39,126 nucleotides of DNA, taken from the NCBI GenBank assembly GCA_013044405.1, contig JABEUR010000151.1, forward strand, positions 1 through 39,126. The letters run 5' to 3'. Both the position numbers and the translations under genes were made by a program. This DNA comes from Acidimicrobiaceae bacterium. GTDB lineage: Bacteria; Actinomycetota; Acidimicrobiia; Acidimicrobiales; RAAP-2. This document shows positions 1 to 39,126 of the stretch, piece after piece (position 1 is the stretch's first letter; every line of letters begins with the position of its first letter). The notes beneath the pieces are model-generated. The model was given only the letters and a program-made list of their open reading frames with translations, was not told the DNA's origin and did no database searches.

Positions 1-1
1 C

Positions 2-1117
2 GGCGCACGGCCCAGTGACCGCAACGCTCGAGACGAACGCAGCAGCGATCGACGGCCCCGTCCCAGTGGCGACACCCGTGACCGGCGACCCGCGCGCCCC
101 GGTGCTCGTGATGATCGCCCCTATGCCAATCGCTCTCGAGACGAACGCCCACGTCGCGACGGTGGGGGACGAGGAGGTCGAGCGCGTGAGTTGAGTCCCG
201 AAGAGATGGAACGGGCCAAAGCCGATTCGTTCGGGCGCGATCAGGGTTGGGGTGGTGTGGCGCGAAAGGGTGGAGCGAGCATTAAATCCACCGGCCAGGC
301 AATGGAGGTCACGGCAAGTGCGGGACGTACTCCCGACCCGCTGTCGCAGTGGGTGGAAGAGGTGCGACCAACGCGAGCAGCTTTGACCGCTTCGACCAAG
401 GCCAAAGCGAAATATGTTTTGCCGGGCGACGTCGCCGCCGACGTGCGCAAGGCCTTCATCGGCACTGCCTACATGCGCGAGAAGATGGTGATCACACTTA
501 CCAAAGCCGCTGAAGCCTACGATCGAAAACGGTATGAGGAAGCCCTGCGCCTCGGTCGAATCGTTTCCGATGCGGTACCCGGTGTCGCAGCGGTTCGCGA
601 GTTGACGGGGCTCGCTTCGTATAGAGCTGAGCGATGGAACATGGCGAGGATCCATTTACGCGCCCATTTCACGATCACTGGTGAGCCTGAGCACCTGGCA
701 CTGGTCATGGACTGCGATCGGGCGAATCGAAAGTATCGAGCGGTCCAGAAGACGTTTGAAGAGCTCCAATCCAGCGAACCAACGGCTGAGGTATTGGCAG
801 AGGGCCGAATTGTCATGGCCGCATCACTGGCCGATCAGCGCATGTACAGCGAGGCCATTGAACTTTTGACTCGCGCCGGTGCGACCAAGCAGTTGCGCAA
901 TCCGTCGTATCGGCATATTCGATTGTGGTACGCGTTGGCGGACGTTTATGATCGTGCGGGCGACACAGCGTCAGCACGTGAACTGTTCGCCCGAGTCGTC
1001 ATCGCCGAGCCTGACGCCTACGATGCGCGCTCGCGCTTGGATGAACTAGGCGACACCACGCCACGTAAGAACCGTAAACGGCGCACGACGCCGGTGTCGA
1101 AGAAGAAGGTCGACTAA
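2..1117 (+). CDS. TPR-repeat protein with Arg/Asp-rich disordered N-terminus (5' partial)
   Basis: The reading frame is already open at base 2 and runs without a stop into the part usually called from a TTG at 191, so the gene starts upstream of the window and about 371 residues are visible. The first ~75 residues are low-complexity and rich in Arg, Asp, Pro and Gly; a 14-base direct repeat at 27-40 and 135-148 encodes recurring RDER. The rest is helical with a TPR-like pattern (for example the alternating segments around residues AAEAYDRKRYEEALRLG and ALADVYDRAGDTASARELF), ending in a basic KNRKRR tail. TPR proteins are protein-interaction scaffolds. Mycobacteria have a TPR protein (Rv1691) near tlyA, but the neighbours here differ, so that link is weak. 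Specific function unknown. Its stop overlaps the convergent hydrolase gene by 4 bp. Confidence 0.75.
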   Translation, partial: GARPSDRNARDERSSDRRPRPSGDTRDRRPARPGARDDRPYANRSRDERPRRDGGGRGGRARELSPEEMERAKADSFGRDQGWGGVARKGGASIKSTGQAMEVTASAGRTPDPLSQWVEEVRPTRAALTASTKAKAKYVLPGDVAADVRKAFIGTAYMREKMVITLTKAAEAYDRKRYEEALRLGRIVSDAVPGVAAVRELTGLASYRAERWNMARIHLRAHFTITGEPEHLALVMDCDRANRKYRAVQKTFEELQSSEPTAEVLAEGRIVMAASLADQRMYSEAIELLTRAGATKQLRNPSYRHIRLWYALADVYDRAGDTASARELFARVVIAEPDAYDARSRLDELGDTTPRKNRKRRTTPVSKKKVD

Positions 1118-2241
1118 CTCATCGCCGCCACAGCGGCACTCAAGGCGAACTGCGGTCCGCGCATGTCGCCCACGAGACCCGACTGCATCTTGTTCATCAT
1201 GTAGGCCACGGTCAACTCCAAGTCCTGATCCATGATGATCACCGATCCGCCGTATCCGCCCCAGTAGCAACCCCGCGGCCCCAAAGGAGTCGTGGCACTG
1301 CTGAGACCGTATCCGAGGCCGAAGTTGACGTCGATGCCGAGAACTTGGTCCAGTCCGCTGGTCTGGACCTGGAAGATCATCGCGCCGGTCTTCTCACTGA
1401 AGAATCGGTATCCGTTGGCGTGACCGTTGTTGGCGATGATCTGTTGAATCGTTGCGACCGACCTCGCGTTTCCGTGGCCGTTGGCGGCTGGAATCTCCGC
1501 TTCGCGCCACCACCGGTGATGCGGGGCCGTCGCATCGAGAGGCGGTGAGGTGTAGGTCCGGTACGCAATCGAATTCTGGTCGAGGGATCCCAGGTCTTCG
1601 GGCGGCGGGGGGATCACCAGACTGACGCGCGGTTCATCGGACTCGTTGAGTCCGATGTGGAAGTCGGCATCGAGAACATCAGCCACCTCGCTCTTGAAGA
1701 AAGTGCCGATGCTGGTGCCGGTGATTCGTCGAACGACCTCGCCCAGCAGATAGCCCTGGGAGACAGCGTGATAGCCCGAAGTGCCCCGATCGTCCCACCA
1801 CGGATGCTGGGCGGCGAGCAGGCTGGTCGAAAGGTTCCAATCGGCAAGACCTTCTGTCTCTTCGAGGCAGTCCCATCCAGAAAGACCCGAACTGTGACTC
1901 ATCAAGTGGCGTACGAGGATCGAGCCCTTGTCGTTGGCGGCGAATTCGGGCCAGTAGCGTGCCACGGGGGCGTCGAAGTCGAGTTCACCACGGTCACTGA
2001 GCATGAGTGTCACGAGAAAGGTCATGGTCTTGGTCGTGGACCAGACGTTCACCAGTGTGTCGTTGCGCCACGGGAGGGTCTTCTGGGCGTCGGCGTGACC
2101 GCCCCAGATGTCACAGACCACCTCACCTCGATGGATCACGCAGACCGACGCACCGACGTCGTCCCCGTTGTCGAGGTTTCGTTCGAGCAACTGCGAAAGT
2201 TCGGCAAACTTCTCCGTCGTGTAGCCCTCGACTTGTGACAT
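1114..2241 (-). CDS. Serine hydrolase, beta-lactamase class C / EstB esterase family
   Basis: This 375-residue protein has the penicillin-binding-like fold signature: SxxK as S68-T-T-K71 in VWSTTKTMTF, a tyrosine motif at Y157 (GYHAVSQG), and a C-terminal WGGYGGS in the position of the KTG/WGG motif. The WGG form is typical of EstB-type esterases rather than true class C beta-lactamases, so ester or amide hydrolysis of small substrates is more likely than antibiotic resistance. No signal peptide is evident, which also fits a cytoplasmic esterase. The ATG at 2241 has a purine-rich GAGGGGG just upstream, so this gene uses a conventional leader. The downstream end overlaps the TPR gene's stop (shared CTAA). 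The DinB-like gene lies 37 bp upstream on the same strand. Confidence 0.85.
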   Translation of the reverse strand: MSQVEGYTTEKFAELSQLLERNLDNGDDVGASVCVIHRGEVVCDIWGGHADAQKTLPWRNDTLVNVWSTTKTMTFLVTLMLSDRGELDFDAPVARYWPEFAANDKGSILVRHLMSHSSGLSGWDCLEETEGLADWNLSTSLLAAQHPWWDDRGTSGYHAVSQGYLLGEVVRRITGTSIGTFFKSEVADVLDADFHIGLNESDEPRVSLVIPPPPEDLGSLDQNSIAYRTYTSPPLDATAPHHRWWREAEIPAANGHGNARSVATIQQIIANNGHANGYRFFSEKTGAMIFQVQTSGLDQVLGIDVNFGLGYGLSSATTPLGPRGCYWGGYGGSVIIMDQDLELTVAYMMNKMQSGLVGDMRGPQFALSAAVAAMS

Positions 2242-2278
2242 GTACGGCCCCCTCGGTTGGTGATTTGGAAATCTAGTG

Positions 2279-2884
2279 TCACGAAGTCATGCCGGCAAGT
2301 CCAACCATTGCCCGAGCGTGTTCGATTTCGCCCATGTGGCGAAGCGCGTGCTGGTACACCCAACTCTCGATGGCGTCACTGCGAGAGATTCCACTGGAGC
2401 CACCGACCCGTGCCGAGAAGGTCTTCGCCAGTCCCGGACCATAGGGCGGGGCAACGACAATGTCGTGCCAAGAATTGGGATCAATCGATGCGACGAAGTC
2501 CTCGGTCGCGTGAAAGACGGATTTTTGGAGATCCTGGAAACTGTCATAGTCCCCGATTCGTTGGCCCATCATCTCCTCGACCGACCGCTCCTTTCCGTGA
2601 TCAGGTATCGCCAGGTCCAGACGCTTGGCCCACGCCTCGTTGAACTGAGGAACCGGACCGCCGACGAAGACGATGGCGCCATCCTCGATGAGCAACTGGT
2701 GGACCAGGGAAAAGGCAATCGGAAGGACGCCAGGTTGGACAGTGGTATTGACCTGATCGAGGGTCATGGTGGCGCAGGCCTCATAGTAGAGCGAGTGGAC
2801 CGCCTCTAGACGGTTAAGTAACGAAGAGCGGTAGTCGAAGGTCATGTGAGAATTGTTGCAGAAGATCGAAGCTCCATTGACCAC
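2279..2884 (-). CDS. DinB-like four-helix protein
   Basis: A 201-residue protein whose C-terminal helix (YQHALRHMGEIEHARAMVG) has the His-containing pattern of the DinB / YfiT-like putative metalloenzyme superfamily, whose members include mycothiol- and bacillithiol-dependent transferases. The assignment rests on this helix and the all-helical pattern. A GTG start at 2884 is chosen because GGAGGAG (2892-2898) sits 7 nt before it; an in-frame ATG at 2845 has no such site and would remove 13 residues. It is probably co-transcribed with the serine hydrolase downstream. Substrate unknown. Confidence 0.65.
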   Translation of the reverse strand: MVNGASIFCNNSHMTFDYRSSLLNRLEAVHSLYYEACATMTLDQVNTTVQPGVLPIAFSLVHQLLIEDGAIVFVGGPVPQFNEAWAKRLDLAIPDHGKERSVEEMMGQRIGDYDSFQDLQKSVFHATEDFVASIDPNSWHDIVVAPPYGPGLAKTFSARVGGSSGISRSDAIESWVYQHALRHMGEIEHARAMVGLAGMTS

Positions 2885-2891
2885 ATCATCG

Positions 2892-2898
2892 CTCCTCC
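2892..2898 (-). promoter_or_regulatory. Shine-Dalgarno site deciding the GTG start of the DinB-like gene
   Basis: GGAGGAG on the minus strand, 7 nt before GTG at 2884. It is one of few strong ribosome-binding sites in the window, where most first genes look leaderless. Confidence 0.6.
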
Positions 2899-2919
2899 GA
2901 GTCGAAAATGTCGACGTTG

Positions 2920-2925
2920 TAGGCT
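2920..2925 (+). promoter_or_regulatory. -10 box of fbaB, leaderless geometry
   Basis: TAGGCT ends 6 nt before the fbaB ATG (2932), so the transcript would start at or next to the start codon. The same TAGGCTGAAG string precedes the DUF151 gene at 6360. Confidence 0.55.
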
Positions 2926-2931
2926 GAAGAT

Positions 2932-3981
2932 ATGGACATTGCCCAACTATTAGGTGACGAGGCTTCGTCGCTACTGGATCACAAGGCCACCGCGTTTCCC
3001 AAGGAGTGGTTGACCCTTCCTTCCCCGAACTACATCAATGACGTCTTCACCCTTAGCGATCGAACACCGTCGGTGTTACGTAGTCTCGGATCTCTATTCG
3101 GTCACGGACGCCTCGCCGGTACGGGCTACGTGTCGATCTTGCCCGTCGACCAGGGTATCGAACACTCGGCGGCTGCGTCGTTCGCTCCCAATCCCGAATA
3201 CTTCGACCCCGCACGACTGTGCGACCTGGCGATCGAGGCCGGTTGTAACGCGATTGCTTCGACCCTGGGCACGTTGGGTTCGGTATCTCGGCGCTACGTC
3301 CACCGGATTCCCTTCATTGTCAAGATCAATCACAACGATCTGCTGCGCTATCCCAACACCTTCGACCAACGCCTCTTCGCCTCGGTACGCCAGGCCTCGG
3401 ACCTGGGAGCAGTCGGGGTTGGAGCGACCGTCTACTTCGGATCTTCGGAGTCGGTTCGCCAGATCGAGGAGATCTCCTCGGCCTTCGCCGAGGCCCACCG
3501 ACTCGGAATGTTCACCGTGCTGTGGACCTATCTGCGAAACGATGCCTTCAAACAAGGTGACGTCGACTACCACTTGAGTGCTGATCTGACTGGTCAGGCT
3601 AATCATCTCGGAGTGACCATCGAAGCCGACATCATCAAGCAGAAGCAACCCGAGAACAACGGTGGCTACAACGCGATCAAGTTCGGCAAGACCAACGCCA
3701 AGGTGTATTCAGAACTCACCACCGACAATCCGATCGACCTCACGCGCTGGCAGGTGGTCAACTGCTACGCCGGGCGTATCGGACTGATCAATTCCGGCGG
3801 TGAGGCCAAGGGATCGGACGACTTGGCGGGCGCGGTGCGCACCGCAGTCATCAACAAGCGCGCTGGCGGAATGGGTCTCATCCTTGGGCGTAAGGCGTTC
3901 CAGCGCCCGATCGGCGAAGGCGCCTCGTTGGTGCAGTCCGTCCAAGACGTCTATCTCGATACCTCGATCACGATCGCCTAG
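2932..3981 (+). CDS. fbaB: Class I fructose-bisphosphate aldolase, DhnA/FbaB type
   Basis: A 349-residue protein, close to the ~350 of E. coli FbaB. Diagnostic segments are [14 protein letters not shown] near residue 71, the DIIKQK segment with Lys236 as the expected Schiff-base lysine, and a C-terminal region ([17 protein letters not shown] and VQDVYLD) characteristic of DhnA-type aldolases. It reversibly cleaves fructose 1,6-bisphosphate into glyceraldehyde 3-phosphate and dihydroxyacetone phosphate in glycolysis and gluconeogenesis, with no metal needed. Transcription is probably leaderless from the -10 box just upstream, and pgsA follows after 15 bp from its own promoter. Confidence 0.93.
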
Positions 3982-3984
3982 ACC

Positions 3985-3990
3985 TACGCT
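3985..3990 (+). promoter_or_regulatory. -10 box of pgsA, leaderless geometry
   Basis: TACGCT ends 6 nt before the pgsA ATG (3997), in the 15-bp gap after fbaB. Confidence 0.5.
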
Positions 3991-3996
3991 TCTTCA

Positions 3997-4608
3997 ATGA
4001 GCGACGGTGACGGACCCGATGCCGGATGGCGCACGTGGGCCAACTTGGTCACGGTCGCGCGACTGGCGCTCCTGCCGGTCTTCTTCTGGCTGCTCTTCGC
4101 CACTGAGCACCGTGCCGAGGCGGCGTGGCTGTTAGCCCTGCTGGGCGCGACCGATTGGATTGATGGGTTCCTCGCAAGAAGACTGCAGCAGGTTTCAAAG
4201 ATCGGCAAGGTCATTGATCCGGTGGCCGATCGTCTCCTCGTGATCAGTGGGCTCTTGGCCGTTGCGGGCGCCGCTGGCGTCCCTTGGTGGTTCGCCGTAG
4301 CGACCCTGGTTCGTGAACTATTGGTGTCGCTGCTCACCTTGGCCCTCGCGGCACTGGGAGCGGCGCGCATCGACGTTCTGTGGTGGGGCAAAGTCTCAAC
4401 GTTTGTCCTGATGACGACCTACCCGTTGTTCTTGTTGACGACCAACCCGCATCACGGTGCTTTGGCGCCGTGGCAACAGAGCATTCGAGATGTCACCTGG
4501 GCGTTCGGAGTAGCCGGCTTGATTCTTTCGTGGATCGTCCTGTTCGCCTACGTGCGTCCAGCGCGACGTGCGCTGAGGGCCGGGCGCCAGGGTCGCGGAA
4601 TCTTGTAA
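3997..4608 (+). CDS. pgsA: CDP-alcohol phosphatidyltransferase, PgsA type
   Basis: A 203-residue polytopic membrane protein with the complete CDP-alcohol phosphatidyltransferase motif: D53-x2-D56-G57-x2-A60-R61-x8-G70-x3-D74-x3-D78, the aspartates that bind the metal ions. Several hydrophobic membrane segments follow. The family joins CDP-diacylglycerol to glycerol 3-phosphate, the committed step to phosphatidylglycerol and cardiolipin. The exact acceptor alcohol cannot be read from sequence, but pgsA2 also lies near gcvH in mycobacteria. Its TAA stop is part of the -10 box for gcvH. Confidence 0.87.
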   Translation: MSDGDGPDAGWRTWANLVTVARLALLPVFFWLLFATEHRAEAAWLLALLGATDWIDGFLARRLQQVSKIGKVIDPVADRLLVISGLLAVAGAAGVPWWFAVATLVRELLVSLLTLALAALGAARIDVLWWGKVSTFVLMTTYPLFLLTTNPHHGALAPWQQSIRDVTWAFGVAGLILSWIVLFAYVRPARRALRAGRQGRGIL

Positions 4609-4611
4609 GTT
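4606..4611 (+). promoter_or_regulatory. -10 box of gcvH overlapping the pgsA stop
   Basis: TAAGTT ends 6 nt before the gcvH ATG (4618). Its first three bases are the TAA stop of pgsA. Confidence 0.5.
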
Positions 4612-4617
4612 TGCCCC

Positions 4618-4998
4618 ATGCAGATACCCGAGGACCTCCGTTATTCCAGCGACCACGAATGGGCCCGTTCCGTTGGCGATGTGGTGCGAATCGGCATCAC
4701 TGACTACGCCCAGGACGCTCTGGGCGACGTCGTCTTCGTCGAACTACCCAAACTCGAGATGGTCGTCGTCTCGGGAGGAACCCTGGGCGAGGTCGAATCC
4801 ACCAAGTCCGTCTCCGAGATCTACGCACCAGTCTCGGGGCGCGTCAGCGCCATCAATGAAGCGCTCTCCAACGCACCCGAATTGGTCAACAGCGACCCCT
4901 ACGGCGAGGGCTGGATCTGTGAGATCAGCGTGGACGCCAAGAGTGATTTTGATGCCCTGCTCGATGCTTCGGGCTATCAGGACCTCACCAACAATTGA
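4618..4998 (+). CDS. gcvH: Glycine cleavage system H protein
   Basis: A 126-residue lipoyl-domain protein. Lys63 in GEVESTKSVSEIYAP is the lipoylation site, and the segments around HEW (residues 13-15) and GIxDYAQDALGD match GcvH. It shuttles the methylamine intermediate from the P protein to GcvT and is reoxidised by dihydrolipoamide dehydrogenase, which is not in this window. Its partners gcvT, gcvPA and gcvPB are about 10 kb downstream. Here gcvH heads the conserved actinobacterial series gcvH, garA, ftsR, DUF151. Confidence 0.96.
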   Translation: MQIPEDLRYSSDHEWARSVGDVVRIGITDYAQDALGDVVFVELPKLEMVVVSGGTLGEVESTKSVSEIYAPVSGRVSAINEALSNAPELVNSDPYGEGWICEISVDAKSDFDALLDASGYQDLTNN

Positions 4999-5024
4999 CC
5001 CTGACGGGCACGTTCAAAACTAAG

Positions 5025-5030
5025 TAGTGT
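5025..5030 (+). promoter_or_regulatory. -10 box of the garA-like gene, leaderless geometry
   Basis: TAGTGT ends 7 nt before the ATG at 5038. Confidence 0.5.
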
Positions 5031-5037
5031 AAGCCCG

Positions 5038-5502
5038 ATGAACTGCCGCCGATGTGGAGAAATCCTCAACGCCAACGCGAATTATTGTTGGTCGTGCGGG
5101 GCGCGCCAACACGACTCGGCCTCAACCGAGACCGTGGCGATTCCCGTCGTGAGCGCGCCCGAGACATTCCGCCCCGCCACCGTGCGTGGTCCCGTCGGCT
5201 CACACAGCGGTCAACTCGTGGTCGCTACCGGCCCCCAGGCCGGCAGTCGATTTGACCTAGTGAACGAGACCACGACGACGGGCCGTCACGAGAGCTCGGA
5301 TGTTCTCCTCGATGACGTATCGGTCTCACGTCACCATGCAGTGTTCACCCGCACCTCCAGCGGAAGGATCACCGTGCGAGATCTGAACTCCCTGAATGGG
5401 ACCTACGTCAACGGCGCACGCGTCGAAGAGACGACGCTGCACTCCGCTGATGAGGTCCAGATCGGAAAGTTCAAGCTCGTCTTCTGGGAGGCGACCCTGT
5501 GA
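5038..5502 (+). CDS. garA: Zinc-ribbon plus FHA domain protein, GarA-like
   Basis: A 154-residue protein in two parts. Residues 3-20 form a four-cysteine zinc ribbon (C3, C6, C17, C20). Residues ~60-150 form an FHA domain with the phosphothreonine-binding residues G82-R83, S97-R98-H99 and N120-G121. The FHA part resembles mycobacterial GarA closely (DDVSVSRHH, SLNGTYVN, DEVQIGKFKLVF), and its position after gcvH and before the MerR gene matches Rv1826-Rv1828. GarA regulates 2-oxoglutarate dehydrogenase and glutamate enzymes and is switched off by PknG/PknB phosphorylation of an N-terminal ETTS motif. Here the N-terminus is a zinc ribbon followed by STETVAIP, which might serve as a substitute phosphosite; that is inference. 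Confidence 0.8.
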   Translation: MNCRRCGEILNANANYCWSCGARQHDSASTETVAIPVVSAPETFRPATVRGPVGSHSGQLVVATGPQAGSRFDLVNETTTTGRHESSDVLLDDVSVSRHHAVFTRTSSGRITVRDLNSLNGTYVNGARVEETTLHSADEVQIGKFKLVFWEATL

Positions 5503-6308
5503 GCGTCTTTCCCGGGGTCATGCGCATCGGTGAGGTTCACGCGGAACTGCGCAAAGATTTCCCGGACATCGAATTATCGAAGATCCGTTATTACGAAGAC
5601 AAGGGGCTGGTTCAACCCAGTCGTAGTCGCAAGGGCTACCGACTGTATTCGGAACGAGACCTGGCGTGCCTTCGAGAGGCAATCCGACTGGCTAACGAGG
5701 AGTTCGTCCCCCTTCGAGTGGTGCGCATTCGACTGATCGAGCAAGGACTGCTCCAGGACGCGCCAGTGGCGCCAAGCGCGCGCCAGGCTGCGCGAGAGGC
5801 CAAGACCCGAGTCGTCTCGATTCCAGCACCATCGCCGCCCGAAATCACTCGACCCGATCTCAGTGTCGTTCGTCCATTGCCGCACGACGATCGTGTTGGG
5901 GACGCCTCGAAGCCTTCGCCGAGCGAGTCGCGCCAGTTTTCCATCGCCGAGTTTCTCGTGGCCACTGGTCTTGAAGCCAACGTGCTCAATCAACTCCAAG
6001 CGTTGGGACTCATTGTCCCTCAGACGGTGGCCAAGCAGCTCACGTATTCTTCTTCAGATGTTCGGGTGGCCGGTATCGCTGCCAACTTGGTCGAGCGTGG
6101 AGTCGATCCGCGATTCTTAGGTTCGGTTCGACGAGTCGCAGACCGAGAGGTCGGCCTCATTGACGAGCTGACCCAACCGCTGCGAGCAAAGGGGAGCGGG
6201 GTCTCGCCCGAGAAGGCGATCGCGATCACTGCAGAAGTCGCGAGCGAGATCGGAGCGCTTCGTGAGGTCTTGTTCGAACGTTCGCTGCGGGAGTACTTGG
6301 GACACTGA
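5499..6308 (+). CDS. ftsR: MerR-family regulator, FtsR-like
   Basis: A 269-residue protein with an N-terminal winged helix-turn-helix (IGEVHAELRKDFPDIELSK then IRYYEDKGLVQPSRS and GYRLYSERDL), followed by a linker and a second helical domain. The first domain and its place between garA and the DUF151 gene match Rv1828 / corynebacterial FtsR, an activator of cell-division gene ftsZ. It starts with GTG overlapping the garA stop by 4 bp (GTGA), so the two are probably translationally coupled. Targets in this organism are unknown. Confidence 0.82.
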   Translation: MSVFPGVMRIGEVHAELRKDFPDIELSKIRYYEDKGLVQPSRSRKGYRLYSERDLACLREAIRLANEEFVPLRVVRIRLIEQGLLQDAPVAPSARQAAREAKTRVVSIPAPSPPEITRPDLSVVRPLPHDDRVGDASKPSPSESRQFSIAEFLVATGLEANVLNQLQALGLIVPQTVAKQLTYSSSDVRVAGIAANLVERGVDPRFLGSVRRVADREVGLIDELTQPLRAKGSGVSPEKAIAITAEVASEIGALREVLFERSLREYLGH

Positions 6309-6359
6309 GTGTCTCACAGCACCGGTGCCGGGGGCGACGTATTTACGTCCGACGAGGTC

Positions 6360-6365
6360 TAGGCT
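6360..6365 (+). promoter_or_regulatory. -10 box of the DUF151 gene, leaderless geometry
   Basis: TAGGCT ends 6 nt before the ATG at 6372. Confidence 0.5.
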
Positions 6366-6371
6366 GAAGGC

Positions 6372-6890
6372 ATGGTCGAGGTGATTCTCAGAGCGGTTCG
6401 TGTGGACGTCGGGTCCTCGACGCCGCTGTTGTTGCTCGAAGAAGTTTCGGGGGACCGAGTACTTCCGATCTTCATTGGAGCCCCCGAGGCCGCGGCCATT
6501 GCCTACGCGCTCCAAGGCGTGAAGTCACCACGGCCGATGTCCCACGACCTCTTGGGCAACATGATTACCGCTCTGGGAGCGCGTCTGTTCGCAGCCGAGA
6601 TTACCGAACTGCGTGACAACACTTTCTACGCGAACCTTCGACTACTGCGTGAACGAGAGGAGATCAACGTGAGCGCTCGGCCCAGTGACGCCGTCGCCTT
6701 GGCCCTGCGTGTCGGCGCTCCGATTCTGGTCAACGACGACTTGATGGCCGCCGAGGGAAAGATCATGGACCTGGGCCTGCTCGGCGAGGATGATGCCGAA
6801 GACGCCCAGGGTGACGTGAACGAAGCCGAATTGGTGGCGGAGTTGCGCCAATTCCTCGACAACGTTCGACCCGAGGATTTTGACAAGTGA
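6372..6890 (+). CDS. DUF151 / bifunctional nuclease family protein
   Basis: A 172-residue protein with the full DUF151 pattern: LPIFIGAPEAAAIAYALQG, the PRPMSHDLLGNMI segment, FYANLRL, and SARPSDAVALALRVGAPI. A plant member has DNase and RNase activity, and a Thermotoga structure defines the fold, but the bacterial role is unsettled. The order FHA, MerR, DUF151 is the same as Rv1827-Rv1829 in mycobacteria. The C-terminus is acidic. The next gene overlaps its stop by 4 bp. Confidence 0.88.
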   Translation: MVEVILRAVRVDVGSSTPLLLLEEVSGDRVLPIFIGAPEAAAIAYALQGVKSPRPMSHDLLGNMITALGARLFAAEITELRDNTFYANLRLLREREEINVSARPSDAVALALRVGAPILVNDDLMAAEGKIMDLGLLGEDDAEDAQGDVNEAELVAELRQFLDNVRPEDFDK

Positions 6891-7480
6891 GCCGAGGTCT
6901 CAAGGCGGTCGCTATCTTCATTGCGTTCGCGGCCATTTACACGCTGAGTCGCCACGCCATCTCCTCAACCACCACTACGACCACCTCGTCAACGACGTCT
7001 TCGACGACGACGTCGTTGGCAACAACGACGACGACGAGCAAGACAACATGTCTTGGTTCGGACTTCTCGGGTGCATTCAATCAGGGACAGGGCGCGGCGG
7101 GCACGATCTATGCGAGTATCACGCTCACCAAGAACTCGGGTGCGCCGTGCACTGTCGACGGATGGCCCCAGTTGACCCTTCAAGACAAGACCGGAGGAGT
7201 GCTGGCGCTGAACGAGGTACGTCTGCCCGGGACCTCCCAAGGCATCCAATTTTCCCAGACCCAGGCGAACCAACCCCCGACTCTCTTGCATCTTCAGCAA
7301 GGCTCTAGCACCACATTCGCGCTCGGCTACAACGACGTCCAGGTGGGCAACACGTCGTGCGTCAATGCAGTGACCATCAGTGTCCAGTTCCAAGCGGGTG
7401 CATCGGCGGTGGCCGTAACCCCCTCGTATCCGATCCAGCCGTGCGACAACGGTCGCGTCTGGGTCAGTCCATTCTTCTAG
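6887..7480 (+). CDS. Exported or membrane-anchored DUF4232-like protein
   Basis: A 197-residue protein starting with GTG at a GTGA overlap with the DUF151 gene. Residues ~5-22 are a hydrophobic segment (signal peptide or anchor), then about 30 residues consist almost only of Ser and Thr, a typical extracellular linker. The remainder carries cysteines and TLTKNSGAPCTVDGWPQLTL, characteristic of DUF4232, a domain of secreted actinobacterial proteins. No cleavage-site or lipobox cysteine is clear next to the hydrophobic segment. Function unknown. Confidence 0.75.
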   Translation: MSRGLKAVAIFIAFAAIYTLSRHAISSTTTTTTSSTTSSTTTSLATTTTTSKTTCLGSDFSGAFNQGQGAAGTIYASITLTKNSGAPCTVDGWPQLTLQDKTGGVLALNEVRLPGTSQGIQFSQTQANQPPTLLHLQQGSSTTFALGYNDVQVGNTSCVNAVTISVQFQAGASAVAVTPSYPIQPCDNGRVWVSPFF

Positions 7481-7609
7481 CGTGACTTACCGGTGAGTAG
7501 GAATTCGCCGAAGAGTCTTATGTGTAGTCCCACACTCAACTATGTTCATTCAATACGTCAACGCTGACGGTCGCGAGGAGCACGGTGTCGTGGTCCTCGC
7601 CTATGAGTT

Positions 7610-7616
7610 GGGAGGA
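7610..7616 (+). promoter_or_regulatory. Shine-Dalgarno site of the APC permease
   Basis: GGGAGGA, with about 5 nt between GGAGG and ATG 7621. A weaker GAGGAG (7575-7580) stands before the alternative GTG at 7585. Confidence 0.5.
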
Positions 7617-7620
7617 ATGG

Positions 7621-9108
7621 ATGAGTGAAGGTTTGAATTCGGATTTTCTCGGATCGAAATCACCGGAGATAGGTGATCCGAGATTACGACAGGGAGTGCT
7701 TGGCACCCTCGATATCACCGCCGCCACGATGGCCAACATCGGGCCGGCGATGAGTTTCTACTTCGGATTCGGTTTTCTCGCCTATACCGCGGGTCTCGCC
7801 TCGCCGCTCACCATTATTGCGGCGGGTATCGCGATTGCCTTTCTCGGCAACACGCTTTCTGAGTTCACCAAGGTCCTTCCCTCGACGGGCGGTTTCATCT
7901 CATTCGTCGGTAAGACTTTCGGCGGGCGTACCGCGGTGACCACGGCGCTCCTGACCGGTGCCGGTTATATCGCAGCCATGGCATCGGTGATTGCCATATC
8001 GGGCGGGTTCTTCCAATACCTGTTGCAGTACTACGGCGTCAGCGGACTCCAGAGTGTGCCGTGGATCATCTGGACCATCATCTTTCTCGCCTTCGGTGCG
8101 TTCATGATGATGCGCGGGATCTCGATCTCGACCAAGGTCGCTGGACTCTTCTTCGCCTTCGAGATGCTCGTCATGCTGGTCGTGGCGGTGCTGGCGTTGA
8201 TCAAGTTCCACGCGTACATCACCATCAAGCCGTTCGAGCCGAGTCACATCCTGGGTGGGTTCAAGGGTCTCGCGGCCGGGTTCCCGCTCGCGGTGTACTT
8301 GTTCATCGGATGGGAGAACTCAGCTGCCCTCGCCGAGGAGACGGACAACCCGCGCAAGAACGTCCCCAAGGCCGTCTTCACGTCGATCACGATCATGGTG
8401 ATTGCCTACGTCCTGTTCGCCTTCTCGACAATCGTCGGGTTCAAGAACAACATTGCGAACCTGACCAGCACCTCGGTGGTCGTTCCGTTCCTCAACGTGG
8501 CTCACGGAGTGATCGGCGCCGTGGCGTTCTTCGCCTTTCTAGCGGGCATGACCTCGACGGTTGGAGCGCTGATCGCGGGCACCAACTCTCAGGCCCGACT
8601 CATCTTCAACGCCGGTCGAGAGGGTCTGCTGCCCAAGTTCATCGGTAAGGTCGACACGAAGCGCCGCACTCCAGTGAACGCGCTGATGTTCTTTCTCGCG
8701 GTGTCACTGACGATCATCGCGGTGTGGGGGCTCTTGCACATCATCGGCGGTCACGCGACCTCAGGCGGGATGAGCGCGACCAACTTCTTCTTCGAGTCAT
8801 CGACCTTCGGCACGATCCTCGTACTGGTCGTCTACGCCTTGTCGAATCTGGCGTTGCCGTTCTACTACCGCAAGCACCACCCCGAGTTGTTCAACGCCTT
8901 TCGCCACGGTGTCTTGCCCATCATCGGGCTCGTCGTCATCGCGGTGCCCATGTACTACCTCGCCAAGCCCGGCCAGCTGACACCCTACGACTGGTTCCCG
9001 TGGGCCGCACTGGGCTTCATCGTGTTGGCGGTGATCTACGCGTCGGTACTGGTCAAGCGTGACCCGGCTATCGGCGATCGAGTCGGTTCGATCGTCGCTG
9101 ACGAGTAA
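7621..9108 (+). CDS. APC-superfamily amino acid permease
   Basis: A 495-residue integral membrane protein with about 12 hydrophobic segments. The first contains the GTLDITAATMANIGPAMSF pattern of APC transporters, and the middle has GWENSAALAEETDNPRKNVPKA, split here by its conserved E-E-T-x-N-P-R-x-x-P core. It probably imports an amino acid or polyamine by proton symport; the substrate cannot be read. ATG 7621 is preferred over an upstream GTG at 7585 because GGGAGGA (7610-7616) lies directly before it and the shorter N-terminus fits the family better. The 140-bp upstream gap has a possible TATGTT -10 at 7541, without a clear -35. Confidence 0.87.
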   Translation: MSEGLNSDFLGSKSPEIGDPRLRQGVLGTLDITAATMANIGPAMSFYFGFGFLAYTAGLASPLTIIAAGIAIAFLGNTLSEFTKVLPSTGGFISFVGKTFGGRTAVTTALLTGAGYIAAMASVIAISGGFFQYLLQYYGVSGLQSVPWIIWTIIFLAFGAFMMMRGISISTKVAGLFFAFEMLVMLVVAVLALIKFHAYITIKPFEPSHILGGFKGLAAGFPLAVYLFIGWENSAALAEETDNPRKNVPKAVFTSITIMVIAYVLFAFSTIVGFKNNIANLTSTSVVVPFLNVAHGVIGAVAFFAFLAGMTSTVGALIAGTNSQARLIFNAGREGLLPKFIGKVDTKRRTPVNALMFFLAVSLTIIAVWGLLHIIGGHATSGGMSATNFFFESSTFGTILVLVVYALSNLALPFYYRKHHPELFNAFRHGVLPIIGLVVIAVPMYYLAKPGQLTPYDWFPWAALGFIVLAVIYASVLVKRDPAIGDRVGSIVADE

Positions 9109-9122
9109 CACGATCAAGGTGA

Positions 9123-10109
9123 TTAGCCCGGGGTTGGGTCCACGAGGATCCGGCCCCGGGTTTGGCCGTTTCGAATGGAGTCGAGCGCCTCAACGAGGTC
9201 GTCGAGGCCAACCGTGCGGTCCACCAGGCCAGAGAAGTCGACGGAGCCCGCCGTCTCACCCAGGGTGGCCCAGACGCGTTGGCGAGTACTCGCTCGTGCC
9301 TCGACGGCGTCAATGCCGAGCAGCGCCACTGAGCGGGTGATGAACGGATAGACGGTGGTGGCGAGGGTGGGGCTGGCGACCAGGCCGCTGGCGGCTACTG
9401 CTGCGCCGTAGCGCAGCACGCGAAGGACCTGAGAGAGGGTCTCGCCGCCCACGCAGTCAATGGCCCCGTCCCATAGCTCGCTCCCGAGGACCCGATCTCG
9501 TTTGTCGCTGATCGCGTCTCGCGCGATGACGCGATCAGCCCCGCGCGCGATGAGCCACGGAGTCTCTTCGAGTGAACCGGTCGACGCCACCGGGCGATAG
9601 CCCCTCGCCGCCAGATACGTGACGGACTGTGAACCGACGCCGCCGGTGGCTCCGGTCACCAGCACTTCGGCGCCCGCGGCGAGCCCGTGATCCTCGAGGG
9701 CGAGCACGCTGGCCATGGCGGTGAAGCCAGCGGTGCCGATGACCATGGCGTCGTGGTTCGAGATGCTCTGGGGCAGCACGCTCAAGAACTCAACCGGGGC
9801 ATAGACGTATTCGGCGAAGCCACCGTGGCGGGCCACGCCGAGGTTGCCACCGTGCACGGCGACTCGGGTGCCCTCTGGAACCTGAGCGTTCGAGGAATGC
9901 ACCACCGTTCCGGCTGCGTCGACACCGCCGATCAGCTGGGGAAGGCGTCGCACGCGGCTGCCCAGTTGGGCCACCATGGCGTCTTTGAAGTTGATTCCGC
10001 TGTAGTCGACCTTGACCAGAACGTCCTGGTCGTGCTCGGGGGCGGCCTCCAGGTCTCGTACCTCCAAAGTCAGGGTCTCGTCGTCTTCGCTGATCAGGAA
10101 TGCACGCAC
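9123..10109 (-). CDS. acuI: AcuI/YhdH-type NADPH-dependent acrylyl-CoA reductase family
   Basis: A 328-residue zinc-free medium-chain dehydrogenase/reductase. Signatures are YSGINFKDAM (residues ~36-45), the cofactor loop GATGGVGS at 153-160, and PFITRSVALLGIDAVEAR near the C-terminus, which is typical of the YhdH/AcuI branch. Members reduce acryloyl-CoA to propionyl-CoA, but some are annotated only as quinone oxidoreductases. A GTG start is supported by TAATCT ending 6 nt upstream. The gene is divergent from the alpha/beta hydrolase and convergent with the permease, and its 3' end encodes a strong hairpin. Confidence 0.85.
   Translation of the reverse strand: MRAFLISEDDETLTLEVRDLEAAPEHDQDVLVKVDYSGINFKDAMVAQLGSRVRRLPQLIGGVDAAGTVVHSSNAQVPEGTRVAVHGGNLGVARHGGFAEYVYAPVEFLSVLPQSISNHDAMVIGTAGFTAMASVLALEDHGLAAGAEVLVTGATGGVGSQSVTYLAARGYRPVASTGSLEETPWLIARGADRVIARDAISDKRDRVLGSELWDGAIDCVGGETLSQVLRVLRYGAAVAASGLVASPTLATTVYPFITRSVALLGIDAVEARASTRQRVWATLGETAGSVDFSGLVDRTVGLDDLVEALDSIRNGQTRGRILVDPTPG
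9127..9160 (+). terminator. Strong hairpin after the permease stop, inside the acuI 3' end
   Basis: Arms CCCGGGG (9127-9133) and CCCCGGG (9154-9160) enclose TT/GG wobble pairs and an inner stem GGGTCC/GGATCC closed by the tetraloop ACGA (9142-9145). As RNA all 15 positions can pair. TTT follows on the plus strand, 18 nt after the permease stop. This is a plausible terminator for the permease, but the U-tract is short, and the sequence also encodes the AcuI C-terminus. Confidence 0.5.
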
Positions 10110-10115
10110 CCAACA

Positions 10116-10121
10116 AGATTA
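10116..10121 (-). promoter_or_regulatory. -10 box of acuI, leaderless geometry
   Basis: TAATCT (minus strand) ends 6 nt before the acuI GTG at 10109, in the 57-bp divergent gap. Confidence 0.5.
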
Positions 10122-10154
10122 GGGCCCGGACTCGCTATCGAGACCGCGGAGACT

Positions 10155-10160
10155 TAGAGT
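10155..10160 (+). promoter_or_regulatory. -10 box of the alpha/beta hydrolase gene, leaderless geometry
   Basis: TAGAGT ends 6 nt before GTG 10167, supporting that start. Confidence 0.5.
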
Positions 10161-10166
10161 TGCCCG

Positions 10167-10949
10167 GTGAAGGAGATCTCGCTCGCCGGTCATCCGACGT
10201 GGGCACTGGTACCTAAAAAGGGCGGCGACGTCGTGGTCTTGTTGCACGGAGGGATGAGCAGCAGTGCGAGCATGCTGCGAAGCATCGGCCCGAATCTGGC
10301 GCGCGAGTTCCACCTCGCCGCCTTTGATCGACGCGGCCACGGTGGCACCGCGGACACCGATGAACCGTTCTCCTTCGAGTCAATGGCTGAAGAGACGATC
10401 AGCTTCTTGGAGTACTTGGGCCGACCCGCCCATCTGGTGGGGCACAGTGACGGGGGCAACGTGGCGCTCTTGAGCGTTCTGCAACGTCCTGACCTCGTGC
10501 GCCGAGCGGTTCTCATCGGTGCCAACTATCACTTCGGTGGCTTGTTCGCCACCCCGCAGATCGATTTCGACACACCAGACTTTCTCGAGTGGTCGATTCG
10601 TTACGGCGAGCTCTCGCCCAACGGCGTGGCGCACGCGAAGGTCATGGCGATGAAATCCGAGCGCATGTTGAAGAGCGGACCGACTCTCGAGATCGAGGAC
10701 CTGCGCAGGATCGAGGTACCGGTGCTCGTGATGGCCGGTGACGACGACGTGGCGAGATTGGAACATACGTGTTCGATGTACGAGAACATTCCTGACGCCC
10801 AACTGGCGATCGTCCCCGGCGCGTCACACGCGCTGCTCAAAGAGCGCACCAAGGAGTGTTCGCGGATTGTGACCCGCTTCTTGAGGGCCAGCCAGCCAGT
10901 ATCCACCTTGATGCCGATTCGCCGAGCCGCCAACGACCCGTCGAAGTAA
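10167..10949 (+). CDS. Alpha/beta-hydrolase fold protein
   Basis: A 260-residue cytoplasmic hydrolase with a full triad: oxyanion-loop HGGMSSSA near 27-34, nucleophile Ser94 in VGHSDGGN, an acid at Asp192-194 (MAGDDDVA), and His221 in PGASHALL. The pattern fits small-molecule esterases and lactonases such as the 3-oxoadipate enol-lactonase group, but no substrate can be assigned. GTG is used as start, from an apparently leaderless promoter, divergent from acuI. Confidence 0.83.
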   Translation: MKEISLAGHPTWALVPKKGGDVVVLLHGGMSSSASMLRSIGPNLAREFHLAAFDRRGHGGTADTDEPFSFESMAEETISFLEYLGRPAHLVGHSDGGNVALLSVLQRPDLVRRAVLIGANYHFGGLFATPQIDFDTPDFLEWSIRYGELSPNGVAHAKVMAMKSERMLKSGPTLEIEDLRRIEVPVLVMAGDDDVARLEHTCSMYENIPDAQLAIVPGASHALLKERTKECSRIVTRFLRASQPVSTLMPIRRAANDPSK

Positions 10950-10975
10950 CGTACGGCTCAGTGCGCGACGGGGAT

Positions 10976-10981
10976 TAGAAT
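10976..10981 (+). promoter_or_regulatory. -10 box of the GT87-like gene, leaderless geometry
   Basis: TAGAAT ends 7 nt before ATG 10989. The adjacent GTG at 10986 would be only 4 nt away, so ATG is preferred. Confidence 0.5.
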
Positions 10982-10988
10982 TCTCGTG

Positions 10989-12266
10989 ATGTTGGCGCCA
11001 CTCACAAACGTGCGCACCCGCTTGGTGTTGTGGTGGGCGGCGCTCAACGCACTCGCGAGCGACGCGGTCCTCTATGGCGTATCGGCCCTCTTCGCCATTG
11101 TTTTGGCAATGACGTCCACCCAAGCCGCGCAGTGGCAGTGGGGGTACTTGGCCTGTGGCGCCTACGCGCTCGGCGCGGTCATCGCGTGGGGGCTCAGTCG
11201 ACTGGACCTCGCGCGCGGGTCGCTGGTGAGGGTGGCTCTGCTCGCGCTGGTGATTCTTGGTTCGGTGGCAATACCACTTGGACTCGAAGCACGGTGGCGC
11301 CAGCTGGACCATGGCGTTGGTTACGCCCAACCCGAGGTGTCGGTGATCGAACGATCGGGAAAGTACCTGAGCCAGGGAATGGATCTCTACCACTCCTACG
11401 TGTTGCACGGACATCTCGTGAACCAGGTTCCCGGACTTCCGGCGTACGAATCATTCTTCCCGTATTTCCCGCTGATGAGCGTCTTCGGACTGCCCTCGGC
11501 TGAGACGCACCAGAGTAAGGGGCTGACCGACGCACGCATCGTCATGTCGCTCATGACGTTGTTGGTCAGCTTGAGCGCCCTTGGCCTGATGCGCGCTTCA
11601 CGCGAGAAGAAGATCAGGGTCGCCCAAGTGCTCCTCGCCCTGCCCAGCGGAGCGCTCTTCTTGTCGACGGGTGGCGATGACATGCCCATTCTCGCGCTGA
11701 TGTTGCTTGGTACGGTGGCGTTGCAGCGCCGCCGATCGAACCTAGCGGGAATCTCACTGGGCCTCGCGGCAGCGATGAAGTTGACCGCTTGGCCCCTGGC
11801 CCTGGGGGCTCTGCTGGTCGCACGCTCGAAGTACGAACGCAGGTCTTGGAGGATCGTGGGAGGCTGGATCCTCGCCATCGTCGTGATCACCGTCATGCCC
11901 TACCTCCTTCGCTCACCTGGTGCATTCATGTCGAACGTCTTTGCCTTCCCGCTCGGACTGGCGGGAATCGCATCGCCCGCGGCGAGTCCGTTGCCTGGAC
12001 ACATCTTGACCACCCTGTGGGCTCCGCTGGGACACATCATTGCGCCGCTCACCTTGCTCGTGGGGGGCTACTTCGCCGCTCGCTATTCACGCGATCATTG
12101 GCCCCTGGATCTCTCGCAACTGCTCGCCATGCTCTCCATCGCTTTCGCGGTGATGATCTGCGCGGCCTCGGCCACGCGAATCGGATACGTCATCTACCCG
12201 CTCAACTTGGCGCTCTGGTCCAAGGTGACCCAGCACGAGCGGGTGCGCATCCCTGAACTGGTCTAG
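10989..12266 (+). CDS. Polytopic membrane protein, GT87/DUF2029-like glycosyltransferase
   Basis: A 425-residue protein with about ten hydrophobic segments and a loop after the second to third segment that contains DLYHSYVLHGHL and YESFFPYFPLMSVFG. This resembles the acidic/aromatic loop of GT87 polyprenol-phosphate-mannose-dependent mannosyltransferases of actinobacteria. A middle cluster (GISLGLAAAMKLTAWPLALG) with a Lys in a membrane helix is also typical. It would act in cell-envelope glycan assembly. The family call is tentative because the sequence is divergent. Its stop shares CTAG with the convergent gene. Confidence 0.6.
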   Translation: MLAPLTNVRTRLVLWWAALNALASDAVLYGVSALFAIVLAMTSTQAAQWQWGYLACGAYALGAVIAWGLSRLDLARGSLVRVALLALVILGSVAIPLGLEARWRQLDHGVGYAQPEVSVIERSGKYLSQGMDLYHSYVLHGHLVNQVPGLPAYESFFPYFPLMSVFGLPSAETHQSKGLTDARIVMSLMTLLVSLSALGLMRASREKKIRVAQVLLALPSGALFLSTGGDDMPILALMLLGTVALQRRRSNLAGISLGLAAAMKLTAWPLALGALLVARSKYERRSWRIVGGWILAIVVITVMPYLLRSPGAFMSNVFAFPLGLAGIASPAASPLPGHILTTLWAPLGHIIAPLTLLVGGYFAARYSRDHWPLDLSQLLAMLSIAFAVMICAASATRIGYVIYPLNLALWSKVTQHERVRIPELV

Positions 12267-12823
12267 ATCGTCTGGGAGTTCTGATAGATGCGAAATGTCC
12301 AATTGCTGCTCGAGGCGGAACTCGAAGTCACCGTAATGCCGACAACCCAGTAGAAGCCGTCGTTGCCGGCCTTTTGAAAGAGCGACTCGGGATTTCCGTT
12401 GCTCGATCCCGTGGAGAAGAGGTTCCATCCGCGCGATTCGAGCTGGGCGGCGTAGAAACCGAGCAGGTCGGCCGCACTCGCCGCCGTGTGCAGGGGTTGG
12501 TAACAGTCGAAGTCTCCTGCACCGGCGTTAGGAATACGGCCAGGAGCACTGCGTGAGGTCTTGAGCGGAACGAGAAAGACGCCCGAAATGTTGGAAGGCA
12601 TGTTGTTGTTGTGCGAACAAAGTGACAGGACTTGAGTTGATGGTGCGACGGCGAGGCCGCCGACCACGACCGGAACGGTGGTGGTGGTTGGGGTGACCCC
12701 CTGGTCTGCGACGAGGTTGATCACCATGAACACGGCGAGCATCACGGCTCCGGTGATCAGGATCGCAGCGGCGGGCCAGATGCTGGTGGTCGTGGTGAGC
12801 GGGGCTCGGGGCTGGTCGCTCAC
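12263..12823 (-). CDS. Membrane-anchored hypothetical protein coupled to thiD
   Basis: A 186-residue protein: short N-terminus, one transmembrane helix at ~15-38 (PAAAILITGAVMLAVFMVI), then a Thr-rich stretch and an extracytoplasmic domain ending in Ser-rich FRIYQNSQTI. The domain contains SAADLLGFYAAQLESRGW, reminiscent of small secreted domains that compare two time points or doses, but I do not recognise a named family. The GTG start overlaps the thiD stop by 4 bp (GTGA), so a longer frame to 12985 is rejected. Function unknown; coupling to thiD suggests co-expression, not necessarily shared function. Confidence 0.65.
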   Translation of the reverse strand: MSDQPRAPLTTTTSIWPAAAILITGAVMLAVFMVINLVADQGVTPTTTTVPVVVGGLAVAPSTQVLSLCSHNNNMPSNISGVFLVPLKTSRSAPGRIPNAGAGDFDCYQPLHTAASAADLLGFYAAQLESRGWNLFSTGSSNGNPESLFQKAGNDGFYWVVGITVTSSSASSSNWTFRIYQNSQTI

Positions 12824-13641
12824 TGGTCCCAGCCAAAGTGGTCGATCGGTCCGCGACCGTGTCCCAGGTGCCACGTTCGCGCCCCTTCGAGCGCGGCCAG
12901 GACGAAGGCCTTGGCGTCTCGTGTCGCATCGGGCATCGAGCGACCAAGACCCAGTCCAGCGGCGATCGCGGCCGAGAGTGAACATCCCGTGCCGTGGTCG
13001 TTGGTGGTCGCAATTCGTTGGGCGTCGAACACGACTACCTCACCGTTGCCTACCAAGATGTCTGGGGCTCGCTCCTCGGTCACGGAGTGCTCGGCGAAGT
13101 GCCCGCCCTTGACCAGTACGTAGCGTGCCCCAAAGCCGAGAATCGTCTCGGCGAGTTTTATCATGTCGGACTGGGTGTGGACGTCACGAACGTCCACGTC
13201 GCAGAGTACAGCTGCTTCGCGCAGGTTGGGTGTCGCGACCTCGGCCCACGGCAGCAGCGCATCACGATAGGCCTCGACGCCGCCCACCTGCATCAGCAGG
13301 TGGCCACTGGTCGAGACCAGGACCGGATCGACCACGAGGTGGGGGAGTCGACCTTCACTGGCGTAGTGCGCCACCAATGCCACCGTCTCGGGCAGGGCCA
13401 GCATTCCGGTCTTCGTGGAGAGGAGATCGAAATCCTCCACCACGGCGTCTATCTGAGCCCTCACGATTTCGGGATCGATATTGGCCACCCCTTCAACCCC
13501 GAGGGTGTTCTGCGCGGTGATCGCAGTCAGGGCAGTCGTCGCGTGCACACCAAAGGCGCTGAAGGTCCGCAGGTCCGCCTGGATCCCGGCCCCGCCGCCC
13601 GAGTCCGACCCGGCGATGCTCAGTGCGGTGATTGGTTGCAC
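12820..13641 (-). CDS. thiD: Hydroxymethylpyrimidine/phosphomethylpyrimidine kinase
   Basis: A 273-residue ribokinase-family kinase. It begins with the substrate/ATP-site signature [19 protein letters not shown], keeps STKTGML and [11 protein letters not shown], and has the catalytic [16 protein letters not shown] near the C-terminus. It phosphorylates HMP and HMP-P to HMP-PP for thiamine synthesis. The GTG at 13641 is chosen because TAGGGT lies 7 nt upstream; the frame extends to 13707, but that part runs over the thiG promoter. thiG is divergent, while thiE, thiS and thiC are absent from the window. Confidence 0.93.
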
Positions 13642-13648
13642 TCGAACA

Positions 13649-13654
13649 ACCCTA
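13649..13654 (-). promoter_or_regulatory. -10 box of thiD, leaderless geometry
   Basis: TAGGGT on the minus strand ends 7 nt before GTG 13641. Its -35 region would fall near 13672-13677, within the thiG promoter. Confidence 0.5.
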
Positions 13655-13679
13655 GTAAGTACCGGCGCAGGGTAAGTAC
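13655..13679. repeat. Direct repeat GTAAGTAC in the thiD/thiG divergent region
   Basis: GTAAGTAC occurs at 13655-13662 and 13672-13679, 17 bp apart start to start. The first copy overlaps the expected -35 of thiG, the second its -10 and the expected -35 of thiD. Confidence 0.5.
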
Positions 13680-13682
13680 GCT
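13677..13682 (+). promoter_or_regulatory. -10 box of thiG, leaderless geometry
   Basis: TACGCT ends 7 nt before GTG 13690. Confidence 0.5.
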
Positions 13683-13689
13683 GGTACAC

Positions 13690-14469
13690 GTGGGAGAACT
13701 CTTTCAAGTCGGATCGCTCAGTTCGACCTCGCGACTAGTCGTCGGCACTGGCGGTTTCCGGTCCATGGCCATCCTCGAGTCGTCGCTCAAGGTTTCTGAG
13801 TCCACGATCGCCACCGTCGCACTGCGCCGCGTTGATCCGTCGGTGCAAGGTTCCATTTACGACCTGCTCGGGCGTTTGAACTTCACGCTCTTGCCCAACA
13901 CGGCCGGCTGCTACAGCGCCGACGAGGCGGTCAAGTTGGCTCAACTGGCCCGCGAGGCCTTTGACACGACGGCCATCAAGCTCGAGGTGATTGGCGACGA
14001 CTTGACACTGCTACCTGATACGAGCCAAACCTTGATCGCCGCCGAGCAGCTCGTGCGTGAGGGTTTCGAGGTGTGGGCCTACACCTCAGACGACCTGATC
14101 GTGGCCCAGCGGCTCGAACAGTTGGGATGCGTCGCGGTCATGCCGCTCGGCTCACCGATTGGATCGGGTCTGGGTATCCTCAACCCCCACGCGATTGCGT
14201 TGATCGCGGAACGGGTCAGCGCGGCGGTCTTGTTAGATGCGGGCGTGGGAACGGCCTCTGACGGCGCACTCGCCATGGAGTTGGGCTGTGACGGGGTTCT
14301 GGCGGCCTCGGCGATTAATCGCGCCCTGGAGCCGATTCTGATGGCTGAAGCCATGCGCGACGGCGTGCGAGCGGGCTACGCAGCACGTCGCGCCGGACGG
14401 ATTCCGCCTCGGCTCCACGCCGAGGCGTCGAGCCCGGCGCTCGGTCGTCCCGAACTATTTGTCGAATGA
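13690..14469 (+). CDS. thiG: Thiazole synthase
   Basis: A 259-residue TIM-barrel protein, the usual ThiG length. Features are RLVVGTGGF at the N-terminus, the Schiff-base Lys97 in IKLEV, and VMPLGSPIGSGLGI plus DAGVGTASDGALAMELG, which form the phosphate and product sites. It makes the thiamine thiazole from 1-deoxy-D-xylulose 5-phosphate, dehydroglycine and ThiS-thiocarboxylate. A long frame open from 12994 is antisense to thiD and is not the true start. thiS and thiO are not adjacent, unlike in many actinobacterial thiOSG operons. Confidence 0.94.
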   Translation: MGELFQVGSLSSTSRLVVGTGGFRSMAILESSLKVSESTIATVALRRVDPSVQGSIYDLLGRLNFTLLPNTAGCYSADEAVKLAQLAREAFDTTAIKLEVIGDDLTLLPDTSQTLIAAEQLVREGFEVWAYTSDDLIVAQRLEQLGCVAVMPLGSPIGSGLGILNPHAIALIAERVSAAVLLDAGVGTASDGALAMELGCDGVLAASAINRALEPILMAEAMRDGVRAGYAARRAGRIPPRLHAEASSPALGRPELFVE

Positions 14470-14487
14470 TCGTCTCGTAACTACAAT
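14459..14487 (+). promoter_or_regulatory. Promoter of the MerR-nuclease genes
   Basis: TTGTCG (14459-14464), a 17-nt spacer and TACAAT (14482-14487) form a good housekeeping promoter. It would give a leader of about 46 nt, unlike the leaderless genes around it. The inverted repeat ACTAC/GTAGT (14480-14484, 14491-14495) overlaps the -10. Confidence 0.5.
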
Positions 14488-14506
14488 CGTGTAGTCCGTC
14501 GGGATA

Positions 14507-14518
14507 GTCTGGACAGAC
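14507..14518. promoter_or_regulatory. Dyad in the MerR gene leader
   Basis: GTCTG-GA-CAGAC is a perfect inverted repeat between the proposed transcription start and the ribosome site. It may be an operator or a short RNA hairpin. Confidence 0.35.
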
Positions 14519-14539
14519 CTCGGTCGGGAGGATTTTGAT

Positions 14540-14998
14540 ATGACAGATTCTTACATCTCGGGATTTAGTGGCCCTACGGTATGTCGATTGACCGGCGTGA
14601 CATACCGTCAGTTGGACTACTGGGCGCGCACGGATCTCGTGACGCCATCGATCACTGCGGCCCAGGGAAGTGGGTCGAAGAGGCGCTACTCCTACTCCGA
14701 CGTTTTAGAGGTGAAAGTCATCAAGTCCTTGTTGAACTCAGGTGTGTCTCTCGCGCGTGCGCGTCAGGCGGTTGAATGCCTTCGAGGTTCACTCGGCGCC
14801 GACCTCGCGTCGTCCAGCCTCGTCTTGAGCGATAGCGGATCGGTACTCGCTCGCGATGACGGCGACCTCGTCGACCTGCTGCGCGGCGGCCAAGGCGTGT
14901 TCAATATTGTCCCACTCGCGAAAGTGGTCGCCGAACTCACGACCACCATCCGCCAGGTCAGTGTCACGACGTCGGAGAAGGAGCATCGTTCGGCGTGA
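14540..14998 (+). CDS. MerR-family regulator, Rv1830-like
   Basis: A 152-residue protein with an N-terminal MerR helix-turn-helix (VCRLTGVTYRQLDYWARTDL, then a GSKRRYSYSDV wing) and helical extension. A MerR protein of this size lies just after the DUF151 gene and before gcvB in mycobacteria (Rv1830), and here it precedes gcvT, so it is probably the same family, separated by a ~7 kb insertion. Its regulon here is unknown, but control of the glycine cleavage genes is a reasonable guess. ATG is supported by GGGAGG at 14526-14531. Confidence 0.8.
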   Translation: MTDSYISGFSGPTVCRLTGVTYRQLDYWARTDLVTPSITAAQGSGSKRRYSYSDVLEVKVIKSLLNSGVSLARARQAVECLRGSLGADLASSSLVLSDSGSVLARDDGDLVDLLRGGQGVFNIVPLAKVVAELTTTIRQVSVTTSEKEHRSA

Positions 14999-15393
14999 GA
15001 TTCACATCGCTGTCCGGCGATTCGCGCCGGCGCCATCCCAGTCGCTCGGTGGTACCGACTGGTCACTTCGCTCACGAGAGCGAGCGCGTCTTCGCCAGCA
15101 TCCTCAGTCTCTACGGTCACGCGTGGAGTTATGAACCCATTGAGTTCCCGCTCGAGTGGGACGCCACTGGAAACCCGGTGCGGGCATTTCGACCGGACTT
15201 CTATCTCACCCAGAGCAAGGTCTTCATCGAATTAACGGTTCTCGAACAACGCCTCGTGACCAAGAAGAATCAGAAGATCCGACTCTTTCGTTCGCTCTAT
15301 CCCGAGATCGAACTCGTGGTGGTCTACCAACGTGACTTCGCCGCGCTGCTCGAACGCCATCGCCTGGGGTCCATCGGGGACCTGGCAGCGTAA
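14995..15393 (+). CDS. Putative PD-(D/E)XK-like nuclease-fold protein
   Basis: A 132-residue protein starting at a GTGA overlap with the MerR gene. The order of motifs resembles small PD-(D/E)XK nucleases: Glu30 in a helix (ESERVFASIL), then YEPIEF, P67-D68-F69, E79-L-T81 on the next strand, a basic helix with K90, K91 and K94, and a final strand LVVVYQRDF. The usual E-x-K is E-x-T here, so catalysis is uncertain, or a helix lysine may substitute. No family name can be given with certainty. Cotranscribed with a MerR regulator and followed after 10 bp by gcvT. Confidence 0.6.
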   Translation: MRFTSLSGDSRRRHPSRSVVPTGHFAHESERVFASILSLYGHAWSYEPIEFPLEWDATGNPVRAFRPDFYLTQSKVFIELTVLEQRLVTKKNQKIRLFRSLYPEIELVVVYQRDFAALLERHRLGSIGDLAA

Positions 15394-15396
15394 AGT
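15391..15396 (+). promoter_or_regulatory. -10 box of gcvT overlapping the upstream stop
   Basis: TAAAGT ends 7 nt before ATG 15404. Its TAA is the stop codon of the nuclease-like gene. Confidence 0.5.
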
Positions 15397-15403
15397 GACT
15401 GCC

Positions 15404-16456
15404 ATGGTCGATCGGCGCCCCTTCCTGTACGAATCGCACGTCGAGCTGGGAGCCAAAATCGTCCCGTTCGGCGGCTGGGCGATGCCGTTGCAGTACGCGA
15501 ATGGAACGTTGAGCGAGCACCTCGCCTGTCGCCACGACGCGGTGGTCTTTGACGTGAGCCATCTAGGCACCGTGCGCTGTGACGGCCCCGACATGTTCGA
15601 CGCGCTGCAAGCCACCTTGACCAACGACCTCGCCAAGGTCGAACCTGGACGTGCGCAGTACACCCACCTGCTCAACGACGCCGGGTTCGTCGTGGACGAC
15701 ATCATCGTGTGGTGGATGGCCAACGGCGAGTTCGACGTGATGCCCAATGCCTCGAACACCTCGGGAGTGACCGACGCCCTACCGGGTGTCGACGTGACCG
15801 CTGAGCGTTGCGTGCTCGCGGTGCAGGGCCCCAACGCCCGAGCCAAGATCGCTGCCGTGGACCCGAGATTCGCCGACGTAGCGCGCTTTCGGGTCACCCG
15901 TTTCGACTACGCCGGTGTGGAGGTACGTGTCGCGGGCACTGGTTACACGGGTGAAGCGGGGCTCGAGATCGCGGTACCGAACTCGGCCGCGCAAGAACTA
16001 CTCGAGGCAATCGTCGGGGCCGGCATCACTCCGGCTGGCCTCGGAGCGCGAGACACGCTTCGACTCGAGGCGGCCCTGCCCCTCTACGGTCATGAGCTGA
16101 GTCTCTCCTCGACGACGCTCGAGGCTCGTCTGGGATGGGTCATTGGTTGGGACAAGGGAGACTTCCGGGGTCGAAGCGCAGTTGAACGCGAGCGAGATCG
16201 CGGTATCGAGCGAGGACTGACCGGCGTCGTCGCGTCGGGTCGCCAACCCCTGCGAGAGGGAGCCGAAGTCTTCGTTGGGGCAGAGAGCGTCGGAACGCTC
16301 AGCTCGGGCAACTTCTCCCCGGTGCTCGGACGCGGCATCGCGATGGGCCTGCTCCACGAAGGATTGACGCCGGGTACCCCCGTCAGCGTTGTGCTGCGAG
16401 GTCGCGAGGTCGATGCGACCATCGCCGAACTCCCGTTCATTCGAAAGGCGAAGTGA
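15404..16456 (+). CDS. gcvT: Glycine cleavage system T protein (aminomethyltransferase)
   Basis: A 350-residue folate-dependent aminomethyltransferase. Typical are the start YESHVELGAKIVPFGGWAMP, FDVSHLGTVRCDGPD, the GYTGEAGLEI loop, and LGARDTLRLEAALPLYGHEL. It releases ammonia from the H-protein intermediate and passes the methylene group to tetrahydrofolate. A frame open to 15332 is not used: the ATG at 15404 has a -10 box 7 nt upstream and the N-terminus then matches the family. gcvPA follows with a 4-bp overlap. Confidence 0.95.
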   Translation: MVDRRPFLYESHVELGAKIVPFGGWAMPLQYANGTLSEHLACRHDAVVFDVSHLGTVRCDGPDMFDALQATLTNDLAKVEPGRAQYTHLLNDAGFVVDDIIVWWMANGEFDVMPNASNTSGVTDALPGVDVTAERCVLAVQGPNARAKIAAVDPRFADVARFRVTRFDYAGVEVRVAGTGYTGEAGLEIAVPNSAAQELLEAIVGAGITPAGLGARDTLRLEAALPLYGHELSLSSTTLEARLGWVIGWDKGDFRGRSAVERERDRGIERGLTGVVASGRQPLREGAEVFVGAESVGTLSSGNFSPVLGRGIAMGLLHEGLTPGTPVSVVLRGREVDATIAELPFIRKAK

Positions 16457-17826
16457 TCATGGCTGACTACCTACCTCATACTCGTGAAGACGTCGAGGGA
16501 ATGCTCGCGTTCCTGGGACTCGGCTCACTCGATGATCTCTTTGCCCACATCCCTGAGGCCGTTCGCCTCTCGGGTGGCCTCGATATGCCCGAGGGGATGA
16601 GCGAACCCGACGTAGCGGCACAGTTCTCGCGATACACCGGGGCCAATCGGGCCAAGGCGAGCATGATGACCTGTTTCGCCGGCGGCGGTGCCTACGACCA
16701 CGAAGTACCGGCCGTCGTGAAGATGCTCGGCGCTCGAAGTGAGTTCGTCACCGCTTACACGCCCTACCAGCCCGAAGTGGCCCAGGGGGTTCTCCAGGCC
16801 ATCTTCGAATACCAGACCATGGTCTCACGACTGAGCGGACTGCCCATTCCCAACGCCTCGCTCTACGATGCCGCGACCGCACTCGTCGAGGGTCTCAACA
16901 TGGCCCACGGGGCAACGGGGCGATCCAAGATGCTGATCTCGGCGGGGGTGCATCCGCACTGGCGCGCCGCGGCCAAGACGTTCGCGCGCGGGACCGGACA
17001 CGAGGTCGTCGAGGTAGCGCTGCGTGAGGGCGTGACCGATTGGTCGAGCGTCGACGCCACGGGAGTAGCGGCGGTGGTGGCGGCGTATCCGAACTACCTG
17101 GGCGTGCTCGAAGACATGACCGTGGCCGAGCAACTGGCCCACGAGAACCAGGGACTGTTCATCATGGGATGCGACCCGGTGGCGGCGGGCGTGTTGAAGA
17201 CGGCGGGCCAGTGGGGCGCCGACATCTTCGTGGGCGAGGGCCAGCCCTTTGGCACACCACTCGCCTTTGGCGGTCCGTACCTCGGTCTCTTCGCGTGCAC
17301 CACCGAGCAGATTCGCCGGCTGCCCGGTCGTATCGTAGGTGAGACCGTTGACTCCAACGAACGACGATCCTTCGTCACGACGCTTCGAGCGCGTGAGCAA
17401 GACATACGTCGAGAGAAGGCGACATCCAACATCTGTTCGAACCAGACGCTCATGGCCGTCACTGCAGCGATTCAACTCGGTTGGCTGGGCACCCAGGGTC
17501 TTCGAGAGGTCGCCATTCGCTGCGCTCAGGGTGCGCACTACCTCTACGCCGAGCTCATGACGGTCGATGGGGTGAGCGCCGTGTCGAACCAGCCATTCTT
17601 CCGCGAATTCGCGATTCGTCTCAACCGAGATGCGAGCGAGGTCCTCTCCTCGATGGCCCACGACGGCGTGCTCGGTGGACTGTCCGTCTCGGCGTTGTGT
17701 GAGGGCGATGACCAGTCAGTGCCCGAGGAGATCTCCAAGGTGATGATCGTCACGGTCACCGAGCGAAGGACCCGCGAGGAGATCGACCACTACGTTGACG
17801 CACTTCGAAAGGCGGTCAGTCAGTGA
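16453..17826 (+). CDS. gcvPA: Glycine dehydrogenase (decarboxylating) subunit 1
   Basis: A 457-residue protein corresponding to the N-terminal half of the P protein. Diagnostic parts are the start YLPHTREDVEGMLAFLG, FAGGGAYDHEVPAVVK, TAYTPYQPEVAQGVLQAIFE and LPIPNASLYDAATALVEG. Together with subunit 2 it decarboxylates glycine with PLP and transfers aminomethyl to GcvH. The start is GTG at a GTGA overlap with gcvT; an ATG six bases further in (16459) is an alternative. Mycobacteria use a single fused P protein, so the split form is a lineage trait. Confidence 0.94.
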   Translation: MIMADYLPHTREDVEGMLAFLGLGSLDDLFAHIPEAVRLSGGLDMPEGMSEPDVAAQFSRYTGANRAKASMMTCFAGGGAYDHEVPAVVKMLGARSEFVTAYTPYQPEVAQGVLQAIFEYQTMVSRLSGLPIPNASLYDAATALVEGLNMAHGATGRSKMLISAGVHPHWRAAAKTFARGTGHEVVEVALREGVTDWSSVDATGVAAVVAAYPNYLGVLEDMTVAEQLAHENQGLFIMGCDPVAAGVLKTAGQWGADIFVGEGQPFGTPLAFGGPYLGLFACTTEQIRRLPGRIVGETVDSNERRSFVTTLRAREQDIRREKATSNICSNQTLMAVTAAIQLGWLGTQGLREVAIRCAQGAHYLYAELMTVDGVSAVSNQPFFREFAIRLNRDASEVLSSMAHDGVLGGLSVSALCEGDDQSVPEEISKVMIVTVTERRTREEIDHYVDALRKAVSQ

Positions 17827-19346
17827 CCACGAGATCCCAGCCCGGCGCGCGCGCCGCTTCGGCTCCACTGCTCGGCCACGCCACCGAGCCCACGATCTTC
17901 GAGATGTCGGTACCCGGGCGCTCGGCCTTTCAGCTACGCAGCACGGGTGTTCCGCCGCTCTCCCTCGAGGACCTCGTGCCAGAGCATCACCGAAACGGGC
18001 ACGCCATCGACATCGCCGAGGTGTCGGAGCGCGACCTGGTGGGACATTTCACCAGACTCTCGCACCGACAGTTCTCGGTCGACCTCGGGATGTACCCACT
18101 GGGTTCGTGCACCATGAAGTACAACCCGAAGTTCTGTGACGCCGTGGCCGCTGACCCCGGCCTCAATTCCGTGCATCCCGGTGCACCTGCTGAGTTGACC
18201 CAGGGATGGCTGGAGCTGTTGGTGAGCCTCGAAGAGAAACTGTGCGTGATTACCGGCATGGCCGAAGCCACGCTGCAGCCCGCTGCGGGAGCGGCGGGGG
18301 AGTTGACGGGGCTGTTGTTGATGCGCGCGTACCACAGCGCTCAGGGCGATGCGCGTCGACGGGTCCTGATTCCTGACTCGGCCCACGGCACCAATCCCGC
18401 CTCGGTCACGCTGGGCGGCTACGAGGTCACGACGATCCCCTCGACGAGTGAGGGACTCGTTGACCTGGTGGCCCTGAAGGCTGCCCTGGGGCCCGACGTC
18501 GCGGGCATCATGTTGACCAATCCCAACACGGTTGGACTCTTTGAAGAAGACATCCTCGAGATCGCCGAATCGGTACACGACGTCGGTGGCCTGCTGTACT
18601 ACGACGGCGCCAACCTGAACGCGATCTTGGGCGTGGTTCGACCCGGCGACATGGGCTTTGACATCGTGCACATGAACCTGCACAAGACCTTCGCCACCCC
18701 CCACGGCGGGGGAGGACCGGGAGCGGGTCCGGTGGCCGTGTCGAAACGATTGGTCGAGTTCCTGCCCGGCCCCAAGGCGACCCGCCTGGCCAACGGCACC
18801 TTTGATTGGGTGCGTCCGGCCAGGTCGATTGGCCGCGTGCACGGCTGGCACGGCAACGCCATGGTGCTCGCACGCGCCCTGTCCTACATCGACGTGCATG
18901 GAGCAGACGGTTTGGAACGGGTCGCCAAGCACGCGGTGCTCAACGCGAACTGGCTGCGTCACCGGCTCAGGGACACCCTGCCCGCGGCGTACGACCGTAC
19001 GTGCATGCACGAATGCGTGCTCACCGCCACGCCCCTCAAGACCAGATTTGGCGTGCGCGGACTCGACGTGGCCAAGGCCCTGTTAGAGGAGGGATTCCAT
19101 TCACCCACGGTCTACTTCCCGCTCATCGTTGACGAGGCCATGATGTTCGAACCGACCGAGACCGAGAGTGTCCAGACCATGGAGGCGCTGGCCGAGGCGA
19201 TCGAGCGCATTGCCCAGCGCGCCATCGACGACCCCCAGTCCCTGCACCGAGCCCCTCAGACCACGCCGGTCTCCAGGGTCGACGAGGCCCGTGCCGCACG
19301 ACACCTCATCGCCACCGAGGACGCGGCGCAGCGGATGAGTCTCTAG
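17823..19346 (+). CDS. gcvPB: Glycine dehydrogenase (decarboxylating) subunit 2
   Basis: A 507-residue PLP enzyme subunit with the cofactor lysine in MNLHKTFATPHGGGGPG and the family segments LGMYPLGSCTMKYNP, LQPAAGAAGELTGLL and DSAHGTNPASV. It carries the catalytic PLP of the glycine decarboxylase. It begins with GTG overlapping the gcvPA stop (GTGA). The last ~30 residues (after ~475) form a polar tail. A possible hairpin terminator lies 58 nt after its stop. Confidence 0.94.
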   Translation: MTTRSQPGARAASAPLLGHATEPTIFEMSVPGRSAFQLRSTGVPPLSLEDLVPEHHRNGHAIDIAEVSERDLVGHFTRLSHRQFSVDLGMYPLGSCTMKYNPKFCDAVAADPGLNSVHPGAPAELTQGWLELLVSLEEKLCVITGMAEATLQPAAGAAGELTGLLLMRAYHSAQGDARRRVLIPDSAHGTNPASVTLGGYEVTTIPSTSEGLVDLVALKAALGPDVAGIMLTNPNTVGLFEEDILEIAESVHDVGGLLYYDGANLNAILGVVRPGDMGFDIVHMNLHKTFATPHGGGGPGAGPVAVSKRLVEFLPGPKATRLANGTFDWVRPARSIGRVHGWHGNAMVLARALSYIDVHGADGLERVAKHAVLNANWLRHRLRDTLPAAYDRTCMHECVLTATPLKTRFGVRGLDVAKALLEEGFHSPTVYFPLIVDEAMMFEPTETESVQTMEALAEAIERIAQRAIDDPQSLHRAPQTTPVSRVDEARAARHLIATEDAAQRMSL

Positions 19347-19403
19347 CAGCCAAGCACCTCACACGCCGATGCGCTCCGGCCAAGAGGTCACGCCCAGCGA
19401 TGA

Positions 19404-19432
19404 CGAGCAGCATTCGAGTCGAGCCCTGCTCG
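19404..19432 (+). terminator. Possible hairpin after gcvPB
   Basis: CGAGCAG and CTGCTCG form a 7-bp stem with a 15-nt loop in the 139-bp gap before the amidotransferase gene. No U-run follows, so this is a weak candidate. Confidence 0.25.
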
Positions 19433-19473
19433 CCTAATGGGAGTTGGTCAGTCGTTCATTGCCCAGACACCTC

Positions 19474-19479
19474 TACGAT
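19474..19479 (+). promoter_or_regulatory. -10 box of the amidotransferase gene, leaderless geometry
   Basis: TACGAT ends 6 nt before ATG 19486, favouring that ATG over an in-frame upstream start at 19444. Confidence 0.5.
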
Positions 19480-19485
19480 GGAGCC

Positions 19486-20220
19486 ATGAGCAAGCCCTTG
19501 ATCGGCATCACCGGGCGTCGATGGCCGGCGCAGTGGCTTGGCGAGCACGTTCCCGAGGCAATGCGAGACCTGCACTTCGACCTGCACTTCAGCGACTATC
19601 CAGCCTCGGTGGCGGCCGCGGGCGGGGTGCCCGTTGAACTGACCCGCGACGCCGACGTGGCTGCGATCATCGCTCGACTCGACGGCTTGGTCCTCAGCGG
19701 GGGAGCGGACGTCGAGCCCTCGCGCTACGGCCACGAGCCCGACGCGGATCTCGGTCCGACCGAGCCTCAACGAGACGATTGGGAGTTCGCACTGTTGCGT
19801 GAAGCTCGACGGATTGAATTGCCGGTCCTGGGGATATGTCGCGGTGCCCAGTTGGCCAACGTCTTCTTTGGAGGAACATTGGTCCAACACGTTGAGCGCG
19901 ATGAGGGTTCAGGGCATCCTCGCTGGGACGTCGACGGACGAACTCATACCCACGACGTCAACATTGTGGCGGGCACGACCCTCGCTGGCCTCTACGCCTC
20001 GACGATCGGGGTCAATTCGCTCCATCATCAGACCCTCGGGGACATCGGCATCGACCTGGTGGTCGGCGCGCGCGCGAGCGACGGTGTTGTCGAGGCGGTG
20101 GAGCTCCCCGGGCGTGACTTCCTCGGTGTCCAGTGGCATCCCGAACTATTGTCCAAGCCCGATCCCACGTTCCAGTGGTTGGTCAAGCGCGCCACGAACT
20201 TCCAGGCGCGGCGTCGCTAG
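19486..20220 (+). CDS. Class I glutamine amidotransferase-like hydrolase (peptidase C26 / PuuD family)
   Basis: A 244-residue protein with nucleophile Cys118 (LGICRGAQLANV) and the catalytic pair His218 and Glu220 (GVQWHPE), plus an N-terminal PLIGITG and a GLVLSGGADVEPSRYG loop. These match gamma-glutamyl-gamma-aminobutyrate hydrolases (PuuD), which act in putrescine breakdown. Some relatives cleave other gamma-glutamyl compounds, and no glutamylpolyamine pathway genes are nearby, so the substrate is open. The family usually has 240-260 residues. Confidence 0.88.
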   Translation: MSKPLIGITGRRWPAQWLGEHVPEAMRDLHFDLHFSDYPASVAAAGGVPVELTRDADVAAIIARLDGLVLSGGADVEPSRYGHEPDADLGPTEPQRDDWEFALLREARRIELPVLGICRGAQLANVFFGGTLVQHVERDEGSGHPRWDVDGRTHTHDVNIVAGTTLAGLYASTIGVNSLHHQTLGDIGIDLVVGARASDGVVEAVELPGRDFLGVQWHPELLSKPDPTFQWLVKRATNFQARRR

Positions 20221-20223
20221 GGG

Positions 20224-20610
20224 TCAGTGGGCGAGTGACATGCCCACGAGGAACGCCGCGGTGCACAGCAGTGGGGTAGTGACGACCAGGGCGAGCGAAT
20301 ACGCCCAGTGATGCTCGCGCTGGAGTAGTGCGGGAATCGCGAAGGCACTCGAGAAGGTGGTCAGTCCCCCACAGAAACCGGTGAGGATGATCGAACGCAA
20401 GTGTTCGTCACTCACGGCGAGCAGCCGATACGCAACGTAACCAGTGATGGCCGTGCCGAGGACGTTAGCGCCCACGGTGGCCCACGGTCGAAGCGTCGGG
20501 TGGTGACGTCGAACTGCATATTCGAACAAGAAGCGAATGACGCAGCCGAATGCTCCGGCGATCGCGACGAGGGTTGCGGTCACGAGAACCAGCGCTGTAG
20601 ACCGAGCCAT
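20224..20610 (-). CDS. crcB: Fluoride channel subunit CrcB/FluC (second of pair)
   Basis: A 128-residue protein with four hydrophobic helices. It has the pore Asn in VGANVLGT and the GFCGGLTTFSSAF segment of the Phe box. Channels of this family export fluoride as a dual-topology dimer. The start is ATG 20610, inside the preceding crcB gene; a longer frame to 21015 runs through that gene in another frame and is rejected. The two genes overlap by 31 bp, typical of paired crcB genes that make heterodimers. Confidence 0.88.
   Translation of the reverse strand: MARSTALVLVTATLVAIAGAFGCVIRFLFEYAVRRHHPTLRPWATVGANVLGTAITGYVAYRLLAVSDEHLRSIILTGFCGGLTTFSSAFAIPALLQREHHWAYSLALVVTTPLLCTAAFLVGMSLAH
20227..20247. 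terminator. Possible hairpin at the amidotransferase/crcB convergence
   Basis: GTGGGC and GCCCAC form a 6-bp stem with a 9-nt loop, just after the amidotransferase stop and inside the crcB 3' end. No U-run; low confidence. Confidence 0.25.
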
Positions 20611-21005
20611 GCCGCGAGCACACCGCTCAGGATGGCTGCTACGGCGACAATGAGGCACCCGCCAATGGAACGGTGCCACAGGACGCCAAAGTCGTTGAAG
20701 AGGCCAGAGTAGGACGTCAGTCCCCCGAAGAATCCAGTGATTACCAGTAATCGAGTGGTGTCGTTGGGATCGTGGTGGCGAAGCGGGCCGGCGAGGAGGC
20801 GCGTGGCCAGGAACACACCGATGAAGTTGATCCCCAGCAACACCCAGGGAATCGCCTGGGCCCACGGTGCGTGCGCGCCGGTGGCGGGCGCTGGTTGGAG
20901 CTTTAAGAGGACGTCGCGTAACCAGGTGCCCAGCGCACCGCCGAGGGCCACCGAGCCAACGGCCAAGGCGAATTGACGCGGTGAGAGGGTGACGTGGGGA
21001 TGCAT
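20580..21005 (-). CDS. crcB: Fluoride channel subunit CrcB/FluC (first of pair)
   Basis: A 141-residue four-helix membrane protein with pore Asn in GINFIGVF and GFFGGLTSYSGLF in place of the usual TTFST; the Tyr-for-Phe change suggests that its Phe box is partly degenerate. In heterodimeric FluC pairs each subunit commonly keeps only one functional set of pore residues, so it likely works with the downstream partner. No fluoride riboswitch is seen upstream. A TAGTTT lies 11 nt before the ATG, giving at most a very short leader. Confidence 0.86.
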   Translation of the reverse strand: MHPHVTLSPRQFALAVGSVALGGALGTWLRDVLLKLQPAPATGAHAPWAQAIPWVLLGINFIGVFLATRLLAGPLRHHDPNDTTRLLVITGFFGGLTSYSGLFNDFGVLWHRSIGGCLIVAVAAILSGVLAAWLGLQRWFS

Positions 21006-21109
21006 GGGTTATCAAGAAACTACTGTGGGTTTGATGGTATCGGCGGTGAAGTACCGATCGCGCCGGTGTTGCTGCGGGCCCCAGGTTCGAAGATGGTTTC
21101 TAACTTTAC

Positions 21110-21123
21110 ATAACGTACATTAT
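21110..21123. promoter_or_regulatory. Near-perfect 14-bp palindrome, candidate operator
   Basis: ATAACGTACATTAT is palindromic except for one base pair. It lies in the 156-bp divergent region between crcB and the secreted-protein gene, just above the expected -35 of the latter. Confidence 0.4.
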
Positions 21124-21138
21124 CGGCGGTAATCATCC

Positions 21139-21151
21139 ATAACGGTGTTAT
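21139..21151. promoter_or_regulatory. 13-bp palindrome overlapping the -10 box, candidate operator
   Basis: ATAAC-GGT-GTTAT, with the last bases inside the TATGAT -10 box (21149-21154). It shares the ATAACG half-site with the palindrome 29 bp upstream. Confidence 0.4.
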
Positions 21152-21154
21152 GAT
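21149..21154 (+). promoter_or_regulatory. -10 box of the small secreted protein gene
   Basis: TATGAT ends 7 nt before ATG 21162. An in-frame ATG at 21150 lies within the box and so cannot be the start. Confidence 0.55.
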
Positions 21155-21161
21155 TCTGTCC

Positions 21162-21563
21162 ATGCGTCGGATGATCGTGGCCGCCTTGATGGCGGTTTCT
21201 ACTATGGGTATGGCGGCGGTACCCGCCGGCGCCGACCCGACGCCCCAGCCGAAGTTGACCATGTCCTTTGACTATTCGGACAACTCCGCCGCCGCCGCGG
21301 TGAGCAATGGGCCCTTCAACATCATCATTGACGTTTTGCCGGTGACGGTGAACGGACTCGTTCGAATGGTTGCCGTGCCACCAGCCGATTCGAACCAGCC
21401 GCGCCAGTTCTGCACGTGGCAGTGGATCGATAACAACAACCAGGTGGAGTGTAGTTTCGCCTTCACCACGGGCGGCGTCTGGTCGATCCGGGCAATCTAT
21501 CAGCCGGTGCCCAAAGCCGACGCCACGGCGTCGGCGTACACGAACCTGCGCGTCGGCAACTGA
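21162..21563 (+). CDS. Small secreted protein of unknown function
   Basis: A 133-residue protein with a clear Sec signal peptide: MRRM, a hydrophobic core (IVAALMAVSTMGMAAV) and AGA-D as probable cleavage site near residue 25. The mature ~108 residues are predicted to be beta-rich, contain two cysteines (in RQFCTWQW and VECSFAF) that could form a disulfide, and resemble an immunoglobulin-like or Ig-fold repeat. I do not recognise a named family. The promoter overlaps a palindrome, so the gene may be tightly regulated. A small hairpin follows its stop. Confidence 0.7.
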   Translation: MRRMIVAALMAVSTMGMAAVPAGADPTPQPKLTMSFDYSDNSAAAAVSNGPFNIIIDVLPVTVNGLVRMVAVPPADSNQPRQFCTWQWIDNNNQVECSFAFTTGGVWSIRAIYQPVPKADATASAYTNLRVGN

Positions 21564-21565
21564 GC

Positions 21566-21586
21566 GTGTGCCCTCGAGGGCCGCAC
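21566..21586 (+). terminator. Possible hairpin after the secreted protein gene
   Basis: GCCC-TCGA-GGGC (21570-21581), flanked by GTG and CAC that can extend the stem across a small internal loop. Only three T follow at 21590, so the call is weak. Confidence 0.35.
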
Positions 21587-21640
21587 TGCTTTCGCGTCCT
21601 GTGGGGTGACCCGTGGAGCGGACTCATTCAGGAGTTGGTG

Positions 21641-21748
21641 ATGGCCCACGACCCCGAAGAGGCGATGGTGACGGCTAGTGCGCGACGTCCTGATCTGGAG
21701 CGCGCGCGCGTTGCGTTCCTGGTCCAGGACCTGGCCCGATTGACCTGA
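21641..21748 (+). CDS. Possible 35-residue protein
   Basis: ATG 21641 has AGGAG (21630-21634) 6 nt upstream and opens a frame of 35 residues (MAHDPEEAMVTASARRPDLE then RARVAFLVQDLARLT) with codon use like the neighbours. The frame is open further upstream to 21566. It ends 2 nt before the SDR promoter. It might be a real small gene or the remnant of a larger one; no homologue is known to me. Confidence 0.3.
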   Translation: MAHDPEEAMVTASARRPDLERARVAFLVQDLARLT

Positions 21749-21750
21749 CC

Positions 21751-21756
21751 TACAAT
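21751..21756 (+). promoter_or_regulatory. -10 box of the SDR gene, leaderless geometry
   Basis: TACAAT ends 7 nt before ATG 21764. An in-frame ATG at 21755 overlaps this box and would add three residues. Confidence 0.55.
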
Positions 21757-21763
21757 GCTGCCC

Positions 21764-22531
21764 ATGGAATCTCTCTTTGACGTCAGCGGCAAGGTAGTAC
21801 TCGTCACCGGTGGTACCCGCGGGATCGGTGAGATGATCGCACGTGGTTTCGTGGACGCCGGAGCGCGTGTCTACATCTCGTCACGCAAGGCTGAGGTCGG
21901 TGACGCCCTGGCAAAGGAGCTCTCCGTGAACGGATCGTGCACTTCCCTACCCGCCGACCTCTCCACGGAGTCCGAGTGTCGACGCCTCGCTGAGGAGGTC
22001 GCCAAGCGAGAGGACCATCTCGACGTGTTGGTCAACAACGCCGGTGCGACCTGGGGGGCGCCCATGGCTGATTACGACGAGGCTGCGTGGGAGCGGGTTC
22101 TGGCGCTCAACGTCAAGGCCGTCTTTCACCTGACCAAGTTCCTACGCCCACTGCTCGACAAGAACGCTACGGCGGCGAATCCCTCGCGGGTGATCAACAT
22201 CGGATCAATCGACGGACTGCACGTGCCGGCCATGGACACCTTCGCCTACTCGACCTCGAAGGCAGCGGTGCATCAACTCACCCGCCATCTCGCCAAGACC
22301 ATGGCCCCCAAGGTCACGGTCAACGCCATCGCCCCAGGTCCCTTCGAGTCCAAGATGATGCACGCCACGCTCGAAGCCTTCGGAGACTCCATTGCCGAAC
22401 GCGCACCGATGAAGAGGATCGGCGAGCCTTCCGACATGGCCGGTGCGGCGATCTTCCTCGCCTCGCGCGCCGCCAACTACATCACCGGGGCGGTGCTCCC
22501 GGTCGATGGTGGTATCGCCACTTTGGGCTAA
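21764..22531 (+). CDS. Short-chain dehydrogenase/reductase
   Basis: A 255-residue classical SDR. The cofactor loop is T15-G-G-T-R-G20-I-G22, NNAG is at 91-94, and the catalytic residues are Ser148, Tyr162 and Lys166 (YSTSK). The TGGTRGIG loop and the overall pattern suggest an NADP(H)-dependent ketoreductase of the RhlG/3-oxoacyl-ACP-reductase-like group; the substrate is unknown. The end shares CTAA with the convergent protease gene. Confidence 0.88.
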   Translation: MESLFDVSGKVVLVTGGTRGIGEMIARGFVDAGARVYISSRKAEVGDALAKELSVNGSCTSLPADLSTESECRRLAEEVAKREDHLDVLVNNAGATWGAPMADYDEAAWERVLALNVKAVFHLTKFLRPLLDKNATAANPSRVINIGSIDGLHVPAMDTFAYSTSKAAVHQLTRHLAKTMAPKVTVNAIAPGPFESKMMHATLEAFGDSIAERAPMKRIGEPSDMAGAAIFLASRAANYITGAVLPVDGGIATLG

Positions 22532-23934
22532 CCAGCGGGTTGAGTGCCTAGGGTGACCGTGAGGGTCAAGTGCTTTGAACCGCGAACGATGTGCAGTGAG
22601 ATCACGTCGCCGGGGCGTAGCGAGGAGATGACGCTACTCACGTCTTGAGCCCCGCCGATCCTCGTGTTGTTGATCATGACGATCACGTCGCCTTGCTTAA
22701 CCCCGGCGCTGGCCGCACCGGTTCCGGCGATGACACTCATCACCACTGCGCCCGTGGACACCGTGAAGCCGTACTGGGCTTGTAGCGAAGGGGTCATGGA
22801 CATGATCTCCACACCAATGAAGGCTCCGTGGTTCACCACGCTCTCGCCCGCGGCCAACTTTTTGAGTAGCGACTGAATGGTCGCCACGGGAATCGCGAAA
22901 CCGATGTTCTGCGCGCTGGTGCCGTCAGGCAAGGTCCCGGCCACGGCGGTGTTCATGCCGATGACGTCACCGCTCGAGTCGAGAAGTGGTCCGCCGGAGT
23001 TTCCCGGGTTGATCGCCGCGTCGGTCTGGATCATGTTGTTGAGCGTCTCGGTTGCGTTGGAGGTTCCAGCGGTGACCGTGCGGCCGAGGGCGGAGACGAT
23101 CCCCTGGGTCACCGTCGGGGTTCCGGCGGCGAGTCCCAGGGCGTTGCCAATGGCGACCACGGCGTCACCCACAACCAGGGCGTTGGAGTTGCCAAAGGTC
23201 ACGGCGGGCAGGCCGGAAGCGCCATTGATGCGAATGAGAGCCACGTCGTCCACGGGATTAGTGCCGATCAGCGTCGCGGGTAGGGACTTCGTCGATCCCG
23301 TGCGCGTCACCGTTATCGTTCCCCCACCCACCGCGGCGGCGATCACGTGGTTGTTCGTCACGACCAGACCGTTGGCGGAGATGATCATCCCCGTGCCCTG
23401 ATCCTCGGTTCCCTGACCCTTGACGTCGATCGACACGACTGATGGCGAGACCTTCTGAACCAGTGATGGGATGCTCATGCCGCTCGGGAGCACCGCTCCA
23501 CCTGGGGCGGTGCTGACCGTGCTGACGCTCACGCTGCCACCATTGCTCGACGAGGAGGCGTAGTGGCCCGCGAGACCACCCACCAATGCGGCGATGAGCA
23601 GGAGCGAGAGTCGATTCGACCAGAGACTGCGCGTTTGACGGCGTTGCGACGACAAAGGTGCTTCATCGACGTAACCCGGTGCCAGGGGTGCGAGATGGTC
23701 GGAGGGCGCAACGGGCGAAGACGGTGCCTCGATGGCGCCTACGTTGGCCACCGTGTGCTCTTGTGGGTTCCAGACGTTCGACGGTGGTGCGTCGGCGCTC
23801 TGGGGCTCAGGTGACGACGCTGGGGTGGTCTCTGACGGGGTGAGCTCGCCAGGTACCACGGCGCCGTGTAGCGCCTCGTGAGCGTTCGCATCCACTGGGG
23901 TTGTATCGGAGTCTTCGTAGGGGGTGTCGTTCAC
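22528..23934 (-). CDS. Membrane-anchored HtrA/DegP-like serine protease with PDZ domain
   Basis: A 468-residue S1C protease. A ~105-residue Pro/Ser/Glu-rich cytoplasmic part is followed by one transmembrane helix (~109-126), then a trypsin-like domain with His196 (TNNHVIA), Asp230 (VDDVALIRI) and Ser313 (NPGNSGGPLL), and a C-terminal PDZ domain (~365-465). It would act outside the membrane in envelope protein quality control. The GTG start is supported by TAGCAT ending 6 nt upstream. This layout matches the mycobacterial HtrA/PepD type. Confidence 0.92.
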   Translation of the reverse strand: MNDTPYEDSDTTPVDANAHEALHGAVVPGELTPSETTPASSPEPQSADAPPSNVWNPQEHTVANVGAIEAPSSPVAPSDHLAPLAPGYVDEAPLSSQRRQTRSLWSNRLSLLLIAALVGGLAGHYASSSSNGGSVSVSTVSTAPGGAVLPSGMSIPSLVQKVSPSVVSIDVKGQGTEDQGTGMIISANGLVVTNNHVIAAAVGGGTITVTRTGSTKSLPATLIGTNPVDDVALIRINGASGLPAVTFGNSNALVVGDAVVAIGNALGLAAGTPTVTQGIVSALGRTVTAGTSNATETLNNMIQTDAAINPGNSGGPLLDSSGDVIGMNTAVAGTLPDGTSAQNIGFAIPVATIQSLLKKLAAGESVVNHGAFIGVEIMSMTPSLQAQYGFTVSTGAVVMSVIAGTGAASAGVKQGDVIVMINNTRIGGAQDVSSVISSLRPGDVISLHIVRGSKHLTLTVTLGTQPAG

Positions 23935-23940
23935 ACGTTC

Positions 23941-23946
23941 ATGCTA
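23941..23946 (-). promoter_or_regulatory. -10 box of the HtrA-like gene, leaderless geometry
   Basis: TAGCAT (minus strand) ends 6 nt before GTG 23934. Confidence 0.5.
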
Positions 23947-24006
23947 GGCAATCGATTCTAAATTTCAACTAAATGTGCCAGAAATGTTTGCTCACGGCGA
24001 AGCGAC

Positions 24007-24012
24007 TAGATT
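24007..24012 (+). promoter_or_regulatory. Possible -10 box of the 24022 gene
   Basis: TAGATT ends 9 nt before ATG 24022, which would give a leader of only 2-3 nt. Confidence 0.35.
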
Positions 24013-24021
24013 AGAAACCCT

Positions 24022-25392
24022 ATGTCGCGTCGTATTGAGATCGAAATCACCAGCCTCAGTGGAGAAGTGGCCACCTGGCGCGCTGCCGGAGCGAAACTGC
24101 CTAAAGGAGTGCTCAATGCGGCCCTGGTTCCGGGCGGTGCCGTAGTCGGAAACGTCTATCGCGCCGACGTCGAACAGTACATGGAGGGCATGGAAGTGCT
24201 CTCGGTGATGGCACCCAAGACGGCCTCGCCCCTTGATCCGCATCACGAGCGCATCGAACGTATTCCCAGTGCCAAACAGGGACCTGACGTGGTCGTCACC
24301 TACGCTCCCAAGGGACGCGGAGGATCGCGTCGTGAAGGCGGACGCGACGGAGATCGTGACACTCGCTCACCACGTCGAGAGGGTGGGCCCGGCCGCCGTG
24401 ACGGCAGCGCCAGTCGCCCCGATCGCCCCGATCGCGCCGAACGTTCGGCGCCTCGACGCGACGAATCCGTGAGCAGTTCGGGCGCGGAGTCAACCTCACC
24501 GGAACGAGCCAAACGGCCCTCCGCACGTCCAACAGGCGGACGCGAGCGCCATGGCGCGCCGTCCGCGGAGCGCGGTGCACGTCCGGGACGCCCGGGCCGA
24601 CCAGAGCGTTCGGGTCCGCCAGGACAGCCGCCAATGACCACCACGCATCGCAATGCCCTGTTGGCGACGTTGTCGCCCGAGCAGCTACCAGTCGCCGAGC
24701 AGCTGCTTCGCGGCGGGATGCCGTCGGTTCGAACCGCTGTCGCCGAGCAGAACAAGAACGCCGTCGCGCAGGGTCGTCCCACCATCGACCCCGCGACCAT
24801 CGAGCGCATCGCGGAGGACCTGTTGGGTAAGACCAACGTCGCGCTGTGGAAGGACCGCGCCGCTGGCGCGATCGGTGCGGGCCGCGAACTGCGCTTGCGT
24901 GATCTTCGCGCGGTCGTCACTTCGGCCAAGACCGTGAGCCTCGATGAGGAGGCACGCGCCCAGCTCAAGGAACTTCAAGTCGCCCTCACGGCGCGACTCG
25001 AGCACCTGCGCACGCAGTGGAACGAGCGACTCGAATCGGCAGTGGCCTCAAAGAACGTCACCGAGGCGCTCAGTCTCGTCGCACGTCCCCCGGACATGTC
25101 GACTCGAGTCAGTGCGGACATGGCCGTCAAGGTGGTCGCCGTGGTCTCTGAGGTACTCACCGCCGAACAGGACCCGACACTTTGGAAGCAAGTCGTTGCC
25201 TTGGCGGTCGAAACCTCGATTCGTCGAAACATCAAGCCGACGGGGATCCCCGACGACGAGTCGTGCAAGGCCGTGGCGATTCACAACGCGGGAGCCATAC
25301 CTGAACTGGCCAAGTTGCTCGGGATGCGCGTACCGCCTCCCCCACCGCCGACCCAGGCGCATCGACGAACGGTCACTCGCCGCGCATCGTAA
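24022..25392 (+). CDS. Three-part protein of unknown function with basic disordered linker
   Basis: A 456-residue protein that I do not recognise. Residues 1-95 are probably a small beta-rich domain (PKGVLNAALVPGGAVVGNVY and EQYMEGMEVLSVMAP). Residues ~96-205 are low-complexity, dominated by Arg, Gly, Pro, Ser and Asp, as in nucleic-acid-binding or condensate-forming tails. Residues ~206-440 are helical (for example RLRDLRAVVTSAKTVSLDEE and LRTQWNERLESAVASKNV), and the end has six consecutive prolines. It is expressed from a near-leaderless promoter divergent to the HtrA gene. RNA binding is a guess from composition only. The 3' end overlaps the GNAT gene by 20 bp. Confidence 0.7.
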   Translation: MSRRIEIEITSLSGEVATWRAAGAKLPKGVLNAALVPGGAVVGNVYRADVEQYMEGMEVLSVMAPKTASPLDPHHERIERIPSAKQGPDVVVTYAPKGRGGSRREGGRDGDRDTRSPRREGGPGRRDGSASRPDRPDRAERSAPRRDESVSSSGAESTSPERAKRPSARPTGGRERHGAPSAERGARPGRPGRPERSGPPGQPPMTTTHRNALLATLSPEQLPVAEQLLRGGMPSVRTAVAEQNKNAVAQGRPTIDPATIERIAEDLLGKTNVALWKDRAAGAIGAGRELRLRDLRAVVTSAKTVSLDEEARAQLKELQVALTARLEHLRTQWNERLESAVASKNVTEALSLVARPPDMSTRVSADMAVKVVAVVSEVLTAEQDPTLWKQVVALAVETSIRRNIKPTGIPDDESCKAVAIHNAGAIPELAKLLGMRVPPPPPPTQAHRRTVTRRAS

Positions 25393-25783
25393 TCAGTCTC
25401 GCCTTCCAGGCGAACGATTCGAACAGCGATTTCATTCCCCGATCCCCAGGTAGGACGTGCGCGTCTCGTGGCGGAGTGCTCGTCGCACAAAGGTGGGTAA
25501 CGAGGGCGCGAGCGATTCCTGTGCGTCGGTGTTCACTGCGCACGTAGACCCCTTCAATGATGGCGTCTCGCCACGCGAGAAATCCGACGACCGCGCCATC
25601 CAACTGGGCGACCAGCAGTCCTCGTGAGGCGATGAATTGCTCGAGCACGTCGTTACTGGTGCGCCCAGCGCTCAACTCAGTCAAGAACGCCGTGCCTCCC
25701 CGGTGCGCCTCAAGGGAAGCAATCGCCTCGCACCAGAGGACCACAACGTCACGATTCACGTGCGTCGCGGTCGAGATCTCCAT
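25373..25783 (-). CDS. GNAT-family N-acetyltransferase
   Basis: A 136-residue GNAT domain. The acetyl-CoA-binding motif A is Y80-VRSEHRRTGIARALV (R86-R87-x-G89-I-A91), following the strands LLVAQLDGAVVGFLAW and IIEGVYV. The domain is single and short, and substrate is unknown. The gene lies downstream of the acidic zinc-finger gene in the same orientation (39-bp gap). Confidence 0.78.
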   Translation of the reverse strand: MEISTATHVNRDVVVLWCEAIASLEAHRGGTAFLTELSAGRTSNDVLEQFIASRGLLVAQLDGAVVGFLAWRDAIIEGVYVRSEHRRTGIARALVTHLCATSTPPRDAHVLPGDRGMKSLFESFAWKARLITMRGE

Positions 25784-25822
25784 CAGGTGCTCTCAGGGTT
25801 GACCCGACCCATTGGCCGGTCC

Positions 25823-26266
25823 CTAGACACAGTCACGACAGAGATTCTTGTCCTTGTCAGCCAACTGGCTCGTCTTCTTGAGTAGTCGACACGATGAGCA
25901 TCGGAACTCGTCGTCCTGCTTGGGAAGAATCACCTCTGCCAGTTCGAGCGTGGGGTCAACCTCGCCCACGACCTCGTCGTCGTCTTCTGGTGTGGACGTA
26001 CGACGAATGGTCTCGGCGAGTACCTCATCGAGGGCTAACTCAATGTCCGCGTCGTCGACGATGTCGTCGTCCTCGACCACCACCACTTCGGGGACGATCT
26101 CTTCGCCCTCGATGTCCTCGACGTCGTCGACCTCGACCTCGTCGTCGACTTCCACGTCCTCGTCAACGACGTCTTCGAGGTCCTCTTCGCCGACAATTTC
26201 CTCATCGAAGCCGTCCGCGAGCTCGTCCTCGTCGAACGTCTCGTCTGTTTCGTTGTCACTAACCAT
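25823..26266 (-). CDS. Acidic DUF4193-like protein with C-terminal zinc finger
   Basis: A 147-residue protein whose first ~100 residues are dominated by Asp, Glu and Val, followed by a C-terminal LPKQDDEFRCSSCRLL and LCRDCV. That end matches the actinobacterial DUF4193 family (Rv2699c type) in its KQ-DEF-C-x2-C ... C-x2-C zinc finger. The acidic part is longer than usual. Function of the family is unknown. ATG 26266 is preceded by AGAGG at 5 nt; TACACT (26291-26296) is a possible -10. Confidence 0.78.
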   Translation of the reverse strand: MVSDNETDETFDEDELADGFDEEIVGEEDLEDVVDEDVEVDDEVEVDDVEDIEGEEIVPEVVVVEDDDIVDDADIELALDEVLAETIRRTSTPEDDDEVVGEVDPTLELAEVILPKQDDEFRCSSCRLLKKTSQLADKDKNLCRDCV

Positions 26267-26352
26267 AAAGTCCTCTTCTGTAGCGCTGGAAGTGTAGAGC
26301 CTTTTTGACAAGTGATGACGCTATTTAGGTTTAAAATTGGCTAAAACCGCAT

Positions 26353-27963
26353 TTATTCCCTATTTTGGCGATTCCGCTCGGCCGTTCTCTCCGCTTCGAG
26401 CCGTTCCAGGTCGATATCGGAGTAGTCGACGTAGGTCATGGCATCAGCAATTGCCCCGTGACCTGCGACATCGCGAATCTGACGAGCCATCTCTTGGGCG
26501 ACGCGTCGATAACTCGGGTGGCCCTGCGGGCCCGAACGGAGCTCGATCAAGTGCATTGCCTCGCGAGCGTTCATCTGCATCACGTAACGGATGCGAAATG
26601 CCAGGGCGACGACGTACTGGGCCTGATTGGGGAATTCGTCGACCAGATCGTGGTGCAAGTCGGCGGATCGCTCCAGCGACTCAACGTAGCGACTCTCCAG
26701 GCCCGCCTCGCGTACCAGTTCGGGAACGTCGTACCCGAGATCGACATCGAGGGGCTGCCATTCGATGGTGAGCATCCGATGGCGCTGCAGGTCGCGGAAT
26801 GCCCCGTAGTCGGTCACCAACTCGAAGCGGTACTGCGTACTCTCAAACGCCCGTGAGGGGCGGTGGCGCCGGTTCAGGCGCTCTCCGACGTAGGTCTGGA
26901 TCAGCGAGTGCTTCGAGGAGGAATCGAGTTCGCGAACTCGCGATTCGACTTCGTCGCTCGTCATCGCCGAATTGGCGAACACGATCGCCTCGAGGACTCG
27001 ATCTTCCCCGTGCGGGTCGAAGTCGACGAGTCGAACCTGCTCTTGGGCAATCGGATCGCGTTGAGCGGTCCACAACTCACCAATCAGCCTTTGCGTATCG
27101 ACCTTGGTGGCGGCGAGATAGTGAGTCCACGCTCCCCCACGCTCTGGGACGTTCAGACGTTTGAGAAAGGATGGGATCACCTTGACCAGTTCGTCGTACA
27201 TCAGCTCGGCGTAGGAGCGTACTTCGGGCAGCGGATGGGCACGCATCCGAAGCAGCAGAGCCTCGTAGGCCTGTCCCGATGCGTAGATGCCCAGGTTGGA
27301 CAAGGCACTGGCGGGCAGGAGTCCACGAACGGCGTCGAGGGCCTTGGCCCGGATCGCCTGACGGTAGACAAAGTCGGTGTCTTCGGGCGTCTTGGGGAAC
27401 TTCTTGGAGAGAAACTCGGTCAACTGGGGCAGCAGTTCGGCGTAGGTGTCGAACATTCGGTCCATCTCACCGATGTAGCGCGCTCCGAAGCGCGATTCGA
27501 GAAGGTCGTGGTCACGATAGAAGCGGTAATGGCCGTTCGCCAATCGGCGGTCGTAGCCCAGATACCGAGTGGACTGCTCGAGATAACTCATCAGGCGACC
27601 CCACTCGACAACCTTGGTCAAGACGTTGCTCGCCTGTTCGCAGGCGAGGTGCACTCCGCCCAATTGGGCCACCGAGTCGTCGCCGTACTCATAGAAGATC
27701 TTCTGATAGAGATCATCGGCACGACCCAGACCAACGGTCGCGTCGATGCTCGCGTCCCCGGTCAAATCGAGGTCCCCGACGAACTCATCGAGGAAGAGTC
27801 GTCGAAGACTCTTGGACGATCGTGAGTATCGCGCGAACAGCGCACCCTTGACCACTTCGGGCAGGTTCACCAGAGCGAAGACGGGACCCTCGAGATTGGT
27901 GAAGTACCGACGCAGGATCGCCACCTCGGCCTCCGTGAACTCTTCGGCGACGTAAGGGTGCAT
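26353..27963 (-). CDS. Tandem-domain ThyX-like protein (FAD-dependent thymidylate synthase family)
   Basis: A 536-residue protein, about twice the length of ThyX, made of two ThyX-like units. The first (~40-265) keeps the nucleotide-binding end of the motif, E129-Q-S131-T-R133-Y134, but has W-G-R where RHR is expected. The second (~320-520) has R394-H-R396 but lacks ExSxRY; it also has NRRHRPSRAFE at ~364 and the C-terminal LRSGPQGHPSYRRVAQE. Classic ThyX uses both parts in one motif to bind FAD and dUMP. It could be a monomer that rebuilds one site from two halves, or an enzyme with a new role. TAATCT lies 9 nt upstream. Downstream of helY. Confidence 0.8.
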   Translation of the reverse strand: MHPYVAEEFTEAEVAILRRYFTNLEGPVFALVNLPEVVKGALFARYSRSSKSLRRLFLDEFVGDLDLTGDASIDATVGLGRADDLYQKIFYEYGDDSVAQLGGVHLACEQASNVLTKVVEWGRLMSYLEQSTRYLGYDRRLANGHYRFYRDHDLLESRFGARYIGEMDRMFDTYAELLPQLTEFLSKKFPKTPEDTDFVYRQAIRAKALDAVRGLLPASALSNLGIYASGQAYEALLLRMRAHPLPEVRSYAELMYDELVKVIPSFLKRLNVPERGGAWTHYLAATKVDTQRLIGELWTAQRDPIAQEQVRLVDFDPHGEDRVLEAIVFANSAMTSDEVESRVRELDSSSKHSLIQTYVGERLNRRHRPSRAFESTQYRFELVTDYGAFRDLQRHRMLTIEWQPLDVDLGYDVPELVREAGLESRYVESLERSADLHHDLVDEFPNQAQYVVALAFRIRYVMQMNAREAMHLIELRSGPQGHPSYRRVAQEMARQIRDVAGHGAIADAMTYVDYSDIDLERLEAERTAERNRQNRE

Positions 27964-27972
27964 GGAGTTACG

Positions 27973-27978
27973 AGATTA
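27973..27978 (-). promoter_or_regulatory. Possible -10 box of the ThyX-like gene
   Basis: TAATCT (minus strand) ends 9 nt before ATG 27963 in the 24-bp gap after helY. Confidence 0.35.
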
Positions 27979-27987
27979 GAGGCGAAA

Positions 27988-30114
27988 TCACGCTGGGGGG
28001 TGGACGCTGGAGGCACCCGCCACAACACTGCGAATCAGCGAGTCTCGGGCCCGGGCCGCGACCTCGGCGACTCCGCTCGAGGCGTCCATTCGGGCGAGCT
28101 GCTCGCACAGGTCAGCAACCTGCTTGGTGTTTCGAACGAAGTCCCCGGGCGACGTCTGGCCGATCTCGACGTCGGCGAGGTCCAGCACGGTCCCGAGCGA
28201 TGCCCCCCTCGCCCACGCGGCAATCGTCGTAGCGAACTTCGCGTCGGGCTCTTTGGCGTGAGGGACCTTGTAGCGATCCTCGATCTCACGAACGTTCGCG
28301 GCGATGACCATGATCTCGGCGGTGCGCTCGTTCATGTTGCCGCGACGTTCCTGACCCAGACGGTCGTTGAGCGAGCGCTTCTTCGTCGTCACCTGCTTGG
28401 CAACGTTCTGTGCACGCGATGCACGTTTGGACTCATAGACGAAACTCGAGAGCAGGCCGGCGAGTTGGGCGGGCTCGAGGTCTTCAAAGACACCCGCCGT
28501 GATCGACTCGGCGATCAGCAGGTCGCACTCGTGATAGATCGAGCGAAGCAGTTGGCCCTGGGCGTTGAGTCGCCAACCTTCGGCGTATCCGAGTTCTTCG
28601 AGGACGTGGTGACGGGCCAACATCTGATCGCCCAGCGGGCGTTTGGCACCAGTGGGTCGATGGTCCGTTTCGAACTGGGCGTACGAGCGTTGGACCACTT
28701 CGAGAGCGGTTGCGAACTCGAAGTGGTTAATCAGGTTGGCGGTGAAGTTGTAGGTCGGTCGAAACGACGAATGCAGGTCCGAAGGAGGTGCCAGGGCTAC
28801 TCGCGCGACGTCGTGCAGGGCGATCTCATTGGCGAAGCAGACAATGGCGTGACCCTCGTCGTCGAGCCCACGCCTGCCCGCGCGACCGGTCATCTGGGAA
28901 AACTCACCACTGGTGAGAAACTTTCGTCCGGCGTCGGAGTACTTGGAGAACTTCTCCAGGGCCACGGAACGCGCCGGCATGTTGACGCCGAGCGCCAGGG
29001 TCTCCGTGGCAAAGACGACCGCGAGAAGATTGCGTTCGAAGCAGACCTCGACGATCTCACGAAAGGCCGGGACCATTCCCGCATGGTGCATGGCCAGACC
29101 CCGGCGAATGGAGTCGATGAAGTCGGCGTATTCCAGCGCTTTGAGATCGTCGTCAGTGAACTCACTGAGGCGTGCTTGAGCCAGGGCGTCGATCTCGAGG
29201 CGCTGCTCTGCGGTGGTGAATCGAAGTCCGTCGCGGCGACATTGGTGCACCGCATCATCACAGGCCGAGCGCGAGAAGATGAAGACAATGACGGGCAGTA
29301 GATCCTCGCGTTCGAGCGCGAGCAGCAGCTCGCTTCGTCGCGGGGAGCGAAAGGGCGGCGGGGGTGCGCTGGTCTTGGGCCCCTTCCACTTCGGACCGGG
29401 ACGGAAGCGTCGGGTCGCCTTCATCAGGTTGTCGATTCGTCGCCCTTCATCGGAAAGACGTGGTCCGTCGAGCAGATCGACGACCTCGGCCGCGGTCTGA
29501 CCGCGTCGTACCACCGCCAAGTGGTTGTGGAGCTGAATCGGGCGCGTCTTTTCAATGATCACCGAAGTCGGACCACGGACCTCGCTGAACCACTCTCCGA
29601 CGAAGCTCGCGTTGCCGATCGTCGCCGACAGGGCTACGAAGCGAACGGCCGAGGGAGTCAGAATGATGACCTCCTCCCAGACGCCGCCGCGAAACGGATC
29701 CTGGAGGTAGTGGACTTCGTCCAGCACCACAAGGCCGAGCTCGCGAAGTTGGTCGGATTCGGTCAACAACATGTTCCTCAGCACCTCGGTGGTCATCACG
29801 ATGACGTCACCAGTTCGATTGATCGAGGTGTCTCCCGTGAGCAGTCCTACCCGCCGATCGCCGTAGAGCGCGCGAAGTTCGTTGAACTTCTGATTGGAGA
29901 GAGCCTTCAGCGGTGTGGTGTAGAAGGCGCGCTCGCCTCGTTCGAGGGTGCGACCGATGGCGTAGTTGGCGATCAGTGTCTTACCCGAACCGGTCGGGGC
30001 GCTCACGAGAACGTTCACGTGCTCGTCGATTGCTTCGATGGCCTCTTTCTGGAACTCATCAAGTCCGAAGCCAAGGGCGTTGGTAAATCGACTCCGGTAG
30101 TCGCTGGTGCTCAC
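27988..30114 (-). CDS. helY: Ski2/Mtr4-like DEAD/DEAH-box RNA helicase, HelY
   Basis: A 708-residue superfamily-2 helicase. The Walker A is APTGSGKT (39-46), the DEVH box is at 132-135 in VVLDEVHYLQDP, and motif III is ALSATIGN. QMTGRAGRRGLD follows later and identifies the Ski2-like group. Such enzymes probably unwind structured RNA for decay. HelY directly follows tatC in mycobacteria, as here. The protein is shorter than mycobacterial HelY (about 900 residues), mainly by a smaller C-terminal part. It starts with GTG at a 4-bp overlap with tatC. Confidence 0.93.
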   Translation of the reverse strand: MSTSDYRSRFTNALGFGLDEFQKEAIEAIDEHVNVLVSAPTGSGKTLIANYAIGRTLERGERAFYTTPLKALSNQKFNELRALYGDRRVGLLTGDTSINRTGDVIVMTTEVLRNMLLTESDQLRELGLVVLDEVHYLQDPFRGGVWEEVIILTPSAVRFVALSATIGNASFVGEWFSEVRGPTSVIIEKTRPIQLHNHLAVVRRGQTAAEVVDLLDGPRLSDEGRRIDNLMKATRRFRPGPKWKGPKTSAPPPPFRSPRRSELLLALEREDLLPVIVFIFSRSACDDAVHQCRRDGLRFTTAEQRLEIDALAQARLSEFTDDDLKALEYADFIDSIRRGLAMHHAGMVPAFREIVEVCFERNLLAVVFATETLALGVNMPARSVALEKFSKYSDAGRKFLTSGEFSQMTGRAGRRGLDDEGHAIVCFANEIALHDVARVALAPPSDLHSSFRPTYNFTANLINHFEFATALEVVQRSYAQFETDHRPTGAKRPLGDQMLARHHVLEELGYAEGWRLNAQGQLLRSIYHECDLLIAESITAGVFEDLEPAQLAGLLSSFVYESKRASRAQNVAKQVTTKKRSLNDRLGQERRGNMNERTAEIMVIAANVREIEDRYKVPHAKEPDAKFATTIAAWARGASLGTVLDLADVEIGQTSPGDFVRNTKQVADLCEQLARMDASSGVAEVAARARDSLIRSVVAGASSVHPPA

Positions 30115-30839
30115 CGACGCATCAACTTGCCAATACCGATGGCGAGGAAGTAGAAGGCCGTCAGCGGCACGGCCATAGCCATCATCGACAGTGGATCCCC
30201 ACTCGGTGTCAGTACCGCGGCGGCAACGGTGATCGCGATCACGGCGTAACGCCAGGAGTGAAGCAGCTGAGCGGGACTGACCAGTCCCGCTAGTTCAATC
30301 GCCACCAGCACCACCGGGAACTCGAAGGTGATCCCGAAGATGAACATCATGAGCAAGAAGAGCGTCAAGTACTGATTGGGGTTGTAGAAGGTCACGAGCG
30401 AGTGACCACCGATCGACTCGAGGAACGCGATGGCGTGGCCGAAGCTGAAGTACGCCACCGTGACGCCACCGGCGAAGAAGAGGATGGAACTCGATACGAA
30501 GGGAATCGCGTAGCGACGTTCCTTGGCCTTGAGTCCGGGGGTGATGAAGCGCCACACCTGCCAAAACAGCACCGGTGAGGAGAGGAGGAGCCCTCCGAAG
30601 AGCCCAATCTTGATTCGTAACGTCAGACCGTCGAGTGGATTGGTGACGAGGAACTTGCAGTTCTTCGGAGTCGCGGCGCAGTAGGGACCTTGAAGCACGT
30701 GCAGGATCTGGGGGTAGAAGATGAACGAGACGACCCCCATGATCAGCACGGTCGCCGATGAGATGAGGAAGCGTTGCCTCGCCTCGGCGAGATGTTGGGC
30801 AAGTGTCATGCCTTCGGCGGCTTTTCTGAATCTCGACAT
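30111..30839 (-). CDS. tatC: Sec-independent protein translocase TatC
   Basis: A 242-residue protein with six hydrophobic helices. The N-terminal cytoplasmic part EGMTLAQHLAEARQRFLIS corresponds to the conserved HLxELRxR segment that binds the twin-arginine signal, with A for L/R at some positions. TatC is the receptor for folded twin-arginine proteins. tatA/B is 7 bp upstream and helY overlaps by 4 bp. Confidence 0.95.
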   Translation of the reverse strand: MSRFRKAAEGMTLAQHLAEARQRFLISSATVLIMGVVSFIFYPQILHVLQGPYCAATPKNCKFLVTNPLDGLTLRIKIGLFGGLLLSSPVLFWQVWRFITPGLKAKERRYAIPFVSSSILFFAGGVTVAYFSFGHAIAFLESIGGHSLVTFYNPNQYLTLFLLMMFIFGITFEFPVVLVAIELAGLVSPAQLLHSWRYAVIAITVAAAVLTPSGDPLSMMAMAVPLTAFYFLAIGIGKLMRR

Positions 30840-30846
30840 GATGGGC

Positions 30847-31242
30847 CTAGTTCAGCGACGGATCTGGTGGTGTTGGCAAATCCTCGACTGGTCTGACTCT
30901 CGGAGTGACTCGCGGGCTGATCAATGGCGCGCTGGTGACTTCAGACTCGGGTTCCTCCACATGGTTGTTGAGCGCAGTTTCGCTTGCCTCATTGGCCTCG
31001 ACCCGATCGGCCAACTGGTTGAGCAGATTGACCGGACTACGCGCCAAGCGCGCGATGTCTCCCGTACTGGGCAGGTCCGGGATGGCACTACGCACCTCAG
31101 ATTCAACCTTCTCCTGGAGACGCTTGAGGGCCCGCCAACTCGATCCGAGTTTGTTGGCCACCTCTGGAAGCTTGTCCGGGCCCAACAAGAGCAGTACCAC
31201 GGCCACCACCACCATGATCTTGATGGGACTCAGACTCAGCAC
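30847..31242 (-). CDS. tatA/B: Sec-independent translocase subunit TatA/TatB
   Basis: A 131-residue protein with one N-terminal helix (PIKIMVVVAVVLLLLG), the LGPDKLPEV hinge, an amphipathic helix, and a long acidic, Pro-rich tail. The G-P after the helix and the length point to the TatB form; the tatC-adjacent position matches mycobacterial tatA, so the exact paralogue is left open. It oligomerises with TatC for transport of folded proteins. GTG 31242 is chosen over TTG 31245 because TACAAT ends exactly 6 nt before it. Confidence 0.85.
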   Translation of the reverse strand: MLSLSPIKIMVVVAVVLLLLGPDKLPEVANKLGSSWRALKRLQEKVESEVRSAIPDLPSTGDIARLARSPVNLLNQLADRVEANEASETALNNHVEEPESEVTSAPLISPRVTPRVRPVEDLPTPPDPSLN

Positions 31243-31248
31243 CAACCC

Positions 31249-31254
31249 ATTGTA
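31249..31254 (-). promoter_or_regulatory. -10 box of tatA/B, leaderless geometry
   Basis: TACAAT on the minus strand ends 6 nt before GTG 31242, inside the 21-bp gap after lepB. Confidence 0.5.
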
Positions 31255-31263
31255 GGTCTGGAG

Positions 31264-31872
31264 CTAGAGCCAACCAATGCGCGACAGCGGCCAGATCCTG
31301 AGGAAAGCCCTCCCGATGATGTCCGAACGCGGCACCGTACCCCACATGCGACTGTCACAGGAGTTCGGGTGGTTGTCGCCCATCATGAAGTACTGGTTGG
31401 GTGGCACGACGGTTCGCGTGATGGGCGTCGAGAGGGGCTCGTAGTGGGACCAGGTCTCCTTGAGGGGCTTGCCGTTGATGAAAATCGTGTTGCCCCGACT
31501 GGTCAAGACGTCGCCCGGGAGTCCGATGACGCGTTTGACGAGGTCGGTTACCACCTCGCCGCAGTGCTCAGCAGGTGGCGCCTTGAAGACCAGAATGTCA
31601 CCGCGATGGATTGACCCGAAGTCGAGACTCAGCTTGGACACGATGATCCGGTCGCCGATCTGCAGCGTGGGCTCCATCGACCCCGACGGGATGAAGAACG
31701 TTTGGACCACGTAGGTCCGCATGAGGAACGACACCGACACCGCAACCACGAGGATCGCCACCCACTCGAGAATGGCCCGCTGGCGCGACCGACGTCGGCG
31801 AATCTTGTGCTCGATCGGAGGCAAATCTGAATACGTCGGTGACTGCTCGGCTGTCGGGGCGTCTTCAGGCAC
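31264..31872 (-). CDS. lepB: Signal peptidase I
   Basis: A 202-residue protein: basic N-terminus, one membrane helix (~34-56), then the catalytic Ser65 in IPSGSMEPTL and Lys113 in DLVKRVIGLPGD, followed by GDNHPNSCDSRMWG and VPRSDIIGRAF. It cleaves signal peptides of Sec and Tat substrates on the outer face of the membrane. Its position between pafA and the tat genes links it with secretion rather than with the proteasome. GTG start is supported by a -10 box 6 nt upstream. Confidence 0.94.
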   Translation of the reverse strand: MPEDAPTAEQSPTYSDLPPIEHKIRRRRSRQRAILEWVAILVVAVSVSFLMRTYVVQTFFIPSGSMEPTLQIGDRIIVSKLSLDFGSIHRGDILVFKAPPAEHCGEVVTDLVKRVIGLPGDVLTSRGNTIFINGKPLKETWSHYEPLSTPITRTVVPPNQYFMMGDNHPNSCDSRMWGTVPRSDIIGRAFLRIWPLSRIGWL

Positions 31873-31878
31873 GTTGCA

Positions 31879-31884
31879 AGGTTA
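31879..31884 (-). promoter_or_regulatory. -10 box of lepB, leaderless geometry
   Basis: TAACCT on the minus strand ends 6 nt before GTG 31872. Confidence 0.5.
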
Positions 31885-31890
31885 GTCGGG

Positions 31891-33261
31891 TCAGCCGTGA
31901 CGCTCGAGAGAGACCAGCAATTTCTGGAATCGCTCGTCACTGCTCTTGAAGGGATCCTTTAACAGGACGGTCCGTTGCATCTCGTCGTTCAGTTTCAGAT
32001 GCACCCAATCCACGGTGTAATCACGGCGCCACTCCTTGGCGGCCTTGATGAACGTGCCGCGCATGTGCGCCCTGGTGGTCGCGGGTGGCGTGTGCGTGGC
32101 TGATGCGATCTGATCGTGGGTGACCATCTTTCGAAAGTGCCCCCGAGCCTCTCGTCGATAGTAGAGGCCGCGTTCGTAGCTGGTGTCGTGATAGAGCAGA
32201 TCAATCAGGCCGATCTTGGCGTCACTCAACTTAACTCCTGATCGCTCTCGCTCGCGTTCGATGATCTGGTATTTGGCGATCCAGTCCACCCGGTCACTGA
32301 GCAGCATCGGATCGCTGCGGTACTGCTCGATCACCTCGCGCCAGAGGCGCACCGCGAGAACCTGGTCCTCGGGAAGGTCTCGGTTTTGTAGGAAACTCTC
32401 GGCGCGCTCACAGAGGTCCTCTTGGATCTCGAGCGCCGTGAGGTCTCGACCATTCGTGAGCTTCACGGGCTCCTTGCTCCAGAGGTCGTAGGAGATATCG
32501 CGCAGCGCGTTGATGGGCGAGGCCATGTTGTAGTCGCGTAGCACCGTGGTGCGATCCTCGATCATCGCCAGGACCACCGATGCCGTACCCAGCTTCAAGA
32601 ACGTGGCGAACTCACTCATGTTCGAATCACCCACGATGACGTGAAGTCGCCGGTACTTCTCTGGATCGGCGTGGGGTTCGTCACGGGTATTGATGATCGG
32701 ACGGCTGCGCGTGGTCGCTGAGGAGATGGACTCCCAAATGTGCTCAGCTCGTTGACTCATGGAGAACGCGGTGCCCTTGACGTTCGTCACGACCTTGCCC
32801 GCGCCGGTGAAGATCTGGCGGCTGACCAGGTAGGGGATGAAAACCTGCTCCAAACGAGTCAGGTCGTCGATCCGCTCGATGCAGTAATTCTCGTGACAAC
32901 CGTATGAGTTGCCAGTCGAATCAGTGTTGTTCTTGAACAAGAAAATGTCGCCGCGGATCCCCTCCTCGCTCAACTGCGCTTGGGCATGCTCGACCAGTTC
33001 GCGAAGGATTGCCTCACCGGCTTTGTCTTGGGCGACGACGTCACTGAGACTGTCACACTCGGCGGTGGCGTATTCGGGGTGACTACCAACGTCGAGGTAG
33101 AGACGACTCCCGTTCTCCAAGAACACATTGCTCGAACGACCCCACGCCACCACTTTTCGAAAGAGAAAGCGCGAGACCTCATCGGGGCTTAACCGACGTT
33201 GTCCCCGTAGGGAAAAAGTGATCCCGTACTCGGTTTCAATTCCAAAGATTCTCCGCAGCAT
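31891..33261 (-). CDS. pafA: Pup-protein ligase PafA
   Basis: A 456-residue carboxylate-amine ligase that joins the Pup C-terminal glutamate to substrate lysines. The start RRIFGIETEYGITFSLRGQR, the WGRSSNVFLENGSRLYLDVG segment and SHPEYATAECDS are PafA-typical, and IGDSNMSEF-type and NTRDEPHADPEKYRRLHVI follow. It differs from Dop by the absence of the Dop loop. It follows prcA by 21 bp with no obvious separate promoter, so it probably belongs to the proteasome transcript. Confidence 0.95.
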   Translation of the reverse strand: MLRRIFGIETEYGITFSLRGQRRLSPDEVSRFLFRKVVAWGRSSNVFLENGSRLYLDVGSHPEYATAECDSLSDVVAQDKAGEAILRELVEHAQAQLSEEGIRGDIFLFKNNTDSTGNSYGCHENYCIERIDDLTRLEQVFIPYLVSRQIFTGAGKVVTNVKGTAFSMSQRAEHIWESISSATTRSRPIINTRDEPHADPEKYRRLHVIVGDSNMSEFATFLKLGTASVVLAMIEDRTTVLRDYNMASPINALRDISYDLWSKEPVKLTNGRDLTALEIQEDLCERAESFLQNRDLPEDQVLAVRLWREVIEQYRSDPMLLSDRVDWIAKYQIIERERERSGVKLSDAKIGLIDLLYHDTSYERGLYYRREARGHFRKMVTHDQIASATHTPPATTRAHMRGTFIKAAKEWRRDYTVDWVHLKLNDEMQRTVLLKDPFKSSDERFQKLLVSLERHG

Positions 33262-33282
33262 GTGCTGGTCCGCACTGATCGC

Positions 33283-33960
33283 TCAGCGCAGCAACTCGCT
33301 GACTTGCTCGTCGTTGAGACGCAGGAAAGTCCGGCGACTTCCGCGGTCTTCGAGGATACCCACTTCGAGGTCGCCGACCTCGATGGACCGATCGGGTCCA
33401 GCAAGGGCCGCGACCGCATTCTTCAGCGTCGTCGCGAGAGACTCCTGGGCTTCTTCGGTGGCGGCGAATCGGCCCTTGATGGTCTCTGAATCACCACCGA
33501 GCACCGCGAAGCGCGGTTCATCGGAGATCGTGCCCTCGTAGGCGACCCGATACAACTTGGTCGGACGGAACTTGTTACCGAGTTGGGCCACCAGTATCTC
33601 GACCTCCAGAGGCTTCTGTCCTTCAGTGAACATGTCACCGAGATGCTGGGCGTAGTAGTTGGCCAGAGCGCGCGCATCGACGTCCTCGCGAGAATACGTG
33701 AAGCCCGTACCGTCGGCCCAGCGAATTCCGGCCTCTCGGAGTCGGTCAAACTCGTTGTACTTACCGACCCCAGCGAAGGCGATGCGGTCGTAGACCTCAG
33801 AGATCTTGTTCAATGAGGCCGAAGGATTTTCGGCGACCATCAAGACTCCGACGTCGTAGATCGCCGCGACGATCGAGCGCCCTCGGGCGATGCCCTTTTG
33901 GGCGAATTCCGCCCGGTCCTTGATCAGCTGTTCGGGAGAGACGTAAAAGTAGTTGCTCAT
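33283..33960 (-). CDS. prcA: 20S proteasome alpha subunit
   Basis: A 225-residue N-terminal-nucleophile-fold subunit without a catalytic Thr. The start YFYVSPEQLIKDRAEFAQKG and IARGRSIVAAIYDVGVLMV are PrcA features; the N-terminal helix gates the barrel. It forms the outer rings that dock ARC. ATG overlaps the prcB stop by 4 bp (ATGA). Confidence 0.95.
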   Translation of the reverse strand: MSNYFYVSPEQLIKDRAEFAQKGIARGRSIVAAIYDVGVLMVAENPSASLNKISEVYDRIAFAGVGKYNEFDRLREAGIRWADGTGFTYSREDVDARALANYYAQHLGDMFTEGQKPLEVEILVAQLGNKFRPTKLYRVAYEGTISDEPRFAVLGGDSETIKGRFAATEEAQESLATTLKNAVAALAGPDRSIEVGDLEVGILEDRGSRRTFLRLNDEQVSELLR

Positions 33961-34751
33961 CGCAGTGATCCGCCGGCGTTACCGCCTGAGAGGGTGCGCC
34001 GCTCGTTGATCACGCGGAACCGACTCGCTACGTCTTCGGGCTCGAGCTCTTGAAAACCGTCGCTGGTAATCGTCACCATCATGGGGTAGATGTTTCGAAC
34101 GAAGTCGGGTCCGCCGGTACTGGGGTCATTGTCCCCCGCCTCGTAGATCGCCAAGGCTCCGAGTTCGAGCGCCGCCTCTCGGTCGAGGTCCGAGCGGAAA
34201 CCGAGTCGAAGCGCCCCTTCGGCAAATGGAGTGCCCGATCCGATGGTCGAGTAATCGAAACGCTCGTAACATCCACCAGCACCGTCGTACTCGAAGATTC
34301 GTCCGACCTGATGGCTGGGATCCCATCCAGCCAGCAACGGCAGGACCATGAGGGGCGTCGTGAGGTTGTTGCGTTGGATAATGGGCGACAGGTAGTTGGC
34401 CTTGCCCTCGAGACTGAGGGCAGAGTCGGTCATCTTCTCGTAGTGCTCGAATGACAGCTGCGCCATTCGGATGAACTCCATACCACGTGCTGCGGTACCC
34501 GATATGGCCAGAGCCGTGAAGCGGTCGGCAGCTTCAATCTTTCGCACGTCACGGCTGGCAATATAGTTTCCCGTTGCTTGGCGGTCCCCGACCATGACGA
34601 CGCCGCCCACGTATCGCACGGCAATCACCGTCGTGGCGTGAGCGGGCCTCACATCAGAACGAAAAGCGGGACCGTTGAGACCGACTGATTCGCTGAAGCG
34701 GAAAAAGGACGGACCGGGGTCATCGTTCGCGCTAAAGAGCGGCAGGCCCAT
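33957..34751 (-). CDS. prcB: 20S proteasome beta subunit
   Basis: A 264-residue proteolytic subunit with a propeptide of about 39 residues. The catalytic threonine would be Thr40 in HATTVIAV, exposed after self-cleavage; the preceding residue is Ala, where mycobacterial PrcB has Gly. GGVVMVGDRQATGNYIASRD carries the conserved Asp-Arg pair, and RKIEAADRFTALAISGTAA follows. It forms the inner rings of the core particle. pup lies 3 bp upstream. Confidence 0.96.
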   Translation of the reverse strand: MGLPLFSANDDPGPSFFRFSESVGLNGPAFRSDVRPAHATTVIAVRYVGGVVMVGDRQATGNYIASRDVRKIEAADRFTALAISGTAARGMEFIRMAQLSFEHYEKMTDSALSLEGKANYLSPIIQRNNLTTPLMVLPLLAGWDPSHQVGRIFEYDGAGGCYERFDYSTIGSGTPFAEGALRLGFRSDLDREAALELGALAIYEAGDNDPSTGGPDFVRNIYPMMVTITSDGFQELEPEDVASRFRVINERRTLSGGNAGGSLR

Positions 34752-34754
34752 CGA

Positions 34755-34949
34755 CTACTCTCCGCCCTTTTGAACATAGTTGCGTACGAACTCCTCGGCG
34801 TTCTCTTCGAGGACCTCATCGATTTCGTCGAGCAAGTCGTCGAGGTCTGCCTTCAACTGATCACCTTTGGTAGCGTCCACCGAAACGTCACTCGTCGTTT
34901 GACTGGCACGCTCTGGTCGTTGTTTTTGGATTCGTTCTTGCTCACTCAT
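34755..34949 (-). CDS. pup: Prokaryotic ubiquitin-like protein Pup
   Basis: A 64-residue disordered protein with a C-terminal helix (LDDLLDEIDEVLEENAEEFV) that binds ARC, ending in VRNYVQKGGE. The final residue is already Glu, so no Gln-to-Glu deamidation by Dop is needed before ligation. It lies between dop and prcB as in other actinobacteria. TAGAAC 7 nt before the ATG overlaps the dop stop but lacks the final T of the usual -10 pattern. Confidence 0.97.
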   Translation of the reverse strand: MSEQERIQKQRPERASQTTSDVSVDATKGDQLKADLDDLLDEIDEVLEENAEEFVRNYVQKGGE

Positions 34950-34959
34950 ACATACCGTT

Positions 34960-36447
34960 CTACCTGTTTAGTGCCTCGAGAAGTTCAATTGCTGTCGTAC
35001 TCTTTTCTAGCAACTCTCCGGTGAGTTCACGTGTACCACGAACTGGGTCGAGCATCGGAACGCGCTGCAGCGGTCCCGCACCGACGTCGAAGACCACCGA
35101 GTCCCAGTTGGCTGCGACGATCTGTTCGGGAAACTTTTCGACACAGCGACCCCGAAAGTAGGCACGAGTGGAACCAGGCGGATTGTGAACGGCTTCACGA
35201 ATGGCGCTCTTCGAGTGAAGTTCGCGCAGCCCCACGCGTTGGGCGAGGGATCGTTCGGGCCGCAGATCGTGGTACTGCAGGTCAATCGCCTGAAGACGCG
35301 CATCGTCATCTTTCAGTTCATATCGATCTCGATATCCCTCGACGATCCGTAGTTTGGCAACCCAGTCAACGCGGTCGGCCACGGTGGCGCGGTCGTCTCG
35401 GACGCCGTCGAGCATGATACGCCACTGCTCGAGCACCACGTTGACCTCGTCCTCGGGTCCAACGGCTTCTGGCCCGTGGTCGCGGACGTATTGCTCGCCC
35501 ACTCTCCAAAGTTGGTCCTGAAAATCCCAAGCGCTTCGCGACACATCGTCTTCACAGTCCTCGACGTGCGTGAGCGAGACGTCGAGTGCGTACTGGCGAA
35601 GGGCGTGGACCGGGTGGCGAGGAAGTCCGGGAAACTGCTCCGGTCCACCTTCTTCGAGCGCGGCGAGCAACAGCGACGTTGATCCGAGTTTGACCATCGT
35701 CGCGAAAGGGCTCATGTTCGCGTCGCCAATGATGACGTGGAGGCGCCGAAATCGCTCCGCGTCGGCGTGGGGTTCGTCACGGGTGTTGATGATCGGGCGC
35801 TTCAAGGTCGTCTCGAGTCCTACGACCTCTTCGAAGAACTCCGCACGCTGGCTCAGTTGGAAGCCCGCTGAGGACTCTCGTCCGGATTCGGTCTCGGCTC
35901 CGACCTTGCCGGCGCCCAGTACGATCTGGCGCGAGACGAAGTGGGGAACCATCGCGCGGATCACGTGATTGAAGTCGAGAGCCCGGCTTATCAAGTAGTT
36001 CTCGTGACAGCCGTAGGAGTTGCCCTTCCCGTCGGAGTTGTTCTTGTACAGCGTGATCGCTTGACCGAGTTCGAGGGACTGGTTGGCGAGTGCCAGAGCC
36101 CGGCGCATCACCTCTTCGCCGGCCAGGTCGTACAGGGTCGCCTCGAGTGGGGTTCGACACTCGGGCGACGAGTACTCCGGATGGGCGTGATCCACGTAGA
36201 GTCTCGCTCCATTGGTGAGTACCGTGTTGGCGAGGTGCGTCTCGACGACGGGCGCGAAGGCGGTCAGGTCCGGCAGACCGCGCGCGTCCATGTCTGGCCG
36301 CTCGCCCTCGAAGTCCCAATTGATGCGACTGCGCCCCTGTTGGGCGTAGGCATTGACAATCACGCTCGATGCGATGATCGGGTCGGCTTCGGGTCCACCG
36401 GCGATGCCGTACTCCGTTTCGATTCCAAGGACCTTCGCGATGGCCAT
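34960..36447 (-). CDS. dop: Depupylase / Pup deamidase Dop
   Basis: A 495-residue homologue of PafA. The start MAIAKVLGIETEYGIAGGPE and NRLYVDHAHPEYSSPE-like sequence (here GARLYVDHAHPEYSSPECRT) are Dop features, and an insert following ~residue 50 corresponds to the Dop loop. It removes Pup from proteins and recycles it. ATG 36447, 4 bp after the ARC stop, is preferred over an in-frame ATG at 36495 inside the ARC end. Since Pup here ends in Glu, only depupylation is expected. Confidence 0.93.
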   Translation of the reverse strand: MAIAKVLGIETEYGIAGGPEADPIIASSVIVNAYAQQGRSRINWDFEGERPDMDARGLPDLTAFAPVVETHLANTVLTNGARLYVDHAHPEYSSPECRTPLEATLYDLAGEEVMRRALALANQSLELGQAITLYKNNSDGKGNSYGCHENYLISRALDFNHVIRAMVPHFVSRQIVLGAGKVGAETESGRESSAGFQLSQRAEFFEEVVGLETTLKRPIINTRDEPHADAERFRRLHVIIGDANMSPFATMVKLGSTSLLLAALEEGGPEQFPGLPRHPVHALRQYALDVSLTHVEDCEDDVSRSAWDFQDQLWRVGEQYVRDHGPEAVGPEDEVNVVLEQWRIMLDGVRDDRATVADRVDWVAKLRIVEGYRDRYELKDDDARLQAIDLQYHDLRPERSLAQRVGLRELHSKSAIREAVHNPPGSTRAYFRGRCVEKFPEQIVAANWDSVVFDVGAGPLQRVPMLDPVRGTRELTGELLEKSTTAIELLEALNR

Positions 36448-36451
36448 CGAG

Positions 36452-38197
36452 TTAGAGGTACTGGCCGGTGCCAACGTGTTGAATGGAACGTCCACCTTTC
36501 ACGTCGGTCTCTTCACGGTTGATGAGGGTACGGATGAAGATAATCCTCTCGCCCTTTTTCCCCGAAATCCTCGCCCAGTCATCTGGGTTGGTCGTGTTTG
36601 GTAGGTCTTCGTTCTCGCGGTACTCCTGACGGATCGACTCCGTGAGATCGTTCAGTCGAACGCCGCGACTACCCTTGGCGATCTCTCGCTTCACCGCCAA
36701 TTTCTTGGCTCGACGAACGACGTTCTCAATCATGGCGCCCGAAGCGAAGTCCTTGAAGTACAGGACCTCCTTGTCACCACCCTGGTAGGTGACTTCGAGG
36801 AATCGGTTCTCGTCATCGATGCGGTACATGTCCGAAACCGTCTCTTCGATCATCACACGTATCGCCTTGAGCCGGTCTCCCCCACCGAGGTCGCTGATGC
36901 TCGACTCATCGATTGGCAGTGTGGTGGGCAGGTATCGCTGAAAGATCTGGGCGGCTGCTTCTGCGTCGGGCCGCTCGATCTTGATCTTGACGTCCAGGCG
37001 ACCCGGACGCAGGATCGCCGGGTCGATCAAATCCTCGCGATTGGTTGCTCCGATGACGATGACGTCGCGTAACGACTCGACACCATCGATCTCGGCGAGG
37101 AGCTGGGGAACGATGGTCGACTCCATGTCTGAACTGATGCCCGTGCCACGGGTACGAAACAGCGAGTCCATCTCGTCGAAGAAGACAATGACGGGGACTC
37201 CCTCTTCAGCCTTTTCCCGGGCGCGCTGGAAGACGACCCTGATCTGTCGTTCGGTCTCACCGACGTACTTGTTGAGCAGTTCGGGACCCTTGATGTTGAG
37301 GAAGTACGACCGAACATTGCGATTGCCGGTCAACTCGGCGACCTTCTGAGACAATGAGTTCGCTACCGCCTTGGCGATAAGGGTCTTACCGCAGCCCGGA
37401 GGACCGTAGAGGAGGATCCCCTTGGGCGCTGGCAAGTCGTAATCGTTGAACAGCGCCCGGTGAAGATAGGGCAACTCCACGGCATCGGTGATCGCCTCGA
37501 TCTGTTGATCGAGTCCGCCGACGTCCGCGTACGTGATGTCGGGCACCTCTTCGAGAATTAGTTCCTCGGCCTCTTGGCGCAGGAGTTTCTCGGTGAGCAG
37601 GTTCGAGCGCATGTCGAGGAGCAGGGCGTCACCGCTGCGCAGCTTGACGTGGCGAAGCGAGTCAGCAAGTTCCACGACGCGTTCCTCGTCGGCGCGACCG
37701 TACACGAGCACTCGGCGTTCGTCGAGCACTTCTTTGACCGTGACGACCTCACCCTGGCCGTCGGATTCGCGCACTCCAATAACCGTGAACGACTCGTTGA
37801 GCACGACCTCGTTGCCCCGGTCGATCTGGCCGGGATCGAGGGCCGGGTGCAGGGCAACTCGCATCTTTCGCCCCGAGGCGAAGATGTCAACGGTGCCATC
37901 CTCATTGAAGTCGATGAAGGTGCCGTACACCGCCGGGGGCTGGGTGAGCTTCTCCACCTCGTCGCGTAGTGCCGAGATCTGGTCACGGGTCTGTTGGATG
38001 GTGACCGTGAGCTTCTCGTTATTGGATCGGCTCTGCGCCAGTTGGCCGCGAGCTTCGAGCAACTTCTCCTCGAGCATCTCGATTCTGCGATTCGCCTGGT
38101 CCACGTCACTCATGGTCGTAGCGCGAGGAGTGCGCACGACGATCTGGTCGGCGGCTTCGTCCTCTCGACCATCGTCGTCGCGCTCGGTTTGGTCCAT
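36452..38197 (-). CDS. arc: Proteasomal AAA ATPase ARC/Mpa
   Basis: A 581-residue hexameric unfoldase. Order: acidic N-terminus, coiled coil (~32-87) that captures Pup, two OB domains (~88-205), and an AAA module with Walker A GPPGCGKT (265-272), Walker [13 protein letters not shown] (DE at 341-342) and a [15 protein letters not shown] region. The C-terminus is GTGQYL, the penultimate-Tyr motif used to dock on PrcA. It heads the proteasome locus. TATGGT ends 6 nt before the ATG. Confidence 0.97.
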
Positions 38198-38203
38198 AAA
38201 CTC

Positions 38204-38209
38204 ACCATA
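38204..38209 (-). promoter_or_regulatory. -10 box of the proteasome locus (arc), leaderless geometry
   Basis: TATGGT (minus strand) ends 6 nt before the arc ATG at 38197. It may serve the whole arc-dop-pup-prcB-prcA-pafA transcript. Confidence 0.5.
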
Positions 38210-38258
38210 GGTGAGTACGGAGCCCCAGTGGAAGTCACCGGTAAAGCCGTTCGCCCGC

Positions 38259-38290
38259 TAGAGTTACAAGACACATCGGGCCACGGAGGG
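38259..38290 (+). promoter_or_regulatory. -10 box and ribosome site of the ferredoxin gene
   Basis: TAGAGT (38259-38264) would start a leader of about 27 nt that ends with GGAGGG (38285-38290), 7 nt before ATG 38298. This gene is therefore a leadered exception, divergent from arc. Confidence 0.45.
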
Positions 38291-38297
38291 CGAATTA

Positions 38298-38534
38298 ATG
38301 AAGGTTTGGATCGACCAAGATCTGTGCACGGGCGACGGTCTTTGCGAGGAGATCTGTCCCGCAGTGTTCACTCTTCTCGACGATGGCCTCGCCTACGTGA
38401 AGGATGGTGCCGAGGTGAAGAGTTCCCCCGGTGGTGCCGAGGGTGTGGCCAACGTTCCGACCGATCTCGAAGATGCCGTCAGCGAAGCTTCCGAAGAGTG
38501 CCCTGGCGAGTGCATCTTCATCGAAAAGGACTAG
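38298..38534 (+). CDS. Small [3Fe-4S]-type ferredoxin
   Basis: A 78-residue acidic ferredoxin. The cluster motif is C10-x2-D13-x2-C16-x3-C20-P, with Asp13 in the position of the second cysteine, and C68-P-G-E-C72 close to the end. The Asp-for-Cys change is typical of [3Fe-4S] or labile [4Fe-4S] ferredoxins that serve cytochromes P450 or other oxygenases. No P450 is in the window. The stop shares CTAG with trmI. Confidence 0.85.
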   Translation: MKVWIDQDLCTGDGLCEEICPAVFTLLDDGLAYVKDGAEVKSSPGGAEGVANVPTDLEDAVSEASEECPGECIFIEKD

Positions 38535-39126
38535 ACCTCGTTACTTCTAGGGACCAGTCGCCGGGCGGAGGTGAGGAATCCGGTGTGGGCGACCATTCGA
38601 TGGTCGGGACGCACGGAACGCCCATCGATGTGCCAGGTGCGCCGGAGTATCTCGACCGTCTCTTCGAGCCCAAATGAGTACTTTCTCAGAGTCTCGCGTA
38701 ATAACTGGGTCTGGTTGATGGTTGGCAGGTAGCTGAGCAGGATGCCGCCGGGTCGCAGTGCGGACTCGGCGTGGGCCACGACGTCCCAAGGTTCGGGCAT
38801 GTCGAGCACGATTCGGTCCAGGTCTCGCTCATCGATTCCCAAGGTCACGTCGCGAATCTTCACGTCGTAGGAAACGTCCGCTCCGAGCATCTCGTGGACG
38901 TTGCGGATCGCTTGAGTCGCGAAGTCCTCACGAATCTCGTAACCAGTGATGATCGCGCCAGCGCGCAACATGGTCATCGATAGTGCGCCCGATCCGACTC
39001 CGGCCTCGAGCACCCTCATGCCCGGACCAATATCGGCTTGCATCAATATTGCACCGAGGTCCTTGGGATAGATCACCTGGGCGCCCCGAGGCATCTTGAG
39101 CACAACATCGGAGAGAGTCGGACGTA
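38531..39126 (-). CDS. trmI: tRNA (adenine-N1)-methyltransferase TrmI (5' partial)
   Basis: The frame stays open to the window edge, so the N-terminus is missing and about 198 residues are visible; the GTG at 39103 is internal. Features are RPTLSDVVLKMPRG, IYPKDLGAI, the SAM motif VLEAGVGSGALSM, VLDMPEPWDV, and the closing VRPDHRMVAHTGFL. The family methylates A58 in the tRNA T-loop. In mycobacteria Rv2118c lies just upstream of mpa (Rv2115c), which matches this position. Confidence 0.93.
   Translation of the reverse strand, partial: RPTLSDVVLKMPRGAQVIYPKDLGAILMQADIGPGMRVLEAGVGSGALSMTMLRAGAIITGYEIREDFATQAIRNVHEMLGADVSYDVKIRDVTLGIDERDLDRIVLDMPEPWDVVAHAESALRPGGILLSYLPTINQTQLLRETLRKYSFGLEETVEILRRTWHIDGRSVRPDHRMVAHTGFLTSARRLVPRSNEV

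Follow-up and report, generated by a model that had tools for sequence, protein, structure and literature searches.

A tandem ThyX-family protein of Acidimicrobiia with the RHR and ExSxRY motifs in different halves

The tandem thyX locus and its relatives

We analyzed a stretch of 39,126 nucleotides from an Acidimicrobiaceae bacterium (hereafter, the window; contig JABEUR010000151.1 of assembly GCA_013044405.1). One open reading frame on its minus strand, here designated tandem thyX, codes for a 536-residue protein that, judged from sequence, is a fusion of two ThyX (Thy1) domains. The Pfam family Thy1 (PF02511) matched two stretches of this protein (E 6.3e-35, 121.1 bits against a cut-off of 24.8), and the NCBIfam thyX equivalog model TIGR02170 gave 55.4 bits, below its cut-off of 87.9. 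The features of the gene are as follows, with T. maritima and M. tuberculosis equivalents where they are used below.

26353..27963, minus strand: tandem thyX open reading frame, ATG start, 536 aa plus stop (stop inside the coordinates)
27151..27963, minus strand: N-half ThyX domain, aa 1-271, proposed dUMP-side half-site (hhalign to canonical ThyX profile, Prob 98.7; boundary from the model)
27049..27150, minus strand: linker region, aa 272-305, modeled by AlphaFold2 largely as a single helix (273-297)
26356..27048, minus strand: C-half ThyX domain, aa 306-536, proposed FAD-side half-site (hhalign, Prob 98.5; VIA-align to T. maritima ThyX)
27817..27825, minus strand: SRS 47-49 of the N-half, at least 90% conserved in the 49-sequence alignment A5
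27673..27675, minus strand: S97 in GDDS (T. maritima T55, M. tuberculosis S71), Ser in 48/49
27595..27603, minus strand: WGR 121-123, degenerate RHR position of the N-half with the R80 equivalent kept (alignment columns)
27562..27579, minus strand: EQSTRY 129-134, dUMP loop (E, S and R 49/49; Y 48/49)
27325..27327, minus strand: R213 (T. maritima R147), 49/49
26842..26874, minus strand: NRRHRPSRAFE 364-374, equivalent of the GHxTPFE segment in the C-half, with a short insertion (hhalign)
26776..26784, minus strand: RHR 394-396, flavin/dUMP arginines (R394 49/49, H395 47/49, R396 49/49)
26536..26538, minus strand: R476 (T. maritima R174), 49/49

The residue numbers that the earlier note had assigned to WGR, EQSTRY, NRRHRPSRAFE and RHR (121-123, 129-134, 364-374 and 394-396) were all exact. 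On the minus strand, tandem thyX is preceded, 24 bases away, by a gene for a DEAD/DSHCT helicase (27988-30114) and then by genes for TatC, PafA, proteasome alpha and Dop, and it is followed by a gene for a DUF4193 protein (25823-26311). A 456-aa open reading frame on the plus strand (24022-25392) has a low-complexity middle rich in R, G, S and P and gave no Pfam match at E up to 1. Among the eight window proteins scanned, no nucleotide-metabolism gene was found besides tandem thyX.

A search of genome contigs gave 235 related stretches, from which the best 80 loci were taken. These shared 65-82% identity with the window protein and were mostly titled Acidimicrobiaceae, Acidimicrobiales or actinobacteria, and the class name Acidimicrobiia used here was deduced from such titles. 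One matching reading frame was present in each of them (80/80), which argues that the tandem frame is not due to chance; two frames were truncated by the contig start (L077 and L081) and one was 501 aa long (L055). Alignment A1 comprised the window protein and 34 of the 80 loci. For a non-redundant set, the window protein was pooled with five of the 80 loci, nine plasmid or phage proteins and 98 further loci, the partial loci L108 and L149 being excluded; 49 tandem proteins were retained, in which no pair had at least 70% identity over 250 residues. A separate alignment, A5, also had 49 sequences and contained only the window protein and related contig loci.

Tandem relatives were also detected well beyond this group. 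By tblastn, we found them on six plasmids, all annotated as FAD-dependent thymidylate synthase: those of Parabacteroides, Miltoncostaea and Euzebya (44-46% identity) and those of two Paenibacillus and of Bacillus halotolerans (23-25%). Fourteen phage records were detected in the same way, including eight of Microcystis phages (Ma-LMM01 among them), one cyanophage, Tunturiibacter phage Tunturi_5 and four Vibrio phages. Scans of IMG/VR yielded further tandem relatives; a viral scan with the Tunturi_5 protein as query gave no match, and one with the Parabacteroides protein gave a single, already known contig. Within the phylum, the A5 profile matched 260 of 396 genomes, some of these through weak similarity to canonical ThyX, and full-length tandem matches were present in many families outside the class. 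Two tandem thyX genes (L004 and L014) occurred in one metagenome-assembled genome (PKWY01), and another genome (G333) had two full-length matches. Two viral tandem ThyX of Bacillus type, L168 (903 aa, reading frame from 986) and L169 (910 aa, reading frame from 1046), carried a 332-residue intein-like insert in the N-half at YGHS^S, with Cys as its first residue and SGN as the last residues before Ser; L168 matched LAGLIDADG_3.

Distribution of active-site motifs and predicted fold

Neither the window protein nor profile A1 gave a match in a PDB sequence search, and the link to canonical ThyX was made by way of a single-domain ThyX from the same class and profile alignment. In the profile-profile alignment, N-halves and C-halves (47 rows each, the 49 proteins minus two with intein-like inserts) were compared with 11 canonical single-domain ThyX. 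In A1 (35 sequences), E129-Q-S-T-R-Y134, R213, R394-H-R396 and R476 were invariant. The same picture was seen among the 49 non-redundant proteins from bacteria, plasmids and phages, in which E129, S131, R133 and R213 of the N-half (E86, S88, R90 and R147 in T. maritima numbering) and R394, R396 and R476 of the C-half (R78, R80 and R174) were all present in 49/49. Y134 (Y91) was replaced only in L172, by Lys, and H395 (H79) only in L173 and L205, by Gln. Invariant columns of A5 were nine: E109, E129, S131, R133, R213, P217, R394, R396 and R476.

The two motifs thus lie in different halves. ExSxRY was present in 48/49 N-halves and in 0/49 C-halves; for the window protein, the earlier note had correctly observed that the second unit has RHR without ExSxRY. 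RHR or RHNR was found in 47/49 C-halves and RQR in the other two; the additional Asn inside the motif belongs to the Bacillus-type proteins. At the corresponding N-half position an intact RHR was seen in 0/49, the sole RHR string in an N-half (L105) being located elsewhere. In the control set of 11 canonical ThyX, RHR was present in 8 and SxRY in 11 (preceded by Glu in 10), in one chain each. Three single-domain phage ThyX-like proteins (L157-L159, from phiTE, Cursive and CRP-2) had KHQ, KYT and KHE in place of RHR and kept NExSRRY.

The loss of flavin-side residues from the N-half is not complete. The statement of the earlier note that the first unit keeps ExSxRY at 129-134 and has WGR at the RHR position stands, but the last Arg of RHR (R123) is retained and Arg is also found at the R174 column. 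In N-halves, the R78 column held mostly W, D, S or L, with R in either three or four depending on the alignment, and the H79 column mostly G or N. At the R80 column, Arg was kept in 21/49 N-halves, including that of the window protein. We also considered a loss of R174 from all N-halves and rejected it, since Arg occupied that column in 21/47, again including the window protein (in LLLRMR). The N-half of the window protein appears, from these alignments, to have lost the equivalents of R78 and H79 and not every flavin-side residue. The alignments point to a clean division only for RHR and ExSxRY (with R147), and the fit to subunit roles described below is therefore a matter of consistency and not an independent statistical test.

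Several other positions were examined. The S97 position had Ser in 48/49 N-halves. The column of H53, a residue which stacks on folate in T. maritima, had Asp in 20/49 and His in 28/49 N-halves, and Pro occupied the aligned C-half position in the window protein; the E58 position also varied among tandem proteins. At the R165 column (M. tuberculosis Arg190), R was present in 25 N-halves and 21 C-halves, with no consistent half. The segment NRRHRPSRAFE, described in the earlier note as having no clear equivalent in ThyX, does have one: in the profile alignment P369-E374 align with T. maritima H53-E58 after an insertion of about five residues. The segment includes a decoy RHR (366-368), and its candidacy as a second RHR motif was rejected because it aligns with H53-E58, reads RHK in many relatives and is absent in distant ones.

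Both halves are related to canonical ThyX. hhalign matched them to the canonical ThyX profile with probabilities of 98.7 (N-halves) and 98.5 (C-halves). In an unrooted FastTree, N-halves (47), C-halves (47) and canonical ThyX each formed one error-free group (support 0.997, 0.98 and 0.819, respectively). This lends support to a single duplication after which the roles were divided once, although at such low similarity the tree counts as support and not as proof. When the window protein was modeled as a single chain by AlphaFold2 with alignment A5, pLDDT was 89.3 and pTM 0.88. With the narrow alignment A1, pLDDT was 72.5 and the N-half was poor (residues 94-134 below 50); the increase resulted from the distant viral relatives added in A5. 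The predicted C-half was superimposed by VIA-align on T. maritima ThyX (TM0449), residues 306-516 on 7-218, with Z 17.3 and rmsd 2.3 over 192 residues. VIA-align rows covered mainly residues 305-517, and the absence of the N-half there is uninformative on its fold; it is the profile alignment (98.7) that backs a ThyX fold for this half. In a Foldseek search against viral models, the Ma-LMM01 thymidylate synthase came first (524 columns, rmsd 13.8, TM 0.56).

Thymidylate synthesis in Acidimicrobiia genomes

The earlier note had proposed a search for a separate thyA or thyX as a check on its reading. In the window's genome (2.2 Mb, 85% complete) we found no other Thy1, no ThyA and no DHFR_1, so a normal second enzyme did not come to light. 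dUTPase and thymidine kinase were present, and the latter makes salvage possible.

Across the class, Thy1 was detected in 272 of 296 genomes and a ThyA match in 30. The two were nearly exclusive: ThyA matches occurred in 8 of the 272 Thy1-containing genomes and in 22 of the 24 genomes lacking Thy1, which left 264 with Thy1 and no ThyA (Fisher p 1.6e-24, a guide only, as the genomes are related). The set without Thy1 consists of 20 listed genomes and four (G195, G197, G199 and G203) that we infer to be the others. By our reading of the matches, 258 of the Thy1-containing genomes had two Thy1 matches, three had three and three had one, and the remaining eight had a canonical single-domain protein. 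These eight canonical ThyX (L083-L090; frames of 220-229 aa) belong to small genomes of one genus (f37/g98), which have them in place of the tandem form. As for the eight genomes with both Thy1 and a ThyA match, the latter was weak and partial in five, in two pieces in G009 and full length in G096 and G242. Neither family was detected in G211 and G193. In three genomes of the same genus (G057, G243 and G246), the ThyA-family matches were weak and partial (E 5.6e-14 to 9.4e-17) and could be ThyA-like hydroxymethylases. Since families f39 and f42 each hold both states, replacement between Thy1 and ThyA has probably occurred more than once in the class.

Such a near-exclusive distribution is expected if the tandem protein is a thymidylate synthase, and ThyA and ThyX are known to be anticorrelated in other settings, jumbo phages being one example (PMC7824862, from excerpts). 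DHFR_1 was present in 13 of the 296 genomes, including 11 with ThyA, in 10 of which it lay within approximately 120 bases of thyA, and 2 of the 264 with Thy1 and no ThyA. Its scarcity in the latter fits a ThyX-type enzyme but is weak evidence, because 19 of the 30 ThyA-bearing genomes also lacked DHFR_1. Taken at face value, most of the sampled class apparently has no thymidylate synthase other than the tandem protein.

Two other functions were weighed against these data. One is that of a flavin-dependent C5-uracil methylase acting on another substrate, such as UMP or nucleic acid, with dTMP supplied by salvage. There is precedent in PolB, which methylates UMP during polyoxin biosynthesis, and in ThyX paralogues acting on substrates of this kind (excerpts of PMC5954106); the thymidine kinase of the window's genome would suit this function as well. 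However, the protein is the sole Thy1 of that genome, which (at 85% completeness) has no ThyA; Thy1 and ThyA are nearly exclusive across the class; and relatives adjoin a dCMP deaminase in phage Tunturi_5 and lie near a dCTP deaminase on the Euzebya plasmid. We consider such a function very unlikely. The other is a ThyX that has degenerated and lost the ability to make dTMP, similar to the atypical ThyX of Corynebacterium glutamicum NCHU 87078 described in the PDB titles of 3fnn and 3ge9. Incomplete motifs in each half and the missed TIGR02170 cut-off would agree with degeneration, but decay would not keep seven catalytic positions in 49/49 very distant sequences, and the C. glutamicum control genome has ThyA in addition to Thy1, whereas in 264 of the 296 genomes of the class Thy1 occurs with no ThyA match beside it. 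This makes loss of function highly improbable.

Proposed division of labor and comparison with known ThyX

According to a review of solved structures, the ThyX active site is built from three subunits: A contributes RHR (95-97) and Arg199, B contributes Ser71 and Arg190, and C contributes Arg87, Ser105, Arg107 and Tyr108 (PMC6514825). In PBCV-1 ThyX, an inhibitor in the place of uracil contacts Arg182 of monomer A and Ser88 of monomer B (PMC3498832). R174 is described as activating dUMP, and S88A, R90A and Y91A as each strongly slowing one step (PMC8316439); R78 is placed at the flavin and S88 at flavin O4 (PMC11940539). Since RHR/Arg199 and Ser105/Arg107/Tyr108 come from different subunits in solved ThyX, the C-half of the tandem protein may correspond to role A and the N-half to role C.

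We propose that two ThyX domains were fused long ago and that the site was then divided between them. The C-half would act as the subunit that binds the flavin and the edge of the uracil (RHR and R476), and the N-half as the one that binds dUMP and seals the site (E129-x-S131-x-R133-Y134, together with R213). A pair of chains would probably form a four-domain pseudo-222 tetramer. Two of its sites, each at a contact between a C-half and an N-half, would be complete, and the other two would be incomplete. We infer the dimer, the pairing of chains and the catalysis. Tentatively, the near-invariance of S97 points to another N-half as the third partner in a working site; the R165 column is mixed in this respect.

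A thymidylate synthase whose site is completed within one chain (a one-site monomer), or whose oligomer is not a pseudo-222 tetramer, was also considered. The halves are covalently joined and the single-chain model is confident as a unit (pTM 0.88). On the other hand, the ThyX sites known from solved structures use three subunits (PMC6514825), which a two-domain monomer cannot supply, and we regard this arrangement as quite unlikely. The idea of composite half-sites put forward in the earlier note has gained ground from complementary conservation of RHR and ExSxRY in 49 tandem proteins, published subunit roles, the lack of other Thy1 or ThyA in the window's genome and the near-exclusive distribution in the class, and a thymidylate synthase with complementary half-sites is, in our judgment, the likely identity of the tandem protein. 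A further step would be an obligately asymmetric enzyme, in which both composite sites are active and the pair of vacated ones has been retained for a different function, such as the handling of NADPH or folate, or allosteric control. Positions such as E109, which is invariant in tandem proteins and not in canonical ThyX, would serve this function together with the RRH(R/K)P segment seen in C-halves of the Acidimicrobiia type. We offer this extension as a speculation that is unlikely to hold.

The tandem protein was compared with several known systems. Single-domain ThyX (T. maritima TM0449, M. tuberculosis) shares the fold of the C-half and the profile match of both halves, and the tandem protein contains all of its RHR, ExSxRY, R147 and R174 residues. 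The tandem protein differs in that its chain has two domains, with RHR in one and ExSxRY in the other, and in scoring below the TIGR02170 cut-off. Thermus thermophilus Thy1 (6j61) is ThyX-related and longer than usual, with an extra C-terminal domain; unlike the tandem form, it has one ThyX domain with intact RHR and ExSxRY. The UMP/dUMP methylase PolB (4p5a/4p5b) resembles the C-half in fold (Z 14.9 to 4p5b) but is a single-domain protein with a role in secondary metabolism. The Ma-LMM01 thymidylate synthase (PHROG 36506) and related phage and plasmid tandem proteins have the same tandem build and the same division of RHR and ExSxRY. These are distant (approximately 23-27% identity for the phage and Bacillales proteins) and are annotated as thymidylate synthase, FAD-dependent thymidylate synthase or hypothetical protein.

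Duplicated ThyX domains have been noticed before. Chloroflexi except Dehalococcoides were reported to have only ThyX, with a domain duplication called uncharacterised (Valas and Bourne 2009, PMC3224940). The likeness lies in the duplication and the ThyX-only genomes, and the comparison is by description, as the available text gives no residues. In the open-access PMC literature, to the extent of the text available, we found no description of complementary half-sites in tandem ThyX, and the accessible parts of PMC5954106, PMC10733785, PMC9931769, PMC7824862 and PMC9927357 do not describe the split. The tandem form was thus already noticed in 2009, and within these sources the division of labor and its depth appear to be new.

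The recurrence of this split in bacteria, plasmids and phages far removed from one another gives it the look of an ancient division of labor that still works, and not of decay. A symmetric homo-oligomer seems to have been turned into an asymmetric fused enzyme before the family spread to these hosts and elements. ThyX has been studied as an antibacterial target. Its site is common to three identical subunits, and a residue changed for one role is altered in all roles. The tandem form would separate these roles naturally: with RHR and SxRY in different halves, each could be mutated, swapped or complemented independently.
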